The notes below the pieces were generated by a model that saw only the letters and a list, made by a program, of their open reading frames with translations, did not search any database and was not told the origin of the DNA. The position numbers and the translations under genes were made by a program. This document shows, one piece after another, positions 1 through 49,711 of a DNA stretch of 49,711 nt (position 1 is the first letter of the stretch; each line of letters starts with the position of its first letter). The DNA is from Candidatus Poseidoniia archaeon (GTDB lineage: Archaea > Thermoplasmatota > Poseidoniia > MGIII > CG-Epi1): positions 1-49,711 of the forward strand of contig JAPYSW010000004.1 of NCBI GenBank assembly GCA_029936395.1, written 5' to 3'.

Positions 1-1
1 A

Positions 2-1003
2 CCATCGTCAGTAGATACTGATTCTGCAACTTCATACGCTATATTCTTCGTTGGTGATGGTAATGGGCTTGGAACTATTGATGAAGGAGATGATGAAATT
101 CAGATTGGTATGAGGGGAGGACATCTGGAAGTATGTTATGATTCATGTACTGGTGCCAGTAGTGACAAATTATGGTATAATGGTGAAACCGAATGGGTTG
201 CTAGCAAATGGTACCATATTGCAGTTTCTTATGATATAGATGGTAATACCGCACAACCTGGAGTTAACGCATTTATCAATGGTGACCGAGTTTCGGGTGC
301 ACCTGATGCAACCGGATTCAAAAGTGTCATCTCCTCAAATTATCCTGGAAGTAGTACTGAATATTATCTAGGAACTGGAGATTTATCTGGTGGTACAGCT
401 GTAGCAAACTTTGCTGGAGTAATTGATGAAGCTCGCTGGTTAACTTATGAAAAGAACGCCTTTGCAGGTGGTTTAATGATTAGCAAAGTAGTTCCTAGTA
501 CAAATACTGTAACTATTTATAATTCAGGAGATTTTACAATGGATTTAACCGGTGTGGATATCTGGAATGGAGCTAGTTCTTGTGGTTTTAGTGGAACACT
601 AGCATCTGAAGCAACAACTACATGTACACTTACAGTAGGAACTACAGACGGAATTAGAATGCTTGATGATGATGGTGATAATGATGCCAGCAGCGATATC
701 GGTTTTAGTGAAGATACAAAAGATTGGATGATTGATGGTGTATGTTGGAATACGGGATCTGGAACGGATGGAAGTTGTGACTCTGCAGCAGACCCACTAA
801 TTGATGCGGGATTATGGACTGAGGATACTTATGTCAATGCTGGATCCGAAATCGGTGTTAGATTAATTCTTGACGGAGATAATGATGAAGCTGTATCTGA
901 TTGGGAAGCTATACCTGAATTTGGAACATTATTGATGCCTATAGCCTCTGTGTTAATGATAGTCGGATATAATTACAGAAAAAGAGAACAATTAGAATCT
1001 TAA
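2..1003 (+). CDS. Secreted LamG-like/lamin-tail-like surface protein, 5' truncated by window edge, PEF-CTERM-like C-terminal anchor
   Basis: The frame of the 110..1003 ORF stays open back to base 2. Concanavalin/LamG-like motifs (WYHIAVSYD, AFINGDRV, GVIDEARW). C-terminus IPEFGTLLMPIASVLMIVGYNYRKREQLES = PEF + TM + basic tail. Confidence 0.65.
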   Translation, partial: PSSVDTDSATSYAIFFVGDGNGLGTIDEGDDEIQIGMRGGHLEVCYDSCTGASSDKLWYNGETEWVASKWYHIAVSYDIDGNTAQPGVNAFINGDRVSGAPDATGFKSVISSNYPGSSTEYYLGTGDLSGGTAVANFAGVIDEARWLTYEKNAFAGGLMISKVVPSTNTVTIYNSGDFTMDLTGVDIWNGASSCGFSGTLASEATTTCTLTVGTTDGIRMLDDDGDNDASSDIGFSEDTKDWMIDGVCWNTGSGTDGSCDSAADPLIDAGLWTEDTYVNAGSEIGVRLILDGDNDEAVSDWEAIPEFGTLLMPIASVLMIVGYNYRKREQLES

Positions 1004-1010
1004 ATTAAAA

Positions 1011-2429
1011 TTAAATACGATTCCACTTAGTTCCTTCAGGAGTATCCTGAATCTGAATTCCCATTTCAGTTAGTTTATCTCTTATTGAATCTGATTGAGC
1101 CCAGTCTTTACTTTGACGTGCTTTGTCTCTGTCAGAAATTAATTGATTAATCTTAGTTTCAATATCGCTATCTAAAGATTCTGAAGAAAATAAACCAAGT
1201 ACATTAGTTCCATAAGTTTCAAAAGTCTTCAATAAATCATTCTTAAGATCTAAATCTAATTCGTCCGGATTAAAATTATTAGCAATTCGAGATAATTGAA
1301 ATAATTCAGCAATTCCTTCTCTTGTATTAAAATCGTCATTCATAGCTGAAACAAAATTTTCCTTACAAACTTCAATAGATTTTTCTAGTTCTGAAGAAAC
1401 GATTGTACCTGCGATTTCAGAATCTTTAAAACGATTATAAGTTCCTTCTAAACGACGATATGCTGCTAAAGACTCCTTCAAATTAGAATCACTAAAATCC
1501 ATTGGAGATCTATAATGTCCGTTCAACAAATAAAATCTCAAAACAGGTGCACTGTATTCCTTCATGACATCTCTAACTAAAAAGAAATTGTCTAGAGATT
1601 TTGACATTTTCTCTTTATTTATTGTAAGATGTCCTGAATGAAGCCAAAAATTTGACATTGGAGAATGATTAGTATGACACTCAGTTTGTAATATCTCAGA
1701 TTCATGGTGTGGAAAGCGGAGATCTATACCGCCCCCGTGAATATCAAAATGTTTACCTAAATGACTCAAAGACATTGCTGAACATTCAATATGCCAACCT
1801 GGTCTTCCTATCCCCCATGGGCTATCCCAATTAGGCTCATTAGGCTTAGCTCCTTTCCATAGTACAAAATCTGAAGGGTGACGCTTACGAGTATCTACGG
1901 CTACTCTAGCTCCAGCCTCCATATCTTCTATTTTTTGGCCTGTAAGAGTTCCAAAGATGCTTGAAGCTGACATCACATCAAAATATACATCAGGTGCAAG
2001 AGCCCCTTCAATAGGCTCAACCACATATGCATGGTTCTTATCAATTAAATTAGAAATTATTTCTACCATTTCTTTAATGAAATCTGTAGCTTTGGGCATA
2101 TGTGTTGGAGGTCTAACTTGTAAACTTTCCAAATCTTCAGTAGTTCTAGCAATATACTTGTCAGCCAAATCTCCAGCTGGAATTCCATCTTCATTAGCTC
2201 TTCTAATTATCTTATCATCAATATCAGTATGATTCTGAACGAAATTGACTTCATAACCTGAATATTCTAACCATCTTCGAATTACATCAAATGCAATATA
2301 TGTTCTAGCATGACCTAAATGCATATCATTATACACTGTTAAACCACAAACATACATTCCAACCTTATTTGGTTCTATAGAACTAAATTCATCTACTTTG
2401 CGTGTTGCTGTATTGTATAACCTAAGCAC
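1011..2429 (-). CDS. cysS: Cysteinyl-tRNA synthetase
   Basis: MYVCGLTVYNDMHLGHARTYIAFD (HIGH-type motif), GWHIECSAMS, HGGGIDLRFPHHE, KMSKSLDNF (KMSKS). GTG start. Confidence 0.96.
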   Translation of the reverse strand: MLRLYNTATRKVDEFSSIEPNKVGMYVCGLTVYNDMHLGHARTYIAFDVIRRWLEYSGYEVNFVQNHTDIDDKIIRRANEDGIPAGDLADKYIARTTEDLESLQVRPPTHMPKATDFIKEMVEIISNLIDKNHAYVVEPIEGALAPDVYFDVMSASSIFGTLTGQKIEDMEAGARVAVDTRKRHPSDFVLWKGAKPNEPNWDSPWGIGRPGWHIECSAMSLSHLGKHFDIHGGGIDLRFPHHESEILQTECHTNHSPMSNFWLHSGHLTINKEKMSKSLDNFFLVRDVMKEYSAPVLRFYLLNGHYRSPMDFSDSNLKESLAAYRRLEGTYNRFKDSEIAGTIVSSELEKSIEVCKENFVSAMNDDFNTREGIAELFQLSRIANNFNPDELDLDLKNDLLKTFETYGTNVLGLFSSESLDSDIETKINQLISDRDKARQSKDWAQSDSIRDKLTEMGIQIQDTPEGTKWNRI

Positions 2430-2476
2430 ATTGTTGCAGGGACAGGAGATTAAAACTGTCTCGCCTCACATAATTA

Positions 2477-3292
2477 ATGCCTGAACTACCTGAAGTCGAT
2501 TCCTATCGAACGGGATTAGCACCAACAATGATTGGGTGGAAAATTAAGGGTGGTAAAGCACTATGGAAAAACGCTTCAGATGCCGATTTTTCCAGCATAA
2601 TTAATCAAAAAATAACTGGATTTGATAGAAGAGGGAAATATTTGATACTTAATTTAGACCAATCAAACATTATTATTCATTTAAGGATGACGGGAAGAAT
2701 AGATTTAACAGAAAATGAAACTCCAAAATATACTACTGTTGAATTTGATTTTTACAATAATAAGAAAATGTGCTTAGTTGATTATCGTAAATTTGGTAAA
2801 GTTTGGATTGTGGAAGATATTGAAAAAATTGTAGGACATCTAGGTATTGAACCTCTAAGTAAGCAATTTACATCCAAAAAATTTAGATTAATGTTTGAAA
2901 AGCGTAAGGGTACACTTAAACCATTATTACTGAATCAACAATTCATAGCTGGAATTGGCAATTATCTGGCTGATGAAATTTTATTTCGAGCTAATCTACA
3001 TCCTCTAAGGACTGCAGATACACTTAACAAAAAAGAAGTAAATGAATTGTATCTATCAATTAGACACATTATTAGAAAGTCAATACGTTTTGGAGGTACA
3101 ACCTTTCTAACATTTAGAGGACCTGAAGGTAAAAAAGGAGAATTTTGGAAGAAATTACAAGTTTTTAGGAAAACTGGAGAACCCTGTCCACATTGCAAAA
3201 GACCCATTACTAGAATAATAGTAGGACAAAGAAGTACTCATTTATGTGAAAACAAACAAAAACTACATAAAAACTTCATTAACATTAAATAG
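2477..3292 (+). CDS. mutM: Formamidopyrimidine-DNA glycosylase (Fpg/MutM family)
   Basis: N-terminal MPELPEV catalytic signature, GIGNYLADEILFRANLHP H2TH region, C-terminal CPHC...RSTHLCENKQ zinc finger with the 4th Cys missing. Confidence 0.93.
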   Translation: MPELPEVDSYRTGLAPTMIGWKIKGGKALWKNASDADFSSIINQKITGFDRRGKYLILNLDQSNIIIHLRMTGRIDLTENETPKYTTVEFDFYNNKKMCLVDYRKFGKVWIVEDIEKIVGHLGIEPLSKQFTSKKFRLMFEKRKGTLKPLLLNQQFIAGIGNYLADEILFRANLHPLRTADTLNKKEVNELYLSIRHIIRKSIRFGGTTFLTFRGPEGKKGEFWKKLQVFRKTGEPCPHCKRPITRIIVGQRSTHLCENKQKLHKNFINIK

Positions 3293-3327
3293 AGTGACAA
3301 TTATCGTAAGTCCTCGAGGTAAGAACC

Positions 3328-3867
3328 ATGATGGCTGCTAAGAAAGTATCAAAAAAGATTGTAGTACTAGGAGATCCTGCTGTAGGAAAGACTAGTTTAA
3401 TCCGCCGTTTTGTTATCAATGCATTTGATGATAAATATCTAACAACGATTGGAGCTAAAATCGTAAAGAAAGAAGTCCAACTAAGATCTGGTGGAGCAAA
3501 GCCAGATATCGATGTAACACTAATGATTTGGGATGTTGCTGGACAAAAAACCCTTGGAAACGTAAAACAAGCCTATTATCGTGGTTCAGAAGGCGCAATG
3601 ATTGTTTGTGATATTACTCGTAGAGAAACACTTCTTTCAACTATTGACTGGATTAAAACCTTAATGCAAGTAACTGGAGAAATACCTGTAGTTCTACTTG
3701 CTAACAAATGTGATTTAATGGATAAGGCGCTTTTTGGTGAGAAAGAAATGTCTGAAGTATCTAAGAAACTCAATGCCTCTTTCATGATGACCTCTGCAAA
3801 GGATGGTCGAAATGTTGGAGAAGCTTTCCAGAACATATCAGAAAGCATGCTTGAGGGAATGTCATAG
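3328..3867 (+). CDS. Rab/Ras-like small GTPase
   Basis: G1 GDPAVGKTS, switch I YLTTIGAK, G3 WDVAGQ, G4 NKCDL, G5 TSAKDG. About 180 aa single domain. No C-terminal prenylation Cys. Confidence 0.9.
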   Translation: MMAAKKVSKKIVVLGDPAVGKTSLIRRFVINAFDDKYLTTIGAKIVKKEVQLRSGGAKPDIDVTLMIWDVAGQKTLGNVKQAYYRGSEGAMIVCDITRRETLLSTIDWIKTLMQVTGEIPVVLLANKCDLMDKALFGEKEMSEVSKKLNASFMMTSAKDGRNVGEAFQNISESMLEGMS

Positions 3868-3881
3868 AAGGGCTAAGCCCT

Positions 3882-4331
3882 ATGGATGACTTCTACGACA
3901 CTGATGTTGGTGTACAAACATCTGACATTTTAGTTTTGCCAAGTACCTTTCTTGGTACATTATGGAAAGAGCTACAAAGTGTTGGCAGTGATAAAGCACG
4001 TAGTATTCTGTTTAACTGTGGGCATACTGTTGGTAAAAGCCTATCAGCCAATTATATAGAAATGGGTACTGAAGATTTAGATATGGTCTTGAACCAAGCT
4101 TGGGCTGAGGCTGGATTAGGGCATTTATTTGTTTTAGACACTAATGAAGAACATATTGTTGTAAAGTTAGAAAACCTTCTTGAAATTGGAATAATTGGTT
4201 CTGAACATAATTGCGATTTTACAGGAGGTTGCCTGACTGGAGTGCTTGAGGGGCTCCTACAACAACCTTATAGCGTGGTAGAAGAAATGGTAGGAGAAGA
4301 GACAAGACTCTTCAAGTTTGACAAAAAGTAA
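3882..4331 (+). CDS. V4R-domain (TRAPP/Bet3-fold-like) protein
   Basis: ARSILFNCGHTVGKSL, EAGLGHLFVLDTNEEHIVVKLEN and CDFTGGCLTGVLEGLLQQPYSVVEE match the V4R pattern (GlG..., C.f..G.l.G.l). The usual distal Cys pair is absent. Confidence 0.7.
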   Translation: MDDFYDTDVGVQTSDILVLPSTFLGTLWKELQSVGSDKARSILFNCGHTVGKSLSANYIEMGTEDLDMVLNQAWAEAGLGHLFVLDTNEEHIVVKLENLLEIGIIGSEHNCDFTGGCLTGVLEGLLQQPYSVVEEMVGEETRLFKFDKK

Positions 4332-4333
4332 AC

Positions 4334-5239
4334 ATGGCAGCAAAGTGGCAAAAAACATTAGACGATTTATTATACAACGGAGACCTTGACGGGGCGTATA
4401 ATTTACTAGATGGAATCTTAAGAGAAAACTCTGGAGATTTACAAGCTAGACTAGCTTTTGGAAAAGTACAATATGAGTTAGGTGATCCTGATAATGCAAG
4501 AAATACATTTGATACAGTTCTGAAGAATACTCCTCGGAATGGTGAAGCTCTCAAAGGAAAAGCCGAAGTCTGCGAATTACTTGGTGAATATGAGGAAGCT
4601 CTCCGTTCATACCACATGGCAACACAAGCTAAACCTAAAGATATAGAGGGATGGAAATCTATGGGTATTCTTTTAACTAAATTAAAGAAATTTGGTAAAG
4701 CAGATAAATGCTGGAATGCAATTTTAAGATTAAATGCAAAAGATGCTGAAGCTTGGTACAACAAAGGATACGCCAAGATGTTAGTTCAGAAATATGATGA
4801 TGCCGAAAAATGTCTTAAGAAAGCAATACAATTTAAGGCAGATATGAAAGAAGCTCACAATGATCTAGTAATGGTTCTTAGAAAGAAAGGTGATAACAAA
4901 GGTGCACTAATCATTTGTAATCATGCACTCAAATCCCACGATAGTGATGACACACTTCATAGAAACAAAGGAAATATTCTTTATGCTCTTGATAGACCTG
5001 AAGAAGCTCTTGAAGCTTTTGAAAAAGCCTTAGATTTGAATCCTTATGTTGTTGACACTTGGGTAAACAAGGGGACTGTTCTATGGAAATCTATGCAAAT
5101 GCGAGATGAAGCACTCTCTGCATTTGATAAAGCATTAGAAATAAACCCACAATTTATGGCCGCTGTTGATTCAAGAATAAATCTTGAAGCTGAAATTAAA
5201 GCAAATAAACCTAGCTTCTTTAAACGAATATTCGGATAA
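4334..5239 (+). CDS. Tetratricopeptide repeat protein
   Basis: Repeated ~34-aa TPR units (e.g. AEAWYNKGYAKMLVQKYDDAEKCLKKAIQFKADMKEA; RPEEALEAFEKALDLNP). Confidence 0.9.
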   Translation: MAAKWQKTLDDLLYNGDLDGAYNLLDGILRENSGDLQARLAFGKVQYELGDPDNARNTFDTVLKNTPRNGEALKGKAEVCELLGEYEEALRSYHMATQAKPKDIEGWKSMGILLTKLKKFGKADKCWNAILRLNAKDAEAWYNKGYAKMLVQKYDDAEKCLKKAIQFKADMKEAHNDLVMVLRKKGDNKGALIICNHALKSHDSDDTLHRNKGNILYALDRPEEALEAFEKALDLNPYVVDTWVNKGTVLWKSMQMRDEALSAFDKALEINPQFMAAVDSRINLEAEIKANKPSFFKRIFG

Positions 5240-5281
5240 GTATAGGCAAGCATTTAAGGAGCACCCAGATGAATATAGTCC

Positions 5282-7564
5282 TTGCCAAATGACATACCCT
5301 TAGATGAACTTATGGAATTGTGGAGATCTTTCTTCCAAGACTCCCGAAACAGACCAATTGATAAATCTGGTAAAGAAGCTTCAGCTCCAAAATGTATTAC
5401 CTGTAAAGGCGAAGGTAAAATAAAAATTCAAGGCGGAATAAAGTTAGATGATACTGAACCTATCACAAAAATATGTCCAAATTGTAATGGTGAAAGAGTT
5501 GATTCAAAGAGCATACCAACTTATGGAGATGAGATACAAAAAGTATCTAAAGAATACCCTAAAGGTAACCGATCTGTAGGTGTAACATGGGAAGCTGTTG
5601 CAGACTTTAATGCAAGACTATCAAGTAATCTAAGATGGAATCTAGATGAAACACTAGATGCGGCAAAAAAAGTTGTCCAAGAATTTATAGATGACGATAC
5701 AAAGATTAGAGTTAGAGAAGAGCACCGCACAAAAGTAGATTTAGATGTCGTACCTGTTGGAATTCCTGATGAATTATATGTTGTAGATATAAGTGGATTG
5801 AGAAAAGAACATCTCTATCGTACTGTTAAACTAAAAGGTTTAGTTAGAAAAGCAACTCCAGTAAGACCCCGTATGGAAATTGGATTATTTGAATGTGAAT
5901 GGGAAAGACATCGAAACTCCTATATTCAAGATTTTTTTACTTTAGAAAAACCTATCAAATGTACTTCTGAGGGTTGTAAATGTGCTGACTTCAAATTAAG
6001 AGAAGATTTATCTCAGTTTATTGATTCACAAAAAATAGAAATACAAGAATATCCTGAAGATTTGCCACCAGGATCTCAACCTGAAAGACTAACGGCATAC
6101 TTTGAAAGTTCATTAGCACATAAAATTCAACCGGGAGATAGAGTGGCTATAGTAGGCATAATAAAACCTAAAACTCAATTTCAGGGTAGACGGCAAAAGA
6201 GTGAATTTGATATTTATCTATATGCACACAGTATAGATGAAAAAATAGGAGAAGATGAAAATATAGAACCAACTGCTGCGGAATTAATGGAAATTAAAGA
6301 ATTATCTCAACAAGAGGATGTAGCTGAAAAAATACGTGATTCAATATCACCTACGATTTTTGGAATGGAATGGGAAAAAAGAGCTCTTGCTCTACAGCAA
6401 TTTGGTGGAGTACACAAAGAATTACCAGATGGCACTCGTATTCGTGGCGATATCCATATGCTGATGATGGGAGATCCGGGATTAGCTAAATCTCAATTAC
6501 TTAGATCTGCTGCAAGAATTGCTCCGCGTGGTGTTATGGCGACAGGTAAATCTACTTCAGCTGCAGGATTGACGGCTGCAGCAGTTAGAGATGAATTTGG
6601 AGAAGGAAGGTGGAGTCTTGAGGCTGGAACCCTCGTTCTTGCATCTGGAGGTATTGCTTGTATTGATGAAATAGATAAGATGTCTGAAGAAGATAGATCC
6701 TCTATGCATGAAGCAATGGAACAACAGACTATTAGTATTGCAAAAGCTGGGATAAATGCTCAACTTAAATCCAAATGTTCAGTTCTTGCAGCTGCCAATC
6801 CACGCCGTAGTAGATTCGATATGACTATGCCACTTCCACCTCAGGTCAATATGCCCGTTTCTTTATTAAGCAGATTTGACATATTTTTCATAATTATTGA
6901 TGAGCCTAACCCTGAAAGAGATAATTTATTAGCTGATAGAATTTTAGAAAGTCATAGAACAGGAGGTGCATTAATTCCGGGTGAAAAGATTGTGGATAGT
7001 GATTTAGATATAAGATCACTAGAAGGACCTATTAGCTCACGTATGTTAAAAATGTACATTGCTTATGCTAAAAAATTAAGACCTATTATGACTTCACAAG
7101 CTCAATATAAAATAAAAGAATATTATACTGGACTAAGAAGAAGATATCACAGCGTAGATGATCAAGACAAAACTATGCCCATTACTCCAAGACAATTGGA
7201 ATCTATTATAAGATTGGCTGAAGCTGAAGCTAAAATGTATTTATCTAATACTATTGATGTTAAACACGCAGATAGTGCTATTGATTTAATGAATTTATTC
7301 CTTAATGTCACTCTTGGCGGAGATGTGGACTTTGCATTCTTTGGTGTTGATGCAAATCAAAGAAAGAAAGATGCTAACCCTATGACTCTGTTAAGAACTG
7401 TTGTAAAAGAATCAGGACCTGGAGGTATTGATGAAAAAGAAATTTATGATCGAATGAGAGAAGAGGGTGGATATAGTATGGAGAAAGTAGAGCAGTATCT
7501 CCATAAAGCAAGAGAAGAAGGTACACTATTGAAAGATGGATATGATAAATGGAGACCCGTTTGA
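5282..7564 (+). CDS. mcm: Replicative DNA helicase MCM
   Basis: Walker A GDPGLAKSQLL, Walker B LASGGIACIDEIDKM, arginine finger LLSRFDIFF, C-terminal winged helix. N-terminal extra CxxCxGxG-type Cys motifs. Confidence 0.96.
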   Translation: MPNDIPLDELMELWRSFFQDSRNRPIDKSGKEASAPKCITCKGEGKIKIQGGIKLDDTEPITKICPNCNGERVDSKSIPTYGDEIQKVSKEYPKGNRSVGVTWEAVADFNARLSSNLRWNLDETLDAAKKVVQEFIDDDTKIRVREEHRTKVDLDVVPVGIPDELYVVDISGLRKEHLYRTVKLKGLVRKATPVRPRMEIGLFECEWERHRNSYIQDFFTLEKPIKCTSEGCKCADFKLREDLSQFIDSQKIEIQEYPEDLPPGSQPERLTAYFESSLAHKIQPGDRVAIVGIIKPKTQFQGRRQKSEFDIYLYAHSIDEKIGEDENIEPTAAELMEIKELSQQEDVAEKIRDSISPTIFGMEWEKRALALQQFGGVHKELPDGTRIRGDIHMLMMGDPGLAKSQLLRSAARIAPRGVMATGKSTSAAGLTAAAVRDEFGEGRWSLEAGTLVLASGGIACIDEIDKMSEEDRSSMHEAMEQQTISIAKAGINAQLKSKCSVLAAANPRRSRFDMTMPLPPQVNMPVSLLSRFDIFFIIIDEPNPERDNLLADRILESHRTGGALIPGEKIVDSDLDIRSLEGPISSRMLKMYIAYAKKLRPIMTSQAQYKIKEYYTGLRRRYHSVDDQDKTMPITPRQLESIIRLAEAEAKMYLSNTIDVKHADSAIDLMNLFLNVTLGGDVDFAFFGVDANQRKKDANPMTLLRTVVKESGPGGIDEKEIYDRMREEGGYSMEKVEQYLHKAREEGTLLKDGYDKWRPV

Positions 7565-8145
7565 ACTATAAAATATTGCAAAATTCACCAGATTTTAAAA
7601 AACCTAAACCAGAACTTGAACAATATACCACTCCTGTTGATATTACTCTGGAGATAATAAAACAGGCTAATTCTTTAGGTCATCTGGCAGGAACTGTAGC
7701 TGATTTTGGATGTGGAACGGGTAGATTGGCTATTGGAGCTTCATTATTAGGTGCAAAGGTAACGGGGTACGAAATTGATGATGATGCACTCAAATTAGCT
7801 ATAGAATATTCTAATAAAAATAATTTAGATATTAAATGGGTTAGTATGGCTATTGAAAATGTTAGTGAATCATACGACACGATACTAATGAATCCTCCAT
7901 TTGGTTCTCAACGACCTGGGGCTGATGCTATTTTTCTAGAAAAAGCACTGGAAAGTTCCTCAGATATTTGGACAATCCATATGGCTGAAACAAGAGAATT
8001 TATTCAAAAACTTGTTGAAGAAAACTCTGGGAAAATTGTATCAGCCTATAAGTTTGATTTTCTATTAAATAAGACAATGCCGTTTCATACTAAAAATAAA
8101 AAGACCAAGAAAGCAATACTTTATCATATAGCGTCTCTGAGATAA
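7549..8145 (+). CDS. METTL5-like SAM-dependent N6-adenine methyltransferase
   Basis: LEQYTTPVDIT, VADFGCGTGRLAIGA (SAM motif), ILMNPPFGSQ (NPPF). Overlaps the mcm 3' end. Confidence 0.85.
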   Translation: METRLNYKILQNSPDFKKPKPELEQYTTPVDITLEIIKQANSLGHLAGTVADFGCGTGRLAIGASLLGAKVTGYEIDDDALKLAIEYSNKNNLDIKWVSMAIENVSESYDTILMNPPFGSQRPGADAIFLEKALESSSDIWTIHMAETREFIQKLVEENSGKIVSAYKFDFLLNKTMPFHTKNKKTKKAILYHIASLR

Positions 8146-8149
8146 TATT

Positions 8150-8698
8150 ATGAAACAACCAGGTGATAAACTAGGAAGTGCGATGGAGTACATGCCAGGT
8201 AGTGGTGTCTATGAAATTAATGGTGAATTAATTGCAGGTGTTTGTGGTGAACTTAAAGAAGATAATAAAACTATGAAAATGAGTATTGCACCCTCTGTTT
8301 CAGTTCCGATTAAGATTAAAGAAGGTGATACTGTCTTCGGTAGAATACAAATGACAAGAAATAGTATGGCCTCTGTAGAAGTTCTAAAATTAAAAGGTGA
8401 AAAGAGATCAATTGGAAATTATACCGTAGGTACTTTACATGTAGCTAAAATGTCAAAAGATTACGTTTCTAATATTAGTGATGTGTATCAAGCTAATGAT
8501 TTAATTCAGGCTACAGTGATTAAAGCCCAACCTGCCATTGAATTATCAACAAGCTCCGATAATGATGGAGTAGTCTTTGCAAGATGTGATGTTACTCATG
8601 ACATCCTAAAGATTGTTGATGGAGAATTATGGTCAGAGGAACTAAGAAGAAGAGTTCCAAGAAAGATATCTAATATGTATGGTAAAGTTCAGGTTTAG
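8150..8698 (+). CDS. csl4: Exosome RNA-binding subunit Csl4 with degenerate zinc ribbon
   Basis: PGDKLGSAMEYMPGSGVYEINGELIAGVCG N-terminal domain, S1-like middle domain, C-terminal ELSTSSDNDGVVFARCDVTHD...RKISNMYG aligning to the Csl4 ribbon region. Confidence 0.85.
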   Translation: MKQPGDKLGSAMEYMPGSGVYEINGELIAGVCGELKEDNKTMKMSIAPSVSVPIKIKEGDTVFGRIQMTRNSMASVEVLKLKGEKRSIGNYTVGTLHVAKMSKDYVSNISDVYQANDLIQATVIKAQPAIELSTSSDNDGVVFARCDVTHDILKIVDGELWSEELRRRVPRKISNMYGKVQV

Positions 8699-9161
8699 TT
8701 TAAGTTTACTATTTTTTCTTTTATTGTTACCCTTAGCCTCAGGGGAAGTTGAAATCAATTTAAGTGCTGAAACAATAACCTATGGAGCTCCAGGAAATGC
8801 CTTTGTCGATTCAGGAGAAAATATAACTTTCAATGCAATCGGAATTATTGATGCGAAGTCCGTACTGTGGGATTTCGGAAGAGATATTAGCGGTAATGGA
8901 ACAAGATATTCAAATGTCACCAGTGTGTCACATATTGTCTATGCAGAAGGAAGATATGATATTTTTATTACTGTGTTTTATGAAGATGAAACATATGAAA
9001 TAAGTGAATTTACTCTATTTGTTGATTTTGAGGAAGACTTACAGAATGAAATTATTCATAATGAAGCTTTATTCTTTGCCATTGCAGGTTCAGAACTCAT
9101 CATGAGTGCCATACTTGGCTACTGGACTCAACAAATCCGTAAGGAAAAAGTCTATCTCTGA
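8679..9161 (+). CDS. Small secreted/anchored PKD-like domain protein
   Basis: N-terminal signal peptide (FRFSLSLLFFLLLLPLASG), PKD-like VLWDFGRDISGNGTRYSNVTSVSHIVYAEGRYDIFITV, C-terminal TM. Confidence 0.6.
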   Translation: MVKFRFSLSLLFFLLLLPLASGEVEINLSAETITYGAPGNAFVDSGENITFNAIGIIDAKSVLWDFGRDISGNGTRYSNVTSVSHIVYAEGRYDIFITVFYEDETYEISEFTLFVDFEEDLQNEIIHNEALFFAIAGSELIMSAILGYWTQQIRKEKVYL

Positions 9162-11128
9162 CGTCTACTAATTGCTATCAAAGAAGTAATTAATAAAGTG
9201 ACCAAAATTGAAATTGAAGGAAGCCCTGAATCATCCACTTCTTCTAATGGTTTTTCTTCTACTAAAGTATCAGTTTCATCATCACCTACATGAACTGTTG
9301 GCCCATAAAAATCCGTCATATTATCTTGAACAATACCATCGGCCCAAATAACAGTTATATCCAATCCATAAACTCCTTTAACGGGGAACATTAATGAATA
9401 AGTGTAACCGTCTGCACCAGGCATTATAACTGTATAAGAATCCTTACTACCATCTGGATTGTTTACAACTATATTGTAATATTCAACATCACCTGTTGTC
9501 TTTGAAAAATCCATAGTAAATGAATCTCCAGGTTCTATATTCTTTGAACTGAAAGATACAACGAAATTCTTCTGTTCAAATGCAGAGAATACTACTTCTA
9601 TATTTTGAGTTGTATTTGACCACAAACCCCCATCATCCATCACCATAAGAGTAATCTCATAGATACCACTTGCATTAGCTAACCAAGTAGTATTTCTATT
9701 TGATGAAATGAATTCATCATTAACAAACCACTCGAAATATGCTACCGTACCCTCTATATCGCTAGAAGTACTATTGAAGCTGTATGACATACCCTCTGAA
9801 GAAATATCGAAGGATGCGTTAGGTGGTGTATTCTCTATTATCTTAAAATTAGCTGAAACTTTTGAGCTCCATGCGCCACTATCATCCCGAACTTCTAATT
9901 TAACTTGATATATTTTCCCATTAACGCCAGGTTCCTCATCAAATGAAAATATCCAAATTGATTCTTCAGATACAACCTCATTGTTATGCCACCATTTGTA
10001 AGCCACAATCTGTCCGTCAGGATCATTCGAATTACTTGAACCAAATGTGAGTATCGAATATTGGTAATATTCAGGAGTTAGACCTCCTAAGGATTCTGGT
10101 GAAATATCAATCGAAGCTTGTGGTGATACATTTGGTGGATTTACAGATATAAAAATATTTACCCAGCCTGAATATGTACCAGATTCATCAATGGCTCTTC
10201 CCATTAAAACATACATATGGATTTCTTCAGTCAGATTTTTCAACGTTAAATTTTGAGTATCTAACCTAAATAATAATGAGCCTCCATCTTTGTCTTCCCA
10301 CATTTCCCATTCATAACTACATTCTATTTCTTCAAAGGTGTTGTCTAAACAAGAAGAAGTAATTACTAAATCTGCACCTTCTTTAGTTGACACTTCATCT
10401 GAGCCTTCAACATCCAGAATAGGTATTGGAGGTAGAACCAGTAATTCTTTGATAGACGGGGAGCTAACATCACCATTTGAATTATCTGTAATAATTAATC
10501 TTACATTGTGATTACCCTCTTGAAATTGATTGTATTCAAAAGTTTCGGAACCTCCAATATAAGACCAATTGCCGGCACCATTCCATTGAATTCTCCAATC
10601 AAAAGATAAATCAGGATTAATATCATCAACACAAGGTTGAGGTTCAGGCTCCATTGTGGTACAAGAATTAAAGCGAGCAGTTTCGCCAAGATGAAGTGAA
10701 GGTGGTGTTATATCAAAATTAACCGTTATTTCTGAATCTTTACCATCATCTCCAGTTACTGTTAACGTAGTAGTGGAGTTATCAGTTATTTCACTCCAGC
10801 TACCATTACCCTTAACTTGTAAAGTTATATTATGCTCACCTGTTGCAAACAGAGTTGAACCCATTACGAAACTAAGTTTCATATGGTCTGAATCGGCTGC
10901 CAATACTCCATCTATTGAAGAATTCCAAAAGAAATATTCCAATTGATCATTACATACAGTACAATCTCCATCAAAGTTAACTTCTTGTTCAACCTGATTA
11001 TCTACACTGGCAGGACTTACACTAACCATTATTACTTCTGGTTCAGCTGAAGCTTGAGTCAAAAATAATACCGATACTACAAACATTATTCCAAAAATTA
11101 ATTCGAAGCGCATATTACACCAAATCAC
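9152..11128 (-). CDS. Large PKD-domain surface protein with GLPSIS-type C-terminal anchor
   Basis: Signal peptide (LIFGIMFVVSVLFLTQASA); PKD-like repeats (GSSNSNDPDGQIVAYKWWHNNE; FNSTSSDIEGTVAYFEWFVNDE); C-term DSGLPSISILVTLLITSLIAISRRQR. Confidence 0.8.
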   Translation of the reverse strand: MIWCNMRFELIFGIMFVVSVLFLTQASAEPEVIMVSVSPASVDNQVEQEVNFDGDCTVCNDQLEYFFWNSSIDGVLAADSDHMKLSFVMGSTLFATGEHNITLQVKGNGSWSEITDNSTTTLTVTGDDGKDSEITVNFDITPPSLHLGETARFNSCTTMEPEPQPCVDDINPDLSFDWRIQWNGAGNWSYIGGSETFEYNQFQEGNHNVRLIITDNSNGDVSSPSIKELLVLPPIPILDVEGSDEVSTKEGADLVITSSCLDNTFEEIECSYEWEMWEDKDGGSLLFRLDTQNLTLKNLTEEIHMYVLMGRAIDESGTYSGWVNIFISVNPPNVSPQASIDISPESLGGLTPEYYQYSILTFGSSNSNDPDGQIVAYKWWHNNEVVSEESIWIFSFDEEPGVNGKIYQVKLEVRDDSGAWSSKVSANFKIIENTPPNASFDISSEGMSYSFNSTSSDIEGTVAYFEWFVNDEFISSNRNTTWLANASGIYEITLMVMDDGGLWSNTTQNIEVVFSAFEQKNFVVSFSSKNIEPGDSFTMDFSKTTGDVEYYNIVVNNPDGSKDSYTVIMPGADGYTYSLMFPVKGVYGLDITVIWADGIVQDNMTDFYGPTVHVGDDETDTLVEEKPLEEVDDSGLPSISILVTLLITSLIAISRRQR

Positions 11129-11145
11129 ATTATTTATGTATGCAT

Positions 11146-11319
11146 TTAACGCTTGCCTTTATTGTGATATCTATCAATTTTAGAATCAGTATAGTGCATA
11201 GGAAACATTAATTCTCCTATTCCAGGTATTGGTTTACCCATCTTATCGGCAATATATCTTACAGAAAAATAACCAATAATAAGACCTAAAGCAACACCGA
11301 CAATTGGGAAAAAATTCAT
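11146..11319 (-). CDS. Small membrane protein (57 aa), not in the supplied ORF list
   Basis: Manual translation MNFFPIVGVALGLIIGYFSVRYIADKMGKPIPGIGELMFPMHYTDSKIDRYHNKGKR*. ATG overlaps the upstream gene's TGA (ATGA coupling). Confidence 0.6.
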   Translation of the reverse strand: MNFFPIVGVALGLIIGYFSVRYIADKMGKPIPGIGELMFPMHYTDSKIDRYHNKGKR

Positions 11320-11486
11320 TCAAAATCTGGCTCAAACTCAGCTTGTAATTCAGCCATTAACTGAGAAAGAAGACGATCAAAACGTTTACTACGATATTCA
11401 CGAGCCCCACCCATATCGGTTTGAACCTTTGCAATGAATGATGCATCTTCTGTTTCCAACTCTATACGGCAAATTGATTCTTCCAT
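11316..11486 (-). CDS. Conserved-looking small protein of the carboxylase operon, start re-assigned to internal ATG
   Basis: MEESICRIELETEDASFIAKVQTDMGGAREYRSKRFDRLLSQLMAELQAEFEPDFE. The upstream residues of the 82-aa ORF overlap the preceding gene's 3' end. Family unknown. Confidence 0.5.
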   Translation of the reverse strand: MEESICRIELETEDASFIAKVQTDMGGAREYRSKRFDRLLSQLMAELQAEFEPDFE

Positions 11487-11529
11487 TAATTTAACTAAAT
11501 AGAGGTTATATTTAATATTAAGCAGAACA

Positions 11530-13137
11530 TTACATTCTAAAAACACCAAAATTAGAATTATCAATGGACTTATTCAATGAAGTAGAAAGACCTAATGCAA
11601 GTATCATTCGAGTATCTAATGGATCTATGACTCCATCGTCCCATAAACGAGCTGTAGAATAATATGGATTCCCTTCAACCTCATATTTCTCAAGAATTGG
11701 ATCCCTAACCTTCTTAATTTGTGATTTATTCAATGATTTTCCTTGCTTACCCATCTGATCTTGCTTAATTGTAGCTAAAACATCTGCAGCTTGTTCACCT
11801 CCCATTACAGAGATTCTTGCGTTAGGCCACATCCATAATTGACGTGGTTGATATGCTCGACCACACATACCATAATTACCAGCACCAAAAGAACCACCTA
11901 TCACTACTGTGAATTTTGGGACTTTAGCATTAGATACTGCCATTACCATCTTTGCACCATCTTTAGCAATACCTCCAGCCTCATAATCCTTGCCAACCAT
12001 AAATCCAACTATATTCTGTAAAAAGACAATAGGAATCTTTCGTTGACAACACATCTCAATAAAATGTGTCGACTTGAGAGAAGATTCTGAAAAGAGTACA
12101 CCATTATTTGCTATAATCCCTATTGGATAGCCCATTATTCTTGCAAAACCACAGACTACTGTAGGACCATAATTAGCCTTAAACTCATGGAACTTAGAGC
12201 CATCTACTAATCTGGCAATTACTTCCCTAACATCGTAAGGCTGCCGTGAATCTTCAGGTATAATCTCATATAATTCTTCTGGATTATATTGGGGTTCTTC
12301 AGGTTCTGAAATATCTAATTTAAATTTTGGTTCACGGTTTAAATTTGAAATTATGTCTCTTGCTATCTCTATAGCATGTGAATCATTCATTGCATAATGG
12401 TCTGCTACACCACTCTTTCGAGTATGCACTTCAGCCCCACCTAATTCTTCGGAATTTACTTCCTCTCCAGTGGCGGCCTTAACTAATGGAGGACCGGCAA
12501 GAAATATTGTCCCCTGTTCTTTAACAATAATAGTTTCATCTGACATTGCTGGAACGTAGGCTCCACCTGCAGTGCAAGAACCCATAACAACTGCAATTTG
12601 CGGAATTCCTTGTGCAGACATCTGAGCTTGATTGTAAAAAATACGGCCAAAATGCTCCTTATCGGGGAATACTTCATCTTGCATTGGTAAAAAAGCCCCT
12701 CCTGAATCAACCAAGTAAATACAAGGCAGATTGTTTTCTTGAGCCACTTCCTGAGCTCTTAAATGCTTTTTAACTGTTAAAGGATAGTAAGTTCCTCCCT
12801 TAACGGTAGCATCATTTGCAATAATCATAACCTCACGATTATGAACTACTCCAATTCCTGTAACTATCCCTGCTGAAGGAACTTCATCATCATACAATCC
12901 ATTAGCAGCTAATGGTGAAAATTCAAGAAATGGCGTATCTGAATCTATTAACTCTTCAATACGATCTCGAGCTAATAATTTACCCCTTTTTTGATGTCTA
13001 ATTACAACCTCTGGACGCCCCCCTTGACTATATTGAGTAATCTTCAACCTTAACTCTTTTACTATTTTCTTATTGAAACTACGATTAGATATTGATTCAG
13101 AGGAATTGGAATTATGTTTTGTATTTATTATATTCAT
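11530..13137 (-). CDS. Acyl-CoA carboxylase carboxyltransferase subunit, methylcrotonyl-CoA carboxylase beta-like
   Basis: [113 protein letters not shown]. Confidence 0.88.
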
Positions 13138-13628
13138 TCATCCTCCAATTCGAACATTAATTCACCTTCTTTAACCTGACCTCCAATGTCAACTAAAGTC
13201 AATTTAGATAAAATACCATCTCTAGGAGAAATTAATCTATGTTCCATTTTCATTGCTTCAAGAATAATAATAACCTCCCCTTTACTAACTTTAGTCCCAT
13301 CTTCTACCTTCTTATCCAATAATTTACCAGTTATTGGACTTAAAACTACATCATCACTCACTTCTTCAGATATTTGACCTGAGACTCTCATTGATTTTTT
13401 GGTAATAAAATAATTAATTCCATTTAAATGTACATATATCTCATTACCTTTTTTGTCAGAATAAGCAATTGTACGATTCCCATTAAGTATTATTTCTAAC
13501 CGTCCATCGCTTTTTCGTGAAAAATGACCTTCTGATATTTCATCACCAACATCAATAGTAAAATTAGAACCAGTACGTCTAAGCTTTACATTGTATTTGG
13601 AAGAACCAATTGTTAGAATATCTGCCAT
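13134..13628 (-). CDS. Biotin carboxyl carrier subunit of the acyl-CoA carboxylase (ATG at 13628; ORF track starts at TTG 13646)
   Basis: Biotinylation motif EAMKMEH in [23 protein letters not shown]-terminal part resembles the BT linker domain of MccA. TAATG overlap with the upstream gene. Confidence 0.88.
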
Positions 13629-15106
13629 TAATTCCCCAGCCTCCAACCACCTTTACTACTCCATGGTGAATGTGGATCCCTAGTAGATTTTTGAACTAGT
13701 GCACTACTTGATGATTTGGTTCCCAATAGTGCTGCAACCATTAATTCCACAGGAATTACGGGATGAGTCCAATTGGCATAATGTTCATCTACAAATTTAG
13801 TAGAAAATGAACATTTCTGGAAATATTTATTTTGCATTATATCTCGTAAAAAAGGTTGATTGGTAATTAAACCTAAAATTACGAAATTAGCTAGTGCATT
13901 ATCCATACGATCTATAGCTGAATTTCGATCAGAATCCCAAACAACTAACTTTGCCAATAATGGGTCATAAGCACTTGTCACTTCTTGTCCTTCAGAAATA
14001 CCTACATCATTTCTAACTCCAGGCCCCTCAGGTAAAATCAACTTATGCACAATTCCGGGAGTTGGGAGGAAATTACGTGAGGGGTCCTCAGCATAGATTC
14101 TACATTCTATTGAGTGTCCTCTTTGTTTAATATCTTTCTGAGATAAAGTCAAATCTTCTCCATATGCTATTTTAATTTGCCATTTTACTATATCTATTCC
14201 ACAAACCATTTCAGTTACTCCATGCTCAACCTGTAAACGAGTATTCATTTCTAAAAAATAAAAATTACCATTCTGATACAAAAACTCTACAGTACCTGCA
14301 TTTTTATAATTGGCCACTTTAGCAGCCTTAATTGCTGCGTCTCCCATCATCTTTCTAATTTTGTTATTTATAGCCGGAGAAGGAGATTCTTCAATTATTT
14401 TCTGATGTCTTCTTTGGATCGAACATTCTCTTTCGAAAAGGTGTATAATATTACCATGATTATCTCCTAAAATCTGAACTTCAATATGTCTTGGACTATC
14501 CAAGAATTTCTCAAGAATTAAAGTGTCGTTCCCAAATGAATTGCGTGCCTCATTCTTAGCGGCATCAATTGCCGATTCTAACTCTTCTGGTGAAAAAACT
14601 ACCCTCATGCCTTTCCCACCTCCCCCGGCAGCAGCTTTCACCATCAAGGGATAACCAATATCTCTAGCAATTGCATCTATATTCCCACTTAACTCACCAT
14701 GATTACCTGGAATTGTAGGAACTCCTGCATCAATCATCTTCTTCTTAGATTCAGCCTTATCACCCATTAATCTAATTGTTTCGGGATCTGGACCTATGAA
14801 AATTAGCCCAGAATCTATTACATATTGTGCAAATTCTCCATTTTCTGATAGAAAACCATACCCGGGATGAATAGCTTCTGAATTAGTTTCTTTAGCTGCA
14901 TTAATTACCTTATCAAAATTTAAATAACTCTCCAAAGGATTAGCAGGTCCAATTTCTACTGATTCATCTGCCATCATAACATGTGGGGATTCGGAATCGA
15001 TATTAGAATAAATTGCGACTGTTTTAATTCGCATTTCTTGACAAGCTTTAATTATTCTACAAGCAATTTCACCTCGATTAGCCACTAAAATTTTTGTAAA
15101 CATCAT
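13628..15106 (-). CDS. Biotin carboxylase subunit of the acyl-CoA carboxylase
   Basis: KILVANRGEIACRIIKACQE, AIHPGYGFLSEN, AAAGGGGKGMR, EMNTRLQVEHGVTEMVCGID. C-term DPHSPWSSKGGWRLGN resembles the start of the MccA BT domain. Confidence 0.93.
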   Translation of the reverse strand: MMFTKILVANRGEIACRIIKACQEMRIKTVAIYSNIDSESPHVMMADESVEIGPANPLESYLNFDKVINAAKETNSEAIHPGYGFLSENGEFAQYVIDSGLIFIGPDPETIRLMGDKAESKKKMIDAGVPTIPGNHGELSGNIDAIARDIGYPLMVKAAAGGGGKGMRVVFSPEELESAIDAAKNEARNSFGNDTLILEKFLDSPRHIEVQILGDNHGNIIHLFERECSIQRRHQKIIEESPSPAINNKIRKMMGDAAIKAAKVANYKNAGTVEFLYQNGNFYFLEMNTRLQVEHGVTEMVCGIDIVKWQIKIAYGEDLTLSQKDIKQRGHSIECRIYAEDPSRNFLPTPGIVHKLILPEGPGVRNDVGISEGQEVTSAYDPLLAKLVVWDSDRNSAIDRMDNALANFVILGLITNQPFLRDIMQNKYFQKCSFSTKFVDEHYANWTHPVIPVELMVAALLGTKSSSSALVQKSTRDPHSPWSSKGGWRLGN

Positions 15107-15834
15107 CTATCCCAATTCGGTTTTCTCTTTTGTAAAAATGAGCTTACTCCTTCTTGGCCTTCTTTCCCTTCTTTAATTAGATTAATAAGAGTCTCTAAAT
15201 CTTGTGAAGACTTAGATAAAATATTACTATTGAATAATTTTTTAATGTGCATCTGAGCTTCGGGACCACCTTTTTTTAGACTAAGGATTAATTCATCCAA
15301 AACTGATTGTTCTTCATTATATTTTCCATAGAGCATACCCCAATTTTCAGCCATATCAACTCCAAACCTCTTACCTGTAAGAAAAAGCTCTCTCATTTTT
15401 CCTAAATCAAGTTTTCTAGAAATGTATGGAAATATTACTGCAGGAATCATGCCTATTCTTACTTCCGGAAATCCAAATTTTGTATCATTATGGGCCAGAA
15501 TAAAATCACATGCACAAATTAGTCCCATCCCTCCACCTAAGCAAGAACCGTGAACTAATGCAATCGTTGGTAAACTACAATCTACAACTTCTTTGAGTAA
15601 TTGTTGAAGTTGACTTGGTTCCCACTCATTTAAGTCTGCTCCTGAACAAAACACTGAACCTTCACCCCTAATAACTATAGCTCTAAGCTCGCTAAATTTC
15701 TGAGATTCCTGAATAGAGGCTATCATTGCACCCATCATTTCTGAATTCAGGGCATTTTTCTTCGCAACATTATTCAGTCTTAATGTCAAAATGCTACCCT
15801 CTCTCTCAACAATGAGGGGGATTGTTGCAGGCAT
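15103..15834 (-). CDS. Enoyl-CoA hydratase/isomerase, methylglutaconyl-CoA hydratase-like
   Basis: VFCSGADLNEW, HGSCLGGGMGLICACDFILA, FGFPEVRIGMIPAVIFPYI. Overlaps the biotin carboxylase gene. Confidence 0.8.
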   Translation of the reverse strand: MPATIPLIVEREGSILTLRLNNVAKKNALNSEMMGAMIASIQESQKFSELRAIVIRGEGSVFCSGADLNEWEPSQLQQLLKEVVDCSLPTIALVHGSCLGGGMGLICACDFILAHNDTKFGFPEVRIGMIPAVIFPYISRKLDLGKMRELFLTGKRFGVDMAENWGMLYGKYNEEQSVLDELILSLKKGGPEAQMHIKKLFNSNILSKSSQDLETLINLIKEGKEGQEGVSSFLQKRKPNWDR

Positions 15835-15879
15835 GAGTTATCATAAAAATAGTACTATTAATAATAGATACTGAAAAAA

Positions 15880-16659
15880 TTAATTTTTATCGGCGTGAGA
15901 TTCTAAATCATCACCACCTGCAAAAGTGGATTGTACTATAGAATATAAATCGTCCATTCCCTCACCTTCTTTTGAAGAAACTGCAAGTAAATTTGATTCT
16001 AAAGTTAGTATCTGAAGAACCCGTAATAATTCTGAAGAAAGAACTCCAGACATTCCAACCATATCTGGCATTGCCATAGCTAAAGCATCAAAATCAGAAG
16101 CCCATTCACTAATCTTATCAACCTCTTCAGGTTCAAGAAGATCACACTTTGTTAGAACTGGAAACATAGGTATTGGAAATCTGAGATGTGCGGCAGAAGC
16201 CAGTAAAAGTTGTGTAACAAAACCTTCAGGCGTTCGTGATAAAAGAGGATCTAAAAGCAAGACCATACCTGATCTATCTGATAAATTTTCTATGAATACT
16301 TTTGATGCCTCTCTATACAAAAATAATTCCGTTTGACCTGGAGTATCTACTAGAAAGTAATCACAATTCACTTCTTCGATTTGCTCTTTCATCCAATCTA
16401 ACTCTAATGCTAATAAATCAGCACAAACAACTTGTGCCCCATTTGGACCTAAACTATATTGATCCATAATATCTCTCAAAGTAAATTTCTCACGAACATC
16501 AATTGCAGCTTCATATGCTACAGTCTCAGCCCCAGGATCTAAATTTACAGCTACACCATCATAGCGATAGTGCTGCATCCACTCTTGCAATGTAGCTACC
16601 AAGGTAGACTTACCAGCTCCTGCAGAGCCTACAAAGTATAGCAGTGCTGTATGTTCCAT
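15880..16659 (-). CDS. GPN-loop GTPase
   Basis: VGSAGAGKSTLV, VNLDPGAE, GPNGA loop, VDTPGQTELF, LTKCDLL. Confidence 0.93.
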   Translation of the reverse strand: MEHTALLYFVGSAGAGKSTLVATLQEWMQHYRYDGVAVNLDPGAETVAYEAAIDVREKFTLRDIMDQYSLGPNGAQVVCADLLALELDWMKEQIEEVNCDYFLVDTPGQTELFLYREASKVFIENLSDRSGMVLLLDPLLSRTPEGFVTQLLLASAAHLRFPIPMFPVLTKCDLLEPEEVDKISEWASDFDALAMAMPDMVGMSGVLSSELLRVLQILTLESNLLAVSSKEGEGMDDLYSIVQSTFAGGDDLESHADKN

Positions 16660-19559
16660 TAACGTCTTCTACGTGCTAAAGCTACAACACCAAATATAGA
16701 CATTGCAATAGTTACTGAAATTGATGGAAGACCCAAAAGTCCTTCATCGTCTTCTTCACCAGTATCTACTGTTTCAGATGTTCCAAAGGTAGTCAATAAT
16801 GAAGGATAAATATTATCTAATTCATTTACTTCTTTTATTTTGTCCTCGCAAACATTTGTGTCTTCATCACAAATTATGGGATCTACAACTGCCACAAAAA
16901 TAAAATCTCCAGTAAGATGGGCCCAAGTAAATGAAACTGGTCTAGAATCTCCTTTTAATATTCCTTCAATAGTCTTTACTGTAAGTGATTCTATTGGTGT
17001 TCCTTCTCCATCATCATAATCTGATGCTCGATAAATCAAAAGACCGACATTGACATTTAAATTTGATTGTTCACCTTGTGGATATCCTATTGTTACCTTA
17101 ATTGTTGCGGAGCCCTGTGAATCAGTAACTTTAATAGATTCCACCAATAAATTAGTCGTAAGCTTTTCAACGATGAGCTCACGGTAAACTTCATCATTTT
17201 CAGATTTCACATTTATCTCACTATTTACTTCTACAGTAATATTGTATGTATCGCTTCGACTTGCCTCTGGAATCCAAGGAATAACTACTGTTTGGACATT
17301 ATAACTTGAATTGAAATCTATGTAGGCATAACTTCCTGATACTGAATAACCAGTTCCGACTGGATAAAATCCAGTTGTATTTTCGCTAGATAACTCCAAT
17401 ACTTCACCCCATCCAAAGGTACCATCAATAGATATATTAAAATGAAGCCGATATGTACCTTCATCTGGAACATTATACATTCCTAAGTCAAAAGTCAAAG
17501 AATGGTCTACACCAGCTAGCCCCTCCCCCACTATAACACTAAAATTATTTACGTAAGCATCTAATGAACTTACCGCATATATATTCTTGAATTTTTCATT
17601 GTTATTCTCATTTTCTTCAGAAATTAGCTTATCCTCATCAACTTTAGCAATAACACGATACTGTGCATTCTCTGAAAATATGAAGGGAATTGATATCTCT
17701 ACACTCTCACCAACTGCTAAAGCTTGATCTACATTTATGGTTGCCAATTTTGTTGCAAATGGTGCAGATGTATAAAATGAAACCTCTAATTTTGTACCTT
17801 CGCTTGAAGTCATATTCCTTATTCCTGAATTTACTATAGTTGCAACAATTTCTGAAGAAATACCTACCATAGCGTACCCCTCATCATTAATAGGATCTAT
17901 AGATACACTTGTTACTTCTAAATCCGGAAGTTTTTCAAAAACTTCTATATATTTGTCGCTATCGAATTCATTATTAGCATCATCCCATTCCAAAATATTT
18001 TCCTCTCTATCTACGTATGCATAAAACTCATAAAATCCTAATTTAGTTGGAGTCCATGCATATTCGAAAAAAGTTGTTTCAGGAGCTAAACCAATGGTTC
18101 TTGATTCATCTATTTGAAACCAATCAATTGTATTTAAATCTGGATCTCTGATTTTTAGGTATACTTCAACATCATTAGCCATAGCATCACCCATAGATGT
18201 TTGAGTAATGGCAACCTGAATAATTTTTTCATCATTTTGATATACTTTATCAATACCTTGATTAATTCCTGCAACTATTAAATCAGGTCTTTGCTCTACC
18301 AGATTAAAATAACCATCATGGATTTTAAACCATTCAAGCATATTATTATCTTCATTGGATTCCTTGATTACATTCTCAGAATCTGCAACTATTCTAATAT
18401 TCCATAGGCCTGCATCATTAGAACTTGTAGACCAATTTACACCTAAAATGGCATCATCTTCCATTGTTTGTCCGGAACTAATCGGCGTTTTAATTGAAGC
18501 TGTTGTATTAACAGGAACCCAAATTTGGCCAGTACAATCTCCATCAGGACATTTCTTAACTTCAATACTCATTGTAAAATTACCTTCTCGTGGTGGATCA
18601 TCAAAAGGACCTGGTGGAACTGCATCTCCTTCTCCAGTATTTGATACCGCATAGTAGAAAGAAATTGTCATACCTGCCACTGCATTTTCAGGTTCTGCAC
18701 GCATTGAATTTAAACCTGAAGCTTCAGATATAAGTAAGTCAGCTTCACTACAATCTCCGATACAAATTTCCCATACATCTACGTTATTATCCAAATCAGG
18801 ATCTTCAACAGTATTATTTTCATCAGAGTCGATGATTACTGTAAATTTATATTTACCATCTGGAGTTCCTTCAGGTATAGTGTAAGGCCATTCCATTCGT
18901 TCAGCTTCAGGAGGAGCATCGGGAGGTGGTGGACTGACATAAGAAAACGTAACTGGTGATGGTTCAAAATAATTAGTAGCATCGTCATCTATAGAGTCAA
19001 AATAAGCCATAAAAGTTACTGGATTAAGTGTACTTACTGTACCATCATTACCATACTCAAAAAGGACATTTACTTCCTCACCAGCTGCAAAATTAGACCC
19101 TTCTATCTGAAACTCTGTAAATAAATCGGCTTCACCAGTTTCAGGTTCAACATTGATATAGTTCTCAAACTCTCCATAGTCTGAATCACTGTAAAATATA
19201 GTTCCAGAAAAACAAACTTCTCCAGTCTCATCAAAAGTAATTGACAGAGTAACATCACCATCTTGGCCAGCACTCATAGTTATTAAATCAGATTCACTTG
19301 CTAAAGTAGTCAAATCGCAATCTTCATACAATCTAACCGTTGCATCATAATCTGAGCTGCCATCATTATCCCATTCTACAATAATATCATAAGCTATATT
19401 GGCTCTTGGTGGTGGTGTTCCATCTGGTTCAAACATGTAACTAACTTCCAAATCATCACTTGGAGTCGCCTGTACGCCTGACACCAACAGAATACTTGAA
19501 AAAACCAAAACTGCAGTTACTGCGCTTGCTAGCAATTTACTTTTATAATTTCCATTCAT
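16659..19559 (-). CDS. Large CARDB-rich surface protein with GLPSIS-type C-terminal anchor (start re-assigned to ATG 19559)
   Basis: MNGNYKSKLLASAVTAVLVFSSILLVSGVQA signal peptide. Multiple CARDB-like repeats (DLIVAGINQ..., DLEVTSVSI...EENENNNEKFKNI). C-term LLGLPSISVTIAMSIFGVVALARRRR. Confidence 0.85.
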   Translation of the reverse strand: MNGNYKSKLLASAVTAVLVFSSILLVSGVQATPSDDLEVSYMFEPDGTPPPRANIAYDIIVEWDNDGSSDYDATVRLYEDCDLTTLASESDLITMSAGQDGDVTLSITFDETGEVCFSGTIFYSDSDYGEFENYINVEPETGEADLFTEFQIEGSNFAAGEEVNVLFEYGNDGTVSTLNPVTFMAYFDSIDDDATNYFEPSPVTFSYVSPPPPDAPPEAERMEWPYTIPEGTPDGKYKFTVIIDSDENNTVEDPDLDNNVDVWEICIGDCSEADLLISEASGLNSMRAEPENAVAGMTISFYYAVSNTGEGDAVPPGPFDDPPREGNFTMSIEVKKCPDGDCTGQIWVPVNTTASIKTPISSGQTMEDDAILGVNWSTSSNDAGLWNIRIVADSENVIKESNEDNNMLEWFKIHDGYFNLVEQRPDLIVAGINQGIDKVYQNDEKIIQVAITQTSMGDAMANDVEVYLKIRDPDLNTIDWFQIDESRTIGLAPETTFFEYAWTPTKLGFYEFYAYVDREENILEWDDANNEFDSDKYIEVFEKLPDLEVTSVSIDPINDEGYAMVGISSEIVATIVNSGIRNMTSSEGTKLEVSFYTSAPFATKLATINVDQALAVGESVEISIPFIFSENAQYRVIAKVDEDKLISEENENNNEKFKNIYAVSSLDAYVNNFSVIVGEGLAGVDHSLTFDLGMYNVPDEGTYRLHFNISIDGTFGWGEVLELSSENTTGFYPVGTGYSVSGSYAYIDFNSSYNVQTVVIPWIPEASRSDTYNITVEVNSEINVKSENDEVYRELIVEKLTTNLLVESIKVTDSQGSATIKVTIGYPQGEQSNLNVNVGLLIYRASDYDDGEGTPIESLTVKTIEGILKGDSRPVSFTWAHLTGDFIFVAVVDPIICDEDTNVCEDKIKEVNELDNIYPSLLTTFGTSETVDTGEEDDEGLLGLPSISVTIAMSIFGVVALARRRR

Positions 19560-19627
19560 TATAATCGCCCTATGTTCTAACTTTGAGGCCCTTAATAAGG
19601 GGTTTGTTATTATATGATTATTTAAAA

Positions 19628-20293
19628 ATGTATATAGATATAAATGTTTTTGATGATCGAGTAATCTCATGCCAAAAATGTCCTCGACTAATTGAATATG
19701 CGAATCAAACTAAAAAAAACCACAAGAAAAAAGATTTTGTAAATGACGATTATTGGTGCAAACCAGTACCATCATTCGGAAGTTTAGATTCAGAAATCTT
19801 AATTGTCGGATTAGCACCTGGAAAACATGGTGCTGGGAGAACTGGACGCCCATTTACAGGAGACTATGCTGGAGACATATTATACAAAGCCCTTTATGAG
19901 TCTGGATTCTCTAACTCTAAATACAGCATCTCTAGATCTGACAAACTAATGTTAAATAATGTTAGAATCTCTAATGCCGTTAGATGTGCACCACCTCAGA
20001 ATAAACCTACTAATGAAGAAATCGTTAATTGTCGGCCTTTTTTAATCGAAGAAATAAAAATGATGGCTAGACTAAAATATATACTAGCTCTAGGTAGTTT
20101 GGCACATAGACAAATTATTCAATGCATAGGAGAAACACAATCAAATTATAAATTTAAACATAATGTTAAACATAAAATTCCTGATTTAAAATGGAAATTA
20201 GTAAATTCTTACCATACCAGCCGTTACAATATAAACACAAAAAGATTAACCTATGAAATGTTTTTGAAAGTCATTGATAAACTGAACCATTAA
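19628..20293 (+). CDS. Uracil-DNA glycosylase superfamily, family 5 (UDGb)-like with Fe-S cysteines
   Basis: SCQKCPRL, LIVGLAPGKHGAGRTGRPFTGDYAGDILYKALYESGF, NAVRCAPPQNKPTNEEIVNCRPFL, NSYHTSRYN. Start likely ATG 19628 rather than 19583. Confidence 0.88.
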   Translation: MYIDINVFDDRVISCQKCPRLIEYANQTKKNHKKKDFVNDDYWCKPVPSFGSLDSEILIVGLAPGKHGAGRTGRPFTGDYAGDILYKALYESGFSNSKYSISRSDKLMLNNVRISNAVRCAPPQNKPTNEEIVNCRPFLIEEIKMMARLKYILALGSLAHRQIIQCIGETQSNYKFKHNVKHKIPDLKWKLVNSYHTSRYNINTKRLTYEMFLKVIDKLNH

Positions 20294-20302
20294 TTTTTAT
20301 TC

Positions 20303-20896
20303 ATGTCTCTAGATACAGTTACAGTGACTAATCATAGAATATCTAATTTATTGACAGCAATCCTTCTTTTTACAATTGGATGCGGAGGACGAATTATGCT
20401 TCACGATTATCCTAATTTTGAAACTGTGATGGTGTCTATATTTTTAGCGTCAATGCTACTACCATTAAGTATGTCATTCATAGTTACTATTTCTATAATA
20501 CTCTTTAGTGACATATATCTAGGCTATTTTGGAACTTCCAAAATAATTCTTTTTACTTATTCTGGATTCTTATTAGTATCTCTTGTTACCTCCAAGTTCA
20601 AGAATCATATTAAGGGTGATTATAGCTCAAATACGGTTTATAAATTCAGTGCATCTGGCATTATATTTGCCGGCATCTATGATATTTGGACGAACTTGGG
20701 AGTTTTTTTATTATCCTATGAATTAACTTTTGGAAATTTAATTTTGGTATATATTTTGGGAATTCCATTTATGATTTATCATCTATTATCTAGTGTAATA
20801 ACATTTACACTTCTTGGGTTTCCTCTTTATTATTTATTTACAACAAATAATAAAAATGAATATAATATACCCACAATAACCGAATTGAAATCTTAA
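20303..20896 (+). CDS. Polytopic membrane protein, possible ECF transporter S component-like
   Basis: About 5-6 hydrophobic segments. Adjacent to a DUF4430-type protein. Assignment is by topology and context only. Confidence 0.5.
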   Translation: MSLDTVTVTNHRISNLLTAILLFTIGCGGRIMLHDYPNFETVMVSIFLASMLLPLSMSFIVTISIILFSDIYLGYFGTSKIILFTYSGFLLVSLVTSKFKNHIKGDYSSNTVYKFSASGIIFAGIYDIWTNLGVFLLSYELTFGNLILVYILGIPFMIYHLLSSVITFTLLGFPLYYLFTTNNKNEYNIPTITELKS

Positions 20897-20913
20897 AGAA
20901 ACTAAACTTAGTC

Positions 20914-20922
20914 TTTTTATAG
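20914..20922 (+). promoter_or_regulatory. Putative TATA box (TTTTTATAG)
   Basis: About 22 nt upstream of the GTG start at 20944. The same 9-mer occurs at matching spacing upstream of 21428. Confidence 0.45.
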
Positions 20923-20943
20923 TTAGATTCAAATGAAAAATTA

Positions 20944-21387
20944 GTGAGTGAAACTCGTAATGTAATTATTGCAATACTTGTCGTTAACTTGTTAGCTTTT
21001 AGCGGCATTATATATGAAACTGGATATTTTGAAGATGGTGATCTAGATACGTCAACGATTGTAACTGCTAAAATTATAATTCAATTCAAGAATTTGGGAG
21101 ATAATGATACCAAAATATTTGATGAGATAACTACCTCTGAAGCAACCCCTTATGGGATTTTGATTGCAGCTAGTGAAAATAGTTATTCTGTGACTGCATC
21201 GACACATTCTGTTTATGGATTGTACATAAATTCTATAGATGGGTGGGGAGACTGTAATGAATGTCAAAATGAGGACGGTTATTTCTGGATTTATTCGGTA
21301 AATAATGAGAGTGGAGATTTGGCAGCTAATCGAAAAGTTATCAATGACAATGACATTATAGAATGGATTTACACAAGCGAATATTAA
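20944..21387 (+). CDS. DUF4430-type (transcobalamin C-terminal-like) anchored extracellular protein
   Basis: N-terminal TM. YGLYINSIDGWGDCNECQNEDGYFWIYSVNNESGDLAANRKVINDNDIIEWIYTSEY matches the DUF4430 pattern (I.G....gyW.y.vN......g...v..gD.i.W.y). Confidence 0.72.
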   Translation: MSETRNVIIAILVVNLLAFSGIIYETGYFEDGDLDTSTIVTAKIIIQFKNLGDNDTKIFDEITTSEATPYGILIAASENSYSVTASTHSVYGLYINSIDGWGDCNECQNEDGYFWIYSVNNESGDLAANRKVINDNDIIEWIYTSEY

Positions 21388-21398
21388 TCTAAAGAGTG

Positions 21399-21407
21399 TT
21401 TTTATAG
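21399..21407 (+). promoter_or_regulatory. Putative TATA box (TTTTTATAG)
   Basis: About 21 nt upstream of the GTG start at 21428. Spacing suggests a leaderless transcript. Confidence 0.45.
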
Positions 21408-21427
21408 ATGCTTAACAGGACTGGGCT

Positions 21428-24013
21428 GTGAAACGGGTCCTGCTATATGCAATAGCATTCTTTCTAATTTTCCCTTCAGGTAATCTTAGTGTGGCTGAAG
21501 TAGAAGATATCCCTGAGTGGGGATTTTATGTATATATGGCTGGAGATAATTCACTATATGAAGAAGCTGAAGACGATTTGAATGAAATGAAAATGGTTGG
21601 TTCAAATGATGATTTAGAAATTGTAGTATTAACTGATCAAAATATGAATGATGATTCACATGCATATCATGTAATTAAACATGACTTAGAAGAAACTCCA
21701 TTAAATGAAATAAACTCAAATTGGGATAATGAATTAGACATGGGCAATGGAGATACGCTTAGAGATTTTATGATCTGGGCTTCATCAGAATACCCGGCCC
21801 AAAGAAAAGTTTTGATTATTTGGAATCATGGTAGTGGATGGAAAAAGGTTGCTGAAGATAAAAACAGCCATCTCGATGTTCCTGAAATAAGGGAAGCATT
21901 AGAAGAATATAGAACGATAACTGGTGAACCTCAATTGACCATGCTTGGATTCGACGCATGTTTAATGGGTATGTTTGAAATTGCTTATGAACTGAAAGAC
22001 CAAGCTGAAATGATACATGGATCTGAAGCTTATGAACCACTAGAAGGATGGACATATAATCATCTTTTGTATAAATTAAATGAAGATACTACCAATGAGC
22101 AATTCGCCCATGATGTAGTAAATGATTATATTGAATCATATCGTAATGGTTCAGTGTATACTAGTTATTCAGTTACAGCTTCTGTAGTGGACACTGAAAA
22201 ATTAGGCAATATTTGGAATGAACTAGATAATTTAAGCTCTGAAATTAATAGTATTTTACCCGTATATTATGATGAAATCAGTACATCAAGAGAAGAGACT
22301 CAACGATATGACCAAAATCCAGATTATAGAGATTTATACGATTTTACAATAAATCTAGAGAATATAATACCTGTAACTGACGTAAAGACTAAAGCTAAAG
22401 AACTTCAAAGGGCAATAGAAGAAACAATGATTGTAGAAGATCATTGGCAAAAACCAGGTAAATTAAATGTTGATAAGGCACATGGATTAACTATCTATTT
22501 TCCAACCAATGGCGCTGAGACAGGTTATAATAATCTTATAATTAATAATAATAAATGGTTTGAATTTATTGAAAACTTTAAAAATGAGATTACGCCTGAA
22601 AGCCATTTCACTGAATTAAATATAGATAGCATAGACACTGGAACTGGATACAATGATAGTGTAAGAATTAATGGAAACTACGCTGGTGATGCCTCAAAAA
22701 TAAAGATTCGACTGATAAATTCTGAAAATATCGTAACAAACCGATATGATGGAGAAGTGAATAATGGTAATATTGATAATATTTTATTACAACCTACAAA
22801 ATCAGGTAATTATTCATTAGAAATTGGAATCTATAATAATGAAGGATTTCTCGAAGACCACCATATAAATGAAAATCTATTCATAAATCTTCAATTACCT
22901 GATTTGTTAGTGAAATCACCTAAAATAATGGTTACAATGAAAGATGGTACAAAACATGAAGTTGAAAATGTTCAGGAAGGTGATAATTTTACTATACATG
23001 GTGAAATTCAAAATATTGGAACTGTAAAATCTAATAATATAACAATTCTAGTAAATACTACCACTTTATCAACTAGCAATACTATTGAAACCATATTTAG
23101 TTATAATGAAATTTTACCTAATCAAAAGAAAGAGTGGAGCCTGAAAATTTCAAATCCATCAATAAATGAAGTTATCCAGATACGTGTCAGTGCATCATCT
23201 ACCGATCCGTTCGAAATAGATCCCGAAAATAATTATACTATAAAATCTTTACGAGTTTTTCCTTTCAATTCTGACAATCCTATTTCACATGAATATAATC
23301 TAATCAGTGAAAATAAAAATATACTAGAGATCAAAGCAGATAATGAAAACAACTATGAGTTTTCATGGTTAGAAAGTTATCTAATTATAACTAGTACTAA
23401 AGAGCAATCTTGGGATTCTATTAGTATTAATCCTATTTTAATGGATGGATGGGAATTTGAATCTGAAACGGTTCTGCATCTCACTGATGAATCTAAATCA
23501 TTGATACGATTGAAGCCGCCTCTAAATACTGAAGCTAAAGAATACAAATTAAATGTGAACCTGATTGATAGAAATGGTGAACTTGCAGGAAATGGGGAGA
23601 TTACTGTTAATGTTCCTCAATATTATGGAATTGGGATAAAAGCTGAACAGATTGGTCAAAAACTATACTTGGAGATACAGAATACTGGAAATGGAAACGA
23701 CTTTTTTACTCTCAATAAAGAACTAGAAGAAGGTCTTGACCTATACTTGACTGAGACCTATTTTGAATTGAAACCCTTTGAATATAGAAATATTCAAGGT
23801 ATAGGAATAGAAATGAATAATTCGAACACATATACTGCTAAATTTATTGTACAAAGTATTGGAAATTCTAATATCTCTGCTGAAATTTCAATTGATGTTC
23901 AAAATGAAGAATCAGTGACTAATTATCCAAAATATGATCGTATGTCTGGACTTTTAGCAGTATTAGGACTTATTGGATTAGTGTACATTATCTATAATCG
24001 AAGATTAGAATAA
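21428..24013 (+). CDS. Secreted clostripain-like (C11) cysteine peptidase with CARDB-like C-terminal region and TM anchor
   Basis: WGFYVYMAGDNSL, VLIIWNHGSGWK (His), LGFDACLMGMFEIAYEL (Cys). N-terminal signal peptide. C-terminal TM SGLLAVLGLIGLVYIIYNRR. Confidence 0.9.
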   Translation: MKRVLLYAIAFFLIFPSGNLSVAEVEDIPEWGFYVYMAGDNSLYEEAEDDLNEMKMVGSNDDLEIVVLTDQNMNDDSHAYHVIKHDLEETPLNEINSNWDNELDMGNGDTLRDFMIWASSEYPAQRKVLIIWNHGSGWKKVAEDKNSHLDVPEIREALEEYRTITGEPQLTMLGFDACLMGMFEIAYELKDQAEMIHGSEAYEPLEGWTYNHLLYKLNEDTTNEQFAHDVVNDYIESYRNGSVYTSYSVTASVVDTEKLGNIWNELDNLSSEINSILPVYYDEISTSREETQRYDQNPDYRDLYDFTINLENIIPVTDVKTKAKELQRAIEETMIVEDHWQKPGKLNVDKAHGLTIYFPTNGAETGYNNLIINNNKWFEFIENFKNEITPESHFTELNIDSIDTGTGYNDSVRINGNYAGDASKIKIRLINSENIVTNRYDGEVNNGNIDNILLQPTKSGNYSLEIGIYNNEGFLEDHHINENLFINLQLPDLLVKSPKIMVTMKDGTKHEVENVQEGDNFTIHGEIQNIGTVKSNNITILVNTTTLSTSNTIETIFSYNEILPNQKKEWSLKISNPSINEVIQIRVSASSTDPFEIDPENNYTIKSLRVFPFNSDNPISHEYNLISENKNILEIKADNENNYEFSWLESYLIITSTKEQSWDSISINPILMDGWEFESETVLHLTDESKSLIRLKPPLNTEAKEYKLNVNLIDRNGELAGNGEITVNVPQYYGIGIKAEQIGQKLYLEIQNTGNGNDFFTLNKELEEGLDLYLTETYFELKPFEYRNIQGIGIEMNNSNTYTAKFIVQSIGNSNISAEISIDVQNEESVTNYPKYDRMSGLLAVLGLIGLVYIIYNRRLE

Positions 24014-24056
24014 TCAGACACAACATTTTTTAGACAAGGTCACTAATACCTAAATA

Positions 24057-27000
24057 ATGAGATGTCTTGGAATTGTCACTTTCTTGGTTTTAAGCACATT
24101 AATGCCTATGGTTTCAATGGCAGAGGAAGAACCTAAATTTGACAGCACCTTTTTTGATTTAAATGCTAATGGCCTAGATGATAGAATAGAACCATTAATC
24201 AACATACAAGAAGAAATAGATGTTATCCTTATGTTTACGGAAAGACCTACCCAATTGCATCATACAGAAATAAATAATATTGAAATTGAGGTTACACATG
24301 TTTACAAATATATTAATGCGATTAGATTAGATGACGTCCCATCAAATAAAATATTCGAATTAACAAAAATATCCAACCTGAAAATTGTAGAATGGCAAGC
24401 TCCAGTTCATACTTTTTTGGATACGGCTGCAAGTGCAATTAAAGTTAGAGAATCAAGTGAATATAGTCCAGTTGTCTGGGACAACAATGTCTATGGTGAA
24501 GGAATTAATGTAGCTGTTTTGGATACTGGAGTTGACAACGAACATGAGACCTTTGATGTTTTTGAAGATCAAGGCGTTAGAAGATTTATTGCTGGAATGA
24601 ATTGTGATGGGGGATGTCCAACAGATGATGATGGTAATTATCAATTTACTACAGAAGAGGATAGTAGTGAAGATCCCGATGATTTTGATGGACATGGAAC
24701 TCATGTGGCATCTACAGTTCTAGGAATGGGGGGAGACACTGGAGAAGATGGAGATGGCGATGATAATGGAGATGGAATACAAGACTATCTTGGAATTGCT
24801 CCTGCTGCAAGATTAATTGATATGAAAGTAATGGCTGATTGGGGTTCTGGATCTAGTGCTGACATTAATGAAGCTATTGAAGCTTGTATTGAGAATGTAA
24901 ATACGGATTGGGAAAATGACGGTGAGAAAAATAATGGTATACATGTTATGTCTATGTCACTTGGTACCACCAGCGGAAGTGATGGCTCAGATTCGCAATC
25001 TCAACTAGTAAATCAAGCTAATGCTGCCGGAATTGTAGTGGTCATAGCCATGGGAAATGATGGTGATGAAGAAGTTCCATCACCAGCTTCTGCAGACTGG
25101 AGTGTCGCAGTTGGAGCCATGGACAATATGAATAATATTAATCGAAATGATGACGATTTGGCAAGTTACAGTAATTATGGGCCAAGGGATGACGATGGAG
25201 ATAGTGACAGATGGGATGAACTGAAACCATCAATCGTAGCTCCTGGAAGTGATATAACTGCAGCACAAGGACATAGTAACTTTTTCGGTGAAAGTAGTGC
25301 CAGCGGATGGACTGCTAAATCAGGTACAAGCATGGCAACTCCTATTGTTTCAGGATTAGTTGCATTACTCCTTGAAGCTGACATCTCATTAAGGCCAACA
25401 TCTAACTCTAATCCAGCTCGTGATAGACTGCAGGAATACTCGGAAGCATGGGATGGCGAACATGACGGAAGTGCGTCTGAGCCAGATGAAAATGAAAAAT
25501 ACAACTATTATTATGGTAATGGTTATATTGACGGATATGAAATCGTAGACATTAACCAACCTGATGCAGTTATTACTGAAATCTCAACGGTACCCGAAGA
25601 ACCTGTTGAAGGAGATACAGTAACAATTTCAATAAAAGTTGAAAATGAAGGAAACATGGACATTGATAGCTCAGCTATCAAATTATTTGTGGACCAAAAT
25701 GAAATTGAAGATGATAATTCGCTAGGAACAATAAACGTAGGATCCAACACTATATGGACTTATGATTGGACACCAAATGAGGGTGAATATGAACTTCAAG
25801 CTGAAGTATATGATGTAAATCCGTCAGAAGGCAATATAGACAATAATTTGTTTGATACTACAATATCTGTTTCAGAAGCTCCAGCAGATGGTGCAGACTT
25901 AGCTATAACTGAAGTCTGGACAGATGATAACGATCCAATACATAATGAGCATATCAATATTTATGCTAAAATAAAGAATCAGGGGACTGAAGAAGCCATA
26001 GACTTTGAACTAAGATGGTATGATGATGATGTACGTTTTGCAACACTTGAAGGCGCTTCTGTTGATGTTGATGAAGAAATAACAATTTCTGGAAAATGGG
26101 TTGCTAAAGAGGGTGAAAGTAATTTAATTGCTAGACTTGTTAGTATTGAACCTGAAGACCAAAATAATAATAATGATAACAGAATGTTTTCTATTAATGT
26201 TGGGCCACCACCAGAAGAACCTGATTTCACACCTGCAAATATAAATATTGAAGGGACATTAGAAGAGGGACAAGAACTAACTATTAGCTTTGAAATTAAT
26301 AACCTAGGTAAAACTAACGGAAATATAGATTACAAGCTAATGATTGATAGTGTTACTATAGATGATGGAAATTTAGATGTTGGTGCAGAGGGAACCGAAA
26401 TAGTTAGTTATGATTGGGAAGCTGAAAAAGGGAATCATAACATAAAAATTAGCTTAGATAATTCTGATCCTGTAGAAACAACTGAAGATAATAATGAAGT
26501 AACAAAGGAAGTAGAAATTCAAGAACCTAAAGAAAATTTTGAATTAAAAAGTATTTCATGGAATGATCCACTAACTGTTGGCGAATCTACAACAATTATT
26601 GTAACTATCAATAATAATGGTGGAAAATCAGGCATTGCTACAATTACTACTTATGCAAAAGATAGTCTAATTGCCCAAACCGATATTGAGGTTTCAGCAG
26701 GACAAGAAGAAATGGTATCCTTTGAATGGACTCCATATGAACCTGGAAGCATACAAATTAAAGCCCAAATAGAGAATGTAGAAGAAACAATAACCAAGTA
26801 TGCATTTGTTCAAGAACCTGAAGAAGAAAATCTTGAACCTGTCGCAATCGGTATGATTTATATCAATGATTTAGCATCTAGTAATTCACTACTTACTGTA
26901 GTAAAACAAGAAGATAAAATAACATTTAATGCAGAAGAATCTTATGACTCTGATGGGACTATTATCAAATATGAATGGACTATATTACATATTTCTGATA

Positions 27001-27404
27001 ATTCTGAAATTATAAGAACGCAAGAAAATTTTGATTATACCTTTGATAAAGATGGAACTTATAGTATTAGCTTAACTGTTACGGATAATTCGCAAGATAG
27101 TCATGCTTGGCAAGGAAGTATTGTTGTAGAAAAAATTGTAGTAAATAGTAACAATAATGAAGATGGTGAAAGCAATATAATACTGATAGGAGGAACTATA
27201 GCCGTAATCGGGATTATAGGTGCCATAATCGGAATGAAATATTTTAGAACTGAAGAAGAAGAGGACTTCTTTGACTTTGAAGAAATGGGACCAACAAATT
27301 TATCATGTCCTAATTGTTCGGGTATAATAACAATAACAACTGATCAAAGACCAATTCGTGTCGGATGTCCTATGTGTCAAGCTCAGTTTGATATTAAAGA
27401 ATAA
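24057..27404 (+). CDS. Membrane-anchored subtilisin-like (S8) serine protease with CARDB repeats, PKD-like domain, TM and cytoplasmic zinc ribbon
   Basis: Asp INVAVLDTGVD, His GHGTHVAS, Ser SGTSMATPIVSGLVALLLEA. CARDB repeats. TM IILIGGTIAVIGIIGAIIGMKYF. Terminal CPNCSGIITITTDQRPIRVGCPMC. Confidence 0.93.
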   Translation: MRCLGIVTFLVLSTLMPMVSMAEEEPKFDSTFFDLNANGLDDRIEPLINIQEEIDVILMFTERPTQLHHTEINNIEIEVTHVYKYINAIRLDDVPSNKIFELTKISNLKIVEWQAPVHTFLDTAASAIKVRESSEYSPVVWDNNVYGEGINVAVLDTGVDNEHETFDVFEDQGVRRFIAGMNCDGGCPTDDDGNYQFTTEEDSSEDPDDFDGHGTHVASTVLGMGGDTGEDGDGDDNGDGIQDYLGIAPAARLIDMKVMADWGSGSSADINEAIEACIENVNTDWENDGEKNNGIHVMSMSLGTTSGSDGSDSQSQLVNQANAAGIVVVIAMGNDGDEEVPSPASADWSVAVGAMDNMNNINRNDDDLASYSNYGPRDDDGDSDRWDELKPSIVAPGSDITAAQGHSNFFGESSASGWTAKSGTSMATPIVSGLVALLLEADISLRPTSNSNPARDRLQEYSEAWDGEHDGSASEPDENEKYNYYYGNGYIDGYEIVDINQPDAVITEISTVPEEPVEGDTVTISIKVENEGNMDIDSSAIKLFVDQNEIEDDNSLGTINVGSNTIWTYDWTPNEGEYELQAEVYDVNPSEGNIDNNLFDTTISVSEAPADGADLAITEVWTDDNDPIHNEHINIYAKIKNQGTEEAIDFELRWYDDDVRFATLEGASVDVDEEITISGKWVAKEGESNLIARLVSIEPEDQNNNNDNRMFSINVGPPPEEPDFTPANINIEGTLEEGQELTISFEINNLGKTNGNIDYKLMIDSVTIDDGNLDVGAEGTEIVSYDWEAEKGNHNIKISLDNSDPVETTEDNNEVTKEVEIQEPKENFELKSISWNDPLTVGESTTIIVTINNNGGKSGIATITTYAKDSLIAQTDIEVSAGQEEMVSFEWTPYEPGSIQIKAQIENVEETITKYAFVQEPEEENLEPVAIGMIYINDLASSNSLLTVVKQEDKITFNAEESYDSDGTIIKYEWTILHISDNSEIIRTQENFDYTFDKDGTYSISLTVTDNSQDSHAWQGSIVVEKIVVNSNNNEDGESNIILIGGTIAVIGIIGAIIGMKYFRTEEEEDFFDFEEMGPTNLSCPNCSGIITITTDQRPIRVGCPMCQAQFDIKE

Positions 27405-27405
27405 A

Positions 27406-28521
27406 TTAAGATTTAAGACCTACAGCCTCGGAAATTGAATTAAGACCTTCATCTTTTACACGTTTTTTAAGGCCTGATATTATATTTTTAGCAATACCAG
27501 GGCCCTCAAATACCAAACCAGTATAAAGTTGAATTAAAGAAGCACCAGCGGTTATTTTTTCCCAAGCATCATCTGCTGTGAAAATACCACCTACTCCAAT
27601 AATTGGAATATTTCCCTCTGATATTTTGTAAATTTTACGAATCATCTCGGTACTTTTACTATTGAGAGGTGCACCACTTAATCCTCCAATTTCTTTGTAT
27701 ATCTTTTCAGATGAAACGTTTTTCGTCTCAGGTCTCTCTATTGTTGTATTTGTAGCAACTATTCCTGAAATATTGTATTTCTTAACCAATTCTACAATAT
27801 CTTCTAAGAAACCATCATCCAACTCAGGAGCTATCTTTACTAAAATGGGTTTTTCTATATTACCTTCATCATTAGAACATTCTTTATTCGTTTCACAACA
27901 CTTCTTTATTATCAATTCTAAATTTTTAGCCTCTTGAAGATCCCTAAGTCCGGGAGTATTTGGAGAACTCACATTTATTACAAAGAAATCGGCATGCATC
28001 CACAATATCTTAATTGAACCTGAATAATCTGAAGGTGCATCTTTCAATGGTGTCACTCTAGATTTTCCGAGGTTAATGCCTACTGGAGAATCAGGCCAAA
28101 GCCCCTTATCTTTCCAAAACTGCAACTGTTTTTGAAGTGCTTGTGCACCTATGTTATTGAAACCCATTCTATTGATAAGTGCTTTATCCTTACCAACTCT
28201 AAACATTCTTGGTTTGGGATTGCCTGGCTGATCATGAAGTGTTACCCCTCCTATTTCACAAAAACCATAACCTATAGATTGCCATGAAGGAACTGCAGCA
28301 CCATTCTTGTCCATTCCTGCAGCAATCCCAAGCGGGTTTGGAAAATCTAGGCCAATGACATTTACAGGAAGTTCAGGAGAACTATACAGGTTCCCAAGTA
28401 ATGATGTTAGAAGGCGAGAACGACTTGTCCTTGCTAATGTAGAGATTATACGATTATGAGCTTTTTCAGAATCCTGTAAAAAAACTGCCGGGCGCAGAAT
28501 TGTTCTGTAAAGAAAGCTCAT
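27406..28521 (-). CDS. pyrD: Dihydroorotate dehydrogenase, class 2 (quinone-type)
   Basis: N-terminal membrane-associating extension. NPLGIAAGMDKNG, GFCEIGGVT, PRMFR, NRMGFNN, VNVSSPNTPGLRDLQ, GVGGI. Confidence 0.93.
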   Translation of the reverse strand: MSFLYRTILRPAVFLQDSEKAHNRIISTLARTSRSRLLTSLLGNLYSSPELPVNVIGLDFPNPLGIAAGMDKNGAAVPSWQSIGYGFCEIGGVTLHDQPGNPKPRMFRVGKDKALINRMGFNNIGAQALQKQLQFWKDKGLWPDSPVGINLGKSRVTPLKDAPSDYSGSIKILWMHADFFVINVSSPNTPGLRDLQEAKNLELIIKKCCETNKECSNDEGNIEKPILVKIAPELDDGFLEDIVELVKKYNISGIVATNTTIERPETKNVSSEKIYKEIGGLSGAPLNSKSTEMIRKIYKISEGNIPIIGVGGIFTADDAWEKITAGASLIQLYTGLVFEGPGIAKNIISGLKKRVKDEGLNSISEAVGLKS

Positions 28522-28565
28522 CTAAAAATTAAGTCGATAAATAGTCCAATATAAGCTTAATGGAA

Positions 28566-28760
28566 CTATTCGTCTAAACTCTCCTCTGATTCCATAATAT
28601 TGAGAACTACACTAATAATTCCTAATAGTGATAGCAAGGCACCTAAAACTAGCATCCAAATTGGAGAATCTTTCCATTCATACCAAGACAATGAAATAAT
28701 TAAACCTACTAAAAGAAAAAGTGCTGATACAACCTGCTTAAAGAGTAAAGACACAGACAC
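28566..28760 (-). CDS. Small two-TM membrane protein
   Basis: 64 aa with two hydrophobic segments. Intergenic position with no competing gene. Confidence 0.5.
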   Translation of the reverse strand: MSVSLLFKQVVSALFLLVGLIISLSWYEWKDSPIWMLVLGALLSLLGIISVVLNIMESEESLDE

Positions 28761-28803
28761 CTAGTGGAGTTGGTCTTAAAACCAGACCTCCATAAACCCT
28801 AGT

Positions 28804-29481
28804 ATGAGCATAAGCTTGACTGTAATTATTCCTACGTTAAACGAAGGTGAATCTATAGGGCCCACTATTGATCAAATTCCACGTAATTTACCTTGGTTAG
28901 ATGTAAAAGTTCTAATTATTGATGGAAATTCAACGGATAACACAGTTGAAGAGGCTGAGAAACAAGGAGCTATTGTTCATAATGAACCACGTAAAGGTTA
29001 CGGGAGAGCATACAAAACTGGCTTTAGTTTAGTAGATACTGATTACGTAGCTACAATTGATGGTGATACTACATATCCCGCAGATAAGATACCTCACGTT
29101 CTTGCATTCTTAATTAATAATAATTTAGATTATGTAACATGTAATAGATTGGATAAAATGGACAAAGATGCAATGTCTATTACTCATAAGATTGGTAATT
29201 GGGGATTAACATTTGGAACTAATTTATTTCATGGAATTAATATCAAAGATTCACAAAGCGGTATGTGGGTATTCAAGAAAGAAGTTATTTCAAAAGTAAA
29301 ATTAACAAGTGATGGAATGCCTCTTTCTGAAGAGTTTAAGATTGAAGCCTTTAAACGAGGATTAAGAGCAATCGAGATACCTGTACCATTTCATGCAAGA
29401 GTTGGGGAAGTAAAACTAAATACTTGGAAAGATGGGATTTGGAATTTATGGTTTTTAGTTACTAAAATGAGAGATTTCTAG
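28804..29481 (+). CDS. Family 2 glycosyltransferase (dolichyl-phosphate mannosyltransferase-like)
   Basis: VIIPTLNEGESIG, VLIIDGNSTDNTVE, GYGRAYKTGF, ATIDGDTTYPADKIP. Confidence 0.88.
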   Translation: MSISLTVIIPTLNEGESIGPTIDQIPRNLPWLDVKVLIIDGNSTDNTVEEAEKQGAIVHNEPRKGYGRAYKTGFSLVDTDYVATIDGDTTYPADKIPHVLAFLINNNLDYVTCNRLDKMDKDAMSITHKIGNWGLTFGTNLFHGINIKDSQSGMWVFKKEVISKVKLTSDGMPLSEEFKIEAFKRGLRAIEIPVPFHARVGEVKLNTWKDGIWNLWFLVTKMRDF

Positions 29482-29482
29482 A

Positions 29483-30514
29483 TTAATCATTACCATTACA
29501 AGCGCCATCTTTCACATCACAAATATGAAACCATTTCCAAGTACTTTGACCATATTTGGGTGAGTTATCCGTTCCTAAATTATTAGTGAATTCTATTATA
29601 AGAGCGTAGTCTCCGCTACCCTTGGCTCCGTATATTTCATCTATATCAAAAAGGACTGGATTGAAAGCTGCACCAGCTTCAATATTACCTGATTGATAAA
29701 TAAACTTCATTTCATCACCTGAGTATTCAAAATCAATAACCTCAACTGAAACAGGATCTCTAGAATCATCATTATCCCAATACTCTTCACCTTTTCCAGA
29801 GTCGAATATCTCTTCTGAATGGTAAACTGTAATTTGGCCACTAACATATGGCACTACCATGATTGACTCACCTGAACTAGAATCTTCTTTATTGAGTATC
29901 TCACTGAAGAAATGTAAATTAGTTATAATTCCCTCCGAATCTTTGTCGATAGGCTCGCTACCATCGAAAAGAACTAGGTCAAACAGTGCACTGTCTGCAA
30001 ATTTATTAAGATTTACGGAGTCTGTAGCTTTCTGACCACCAAGTTCGATTTCAACCATATAATTTCCATTCATTTCAAATAAGTCTGAATACGATATCGA
30101 AACTGAAGTTTTACCACTATCATCTAAAGAAAATGAACCTTGAGATACTTGGATAGGACTGTCATAATACTCTACTGAACTTGGTGTGACAATAACTTTG
30201 TAGCTACCTTCTTTAGCCAGTTTACCAAAAGCTGGAGATGCTGCAAAAACACTAAAAGTGAATGTTACATCATTCTCATCTTTACCTTCATTGACATCAA
30301 TAAGGAGTGTAAGAGTTCCTGCACCCGAATAAAAACCAAAGTTAGTGAAAATCATAGAAGAAACCAATAATAAAATGACTAGAGAAACTCCAATAGCTAT
30401 TCTCAAATTTGTAAAAACAATAAGTTTAGTGCCTGAATCTGAGTCATCATCCCACTCTTCATCATCCCACTCTTCATCATCCCAGTCCTCATCAGCTGAC
30501 GGCATATGACGCAT
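29483..30514 (-). CDS. Membrane protein with acidic EWDD-repeat N-terminus and extracellular beta-rich domain
   Basis: MPSADEDWDDEEWDDEEWDDDSDSG, then TM LRIAIGVSLVILLLVSSMIF, then a large exported region. Confidence 0.65.
   Translation of the reverse strand: MRHMPSADEDWDDEEWDDEEWDDDSDSGTKLIVFTNLRIAIGVSLVILLLVSSMIFTNFGFYSGAGTLTLLIDVNEGKDENDVTFTFSVFAASPAFGKLAKEGSYKVIVTPSSVEYYDSPIQVSQGSFSLDDSGKTSVSISYSDLFEMNGNYMVEIELGGQKATDSVNLNKFADSALFDLVLFDGSEPIDKDSEGIITNLHFFSEILNKEDSSSGESIMVVPYVSGQITVYHSEEIFDSGKGEEYWDNDDSRDPVSVEVIDFEYSGDEMKFIYQSGNIEAGAAFNPVLFDIDEIYGAKGSGDYALIIEFTNNLGTDNSPKYGQSTWKWFHICDVKDGACNGND
30445..30489. repeat. 15-bp tandem repeat (3 units) within the 5' end of the 29483..30514 CDS
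   Basis: catcatcccactctt x2 followed by catcatcccagtcct. Encodes (D)DEEWD repeats. Confidence 0.85.
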
Positions 30515-30554
30515 TCTGTATGTTAGTTCTTAAAGCCTTTCCATATCAATTAAA

Positions 30555-31844
30555 TTAATTGGAAATTGGCGGAACTTGCTCATGTTTACCAATGACATGA
30601 CTCAAAAAATCATGCTTCAACGCACCCTTTGCAATAAGGGCTAATACCTTATTCTTAATCTTTGAAGCTGGCATTGAGCCAACAAACATGTGTGTAAAGA
30701 ATTTTTTGGTTTCTTCATCTAAAGCTGCATATTTAATTAAACTATTAGGCATAACCATTAGTAAATGCCAACCAACTTTTAACCATTCCAAATCATCACC
30801 CCATTTACCACTCCAGGCATTATGATAAAGCATCATAGACTGCTTGTCAAATTTACCCTCTTTGAATAAGGCATCTAATGATTCCGCTGCAATACGGCCT
30901 GAATCTAAAGCATAATACAAACCTTCACCAGACAATGGTGAAACAAAACCACCTGCATCACCAATAACTAACATTCGATCACCAACAGTACATTTCATTC
31001 CCATTCCTACGGGAATATTTGAACCTGCAATCATTTTCCGATTAACTTCTATATCTTTAGGGAACCAGCCTTGTTCTTTCAAAGTATCAACATAATCAAG
31101 CAAATATTGACGTTCGTCCCATTTAGGATTATCTTTCTTAAGTTTCTTAATAATAGAACGAGGACATCCTATTCCAACGTTAAGAACAGTATCTTTAGAA
31201 AATGACCAACCATAACCATCTAAATTCTGATATTTGACATGAGCCATTGAAATACGTTCCTTGCCATATACTCTATCCATATATTCTCTACCTACTTCGA
31301 CTTCAAAATAAAGTGCAGTTGCAATGTCTTCATCTTTCCATTTCATAGGCATATTCTCTATTTCTCTAATTCTGCGAGAAACCATGTCAAAAGAACCTCC
31401 TGCACCAATTATTACATCGCTTGACAGTTCTTTACCATTTCTTAATTTAGTTACAACCTTATCCTCATTTACTTCAAAACTCTTTACAGCTACACCCTCA
31501 ATCAAAGTAGCACCTTCAGCGACAGCATATTTCACTAAAGTATTATCAAATTTTAAACGGCGGATATTGTAAAAGAAAGGCTTTTCACTAACATAATCTA
31601 CAGGTGTAAAATCAGGACCATAAACTATTCCACGAAAACATTTAGATTCAAGAAAGTCATCCCAATTAGAAATAATATGATCGAATTCTTCAATATGAAC
31701 ACACAAACCTCCGCCACAAGCTTTCTCGCGAGGGAATGTTGCTCTATCTACTAATGCTACTTTTTTCCCTTGTTTAGCCAAATAATAAGCTGCCGTTGCT
31801 CCAGCGGGGCCTGCACCCTCAACTAAAACATCATAATGATTCAA
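30555..31844 (-). CDS. Geranylgeranyl reductase family FAD-dependent oxidoreductase
   Basis: YDVLVEGAGPAGATAAYYLAKQGKKVALVDRATFPREKACGGGL; MLVIGDAGGFVSPLSGEGLYYALDSGRIAAE. Confidence 0.93.
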   Translation of the reverse strand: MNHYDVLVEGAGPAGATAAYYLAKQGKKVALVDRATFPREKACGGGLCVHIEEFDHIISNWDDFLESKCFRGIVYGPDFTPVDYVSEKPFFYNIRRLKFDNTLVKYAVAEGATLIEGVAVKSFEVNEDKVVTKLRNGKELSSDVIIGAGGSFDMVSRRIREIENMPMKWKDEDIATALYFEVEVGREYMDRVYGKERISMAHVKYQNLDGYGWSFSKDTVLNVGIGCPRSIIKKLKKDNPKWDERQYLLDYVDTLKEQGWFPKDIEVNRKMIAGSNIPVGMGMKCTVGDRMLVIGDAGGFVSPLSGEGLYYALDSGRIAAESLDALFKEGKFDKQSMMLYHNAWSGKWGDDLEWLKVGWHLLMVMPNSLIKYAALDEETKKFFTHMFVGSMPASKIKNKVLALIAKGALKHDFLSHVIGKHEQVPPISN

Positions 31845-32032
31845 TTCCGTTCCTGTTTCCGGTAACGAGTTACATAACCTGTAATTCTATTACGCATAGT
31901 TAAACTTCCCACATCTGTTAATTCTCCTACGACTAATTTATTATGATCAAAATCCTCAGTAAATCTCTCAGGAAAATTCCTAACTAATTCTATAGCTACG
32001 CGTTTGATGTATGTTGGCCTTACTCTACCCAT
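31841..32032 (-). CDS. rps17e: Ribosomal protein eS17
   Basis: MGRVRPTYIKRVAIELVRNFPERFTEDFDHNKLVVGELTDVGSLTMRNRITGYVTRYRK. Confidence 0.93.
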   Translation of the reverse strand: MGRVRPTYIKRVAIELVRNFPERFTEDFDHNKLVVGELTDVGSLTMRNRITGYVTRYRKQERN

Positions 32033-32130
32033 GCATCCGCTTCACTTTTGGCCTCTATTTATAGTCTATTACCAATTACGGCTGTATTATTCGAGAGCAA
32101 AATAATTATATGGAGACCCGATAACCAACT

Positions 32131-32436
32131 GTGCTTAATGAAGCCTCAAGACTAGCTGGACTGACGGTTTATACCAGAAATGGACAACGTTTAGGCGTTG
32201 TTCATGATGTGTTACTTGACACAACACAACGTGTAATTTCCGCATTATTAATTACAGGAACGACACCCAGACTTGTTAAAGATAGTGAAAATATAATCAT
32301 ACCATATAGATGGGTTCAGGACCTAGATGACGTTATTATATTGAGATACTTTCCAGAAAAAATAGAATTAGCCAATAATGAAACTACAGAATTTAAATTC
32401 GAAGATGACGATGATGAATTTTATGATGAAAATTAG
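32131..32436 (+). CDS. PRC-barrel domain protein
   Basis: LAGLTVYTRNGQRLGVVHDVLLDTTQRVISALLIT...IIIPYRWVQDLDDVIIL. GTG start. Confidence 0.85.
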   Translation: MLNEASRLAGLTVYTRNGQRLGVVHDVLLDTTQRVISALLITGTTPRLVKDSENIIIPYRWVQDLDDVIILRYFPEKIELANNETTEFKFEDDDDEFYDEN

Positions 32437-32490
32437 GCGAATACAAATACCAACGTTTTTTTATGCACCGAACCAAGCTGAACCTTGTTC

Positions 32491-32566
32491 AGCCCCGTAG
32501 TGTAGCGGTCCATCATTTGAGACTCTGGATCTTGAGACCCAGGTTCGAATCCTGGCGGGGCTACCA
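32491..32566 (+). tRNA. tRNA-Gln (anticodon CUG), CCA encoded
   Basis: Manual fold: acceptor AGCCCCG/CGGGGCT, anticodon arm TGAGA-CTCTGGA-TCTTG, T arm CCAGG-TTCGAAT-CCTGG, then ACCA. The first pair A1-U72 suits a GatDE-type tRNA-Gln. No intron. Confidence 0.95.
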
Positions 32567-32593
32567 CTAATTAATCCCAACCAATAAGACATT

Positions 32594-32767
32594 GTGAACT
32601 GGTGGACTATCCTTTTTGGAATTATGCTTGTCATTGCCTTAGTATGTGGGTGGCTAGTATGGGTCTCACGTTTTGTGTGGCAAGACCAAAAATTAGCTAT
32701 AAGATATGCTGCAATAAGTGGTGCTGCAACTTTAGTTGTGATGATAATAGGAATGGAAAAATTATGA
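32594..32767 (+). CDS. Small membrane protein (57 aa), not in the supplied ORF list
   Basis: GTG start: MNWWTILFGIMLVIALVCGWLVWVSRFVWQDQKLAIRYAAISGAATLVVMIIGMEKL*. ATGA overlap with the next gene. Confidence 0.6.
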   Translation: MNWWTILFGIMLVIALVCGWLVWVSRFVWQDQKLAIRYAAISGAATLVVMIIGMEKL

Positions 32768-33102
32768 AAAAAAACGAGATCTTACTAAAAAAACCAACTA
32801 AGAATCCCGACCCCAAAATAAGTTCAAAGAATGATGGAGATGTAGTTGTAATAACCTATCCTAAAGATTTTGGATCCATAGAAAAATGGTTTCACGACAG
32901 AATCGGAGGTCCAGAAATAATCAAAAGACCTCTTGACAAATATACTACTCTTATTTGGGAACTGTGTAATGGTAAAAATTCAGTTAAGGACATAGTGGAT
33001 ATCTTTGATTCACGATTTGGAGAAGAAGTAGCACCTGCGGCCAGTAGAGTACAAATATTTCTTGAAAAATTACTAGAATTAAACCTAATAATACTAGAAT
33101 AA
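32764..33102 (+). CDS. PqqD-like protein (RRE-fold-like), start re-assigned to ATG 32764
   Basis: LDKYTTLIWELCNGKNSVKDIVDIFDSRFGEEVAPAASRVQIFLEKLLELNLIIL fits the PqqD pattern (..iW.l.dG..tv.eIv..l.......v...v..fl..L...gli). Confidence 0.75.
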   Translation: MKKNEILLKKPTKNPDPKISSKNDGDVVVITYPKDFGSIEKWFHDRIGGPEIIKRPLDKYTTLIWELCNGKNSVKDIVDIFDSRFGEEVAPAASRVQIFLEKLLELNLIILE

Positions 33103-33150
33103 TTCAAACCAATATTATTATATCCTATATCAGAAGGACCATATTAGTAG

Positions 33151-34155
33151 ATGAGTGAAATAACTTTTGATTGGAAACCGGGAATAGAAGAGGTTTGCCT
33201 AAAACTCAAGGGAAAAAAAAGAATTGGAATTCAGGTTCCCGATGGATTAAAAACAAAATCTCATGAAATAGTAACCTTTGTAACTAAACTGACGGATGCC
33301 AAAGTCGTACTCTGGGGTGAACCAACGTATGGCGCTTGTGACTTAGCAGATAGGCCTTTAGAAGAAATTGGAGCAGACGCCCTAATTCATATGGGTCATT
33401 TACCCATGCCTTATCATTCAGAATTCTATGCAATTCCTACTTTTTTTGTTCCCGTAAGACACACCGGAAAACTATCACTTGGGAAAAAGGCAATATTAGA
33501 ATTAAAAAATATACTTCCTCATAAAATTGGAGTCGTTACCACAGCTCAACATCTACATATGATTGATAGTGCAGGAGAAATACTAGAAAAAGAAGGATTT
33601 GATACTAGTGTAACTACTGGTGGTCCAAGATTAGCTGCTGCAGGACAACTTTTAGGTTGTAATTCATCTGCAGCTAGAAAATTAAACGTTGACGGATATC
33701 TATACATTGGAACTGGATTATTTCATCCATTGACTGTCGCTCTCTCAACAGGCAAACCAGTTGCATGCCTAGAACCTCATAATGGTACCGTGACTATAGC
33801 CGATCCTAGGCCTTTCTTGAAGCAGCGATATGCAGCTATGTCTGTAGCTACAGATGCAAAAAGGTGGGCCATACTTTTCTCAAACCAAATTGGGCAAAAA
33901 AGGATAGAATTAGCCGATAAAATTGAAGAATTACTAATTGAAAATGGAAAGGAAACTATTATGATTGGAAGCATGCACCAATCTCATGAACAATTATTGG
34001 GATTGGGAATAGATGCTGCAGTTATTACGGCATGCCCTAGGCTGGCAATTGAAGATGGACCAACATGGCCGATACCATTACTAACAGTTCCAGAAACCCA
34101 AATATTAATGGGGAAAAGGGACCCCGAACCCTATCCTTTTGATGAATTTGCTTGA
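33151..34155 (+). CDS. dph2: Diphthamide biosynthesis radical enzyme Dph2
   Basis: RIGIQVPDGLK, YGACDLAD, LLGCNSS, ITACPRLAIEDG (three cluster-ligand Cys). Confidence 0.92.
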   Translation: MSEITFDWKPGIEEVCLKLKGKKRIGIQVPDGLKTKSHEIVTFVTKLTDAKVVLWGEPTYGACDLADRPLEEIGADALIHMGHLPMPYHSEFYAIPTFFVPVRHTGKLSLGKKAILELKNILPHKIGVVTTAQHLHMIDSAGEILEKEGFDTSVTTGGPRLAAAGQLLGCNSSAARKLNVDGYLYIGTGLFHPLTVALSTGKPVACLEPHNGTVTIADPRPFLKQRYAAMSVATDAKRWAILFSNQIGQKRIELADKIEELLIENGKETIMIGSMHQSHEQLLGLGIDAAVITACPRLAIEDGPTWPIPLLTVPETQILMGKRDPEPYPFDEFA

Positions 34156-34192
34156 AGGTTAAGCTATTAAACTTGCCTGTTTTGAATAATTT

Positions 34193-34744
34193 GTGAGTAC
34201 CATCAAAGTTGAAAATGTAATTGCCGTATCCCATCTCGGGAAGACACTAGAATTAATCACATTAGCAACAGAGTTACCTAACGCTAGATATTCCAGTTCA
34301 GGTAATCCTTCAGTCATTATTGAAATGGATACTAACAGTTCCAAAAAAGCAGCAGGCGTATTATTCAGTAATGGTAAAGCCTTGATTACAGGTGTAACAA
34401 CTCTGAATGAAGGTAAAAATATCATGATTAAGTTAAAAGAATTAGTAAAAAATGTTGATTCAAAAGTTAGTACAAAAAGAGCTACTAAATTAGAAAACAT
34501 GGTCGTCAAAGAAAATATTGGCAAAATAGTTGATCTAAAAGCTATGGCTTTAGCAATACCTGGTGCTGAATATGACCCACTACGTTTCCAAGGACTAGTA
34601 CTAAGAATGGACAAACCTGATGCTAGTTTTATTATTTTTCAGTCTGGAGTATTAATTGTTACAGATGTCATTAGTGAGGCAAAAGCTAAAAAAGCTTTGA
34701 AAGAATTGAAAATATTCATGACAGAAAGTGGCATTGCTTCATAA
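34193..34744 (+). CDS. tbp: TATA-box-binding protein (divergent N-terminal repeat)
   Basis: Two TBP repeats: VENVIAVSHLGKTLELITLATELPNARY... and VVKENIGKIVDLKAMALAIPGAEYDPLRFQGLVLRMDKPDASFIIFQSGVLIVTD. GTG start. Confidence 0.88.
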   Translation: MSTIKVENVIAVSHLGKTLELITLATELPNARYSSSGNPSVIIEMDTNSSKKAAGVLFSNGKALITGVTTLNEGKNIMIKLKELVKNVDSKVSTKRATKLENMVVKENIGKIVDLKAMALAIPGAEYDPLRFQGLVLRMDKPDASFIIFQSGVLIVTDVISEAKAKKALKELKIFMTESGIAS

Positions 34745-35673
34745 TGAAATATACACGTCTGGAAATACTCAGTAATGCTATTGATATTGCAGTAAAAGAT
34801 TCATGTAACAAGGCTGTCACAGTATCTTTTTCGGGAGGAATTGATTCGACTTTAGTAGCTTTTTTAGCTAAAAAATATTCGGACGTCGAACTTATCGCAG
34901 TGGGAACTCCAAAATCTCATGATTTAGAAGCTGCAAAAACAGCTGCGGAAATGATTGAAATGGATCTTACTATTATTGAGATTGAACCTAAAGAAATGGT
35001 TATCGAGGGGTTTAATATGCAAAAAAAAATTAACCTGAAAGCTATTGAAGTTGAATTCATGTTACCATTTTGGATAGTTGCTAAAAACTCAAATAATCCC
35101 ATATTAATGTGTGGTCAGGGTGCAGATGAATTATTTGGAGGATACGCTAGATTTAGAAAGGAGGGTATTGTGAATGATTTGTCAAAAGAAGTTGATGATT
35201 TAAATAAAAGATTAAAGAACAGAGAAAAGAAAATAGCCGAAATATTTGATTTAGAACTTTCGTGTCCTTATCTTTCAGAAAATGTAGTTGAAGCTGCTAA
35301 TTCCTTTAGTGAAGAAGAACGCATCGGAGATGTCGGTAAAGTTCCACTTAGACAAGCTGCTCAAAAACTGGGATTACCAAAAGAAATTACAGACAGGAAG
35401 AAAAAGGCCGCACAATATGGAAGTGGGAGTCAAAAAGCAATACGAGATATTATTAAACATAAAATTGAATTGGAAATAGTATTTGATTCAAATATTATTG
35501 CTAAATCAGTAGCTAAATCAACTGAACCTGAAAATATAGGTTGGGTTGAAACAAACGTTGTTGATAATAAAATAAAAGCTATTATTAAAGCTGAAAATTT
35601 AGGTAGTTTAAGAGAAGCTACTGAAGATTTTATGGCTTGTATTTCAGTCGCTGAAAAAGTAACTAAACAATAG
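34744..35673 (+). CDS. Stand-alone asparagine-synthase-type ATP pyrophosphatase domain protein (no glutaminase domain)
   Basis: VSFSGGIDSTLVA PP-loop, MCGQGADELFGGYARF, PYLSENVVEAA, PLRQAAQKLGLPKEITDRKKKAAQYGSG. Confidence 0.85.
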   Translation: MKYTRLEILSNAIDIAVKDSCNKAVTVSFSGGIDSTLVAFLAKKYSDVELIAVGTPKSHDLEAAKTAAEMIEMDLTIIEIEPKEMVIEGFNMQKKINLKAIEVEFMLPFWIVAKNSNNPILMCGQGADELFGGYARFRKEGIVNDLSKEVDDLNKRLKNREKKIAEIFDLELSCPYLSENVVEAANSFSEEERIGDVGKVPLRQAAQKLGLPKEITDRKKKAAQYGSGSQKAIRDIIKHKIELEIVFDSNIIAKSVAKSTEPENIGWVETNVVDNKIKAIIKAENLGSLREATEDFMACISVAEKVTKQ

Positions 35674-35709
35674 AGTAAAGCTAACAAAGACTAACCTTTG
35701 TAACACTCT

Positions 35710-36045
35710 ATGAGTCAAACTTATGCTGAGATGCTAGCAAAAGTAAAAGAATTCCATGATAAGCATGAATTTAGCAAAAAAAAGAATAATGGTCATGATA
35801 TGGCCTATCGAATATTACTAACTATTGAAGAATTAGGTGAATTGGCTGAATGTTTTACAAAAGGAAAACTTCAATCTGAAAAAGCTGAAGAATTAGCAGA
35901 TATTTTGATTCTGACAATAGGTCATGCGATTGCAATGGATGTAGATTTAGAAGCTTCATTCAATGATAAAATGAAAGAGATTATGACTCGACCAGCTATA
36001 AGAGGAGAACTAGGAATTAGAGTTACAAAATACAAACAAAAATAG
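35710..36045 (+). CDS. MazG-like nucleotide pyrophosphohydrolase
   Basis: ILLTIEELGELAECFTKGK...EKAEELADILILTIGHAIAMDVDLEASFNDKMKE (EExxE...ExxD). Confidence 0.8.
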   Translation: MSQTYAEMLAKVKEFHDKHEFSKKKNNGHDMAYRILLTIEELGELAECFTKGKLQSEKAEELADILILTIGHAIAMDVDLEASFNDKMKEIMTRPAIRGELGIRVTKYKQK

Positions 36046-36085
36046 CTTGGCAAATACTAAATATAATACTCTTTATGTTTAAAAC

Positions 36086-37228
36086 GTGTCTCTACCAAAA
36101 GATAATAAAGATTCAATTGCTGAACCTGTAAAAGGACTCGAAGGTATCGTCGCTGCCGACACTAAATTAAGCTCTGTGAATGGGGAAAAAGGCATTCTAC
36201 GATATTGTGGATATAATATTGATGATCTAGCATTTGATACGACTTTTGAAGAAACCATTTGTTTACTTTACGATACTGAATTGCCAAATAAAGAACGTCT
36301 TGATGAAATGACTAAGAGAATCGGTGAAGCAAGAGTTCTTCCAGAAGAAGTAATAAAAGTAATAACTGAATTGTCTGGTAAAACTTCTCCAATGAGCACA
36401 TTAAGAACTGTAGTCTCAAGTTTAGGACACTTTGAAAAGAATGTTCCTCTAAATGAGTTGCCTCCAAAGGCTTTACGTTTAGTTGGCCAAATATCTACTG
36501 CAGTTGCAATTATACACCGACTTAGAGAAGGACTGCCACTCATTGAAGCAGATCCAAATAGGGGGCATGCTGAAGATTTCTTGCGAATGTTGCATGGAAA
36601 AGAACCAACGAATATCCAAATTCAAGCATTAAACCTTTATCTTATTTTATTAGCAGATCATGGTTTTAATGCATCCACATTCTCAGCTAGAGTAACTGCA
36701 GGAACTCTAGCAAATATGCATTCAGCAATAACTTCGGCAGTTGGAACACTAAGTGGCCCATTACATGGTGGAGCTAATGAAAAGGCTATGGAAATGATTA
36801 TTGAAGTTGGAAAGGTAGAGAATGCCTCTGCTTTTATCGAAAATGCATTGAATACTAAACAAAAAATAATGGGCTTTGGACATCGAGTTTACAAAGTAGA
36901 TGATGCGCGAAAAACACATCTCAAGGGTATGGCTAAAAAACTCTGGGAAGAAAGAGGTGAAATGGAACTTTTTAATGTCTCTGAAGAAATTGAAAAACAA
37001 GTAAAAGCCAGAAAAGAAATTATTACAAATGTTGATTTCTATTCAGCCCCGCTTCTCTATGGACTTGATATCCCTACTGACTTATTCACACCACTTTTTG
37101 CAATGTCAAGAGTGGCTGGCTGGACTGCACATGTATTAGAGCAATATAAGAATAATAGATTAATTAGGCCAAGAGCTAGATATGTTGGAACTATTGATCG
37201 AACTTTTAGACCTATCGAACAGAGATAA
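36086..37228 (+). CDS. gltA: Citrate synthase
   Basis: GLEGIVAADTKLSSVNGEKGILRYCGYNIDDLA, ADHGFNASTFSARVTAGT, GPLHGGANEKAM, IMGFGHRVYKVDDAR, GWTAHVLEQYKNNRLIRPRA. GTG start. Confidence 0.95.
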   Translation: MSLPKDNKDSIAEPVKGLEGIVAADTKLSSVNGEKGILRYCGYNIDDLAFDTTFEETICLLYDTELPNKERLDEMTKRIGEARVLPEEVIKVITELSGKTSPMSTLRTVVSSLGHFEKNVPLNELPPKALRLVGQISTAVAIIHRLREGLPLIEADPNRGHAEDFLRMLHGKEPTNIQIQALNLYLILLADHGFNASTFSARVTAGTLANMHSAITSAVGTLSGPLHGGANEKAMEMIIEVGKVENASAFIENALNTKQKIMGFGHRVYKVDDARKTHLKGMAKKLWEERGEMELFNVSEEIEKQVKARKEIITNVDFYSAPLLYGLDIPTDLFTPLFAMSRVAGWTAHVLEQYKNNRLIRPRARYVGTIDRTFRPIEQR

Positions 37229-37272
37229 TTTATACAAAGACATTAAAACGGGTACATTTCTCATCAATAGTT

Positions 37273-37848
37273 ATGATTTCCATCGAAGAAGCTAGAGAAG
37301 CAATTCGAAATGGGGAAATTGTGATTTATCCAACTGACACAGTCTTAGGAATGGGATGTGACCCATTTAATCAAACGGCAGTTGACAAACTTTTTGAAAT
37401 TAAGGGAAAACAAAGTGATGGTCTCAGTATTATGTTAAATAATAAAAAAGAAATTTATAATTATTGTGAAGTAAATAAGAAATACGAAAAGATTATTTCA
37501 GATTTCCTACCAGGCCCTATAACTCTCATAATGAAATCTAAAAAGAAATTTGCAAAAGGAGTTACTAAAAATGGAAATATTGCAATAAGAATACCATTGA
37601 ATAAAACGGCAAATGATTTGGCAAAAGATAAACCAGTCATAACTACAAGTGCGAATATTCATGGTGAAAAAATTGCAGCGAATATAAAAGAGGCTAAGAA
37701 CATCTTTCAAAATAATTGTTATTATTTAGATGGAGATAAACCAACAAATATTGAATCTACTATCATTGATTTATCGAAAGACAGACCCGAAATAAGACGT
37801 ATTGGTGCTTTATACTCAACTATTCTGGAGGGTATGTTTGAATTCTGA
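37273..37848 (+). CDS. Sua5/YrdC/YciO L-threonylcarbamoyladenylate synthase
   Basis: AIRNGEIVIYPTDTVLGMGCDPFN, FEIKGKQSDGLSIMLNN, FLPGPITLIMK, IAIRIP, ITTSANIHGEK, STIIDLS. Confidence 0.93.
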   Translation: MISIEEAREAIRNGEIVIYPTDTVLGMGCDPFNQTAVDKLFEIKGKQSDGLSIMLNNKKEIYNYCEVNKKYEKIISDFLPGPITLIMKSKKKFAKGVTKNGNIAIRIPLNKTANDLAKDKPVITTSANIHGEKIAANIKEAKNIFQNNCYYLDGDKPTNIESTIIDLSKDRPEIRRIGALYSTILEGMFEF

Positions 37849-38728
37849 TGAAATCGAAAAATGGAGGCAAGCTGGTAACCTAGCCAGTGAAGCTTTACAG
37901 TTCGGAAAGAGTATAATTGAAGAGAAAAAATCAATGTTGGAAATTACCGAAGAAATAGAAAATTATGTAAGAGATAAAGGAGGTGAATTGGCATTTCCAA
38001 CTAATTTAGCAATTAATAATGTTGGAGCACATTGGACTCCGTCAAGTAAAAGTGAAGACTCGTTTTGTAAAGGTGATTTAGTCAAACTTGATGTCGGAGT
38101 GCACATTGAAGGATATATTGGAGATAATGCATTAACTATAGAAATTGGCACTGATAAGTATAGAAAAATGATAGAGGCTTCACGTGAGGCTCTCAATAAA
38201 GCTGTGGAGATTGCTGCAGCTGGAATAAGTGTTGGAGTTATTGGTCATGCCGTACAAGAAACAATTGAAAGATATGGATATAGACCTATTGCTAATTTGA
38301 CAGGGCACAAAATAAAGAGATACAATTTACATAGTGGAGTTTCCATCCCCAGTGTAAGAGAAAGAGGTGGACCAGTTCTAAAAACTGGAGATATCGTAGC
38401 TATAGAACCATTTGTGACTGATGGGGCTGGAAGAGTAGGCGGTAAGAGAAATTCAAATATATATCATCTAAGACAGGTTCGTAATATCCGTGATCAAAAA
38501 GCAAGCGAATTAATGATGGAAATACAGAATAGATACAACGGTTTACCATTTGCTGAAAGATGGTTACACGCATTCCAAAAAGACGCGATAAAAAATTTAC
38601 AGAAACTCATGAGAGCAGGAATAGTTTCCTATTATCCTGTTTTAGATGAATTAGGTAAAGGCATGGTAGCCCAATCTGAACACACACTGATGATAACTAG
38701 TAGTGGGAATGAGGTTTTGACTAAATGA
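37838..38728 (+). CDS. map: Methionine aminopeptidase type II (start likely TTG 37838 after a GGAG site)
   Basis: FPTNLAINNVGAHWTPS, VKLDVGVHIEGYIGDNALTIEIG, NLTGHKIKRYNLHSGVSIPSV, EPFVTDGAGRV, AQSEHTLMIT. Confidence 0.93.
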   Translation: MNSDEIEKWRQAGNLASEALQFGKSIIEEKKSMLEITEEIENYVRDKGGELAFPTNLAINNVGAHWTPSSKSEDSFCKGDLVKLDVGVHIEGYIGDNALTIEIGTDKYRKMIEASREALNKAVEIAAAGISVGVIGHAVQETIERYGYRPIANLTGHKIKRYNLHSGVSIPSVRERGGPVLKTGDIVAIEPFVTDGAGRVGGKRNSNIYHLRQVRNIRDQKASELMMEIQNRYNGLPFAERWLHAFQKDAIKNLQKLMRAGIVSYYPVLDELGKGMVAQSEHTLMITSSGNEVLTK

Positions 38729-40548
38729 AGGACTCTGAAGTAAAAAAACGACTAGATAAAGTCATAAACTCTCCAATGTTACAAATAAATATTCTTGCAG
38801 CTTTAACGGGAGCTTTTGCAGCAGTTGTAACCTGGATATTCATAAATTTAACTAATATGATCAAAGAATTCTTCTATGGAAATAGTTTTGTGAATCATTC
38901 ATTGAGAAGTACTGATAATGAATGGTTGATTATTTTCATACCGGCTTTAGGTGGATTGATTGCAGGTCTAATTATTGAGTATGGATCAAAAGATGCAAAA
39001 GGTGCAGGTGTACCAATCGTAATGGAAGCTGTAGCTTTTAAACAAGCTAGATTAAGTGCAAAAAAAGCAGTTGCTAAATTCTTTGCTTCAGCTGCAAGTA
39101 TTGGTACTGGAATGTCATTAGGGCGTGTTGGACCAATGATTGTTATTTCCTCAACTATAGGCTCCGAAATCGGGCAACGAACCGGTAAAACTGTAGAAGA
39201 AACAAGAACTATCATTGGCTGTGGAGCTGCAAGTGCAATTACTGCTGCATTCAATGCCCCTTTAGGAGGAGTTCTATTTGCAATCGAATTAATTTTAGCT
39301 GAACTCAAAACTAGATCATTTATTCCAATTGTAATTGCCGCAGTAATAGCTACTGCAGTGACTCGAAGTTTAGCTGGAGATGTTGCTGCATTTGATAAGA
39401 TACCACACTATACTCTGGGTTCTCCGATTGAATATCCATTCTATATAATTCTGGGTTTAGTAATAGGTTTAGCGGCTTCTATTTTTATAAAATTAATGAA
39501 CTTTGTGGAAGATAATATTGAAAATATTAAAGGAATACCCGTTCCATTAAGGACCTGCTTAGGAGGGCTTTGTGTTGGGCTAATTGCACTTTCTTTTCCA
39601 CATGTGCTAGGAAATGGTTTTGATGTAACTTCTGATTTAATATCATTAGATCCAGATAATTCTGATGGACTTATAATCGGAGAAAGTTTCCCAGTTGATA
39701 CTGACATTAGTTCCGGAATCGCTAGTCTATTACTTTTTATATTATCTATTATGGCGCTAAAAATAATTGCTACGTCTATATCTATTGGAAGTGGAGGATC
39801 AGGCGGTATATTTACGCCTAGCTTGTTCATTGGCGCTGCAATTGGCGCAGGACTAGGATTAGTCCTTTATGACTTCGGTATTGTAAGTCATCCTGGTGCT
39901 TTTGCATTAGTCGGAATGGCTGCCTTCGTAGCTTCGATGACACGTGCAACCTTAACGGCAATTGTGCTTTTATTTGAAATGACAGCCACTTATGAAATAA
40001 TACTACCATTAATGTTATCGTGTGTTGTCGCAGATGCCGTATGTTATGTAATTTCTGAACATTCTTTTTACACCTCCAAATTAGCTCGAAGGGGTTTCCA
40101 TATTGATTTAGGAGCTGGACAAGATTTAATGAGAATGATAGAAGTCAAAGAAGCCATGTCTGAAGAAGTTCTAACCATTAAACCAGATCGGCCTTTAGAA
40201 GTGGCTCTACAAATGATAGAAGATACAGGACATATGAGTTTACCAGTTCTAAATGAAAATGGTGAATTATATGGAATAATAACCTGGTCTGATATACATG
40301 AAGCTGCAGTTAAACATGAAAGGCATCTAACTGTAAAAGATTATTGTGTAACTGATTTGATTACGATTACTCAACGAGAAACCTTAGCTCAAGCATTAGA
40401 TTCATTGAGTTACAAAGAAATAAGCCATTTACCTGTTGTCAGTAAAGCTGATAACAAAAAATTGATAGGAATTATTACTAAAGGAGACATCATAAAGGCT
40501 TACAACAGGCATAGATTAGGCAGTCAAAAGACAAGTTGGCAAGGATAA
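38725..40548 (+). CDS. ClC-family chloride transport protein with C-terminal CBS pair, atypical gating residues
   Basis: KGAGVPIVMEA, MSLGRVGPMIVISS, AFNAPLGGVLFAIEL, GGSGGIFTPSLFIGAAIGA, and two CBS domains at the C-terminus. Confidence 0.93.
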   Translation: MKDSEVKKRLDKVINSPMLQINILAALTGAFAAVVTWIFINLTNMIKEFFYGNSFVNHSLRSTDNEWLIIFIPALGGLIAGLIIEYGSKDAKGAGVPIVMEAVAFKQARLSAKKAVAKFFASAASIGTGMSLGRVGPMIVISSTIGSEIGQRTGKTVEETRTIIGCGAASAITAAFNAPLGGVLFAIELILAELKTRSFIPIVIAAVIATAVTRSLAGDVAAFDKIPHYTLGSPIEYPFYIILGLVIGLAASIFIKLMNFVEDNIENIKGIPVPLRTCLGGLCVGLIALSFPHVLGNGFDVTSDLISLDPDNSDGLIIGESFPVDTDISSGIASLLLFILSIMALKIIATSISIGSGGSGGIFTPSLFIGAAIGAGLGLVLYDFGIVSHPGAFALVGMAAFVASMTRATLTAIVLLFEMTATYEIILPLMLSCVVADAVCYVISEHSFYTSKLARRGFHIDLGAGQDLMRMIEVKEAMSEEVLTIKPDRPLEVALQMIEDTGHMSLPVLNENGELYGIITWSDIHEAAVKHERHLTVKDYCVTDLITITQRETLAQALDSLSYKEISHLPVVSKADNKKLIGIITKGDIIKAYNRHRLGSQKTSWQG

Positions 40549-40593
40549 TGAGAGTGAAACAAGCTTTTAATTGATTACTATAAATACCGATAA

Positions 40594-40722
40594 ATGTCTC
40601 CAGATGACAACGAGTCTGAAATAGCACTTGGGAATGGTTCTTCAAACAGAAGAGCAAAGAGTTCTCCAACACTTTTTAGCCTCTTTGAAAAAGTGGTAGA
40701 CATCGTTAAAAAATATTGGTAA
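40594..40722 (+). CDS. Possible small protein (42 aa) upstream of the SAP-domain gene
   Basis: Manual translation MSPDDNESEIALGNGSSNRRAKSSPTLFSLFEKVVDIVKKYW*. It fills the gap exactly, with no homology evidence. Confidence 0.35.
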   Translation: MSPDDNESEIALGNGSSNRRAKSSPTLFSLFEKVVDIVKKYW

Positions 40723-40726
40723 AAAT

Positions 40727-41626
40727 ATGGCTTGGTTCGGCGGAAAGAAAAAAGCAAAAAGAAGACCTCCTGTCTTGGAGCCTGTAGGAGTACCTGCAGT
40801 TCAGGCAGTGGCACAACCTGCAGTTAACCAAATGGCTGCACCTGCTGTAATTCAAGCAACGCCGGCGATACAACCTATCGTTGAAATTGCACCTGTTGGA
40901 GTTACAGCTGATAACAATGTGATGGTCACTACTGATTCAGTTCCAGTATCGGCAGTTCCAGGAACTGTAGGATGGGAAAAAAAGAGTGAAAAACCATTAA
41001 TGGACATCCATAAACGATTAGATCATATGATGGATTCAAAAGGCAAAAGTTTAGAGGACAGATACAAAGATAGATTTGGAGATAAACTACCGAAATCTGT
41101 TACGACTGATTCTGCCCGTAAAGAATATAATGAAAATAAAGCTAAAGATACAGATAAACCAAATATTGTCTTTAAACCAAGATCAAAACTTAAACTTACT
41201 CCAAAAAATAAAAGTAAAACAGTAATTGAGAAAAAAACTGATACGAAGACTAAAGTCGAAGTAAAAGAAGACTCAACTGGTATTAGCAGTAAAATAGGTG
41301 ATGGGATTAAATCAGGTAGTGCTAAAACTAAATCTGCAATTGGTAGTGCTGGAGCTGCGGTTGGACGTGGTGCTGGAGCTGTAAAATCGGGAATTGGCCG
41401 AGGTGCTGGAGCTGTAAAATCAGGAATTGGAAGTGGAGCATCACGAATTATGGGATTATTCAAAAAAAGCGAAACTGAAAAAGTATCGACAAAAAAAACT
41501 TCCAAACCAAATAAAGCTAAGAAAAGTTATAGCTCAATGAAATTAACTGAATTAAAAGCTGAATTAAAGAAAAAAGGACTAAAAACTTCAGGTAAGAAAG
41601 CTGACTTAATCGCAAGATTAAAATAA
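40727..41626 (+). CDS. Low-complexity basic protein with C-terminal SAP-like DNA-binding motif
   Basis: C-terminal YSSMKLTELKAELKKKGLKTSGKKADLIARLK (SAP consensus). Ala/Gln/Pro-rich N-terminus, Lys-rich middle, GRGAGAVKSGI repeats. Confidence 0.75.
   Translation: MAWFGGKKKAKRRPPVLEPVGVPAVQAVAQPAVNQMAAPAVIQATPAIQPIVEIAPVGVTADNNVMVTTDSVPVSAVPGTVGWEKKSEKPLMDIHKRLDHMMDSKGKSLEDRYKDRFGDKLPKSVTTDSARKEYNENKAKDTDKPNIVFKPRSKLKLTPKNKSKTVIEKKTDTKTKVEVKEDSTGISSKIGDGIKSGSAKTKSAIGSAGAAVGRGAGAVKSGIGRGAGAVKSGIGSGASRIMGLFKKSETEKVSTKKTSKPNKAKKSYSSMKLTELKAELKKKGLKTSGKKADLIARLK
41366..41430. repeat. 33-bp tandem repeat (2 units) encoding GRGAGAVKSGI x2
   Basis: cgtggtgctggagctgtaaaatcgggaattgg / cgaggtgctggagctgtaaaatcaggaattgg, period 33. 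Confidence 0.9.
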
Positions 41627-41627
41627 A

Positions 41628-42719
41628 TCAGCGATGAGTTATAATGCTCACAATGTCTTGATCTTTAACATTATGATTTAAACCTACTGTTTGACCTGGG
41701 AATTTTGCTGAAGGACCCCAAACTTGAGAGTAACGGAACTTACGCCTAAAATCACGATGCAAGCGTTGACATATTTCTGCAATAGTTGTCCCTTTTCTGA
41801 TAACCATTGGTTCCTTAAGATCTGCTTTTTCACCTTGAGGTTTCATAAATATAGATATGAAATCTAATGTATGATAAATCTGTTTTTTTAATTCTTTAAT
41901 ACCTTTACCCAAAGGTGCCGCTACTTCGATAATTTTTTTATTAGTACACATTTCTTTAACAATAGGCAACTGTTCTTTTTCAATCATATCTACCTTAGTA
42001 ATAACATCAAAAGAAGGAACATACACTCTAGTCTTAGCTAAAATATCAACTAAATCATCAATTGTTATTTTTTCTCTTAATACAACCTGAGCATTCACGA
42101 TGCCATACTCTCTAACTATTGTTTTGATTACTTCTTCCTCAAGTTCTTGAGCTATAGTTGATATTACTTCAATACCTCCAATCCCTGTTTTTGAAACACT
42201 ACCATTCGGAGGACGGCTGTTTAAACGAACTCCAGAATCGAATAATTCTTTGATAATAACATGTGGGGCTGGCTCAACTGCATCAATTATATGTATTATC
42301 AAATCTGCTGAACGTATAACTGAAAGAACTTCTTTACCACGCCCAGCGCCTCTTGCAGCACCTTCAATTAAACCCGGTAAATCCAAAATTTGAATATTAG
42401 CATCTCTATATTTTAGAACTCCTGGGACTACATCTAAAGTAGTAAAAGCATACGAGCCAGTCTCGCTATTTGCATCAGTAAGACAATTCAATAATGTAGA
42501 TTTTCCCACACTAGGCAATCCGACTAAGGCAACCGTAGCATCTCCTGCCTTACGAACTCCATAACCGCTTCCTCTAGGACCTGAAGAACTAACTACTACT
42601 TCTTCTCTTAACTGTGCTAATTTAGCCTTTAATTTACCTATATGATGCTGAGTAGCTTTATTGTACTTAGTATTACCAATTTCTTCCTCAATTTCAGAAA
42701 TCTTATCAGTAAGAGACAC
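41628..42719 (-). CDS. DRG-family (Obg-related) GTPase with TGS domain
   Basis: IEEEIGNTKYNKATQHHIGKLKAKLAQLREE, VGLPSVGKSTLLN, YAFTTLDVVPGVL, LDLPGLIEGAARGAGRGKEVLS, C-terminal TGS (LHRDFRRKFRYSQVWGPSAKFPGQTVGLNH). Confidence 0.95.
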   Translation of the reverse strand: MSLTDKISEIEEEIGNTKYNKATQHHIGKLKAKLAQLREEVVVSSSGPRGSGYGVRKAGDATVALVGLPSVGKSTLLNCLTDANSETGSYAFTTLDVVPGVLKYRDANIQILDLPGLIEGAARGAGRGKEVLSVIRSADLIIHIIDAVEPAPHVIIKELFDSGVRLNSRPPNGSVSKTGIGGIEVISTIAQELEEEVIKTIVREYGIVNAQVVLREKITIDDLVDILAKTRVYVPSFDVITKVDMIEKEQLPIVKEMCTNKKIIEVAAPLGKGIKELKKQIYHTLDFISIFMKPQGEKADLKEPMVIRKGTTIAEICQRLHRDFRRKFRYSQVWGPSAKFPGQTVGLNHNVKDQDIVSIITHR

Positions 42720-42796
42720 AATGCTTCAGGTTTAAGGGGGGATTAAACGTATTGAGTTGGCATTAACTATAATATTACGGCACTATTTCTAATAAT

Positions 42797-43501
42797 ATGG
42801 ACTATCCGTGGAGTAAGAAAACAAAAGAAGAAGTACCTGATGAAATAGAAGTCATTAAGGATGAGGAAGTTACTATTGAAGAAAGCTCAAATATTGTGGA
42901 TGACGATGTAATTATTGAAGATGTCAAAGGTGAAGAAGAAAATATTGTATGGGATAATGATGATCCAAGAGCTATCTTACTAAATATTCTTAAACTTGAA
43001 GGGTACAAAATGGATTCAGGAGAATTATTCAATGCATACAGAGAGGCATCAGGTGATACTGAAAATTCGATTATAATGGAATCATTTAAGAAAGGTCTTG
43101 ACCAACTTTTAGAAATTAAAAAAATTAAATCTGATAGTAATGGAAATATAATGACTACTCAAGATTATGATAGAGAAAAATCACAAACTACTACTAATGA
43201 AGAACACGAAGATGAAATTGAAGAAAAATCCAAGGAAATAATAGAAGAATTCGAAGAAGAAACTATGAAGAATGTTGAAGAAATAAAAGAGGAGATTATA
43301 GATAATAATGAAGATAATTCCGAAGACTTAGAATCTATTATTAAGTTAAAAGAAGAAACAGACTCCTGGTTAATTGAAAAACTTAAGAATACAAAATCTA
43401 GTAATAATGATACTGAATTGAGAGAAGAAGTTAATAAACTTAAAGAGAGAATAGAAAAATTAGAAAACGTAATAAAGAATATTACAAAAGCATTTGAATA
43501 A
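42797..43501 (+). CDS. Acidic coiled-coil hypothetical protein
   Basis: Intact 234-aa ORF in an apparent operon with the Pop5-like gene. Glu/Asp-rich, with a C-terminal coiled coil. Confidence 0.6.
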   Translation: MDYPWSKKTKEEVPDEIEVIKDEEVTIEESSNIVDDDVIIEDVKGEEENIVWDNDDPRAILLNILKLEGYKMDSGELFNAYREASGDTENSIIMESFKKGLDQLLEIKKIKSDSNGNIMTTQDYDREKSQTTTNEEHEDEIEEKSKEIIEEFEEETMKNVEEIKEEIIDNNEDNSEDLESIIKLKEETDSWLIEKLKNTKSSNNDTELREEVNKLKERIEKLENVIKNITKAFE

Positions 43502-43783
43502 ATGGTAGTTAAAGAAAAAAGAGGAAGGAAAAGATATATCCTTTTTAAACATTCAAATAAGGGCTCAAAGAGTAATTTAATTAATTTTTTCAGAACTAAA
43601 ATTGGAAATTTAGAGTCCAAAATAAAATGGAAATTAATTGAAGTAAATATTGAAAATGGCATTGTTAGAGTTGATCATAAATTATTAGATAAATCAAGAG
43701 AAATTATGAATAATGAGAGTGAAGAACTAAAAATAATTACAGTAAGAACGAGTGGAACTATCAAAGGTCTAAAAAATTCTTAG
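43502..43783 (+). CDS. RNase P protein component 2 (Pop5-like)
   Basis: KRGRKRYILFKHS...IENGIVRVDHKLLDKSREIM...LKIITVRTSGTIKGLKNS. The terminal SGTI motif is typical. Confidence 0.7.
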   Translation: MVVKEKRGRKRYILFKHSNKGSKSNLINFFRTKIGNLESKIKWKLIEVNIENGIVRVDHKLLDKSREIMNNESEELKIITVRTSGTIKGLKNS

Positions 43784-43820
43784 AGCAACCATTAATTATG
43801 GGACTAGCACTGATTGAATA

Positions 43821-44360
43821 ATGGTTGATGAAAATGAATCTGAAGGATGGGAAGAAACCCAATACGAATCCTTAGATTGGGGAGGTGATGAAGATAGTAC
43901 AAGTAATTCAGTTTCATTATATCCAACCACGAGTAAGCCCTCTCAAGCTGCCATTGCTTTACTTCTAGCTGGATTTATCTTGCTAGGTACTGCTACTACC
44001 ATGAATGGAATATTAAATGATAGTGAGAAAATAGAGGGTGTTACAATCAAATATAATGAAGTCATGGGTGAGATGAGTATTCAAGTTGATCAAGAAGACA
44101 ATGAAATTGATGAATCGTTTGTTCGTCAAGTTTTGAAATTTGGTATGTTCTGGGAACTAATATGTGCTATTCTGACATTTGTAGCAAGTGCATTGTTAAT
44201 GATGAGACAAAACTACAATATTGTTTTAATTGGATGTGCGGCAGCAATTATTGGACTTGGAGGATTGTTGTTATCTACACTTTTTGGAGCAATTGCATTA
44301 TATCTGACGTTTCAAAGTAAACCTGAATTTGGTATAAATGATCAAGATGAGAGCTGGTGA
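43821..44360 (+). CDS. Membrane protein with acidic N-terminus, unknown function
   Basis: WEETQYESLDWGGDEDS acidic N-terminus, then three or more TM segments. Confidence 0.6.
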   Translation: MVDENESEGWEETQYESLDWGGDEDSTSNSVSLYPTTSKPSQAAIALLLAGFILLGTATTMNGILNDSEKIEGVTIKYNEVMGEMSIQVDQEDNEIDESFVRQVLKFGMFWELICAILTFVASALLMMRQNYNIVLIGCAAAIIGLGGLLLSTLFGAIALYLTFQSKPEFGINDQDESW

Positions 44361-46513
44361 GGTTGTTATCAGAACTATTAGAGTATCTAAAAATTAAAGA
44401 ATTATACCCTCCACAAAAAGAAGCTATTGCTCTTGTTGAAAAAGGTAATTCGGTATTGATGTCAGTACCTACTGCTGCAGGAAAAACATTGGTTGCATAT
44501 GCTGCTTTAATAAAAGCTGTAAAAGCTAAAAAGAAAGGAATGTATCTTGTACCTTTACGGGCTCTGGCATGGGAAAAAGTCAATGAGTTAAAAGATATCT
44601 GTAAAAATATTTTGGACGGGGCAAAGATTGGAGTTTCTGTTGGAGATTATGATAAAGCAAGAGGATTATCAAAATATGACATTATAGTTTCAACTTCTGA
44701 AAGAGCTGATTCTTTAATCAGACACAATCCTTCTTGGTTATCTGAGGTAGAATGTTTAGTATCTGATGAAATACACTTACTCAATGACTCTGGGAGAGGA
44801 CCTACGCTTGAAATAACACTTTCAAAATTTAGAGAGATAAATCCAAACATACAAATTATAGGACTTTCAGCAACTGTTTCAAATTCAAAAGAAATAGCTG
44901 ACTGGCTAGATGCAAAATTAGTTGAGAGTGATTTTAGACCAGTTCCTCTCAGAAAAGGAATATCGCTGGATGGAACTGTGGAATGGGAGGATGGTGAAAG
45001 AAAATATATGGGATTGGATGGTGTTGAAGGAATTGCAATTGACAATTTACCCGAACAATGTTTAGTATTTGTTGGAACTCGCAAATCTGCAGAAGCTCAA
45101 GCAAAGAAATTGAGTAGAATGATAGGGGGAAAATTAAATTCGGAGCAGCAAAAAGAATTGGAAAAATTTGCAGACCAAATTCAAAAGAATGCTGATGAAA
45201 TTACATCTGTTGATTCTAATTTATCTAAATTAATTGCAAATGGTGTTGCTTACCATCATGCTGGTTTAACAAATAGACAACGACTAATAATTGAAACAGC
45301 ATTTAAGGAAAAATCATTGAAAGTATTATGTGCAACACCAACACTAGCTGCAGGTGTAAACTTACCTGCTCGAAGAGTTATTATCAGAGATTTAAGCCGT
45401 TGGGATTCTTCTTTTCAATCAAATCAACCATTACCTGTCTTAGAAGTTCATCAAATGTTAGGAAGAGCTGGAAGACCTGGTTTTGACGTTGATGGACAAG
45501 GGATATTGATTGCTAAAAAAAGAGAGCAAATTGATTCTTTTACAGAACGATATTTTGAAGGTGAAACTGAACCAGTAATATCCCGATTAGGTAGTGAACC
45601 TGCATTAAGAACTCACCTTTTATCTTTGATTACTTCAGGAACCATAAATACGAGAGAAGGTTTGCATAAGTTTCTTGAAAAAACTCTATTTGGTGCACAA
45701 GGTGAACTATGGAGAACTCAACACAGATTGAATAAAGTTCTGGATTTCTTAGATAAAGAACAATTGATTGAAATTGAAGGAAAGAAAGACAATGAATTTC
45801 AACCTGCAAATAAAGTATCTGAAGAGAAATTAAAACCAACTGCTTTTGGAAGAAAGGTATCGCAATTGTATATAGATCCTTTATCAGGAGTAATAATTAA
45901 AAATGCATTAGAATCTGAAGTTGAAGCTAATTCACTTGGATTATTACATACTCTTACAAGAACTCCAGATATCTATTCACTATATGTAAGAAAGAATGAA
46001 ATGGAAACATATCTAACTCATCTTATGCAAATGGAAGGTGATCTCATGCTTCCTCCTCCTGTAGAACATATGGAATTAGAATTTTACTTATGGGACTTGA
46101 AAACTGCATTACTACTAATGGATTGGATTGAAGAAACGCCTGAAGAACATCTATTGAAACGCTATTCTACCACTCCTGGAGATATTCGTGCTAAAGTTGA
46201 AACGGCTGAATGGATACTTTATGCCATGAGTGAACTAGCTGAGTTATTATCGCCTTCAAATACTAAAATGATAACTGAATTACGAATTAGAATAAAGAAT
46301 GGAATTCGAAAAGAACTATTGCCTTTACTCGAAATTGATTCAGTAGGTAGAATTCGTGCCAGAACTCTATTTAATGCTGGATTCACTAGTCAAAGTTCAA
46401 TAAGAGATGCAAGACCTTCTGATCTTAATAGTATTCCTGGAATTGGAATAAAGTTAGCTGAAAAACTCGCAGGAAGAAAGGATTCTGAACAACTTCGTTT
46501 TGAGTTAGGCTAA
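44357..46513 (+). CDS. Ski2-like/Hel308-family DNA helicase
   Basis: LYPPQKEAI Q-motif, PTAAGKTLVA, SDEIHLLNDSGRGPTLE, GLSATVSN, CATPTLAAGVNLPARRVIIRD, QMLGRAGRPGFD, C-terminal HhH NSIPGIGIKLAEKLAG. GTG start. Confidence 0.93.
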   Translation: MRLLSELLEYLKIKELYPPQKEAIALVEKGNSVLMSVPTAAGKTLVAYAALIKAVKAKKKGMYLVPLRALAWEKVNELKDICKNILDGAKIGVSVGDYDKARGLSKYDIIVSTSERADSLIRHNPSWLSEVECLVSDEIHLLNDSGRGPTLEITLSKFREINPNIQIIGLSATVSNSKEIADWLDAKLVESDFRPVPLRKGISLDGTVEWEDGERKYMGLDGVEGIAIDNLPEQCLVFVGTRKSAEAQAKKLSRMIGGKLNSEQQKELEKFADQIQKNADEITSVDSNLSKLIANGVAYHHAGLTNRQRLIIETAFKEKSLKVLCATPTLAAGVNLPARRVIIRDLSRWDSSFQSNQPLPVLEVHQMLGRAGRPGFDVDGQGILIAKKREQIDSFTERYFEGETEPVISRLGSEPALRTHLLSLITSGTINTREGLHKFLEKTLFGAQGELWRTQHRLNKVLDFLDKEQLIEIEGKKDNEFQPANKVSEEKLKPTAFGRKVSQLYIDPLSGVIIKNALESEVEANSLGLLHTLTRTPDIYSLYVRKNEMETYLTHLMQMEGDLMLPPPVEHMELEFYLWDLKTALLLMDWIEETPEEHLLKRYSTTPGDIRAKVETAEWILYAMSELAELLSPSNTKMITELRIRIKNGIRKELLPLLEIDSVGRIRARTLFNAGFTSQSSIRDARPSDLNSIPGIGIKLAEKLAGRKDSEQLRFELG

Positions 46514-46538
46514 TTAACAGCGCCCTTCTGGACATATA

Positions 46539-47336
46539 ATGGTTAGATTTGTCAAAGACCAGCCAGATGCATACATTTACAGTAGCTTTGGTTCGAGAAT
46601 GTTTGTAGCTGGATTTCTATTGACTCTAGTTTTTATTTTGGAAGCAATAGCCGTTTACATGTTTAGTGAAGTGATTCTTGAAATGGCTGGATCTAGAGTA
46701 GGTTTTCTGATGAAGGTCCCTCTCATTAGTATGGCATTAACGGGAATTATTTACATTACAACTATGTTTATGCCAATTGTTGGTGCTACTACTTTAATTT
46801 CTTTGTTAGTATTGAAACGCACTTATAAGAAACTAGAAAAATTAGATGTTAATAGTAAAAATTCTCAAACACTAATAATGTTAGCAAGAATTGTCTTTAT
46901 TGCAGCAGGTTTAGCAACCTATGCGCCTTTATTTATGATATTTGAGGCTATGATAAATCAAACAATACCTGTCAGTGCAATAAATTATTTTCAAACGCAA
47001 TACATGAGCTTATTTTTCACTCTCGTAGGTATTGGCTTATTCTTAACTTTAATCTCCCCAATTGTACAACTTTATGGACGAACAAAAAGCCGTTCACTTG
47101 TTTTTTCTGGTTTATTGGCCTTCATGTTATGTTCTACAATTATTTATCTAGGCAATGGAGATTGGAATATCTCCATTTTTCAACTAAGTGAAAGTAGTGA
47201 ATTTAAAAGCTCATTTGCGACTGCAATGGGTACTTCAGGAATATGTATTTTAATTATTTTCTGGAATATATCGAGTAGTGCTAAATCTATACTTAAATAT
47301 CAAAAATTACATTTCACTATGAAACTGGGTGAGTAA
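46539..47336 (+). CDS. Polytopic membrane protein, unknown function
   Basis: About 6 hydrophobic segments. Lies between the helicase and rfcL. Confidence 0.6.
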   Translation: MVRFVKDQPDAYIYSSFGSRMFVAGFLLTLVFILEAIAVYMFSEVILEMAGSRVGFLMKVPLISMALTGIIYITTMFMPIVGATTLISLLVLKRTYKKLEKLDVNSKNSQTLIMLARIVFIAAGLATYAPLFMIFEAMINQTIPVSAINYFQTQYMSLFFTLVGIGLFLTLISPIVQLYGRTKSRSLVFSGLLAFMLCSTIIYLGNGDWNISIFQLSESSEFKSSFATAMGTSGICILIIFWNISSSAKSILKYQKLHFTMKLGE

Positions 47337-48772
47337 TGGAATCTTGGGCTGAAAAATACCGGCCAAACAGTCTTTCAGACATTATAGGCAATACAAAAAC
47401 GATTACTCAACTTCGAAACTGGGCCAGCTCTTGGGGTGAAAGAATGACTAAAAAAGGAGTTATATTGTCTGGACCTCCTGGATGCGGTAAAACTTCAGCT
47501 GCAATTGCCTTAGCCAAAGATATGGGATGGGAATTAATTGAACTAAATGCTTCTGATGCACGTTCCGGAAATGTGATTGAAGGTACTGCGCTTAGAGCTG
47601 GTTTGTTTCAGACATTTGGAGCCAATGGACTCTCAGATAGAAATTTGATATTATTAGACGAAGCGGATAATCTATATGAAAGAGCTCAACAATCTAAAAA
47701 CAAAACAAAAAATTATAGCGATAGAGGCGGTAAGAAAGCCATTTCTAAAACCTTAGAAATGACAAAACAACCCGTAATAATTACTGTAAATGATTTGTAT
47801 AATCTTACAAAAGGAACAGGCGCTAAAATTAAGAGATTAGCCCTTACATTGAAATTTCAGAGGCCATCTGCAGTTTCAGTTTCAATGGTATTGAATAACG
47901 TTTGTGAAAAAGAGAATTTGAAAATCGAAGAAGAAACCATTAAGGCAATGGCTGAAGCGGCTAAGGGAGATCTTAGAGGTGCCATTAATGACTTACAATC
48001 TATCTCAGAAGGCAATCGAATAATTGATAAAGAAGATTATGAAAAATTGGACTCAAGAGATAGAGAAAGTGAAATGTTTGATGCACTCAATATAATTTTT
48101 AACAGCGATAATTATGACGAACCTCGAAAGGCCATATTTGATTTACATGAACAACCAAGAGATGTTGCTACATGGATCAGTGACAATATACCTATTGTAT
48201 ACAAGCATCCTAATGATATTGAAAGAGCATACGACAGAGTGGCGTATGCTGATTTACTCTTAGCTCGAGTTTCTAGGACTCAAAATTATGGACTTTGGGG
48301 ATATGCTTCGGAAATAATGTCAAGTGGTGTAGCCTTGTCAAAATCTCATCCAACAAGTGGCAGACGATTACAATTTCCTTCATGGATTAGAAAGATGGGA
48401 GCGAGCCGCTTTCAACGAGCCTATCGTAATTCCTTAGCCAAAAAAATTGGGGGAGCAACACACTTATCAATTAAGGAATCTAAACTGGATCAACTGGCCG
48501 TTATTTCTACAGTTTGCAGAAGCGATTTATCGAAGGCTGCCAAAATTACCGGTAAATTAGAATTGAATGATAATGAATTAGCTATTTTGATGGGTATTGA
48601 GAAAAAAGATAAACGAATATCGGCAATTATGGAAGAGTCACAACAATTCAGACAAAAAAAAGAGGTTGTAACATTAGACTATAGAGCTTTGAATATAGAA
48701 GAGAAAGAAGAAGAGCCAACAAAAATAACTCCAAAAAATGATAGTAAACAAAAAAGCTTATTCGAATTCTAA
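47336..48772 (+). CDS. rfcL: Replication factor C large subunit
   Basis: WAEKYRPNSLSDIIGN, LSGPPGCGKTSAA, ILLDEADNL, C-terminal PIP-box QKSLFEF. Confidence 0.95.
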   Translation: MESWAEKYRPNSLSDIIGNTKTITQLRNWASSWGERMTKKGVILSGPPGCGKTSAAIALAKDMGWELIELNASDARSGNVIEGTALRAGLFQTFGANGLSDRNLILLDEADNLYERAQQSKNKTKNYSDRGGKKAISKTLEMTKQPVIITVNDLYNLTKGTGAKIKRLALTLKFQRPSAVSVSMVLNNVCEKENLKIEEETIKAMAEAAKGDLRGAINDLQSISEGNRIIDKEDYEKLDSRDRESEMFDALNIIFNSDNYDEPRKAIFDLHEQPRDVATWISDNIPIVYKHPNDIERAYDRVAYADLLLARVSRTQNYGLWGYASEIMSSGVALSKSHPTSGRRLQFPSWIRKMGASRFQRAYRNSLAKKIGGATHLSIKESKLDQLAVISTVCRSDLSKAAKITGKLELNDNELAILMGIEKKDKRISAIMEESQQFRQKKEVVTLDYRALNIEEKEEEPTKITPKNDSKQKSLFEF

Positions 48773-49711
48773 CTGTAGCTTTTGTTGATCTGAAACTCCT
48801 AAACGGCTTGCTGCAACTCCCAAAAGGCGTATTGGTTTTCCCGGTTTCCAATTCTCATAAAGCAGTGATTTAGCTACTTTATAGATATCCTGTGATTTAT
48901 TTATCTCTCCTGGAACGGTTCTTTGACGTGTTATTGTTTTAAAATTTGACCAACGTAGTTTGATTGTTATTGTACGTGCCGAACGCCCCATATTACCAAT
49001 ACTTTCGGATACTTCTTTACATAATTCTTGTAATGCCAACTCAATCTTATCTGCATCTTTAATATCTACATCAAAAGTAGTTTCAGTTCCTTGTTGCTTA
49101 GCTATCCATGGAGAAGGGTCAACTGGCCGATTATCGATTCCTTTTGCTTTATTCTTTAAATTCACTGAATATTGACCAAATACTGGTAAAAGTTTCTGAA
49201 TATCAATGGAAACTATATCAGAACAGATTTTAATTCCTAAACCATTCAAAATTGATGCTGTTTTAGGTCCAATACCATAAATTTTACGGATTTCTAAAGG
49301 TGCTAAGAATTTTGACTCTCGACCTGGTTCAACAATAGTAAAGCCCTCGGGTTTATCAAAATCTGAAGCTATTTTAGCTACTAATTTAGATGTAGCAAGA
49401 CCTGCGGAAGCTGGTAAATTTGTTTCAGTCTTTATCCTTTTTAAAATAGTTTGAACTAAAGCTGCTGGATTTTTCTGAAGAGATAAATCTACAAAGGCTT
49501 CGTCGACACTCATTCTTTCAAGTGTACCATATCTTGACAAAACTTCCATAACTTTAGCTGATGATGAACGAATTAAAGGCCTATTTGATGATACTATCTT
49601 TAGATTAGGACAAAATTTGAGAGCCTTACTAGAGGCCATAGCAGAACGTACTCCCTTATCACGAGCCTCATAAGAAGCTGAAGCAATGACTCCTCTTTGG
49701 CCTGGTTTACC
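48758..49711 (-). CDS. dinB: Y-family DNA polymerase IV (DinB/Dpo4-like), 5' end truncated by window
   Basis: MSVDEAFVDLS, ASAGLATSKLVAKIASDFDKPEGF, RKIYGIGPKTASILNGLGI, GKPGQRGVIASASYEARDKGVRSAMASSKALKFCP. The frame runs to base 49711. Confidence 0.95.
   Translation of the reverse strand, partial: GKPGQRGVIASASYEARDKGVRSAMASSKALKFCPNLKIVSSNRPLIRSSSAKVMEVLSRYGTLERMSVDEAFVDLSLQKNPAALVQTILKRIKTETNLPASAGLATSKLVAKIASDFDKPEGFTIVEPGRESKFLAPLEIRKIYGIGPKTASILNGLGIKICSDIVSIDIQKLLPVFGQYSVNLKNKAKGIDNRPVDPSPWIAKQQGTETTFDVDIKDADKIELALQELCKEVSESIGNMGRSARTITIKLRWSNFKTITRQRTVPGEINKSQDIYKVAKSLLYENWKPGKPIRLLGVAASRLGVSDQQKLQLEFE

Follow-up and report, generated by a model that had tools for sequence, protein, structure and literature searches.

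In a Marine Group III (MGIII) archaeon of the Poseidoniia, a small GTPase gene is directly followed by genes for a V4R/Bet3-fold protein and a TPR protein, and we consider it probable, at roughly 60%, that this trio is a version, streamlined in MGIII, of a GTPase-V4R module found across Thermoplasmatota, in which V4R would be a dedicated ligand-responsive regulator of the GTPase and the TPR protein a scaffold or effector. To judge by gene neighbourhood, GTPase and V4R are functionally linked, as a sequence-only reading of this DNA had supposed, since the two are recurrent neighbours in 8–10 families of the phylum, and one locus shows neither the full strength nor the full breadth of this link. 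The window, by which we mean the whole stretch of 49,711 nucleotides analysed, contains the trio and its flanking genes as follows:

2477..3292, + strand: Fpg/Nei-type DNA glycosylase, flanking gene (PF01149 and PF06831)
3328..3867, + strand: Ras/Rab-like small GTPase (ORF1), 179 aa, single domain with five G motifs (PF00071, 8.9e-41)
3882..4331, + strand: V4R/Bet3-fold protein (ORF2), 149 aa, without DUF835 (hhalign, AF2, Foldseek)
4334..5239, + strand: TPR protein (ORF3), 301 aa (PF00515, 4.9e-35)
5282..7564, + strand: MCM helicase, flanking gene (PF00493, 4.3e-88)

The three ORFs lie in tandem on the + strand with gaps of 14 nt and then 2 nt, exact to the base as first read. Comparisons of close MGIII relatives put dN/dS well under 0.1 for the GTPase and V4R alike, with dS near saturation in some pairs, which shows that both are real genes under purifying selection, and because dN is far below dS in these two and the gene order is conserved, the ORFs are not due to chance. 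Fpg and MCM are conserved neighbours that are not thought to be part of the module; Fpg is also conserved in G015, a genome of genus g3 that itself lacks V4R and TPR and in which MCM lies directly 3′ of the GTPase. No phage (PHROGs) or relevant defence (PADLOC) matches were found.

Using Pfam profile searches we identified ORF1 as a Ras-superfamily small GTPase, with the match to Ras far above that to Arf (1.1e-13) and all motifs intact within its one domain (G1, GDPAVGKTS; G2, TTIG; G3, WDVAGQ; G4, NKCDL; G5, TSAK), in agreement with the single-domain Rab/Ras-like GTPase originally described. It is the sole PF00071 match in the host genome, and its top PDB match is a Thorarchaeota Rab (Thor-Rab, 2.6e-33), with Rab23 next. 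The protein ends in MLEGMS, and the lack of a C-terminal Cys that had been remarked on here holds in all MGIII sequences, which are thus without the prenylatable residue of eukaryotic-type Rab. Examination of the RabF motifs by eye showed YYRGS (F4) and VCDIT (F5) to be Rab-like and IGAKI (F1) and KTLGNVK (F3) to be unlike Rab. As far as sequence goes, the resemblance is that of an archaeal Rab-like grade and not membership in eukaryotic Rab. ORF3 has five TPR_1 stretches and no domain beyond TPR, confirming its earlier description.

The V4R identity of ORF2, also proposed from the letters of this locus, was settled by profile-profile and structure comparison. Alone, ORF2 did not match Pfam V4R and gave sub-threshold matches only, all within one fold superfamily (Cellsynth_D, XylR_N and MsvR, with 1.1e-6 for the MsvR C-terminal region). 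Eight of 11 MGIII members matched Pfam V4R weakly (best 0.004), and XylR_N and Cellsynth_D too, with the single sequences remaining under the Pfam cut-off, and a profile of these 11 close sequences found nothing meaningful in the PDB. As a reference set (A3) we used 16 V4R domains encoded next to GTPases outside MGIII, in other families, all 16 of which match PF02830, and hhalign comparison of the MGIII set with these gave 99.1% (E 5e-19, 132 columns), against 1.4% for an unrelated control profile. Likewise, AF2 modelled the MGIII V4R with a pLDDT of 84.9 and a pTM of 0.80 from the combined alignment, the pLDDT being 62 without the V4R partners of other families. Using Foldseek, the top 34 PDB matches of this model were MopR/PoxR/DmpR, BcsD, MJ1460, YslB and TRAPP subunits, followed by H-NOX; MopR came first (8e-7, TM 0.75), then PoxR, BcsD, the MJ1460 V4R and the TRAPP subunits, which included human TPC6 (TRAPPC6; 1.3e-4, TM 0.68), Bet3-Trs33 and Ypt1-TRAPP. 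E-value and query-normalised TM-score both place the model closer to MopR/PoxR than to TRAPP, which target-normalised TM-score does not.

Two Gx3G helix pairs (G47/G51 and G116/G120), which formed the tie between V4R and Bet3 in the work of Podar in 2008 (PMC2253512), show no variation across the MGIII sequences or the 16 other V4R partners, and the MGIII V4R also keeps W74, E101 and C111. C111 is part of the metal site, whose two later cysteines are present in every one of the 16 other partners and missing from every MGIII sequence, although mouse TRAPPC3 is likewise without this site, which is not universal in the fold (PMC10933270). The TRAPP profile PF04051, to which the sequence-only reading had pointed, matched none of the 11 MGIII and 16 other V4R members at E<=10 and nothing in the host genome at E<=1. 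Based on these profiles and the model, ORF2 is a divergent V4R/Bet3-fold protein that does not belong to the TRAPP family by sequence. A second, longer V4R of about 250 aa is present in some MGIII genomes on another contig, away from the GTPase (L061, G014:C4:81884-82066; G013:C46:24804-25157).

Wherever the locus is assembled in genera g1 and g2, the trio is contiguous (10 of 10 MGIII genomes, 11 loci), with the TPR gene after V4R in every case and MCM after the trio save in G013, where the contig ends; apart from G015, genomes that lack the trio either give no match to MCM or have it truncated by the end of a contig, and are uninformative. Conservation within MGIII was considered as evidence of function and rejected, because the flanks are equally conserved. 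Between g1 and g2 the GTPase is 82–89% identical, and CysS, Fpg, V4R, TPR, MCM, methyltransferase and CSL4 are 42–60% identical. G015 retains CysS, Fpg, GTPase and MCM in the same order, with the GTPase alone at the locus (L012:1489-2016 / L148) and V4R and TPR missing from it, and no V4R was found genome-wide in this assembly (79% complete, 6% contamination). Its GTPase shows only 41% identity; CysS (60%), Fpg (48%) and methyltransferase (54%) are conserved as in the g1–g2 comparison, and MCM (49%) and CSL4 (34%) are somewhat lower. In switch II of this GTPase, WDIAGQ is replaced by WDIAGN, which alters DxxGQ to DxxGN and the catalytic Gln to Asn. In this one genome, the divergence of the GTPase is at most suggestive of a relaxed or changed function after loss of V4R and TPR. 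The synteny anticipated for MGII and MGIII was therefore present in 10 genomes of two MGIII genera and absent from G015 and from MGII, in whose genomes protein searches found neither the trio GTPase nor the trio V4R. Other, longer V4R proteins occur in some MGII genomes.

Profile searches of 246 Thermoplasmatota genomes (with families numbered f7, f13 etc.) detected GTPase-profile homologues in 34 genomes, with up to 14 per genome, and PF02830 V4R in 57, the two being found together in 23 genomes compared with 7.9 expected (Fisher 2e-9, not corrected for relatedness). Within 1 kb, PF02830 accompanied 20 of 90 GTPase matches, against an expectation of 0.15, on the same strand in all 20 and downstream in 19, and in six-frame profile searches the distance from the end of the GTPase domain to the start of the V4R domain was mostly -13 to +80 nt; the remaining 70 matches had no PF02830 within this distance. 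Pairs were present in f7, f13, f22, f25, f26 (in reverse order), f30, f37 and f38, and beyond these eight PF02830 families in MGIII, whose V4R escapes PF02830, and as a contig-edge case in f24. Two GTPase-V4R pairs lie in tandem in f7, and the partner outside MGIII is often a V4R-DUF835 protein, whereas the MGIII V4R has no DUF835. MCR was found in eight of nine genomes of f30, f37 and f38, which identifies these families as methanogens, presumably Methanomassiliicoccales, and each of the nine genomes sampled from them that bear the GTPase has the pair. Following GTPase-V4R-DUF835 in the methanogens is a pyruvoyl-dependent arginine decarboxylase and often a zinc-ribbon protein (L106:3424-3894, L124:3743-4213, L132:3289-3759), and in f13 V4R-DUF835 is followed by a membrane protein that overlaps it by one base and is UbiA-type prenyltransferase-like by eye (L108:2772-3704). 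Three non-Asgard genomes (G124, G072 and G080) each encode 10–14 Rab-like GTPases, some with C-terminal extensions of about 90–110 aa.

V4R-linked GTPases are clustered on the GTPase tree, so the 20 pairs are not 20 independent events. Linkage to V4R requires 7 changes on this tree, at least 3 of them forced by supported branches, which would make it either old with losses or repeatedly gained. Paired GTPases and V4Rs also co-diverge, with a correlation between their distances (rho 0.60, Mantel p 0.0002) that is confounded by species phylogeny. Furthermore, the sister clade of the MGIII GTPase branch (support 82/89) is formed by proteins of families f13 and f20 in which TPR is fused to the GTPase N-terminus, and these fusions independently support the third member of the trio.

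V4R is linked to Roadblock/LC7 as well, in 15 pairs within 1 kb compared with about 0.17 expected, all on the same strand and with V4R first and a gap under 90 nt in 14. These pairs also occur without an adjoining GTPase, for example at G061:C4:94054-94534 and G205:C30:77138-77609. The roadblock fold is related to longin. Among the genomes compared, GTPase and Roadblock lie within 5 kb of each other in f25 only, where a same-strand run encodes GTPase, V4R-DUF835, V4R and Roadblock (G088 C85 L092:2689-5169; G093 C540 L101), so that this cluster brings together the folds of a TRAPP core and its Rab. No Roadblock/LC7 (Robl_LC7) match was found in the MGIII host genome, while a search for longin with PF04099 gave no matches anywhere, controls included, and is uninformative.

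The sequence-only reading had suggested that the trio may be a minimal analogue of Rab-TRAPP. That V4R acts as, or within, a membrane GEF for the GTPase, with a Bet3-like function in vesicle or membrane traffic, we regard as decidedly unlikely. V4R is a homologue of Bet3 (PMC2253512) and has both Gx3G motifs, TRAPP subunits are among the structural matches of the MGIII V4R, and the phylum links V4R to GTPases and Roadblock, with all of them in one f25 cluster. However, the host genome has neither Roadblock nor PF04051, no member of the V4R sets matches PF04051, the GTPase is without a lipid anchor, and the structure is nearer to MopR/PoxR by all but the target-normalised TM-score. TRAPP exchange, moreover, requires a longin pair together with Bet3 and Trs31, the Bet3 fold alone being no GEF in eukaryotes (PMC10152722), which makes it unlikely that a lone V4R acts as a TRAPP-style GEF, and a minimal Rab-TRAPP in MGIII is not supported. 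A broader proposal, that V4R in Thermoplasmatota bridges Ras/Rab-like GTPases and Roadblock as a pre-TRAPP exchange or recruitment complex, reduced in the MGIII trio, we also consider unlikely; if true, the association of Bet3, longin and Rab would predate Asgard archaea and eukaryotes or have arisen outside them.

It is possible, if somewhat unlikely, that V4R is instead an effector, the GTP-bound GTPase recruiting V4R (elsewhere V4R-DUF835) as the signalling protein of an MglA-like polarity or signalling circuit. This would accord with the frequent occurrence of V4R domains in sensor and regulatory proteins (PMC2253512), with DUF835, listed as an inactive-KaiC-like domain, being also a response-regulator output domain (PMC5847659), and with prokaryotic Ras-like GTPases adjoining signal-transduction partners (PMC4316618), but it is V4R that adjoins the GTPase directly while the genes further on vary, which is a better, though not decisive, fit to a regulator. 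Short co-directional genes of a compact genome might also be kept together with the conserved Fpg-MCM neighbourhood and have no functional link, as the equally conserved order of Fpg and MCM and the intact flanks of G015, without V4R and TPR, would allow; this is highly improbable, given that eight other families have the pair too, over 100 times as often as expected and invariably on one strand, and that f7 has two such pairs in tandem. An ArvABC-type vesiculation module, in which the GTPase would drive extracellular vesicle formation, is scarcely credible: in Haloferax a small GTPase that shares its operon with two small partners does drive vesicle formation, but there the GTPase, ArvA, has Arf as its nearest relative and the partners ArvB and ArvC are DUF2073 and DUF2072 (PMC10927574), whereas the neighbours of the MGIII GTPase are V4R and TPR, and not DUF2073 or DUF2072, and its match to Ras (8.9e-41) far exceeds that to Arf.

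Under the preferred reading, with V4R as regulator, the GTPase would be a GDP/GTP switch, and V4R, probably as a dimer, would bind it and, when a lipid or a small hydrophobic or aromatic ligand occupies the V4R pocket, would change the nucleotide state of the GTPase or where it is located. As scaffold or effector, the TPR protein would then connect the switched GTPase with the targets. Proteins of the V4R fold bind hydrophobic or aromatic ligands, such as phenols in PoxR and palmitate in TRAPPC3 (PMC10933270), which makes a ligand- or lipid-responsive regulator of an anchorless GTPase the simplest model; ligand binding by the MGIII V4R may differ, as two of its three metal-site cysteines are lost. 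Physical binding, ligand, direction of control and cellular process are what we infer in this model, and on sequence V4R could be an exchange factor, a GAP, a GDI-like chaperone or an effector.

We found no description of a GTPase-V4R pairing or operon in the open-access literature; a survey of the prokaryotic Ras superfamily mentions neither V4R nor TRAPP (PMC4316618), and a survey of archaeal Rab lists Rab-like GTPases in Thermoplasmatales and Aciduliprofundum without mention of TRAPP (PMC4915359). On the strength of fold and sequence motifs, Bet3 was proposed in 2008 to have originated from V4R (PMC2253512), without evidence of any prokaryotic V4R working with a GTPase, and the phylum-wide pair now provides defined cognate pairs with which to ask whether regulation of Ras-like GTPases by Bet3-fold proteins is older than eukaryotes. 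V4R also joins Roadblock as a second class of partner for the Ras-like GTPases of prokaryotes, and some of the eukaryotic trafficking toolkit may have been assembled in lineages other than the known relatives of eukaryotes. What was read from the one locus thus stands for the GTPase, V4R and TPR identities, the conserved trio and the functional link, and is not supported for synteny in MGII or for a minimal Rab-TRAPP in this organism.

Like the TRAPP core (Bet3/Trs31/Trs33 plus Bet5/Trs23) with Ypt1/Rab1, the MGIII trio combines a Bet3 fold with a Rab-like GTPase, but it has no detected Roadblock, no PF04051 and a GTPase without a prenylatable Cys; Thermoplasmatota at large resemble TRAPP further in linking V4R to Roadblock, of longin-related fold. 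The phenol-sensing V4R domains of PoxR/MopR/DmpR are the closest solved structures and the closest sequence profile to the MGIII V4R family, although they are parts of transcription activators, whereas the MGIII V4R is a free protein beside a GTPase and, unlike these sensors, is without two of the metal-site cysteines. In MglA-MglB and the actinobacterial conservons a Ras-like GTPase has a dedicated adjoining partner, as in MGIII, but that partner is Roadblock/LC7 and not V4R (PMC4316618), and ArvABC, which is also an archaeal small GTPase operon with small partners, pairs an Arf-like ArvA, and not a Ras/Rab-like GTPase, with proteins unrelated to V4R or TPR (PMC10927574). Asgard archaea have the same protein classes as MGIII, with Rab-like GTPases, roadblock and TRAPPC3/V4R (Tran et al. 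2024, PMC10933270), including a Rab-like GTPase that is likewise without a C-terminal Cys. For Asgard MK-D1, however, that study reports no general operon association of GTPase genes with RB, longin or TRAPPC3 (PMC10933270), whereas in Thermoplasmatota GTPase and V4R are tightly linked, often together with DUF835 or TPR.

Follow-up and report, generated by a model that had tools for sequence, protein, structure and literature searches.

A Marine Group III archaeal ClC protein with valine at the external glutamate position, predicted to conduct anions without proton coupling

The conversion of ClC antiporters into channels is a long-standing question that has been approached almost entirely through the channels of animals and through point mutations in a single bacterial protein. 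EcClC with a non-protonatable residue at the external glutamate position (Gluex, E148) no longer transports H+ but still moves Cl-, now uncoupled (PMC3519907), and the E148A mutant shows passive permeation (PMC4188032). Neutralization of Gluex also uncouples ClC-4 and ClC-5 (PMC4188032), and ClC-K is inert to H+ transfer through natural absence of the glutamate (PMC6019066). Three conditions have been proposed for a channel, namely a gate that is absent or open, a lowered central-internal barrier, and reduced Cl- affinity (PMC6019066). The positions equivalent to F348 and I356 of EcClC are occupied by bulky hydrophobic residues in transporters and by small or polar ones in channels, with Y425 of ClC-K as an exception (PMC6019066). 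As regards the internal glutamate position (Gluin, E203), several ClC antiporters without a titratable residue there pump H+ at robust stoichiometry (PMC7253180), and exceptions to an acidic Gluin were noted earlier (PMC3519907). In the open-access literature, we found neither a paper on ClC in Marine Group III (MGIII) archaea nor a description of Gluex-less prokaryotic ClCs; because the search was limited to open-access texts, this absence is weak evidence of novelty.

The DNA analyzed here (the window, 49,711 nucleotides) comes from an MGIII archaeon and encodes a long ClC protein (Table 1), the sole ClC detected in the 1.17-Mb host genome (a single match). Membership of the ClC superfamily is clear from a Pfam profile search of the 607-aa protein: Voltage_CLC (PF00654) matches residues 76-440 with E=5.6e-93 and 312 bits (cut-off 24.8), covering profile positions 1-345 of 346, and PF00571 identifies two CBS stretches (E=6.1e-27). 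The ClC motifs GAGVP, GRVGP, and GGIFTP and the central tyrosine (Tyr-cen, Y449) are all present. AlphaFold2 run on seven MGIII ClC sequences gave a mean pLDDT of 40.6 with the membrane part unresolved, and the residue assignments below are taken from alignments.

Table 1. Features of the ClC gene and its upstream neighbors (positions within the window)
Feature	Position	Strand	Basis or remark
Sua5/YrdC-domain gene, member of conserved block	37273..37848	+	gene order
M24 metallopeptidase gene (methionine aminopeptidase-like), next upstream of clc	37802..38728	+	order conserved in MGIII
ClC-CBS protein, 607 aa	38725..40548	+	ATG start; Pfam PF00654 and PF00571
Ala94 codon, Ser-cen/S107 site	39004..39006	+	alignment; Ala, Val, or His within MGIII
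Val135 codon GTT, Gluex/E148 site in GRVGP	39127..39129	+	alignments to EcClcA; Val/Ile in all readable MGIII homologues
Glu188 codon, conserved EcClC E202 equivalent, kept	39286..39288	+	MAFFT alignment
Leu189 codon TTA, Gluin/E203 site	39289..39291	+	alignments; common to Glu-bearing relatives, uninformative
Ile354 codon, EcClC F348 equivalent, bulky, transporter-like	39784..39786	+	alignment
Ile362-Phe363 codons, EcClC I356-F357 equivalents, bulky, transporter-like	39808..39813	+	alignment
Tyr449 codon, Tyr-cen/Y445 equivalent, kept	40069..40071	+	alignment
C-terminal CBS pair, about residues 474-597; GxxTxxD in both (GIITWSDI, GIITKGDI)	40144..40515	+	Pfam, motifs

The protein lacks the external glutamate. 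A phmmer alignment with EcClcA chains (E about 1e-32) sets GMSLGRVGP opposite GMVLGREGP and NAPLGGVLFAIEL opposite NAPLAGILFIIEE, and the gap between the Gluex and Gluin motifs is a single residue. The same pairing was obtained in a MAFFT alignment of 137 ClC ORFs (V135=E148, E188=E202, L189=E203, A94=S107, F363=F357, Y449=Y445). Thus the original prediction, which had read GRVGP in place of GREGP and warned that a proper alignment might shift the glutamate positions, is correct to the codon in its residue assignments, and the positions are unshifted in both alignments. A protonatable residue at Gluex, as expected of a Cl-/H+ antiporter, is absent. Fluoride/H+ antiporters of the CLC-F type have an altered end of the GREGP motif and a fluoride-type filter and keep Gluex; the window ClC departs from this pattern, since Pro137 of GRxGP is kept and Gluex is gone.

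The substitution extends to the whole group. We collected 20 MGIII ClC sequences, one of which ends before the Gluex site, and found Val in 13 and Ile in six of the 19 that are readable. By comparison, Glu occupies the site in 94 of 100 ClCs from other Thermoplasmatota (Asp in two, Val in three, Ala in one). The contrast exceeds chance, and the survey of orthologues proposed with the original prediction thus bears out the Gluex substitution. The survey at scale covered Thermoplasmatota; beyond the phylum, it took in ClcA of E. coli and four bacterial ClCs encoded on plasmids, all with Glu. The valine codon varies among MGIII species (GTT, GTC, GTG, and GTA), and such synonymous variation indicates that the amino acid itself is conserved. 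The window ClC and its MGIII homologues are under strong purifying selection, with dN/dS of about 0.02-0.16 in close pairs, some of which have almost saturated synonymous sites. A sequencing error or a pseudogene as the source of Val135 was considered and rejected, given 19 concordant sequences, the synonymous codon changes, and the low dN/dS.

In trees built without the Gluex and Gluin columns (eukaryotes not included), the MGIII ClCs group together with full support, and their clade lies inside the long ClCs that bear Glu (GREGP). It follows from this nesting that Gluex was lost once, on the MGIII stem, and that the new state was then kept. Forcing all Gluex-less sequences into one clade was rejected (p-AU about 1e-9), so the loss in four other Thermoplasmatota sequences (L123 and L127-L129) is separate from that in MGIII, and there have been at least two, perhaps three, independent losses in the phylum.

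L127 (G096), L128 (G077), and L129 (G127) are short ClCs (425-437 aa) that read GLVSP, GIVGP, or GLVGP at the gate. L123 (G070), a long form known from a single MAG of 64% completeness, reads GVAGP at the gate, with Ala as its Gluex residue, and has Cys in place of Tyr-cen. The four form one group (98/97) in the careful tree but not in a quick 98-row tree. Asp at Gluex (GRDGP) was seen in L111 (G246) and L132 (G346), the latter being split between two reading frames, which looks like a frameshift or an assembly error.

The internal site is far less telling. The original prediction treated the internal proton glutamate, in the FAIELILAE helix, as neutralized: the TTA codon for Leu189 lies exactly where it was placed and pairs with E203 in both alignments. 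E203 is the only glutamate replaced in this helix; the strictly conserved neighboring one (E202) persists as Glu188. Nor does Leu189 serve as the second line of evidence for uncoupling that it was offered as. Glu at Gluin is usual though not obligatory in antiporters, and Leu189 is non-diagnostic because 91 of the 94 non-MGIII Thermoplasmatota ClCs that retain Gluex are also non-acidic there (Glu in just three) and published antiporters work without Gluin (PMC7253180). That almost all long ClCs in the phylum have a non-acidic Gluin supports the view that this residue is not a required proton relay. Set against the nearest relatives, the Glu of GxGxPE looked like a promising candidate for another acid lost along with Gluex; we dropped it because Ala or Gln stands there in most of the phylum.

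MGIII sequences have near-invariant acids of their own, at residue 148 of the window protein (Glu; 39166-39168) and residue 158 (Glu or Asp; 39196-39198), at sites where the remaining ClCs of the phylum hardly ever have an acidic residue.

Could coupling have been relocated rather than lost? An antiporter in which another protonatable residue does the work of Gluex might draw on these new acids, which could in principle carry protons, or on the retained E202 equivalent, and the dispensability of Gluin in several antiporters (PMC7253180) implies that proton paths can move. Against this, residues 148 and 158 align away from the external gate position, and with a non-protonatable Gluex EcClC ceases to transport H+ while ClC-4 and ClC-5 become uncoupled (PMC3519907, PMC4188032). 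We regard relocated coupling as improbable and, on the same mutant evidence set beside the alignments, strongly infer that H+ coupling has been lost in the MGIII ClC.

What replaces coupled transport depends on the rest of the pore. MGIII sequences retain the GRxGP frame, GGxFTPS, Tyr-cen, the central phenylalanine (Phe-cen), and the E202 equivalent; with frame, Tyr-cen, Phe-cen, and E202 equivalent kept, the fold and the anion path look intact. Of the conditions listed above for a channel, the first is present, the gate glutamate being absent. As for the inner barrier, MGIII ClCs have Ile at the F348 site and Ile or Val at the I356 site, much as in Glu-bearing relatives. In ClC-K-type channels the barrier may be lowered by small or polar side chains at these two sites or by a flipped Ser-cen loop; judged on the side chains (I354, I/V362), it does not look lowered here. 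The constitutively open channel of the original prediction is, with such bulky residues, an overstatement. A fast, constitutively conducting Cl- channel of the ClC-K kind, gated if at all by the CBS domains, could still be argued from the shared Val at Gluex and from the central serine (Ser-cen), which is replaced by Ala or Val in the genus of the window (g1). The Ile and Ile/Val side chains stand where channels have small polar residues (PMC6019066), however, and Glu-bearing sisters share the same lining, so that the gate is the only part of the pore that has clearly changed; in addition, EcClC with both E148 and Y445 mutated still falls below channel rates (PMC4188032). We therefore think a fast channel unlikely. 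Given the bulky F348 and I356 equivalents and the kept Tyr-cen, a slow uniporter like EcClC E148A appears likelier than a fast channel. One qualification concerns Ser-cen. S107G doubled the rate of EcClC (PMC6019066), and Ala or Val at this position in the window genus may ease the inner barrier, making a faster channel possible there.

Ser-cen is also a selectivity position, and its variation among Ala, Val, and His (His in the other MGIII genus) could be taken to mean that something other than Cl- is moved, such as nitrate or an anion of organic nature. A related thought is that the protein is dead for transport or mainly regulatory, as a membrane scaffold for the CBS sensor; a neutralized Gluin did disable transport by ClC-5 altogether (PMC5362633). 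His at Ser-cen is, however, found in many relatives too, and strong purifying selection together with intact GRxGP, GGxFTPS, and Tyr-cen speaks against a dead protein. Overall, this pair of options seems to us about as improbable as relocated coupling.

The C-terminal CBS pair is a candidate regulator. CBS pairs that bind nucleotides carry GxxT/SxxD in each CBS, and among the MGIII sequences long enough to include the pair, almost all have GxxTxxD in both CBS. The pair of the window protein matches archaeal CBS proteins such as MJ1225, with the whole protein as query and also with a CBS query carrying six non-native N-terminal residues. Judging by these motifs, nucleotide regulation is plausible and gating by the pair, as originally suggested, is possible. 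The boldest version of the argument is that MGIII evolved a true ClC channel independently of animals, from an antiporter lineage, discarding the glutamate gate and keeping a nucleotide-sensing CBS pair as the only gate, so as to become a prokaryotic counterpart of ClC-K; this we consider doubtful.

Taken together, the family-wide loss of Gluex, the purifying selection, and the behavior of EcClC E148 mutants (PMC3519907, PMC4188032) favor the proton-uncoupled passive anion movement that was first proposed for this gene. Our preferred reading, to which we give a probability of roughly 60%, is that the MGIII ClC is a proton-uncoupled passive conductor of an anion, probably Cl-, with the throughput of a uniporter or slow channel, Gluex having been lost once in the MGIII ancestor. 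Replacement of the external proton and gate glutamate by Val or Ile would have removed the outer gate and opened a passive anion path across the cell membrane, and the remaining inner constriction at Tyr-cen, with the bulky pore lining, would probably hold throughput nearer to that of EcClC E148A than to that of ClC-K. The CBS pair probably tunes activity through adenine nucleotides. In seawater, a passive Cl- path combined with an inside-negative potential would keep internal Cl- low and provide a counter-ion for pumps, and it would spend no proton gradient, unlike an antiporter. Internal Cl- in MGIII would be expected to settle at electrochemical equilibrium, and the path would carry counter-charge for primary ion pumps. 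A search of the genome for a rhodopsin (the idea being a light-driven counter-charge) gave no match, and the control was likewise unmatched.

The gene sits in a conserved block. The stop codon of the M24 peptidase gene overlaps the clc ATG (ATGA, 38725-38728), and such an overlap suggests that the two are co-translated. The order citrate synthase (gltA)-Sua5/YrdC-M24 peptidase (map)-ClC-SAP-domain protein-OBG-like GTPase is kept in both large MGIII genera. A scan for sigma-70 promoters and terminators returned chance-level matches, sigma-70 models not being meaningful for archaea. MGIII thus keeps its ClC within a housekeeping gene block, while the genomes listed for the two remaining families of class Poseidoniia (f2 and f3) yielded no ClC. 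A search for virus-borne relatives found none. One MGIII genome (G015, genus g3, 6% contamination) has two ClC copies, L005 and L025, which are 78-81% identical to that of the window and both have Val at Gluex; strain mixing is possible in this case.

If the preferred reading holds, the loss of Gluex in MGIII suggests a physiological use for passive ClC conduction in free-living seawater prokaryotes. MGIII seems to offer the natural, family-wide removal of a single glutamate, with the other known pore positions almost as in Glu-bearing relatives of about 38% identity, and hence a natural set of homologues for gauging the effect of gate loss.

Among described systems, ClC-K (ClC-Ka/Kb) shares Val at Gluex, a non-acidic Gluin, and a cytoplasmic CBS pair with the window protein. 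Unlike ClC-K, however, the window sequence is closer to prokaryotic ClcA and has transporter-like inner-barrier side chains, and it lost Gluex from within a set of Glu-bearing prokaryotic homologues (in a tree without eukaryotes); to our knowledge, the ClC-K partner barttin is not expected in archaea. L123 and the short L127-L129 resemble MGIII ClCs in lacking Gluex, but L127-L129 fall outside the MGIII clade and, at their length, are too short for a CBS pair. The nearest non-MGIII relatives are GREGP long CBS ClCs of Thermoplasmatota and bacteria (L037 and L038, each about 38% identical to the window ClC, and L147 of Streptomyces). These have the same long form and the same nonpolar Gluin; unlike MGIII ClCs, they keep Gluex and mostly GHGVPE, where MGIII has Val or Ile at Gluex and a hydrophobic residue replacing the Glu of GxGVPE. 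A further parallel is with E148A, E148Q, and other Gluex mutants of EcClC/ClcA (CLC-ec1), which by alignment have the same fold, lack a protonatable Gluex, and keep Tyr-cen and bulky inner-barrier residues, so that uncoupled Cl- movement would be expected here too. Unlike those mutants, the MGIII state is natural and family-wide, and it is accompanied by Leu at Gluin, by Ala, Val, or His at Ser-cen, and by a CBS pair.
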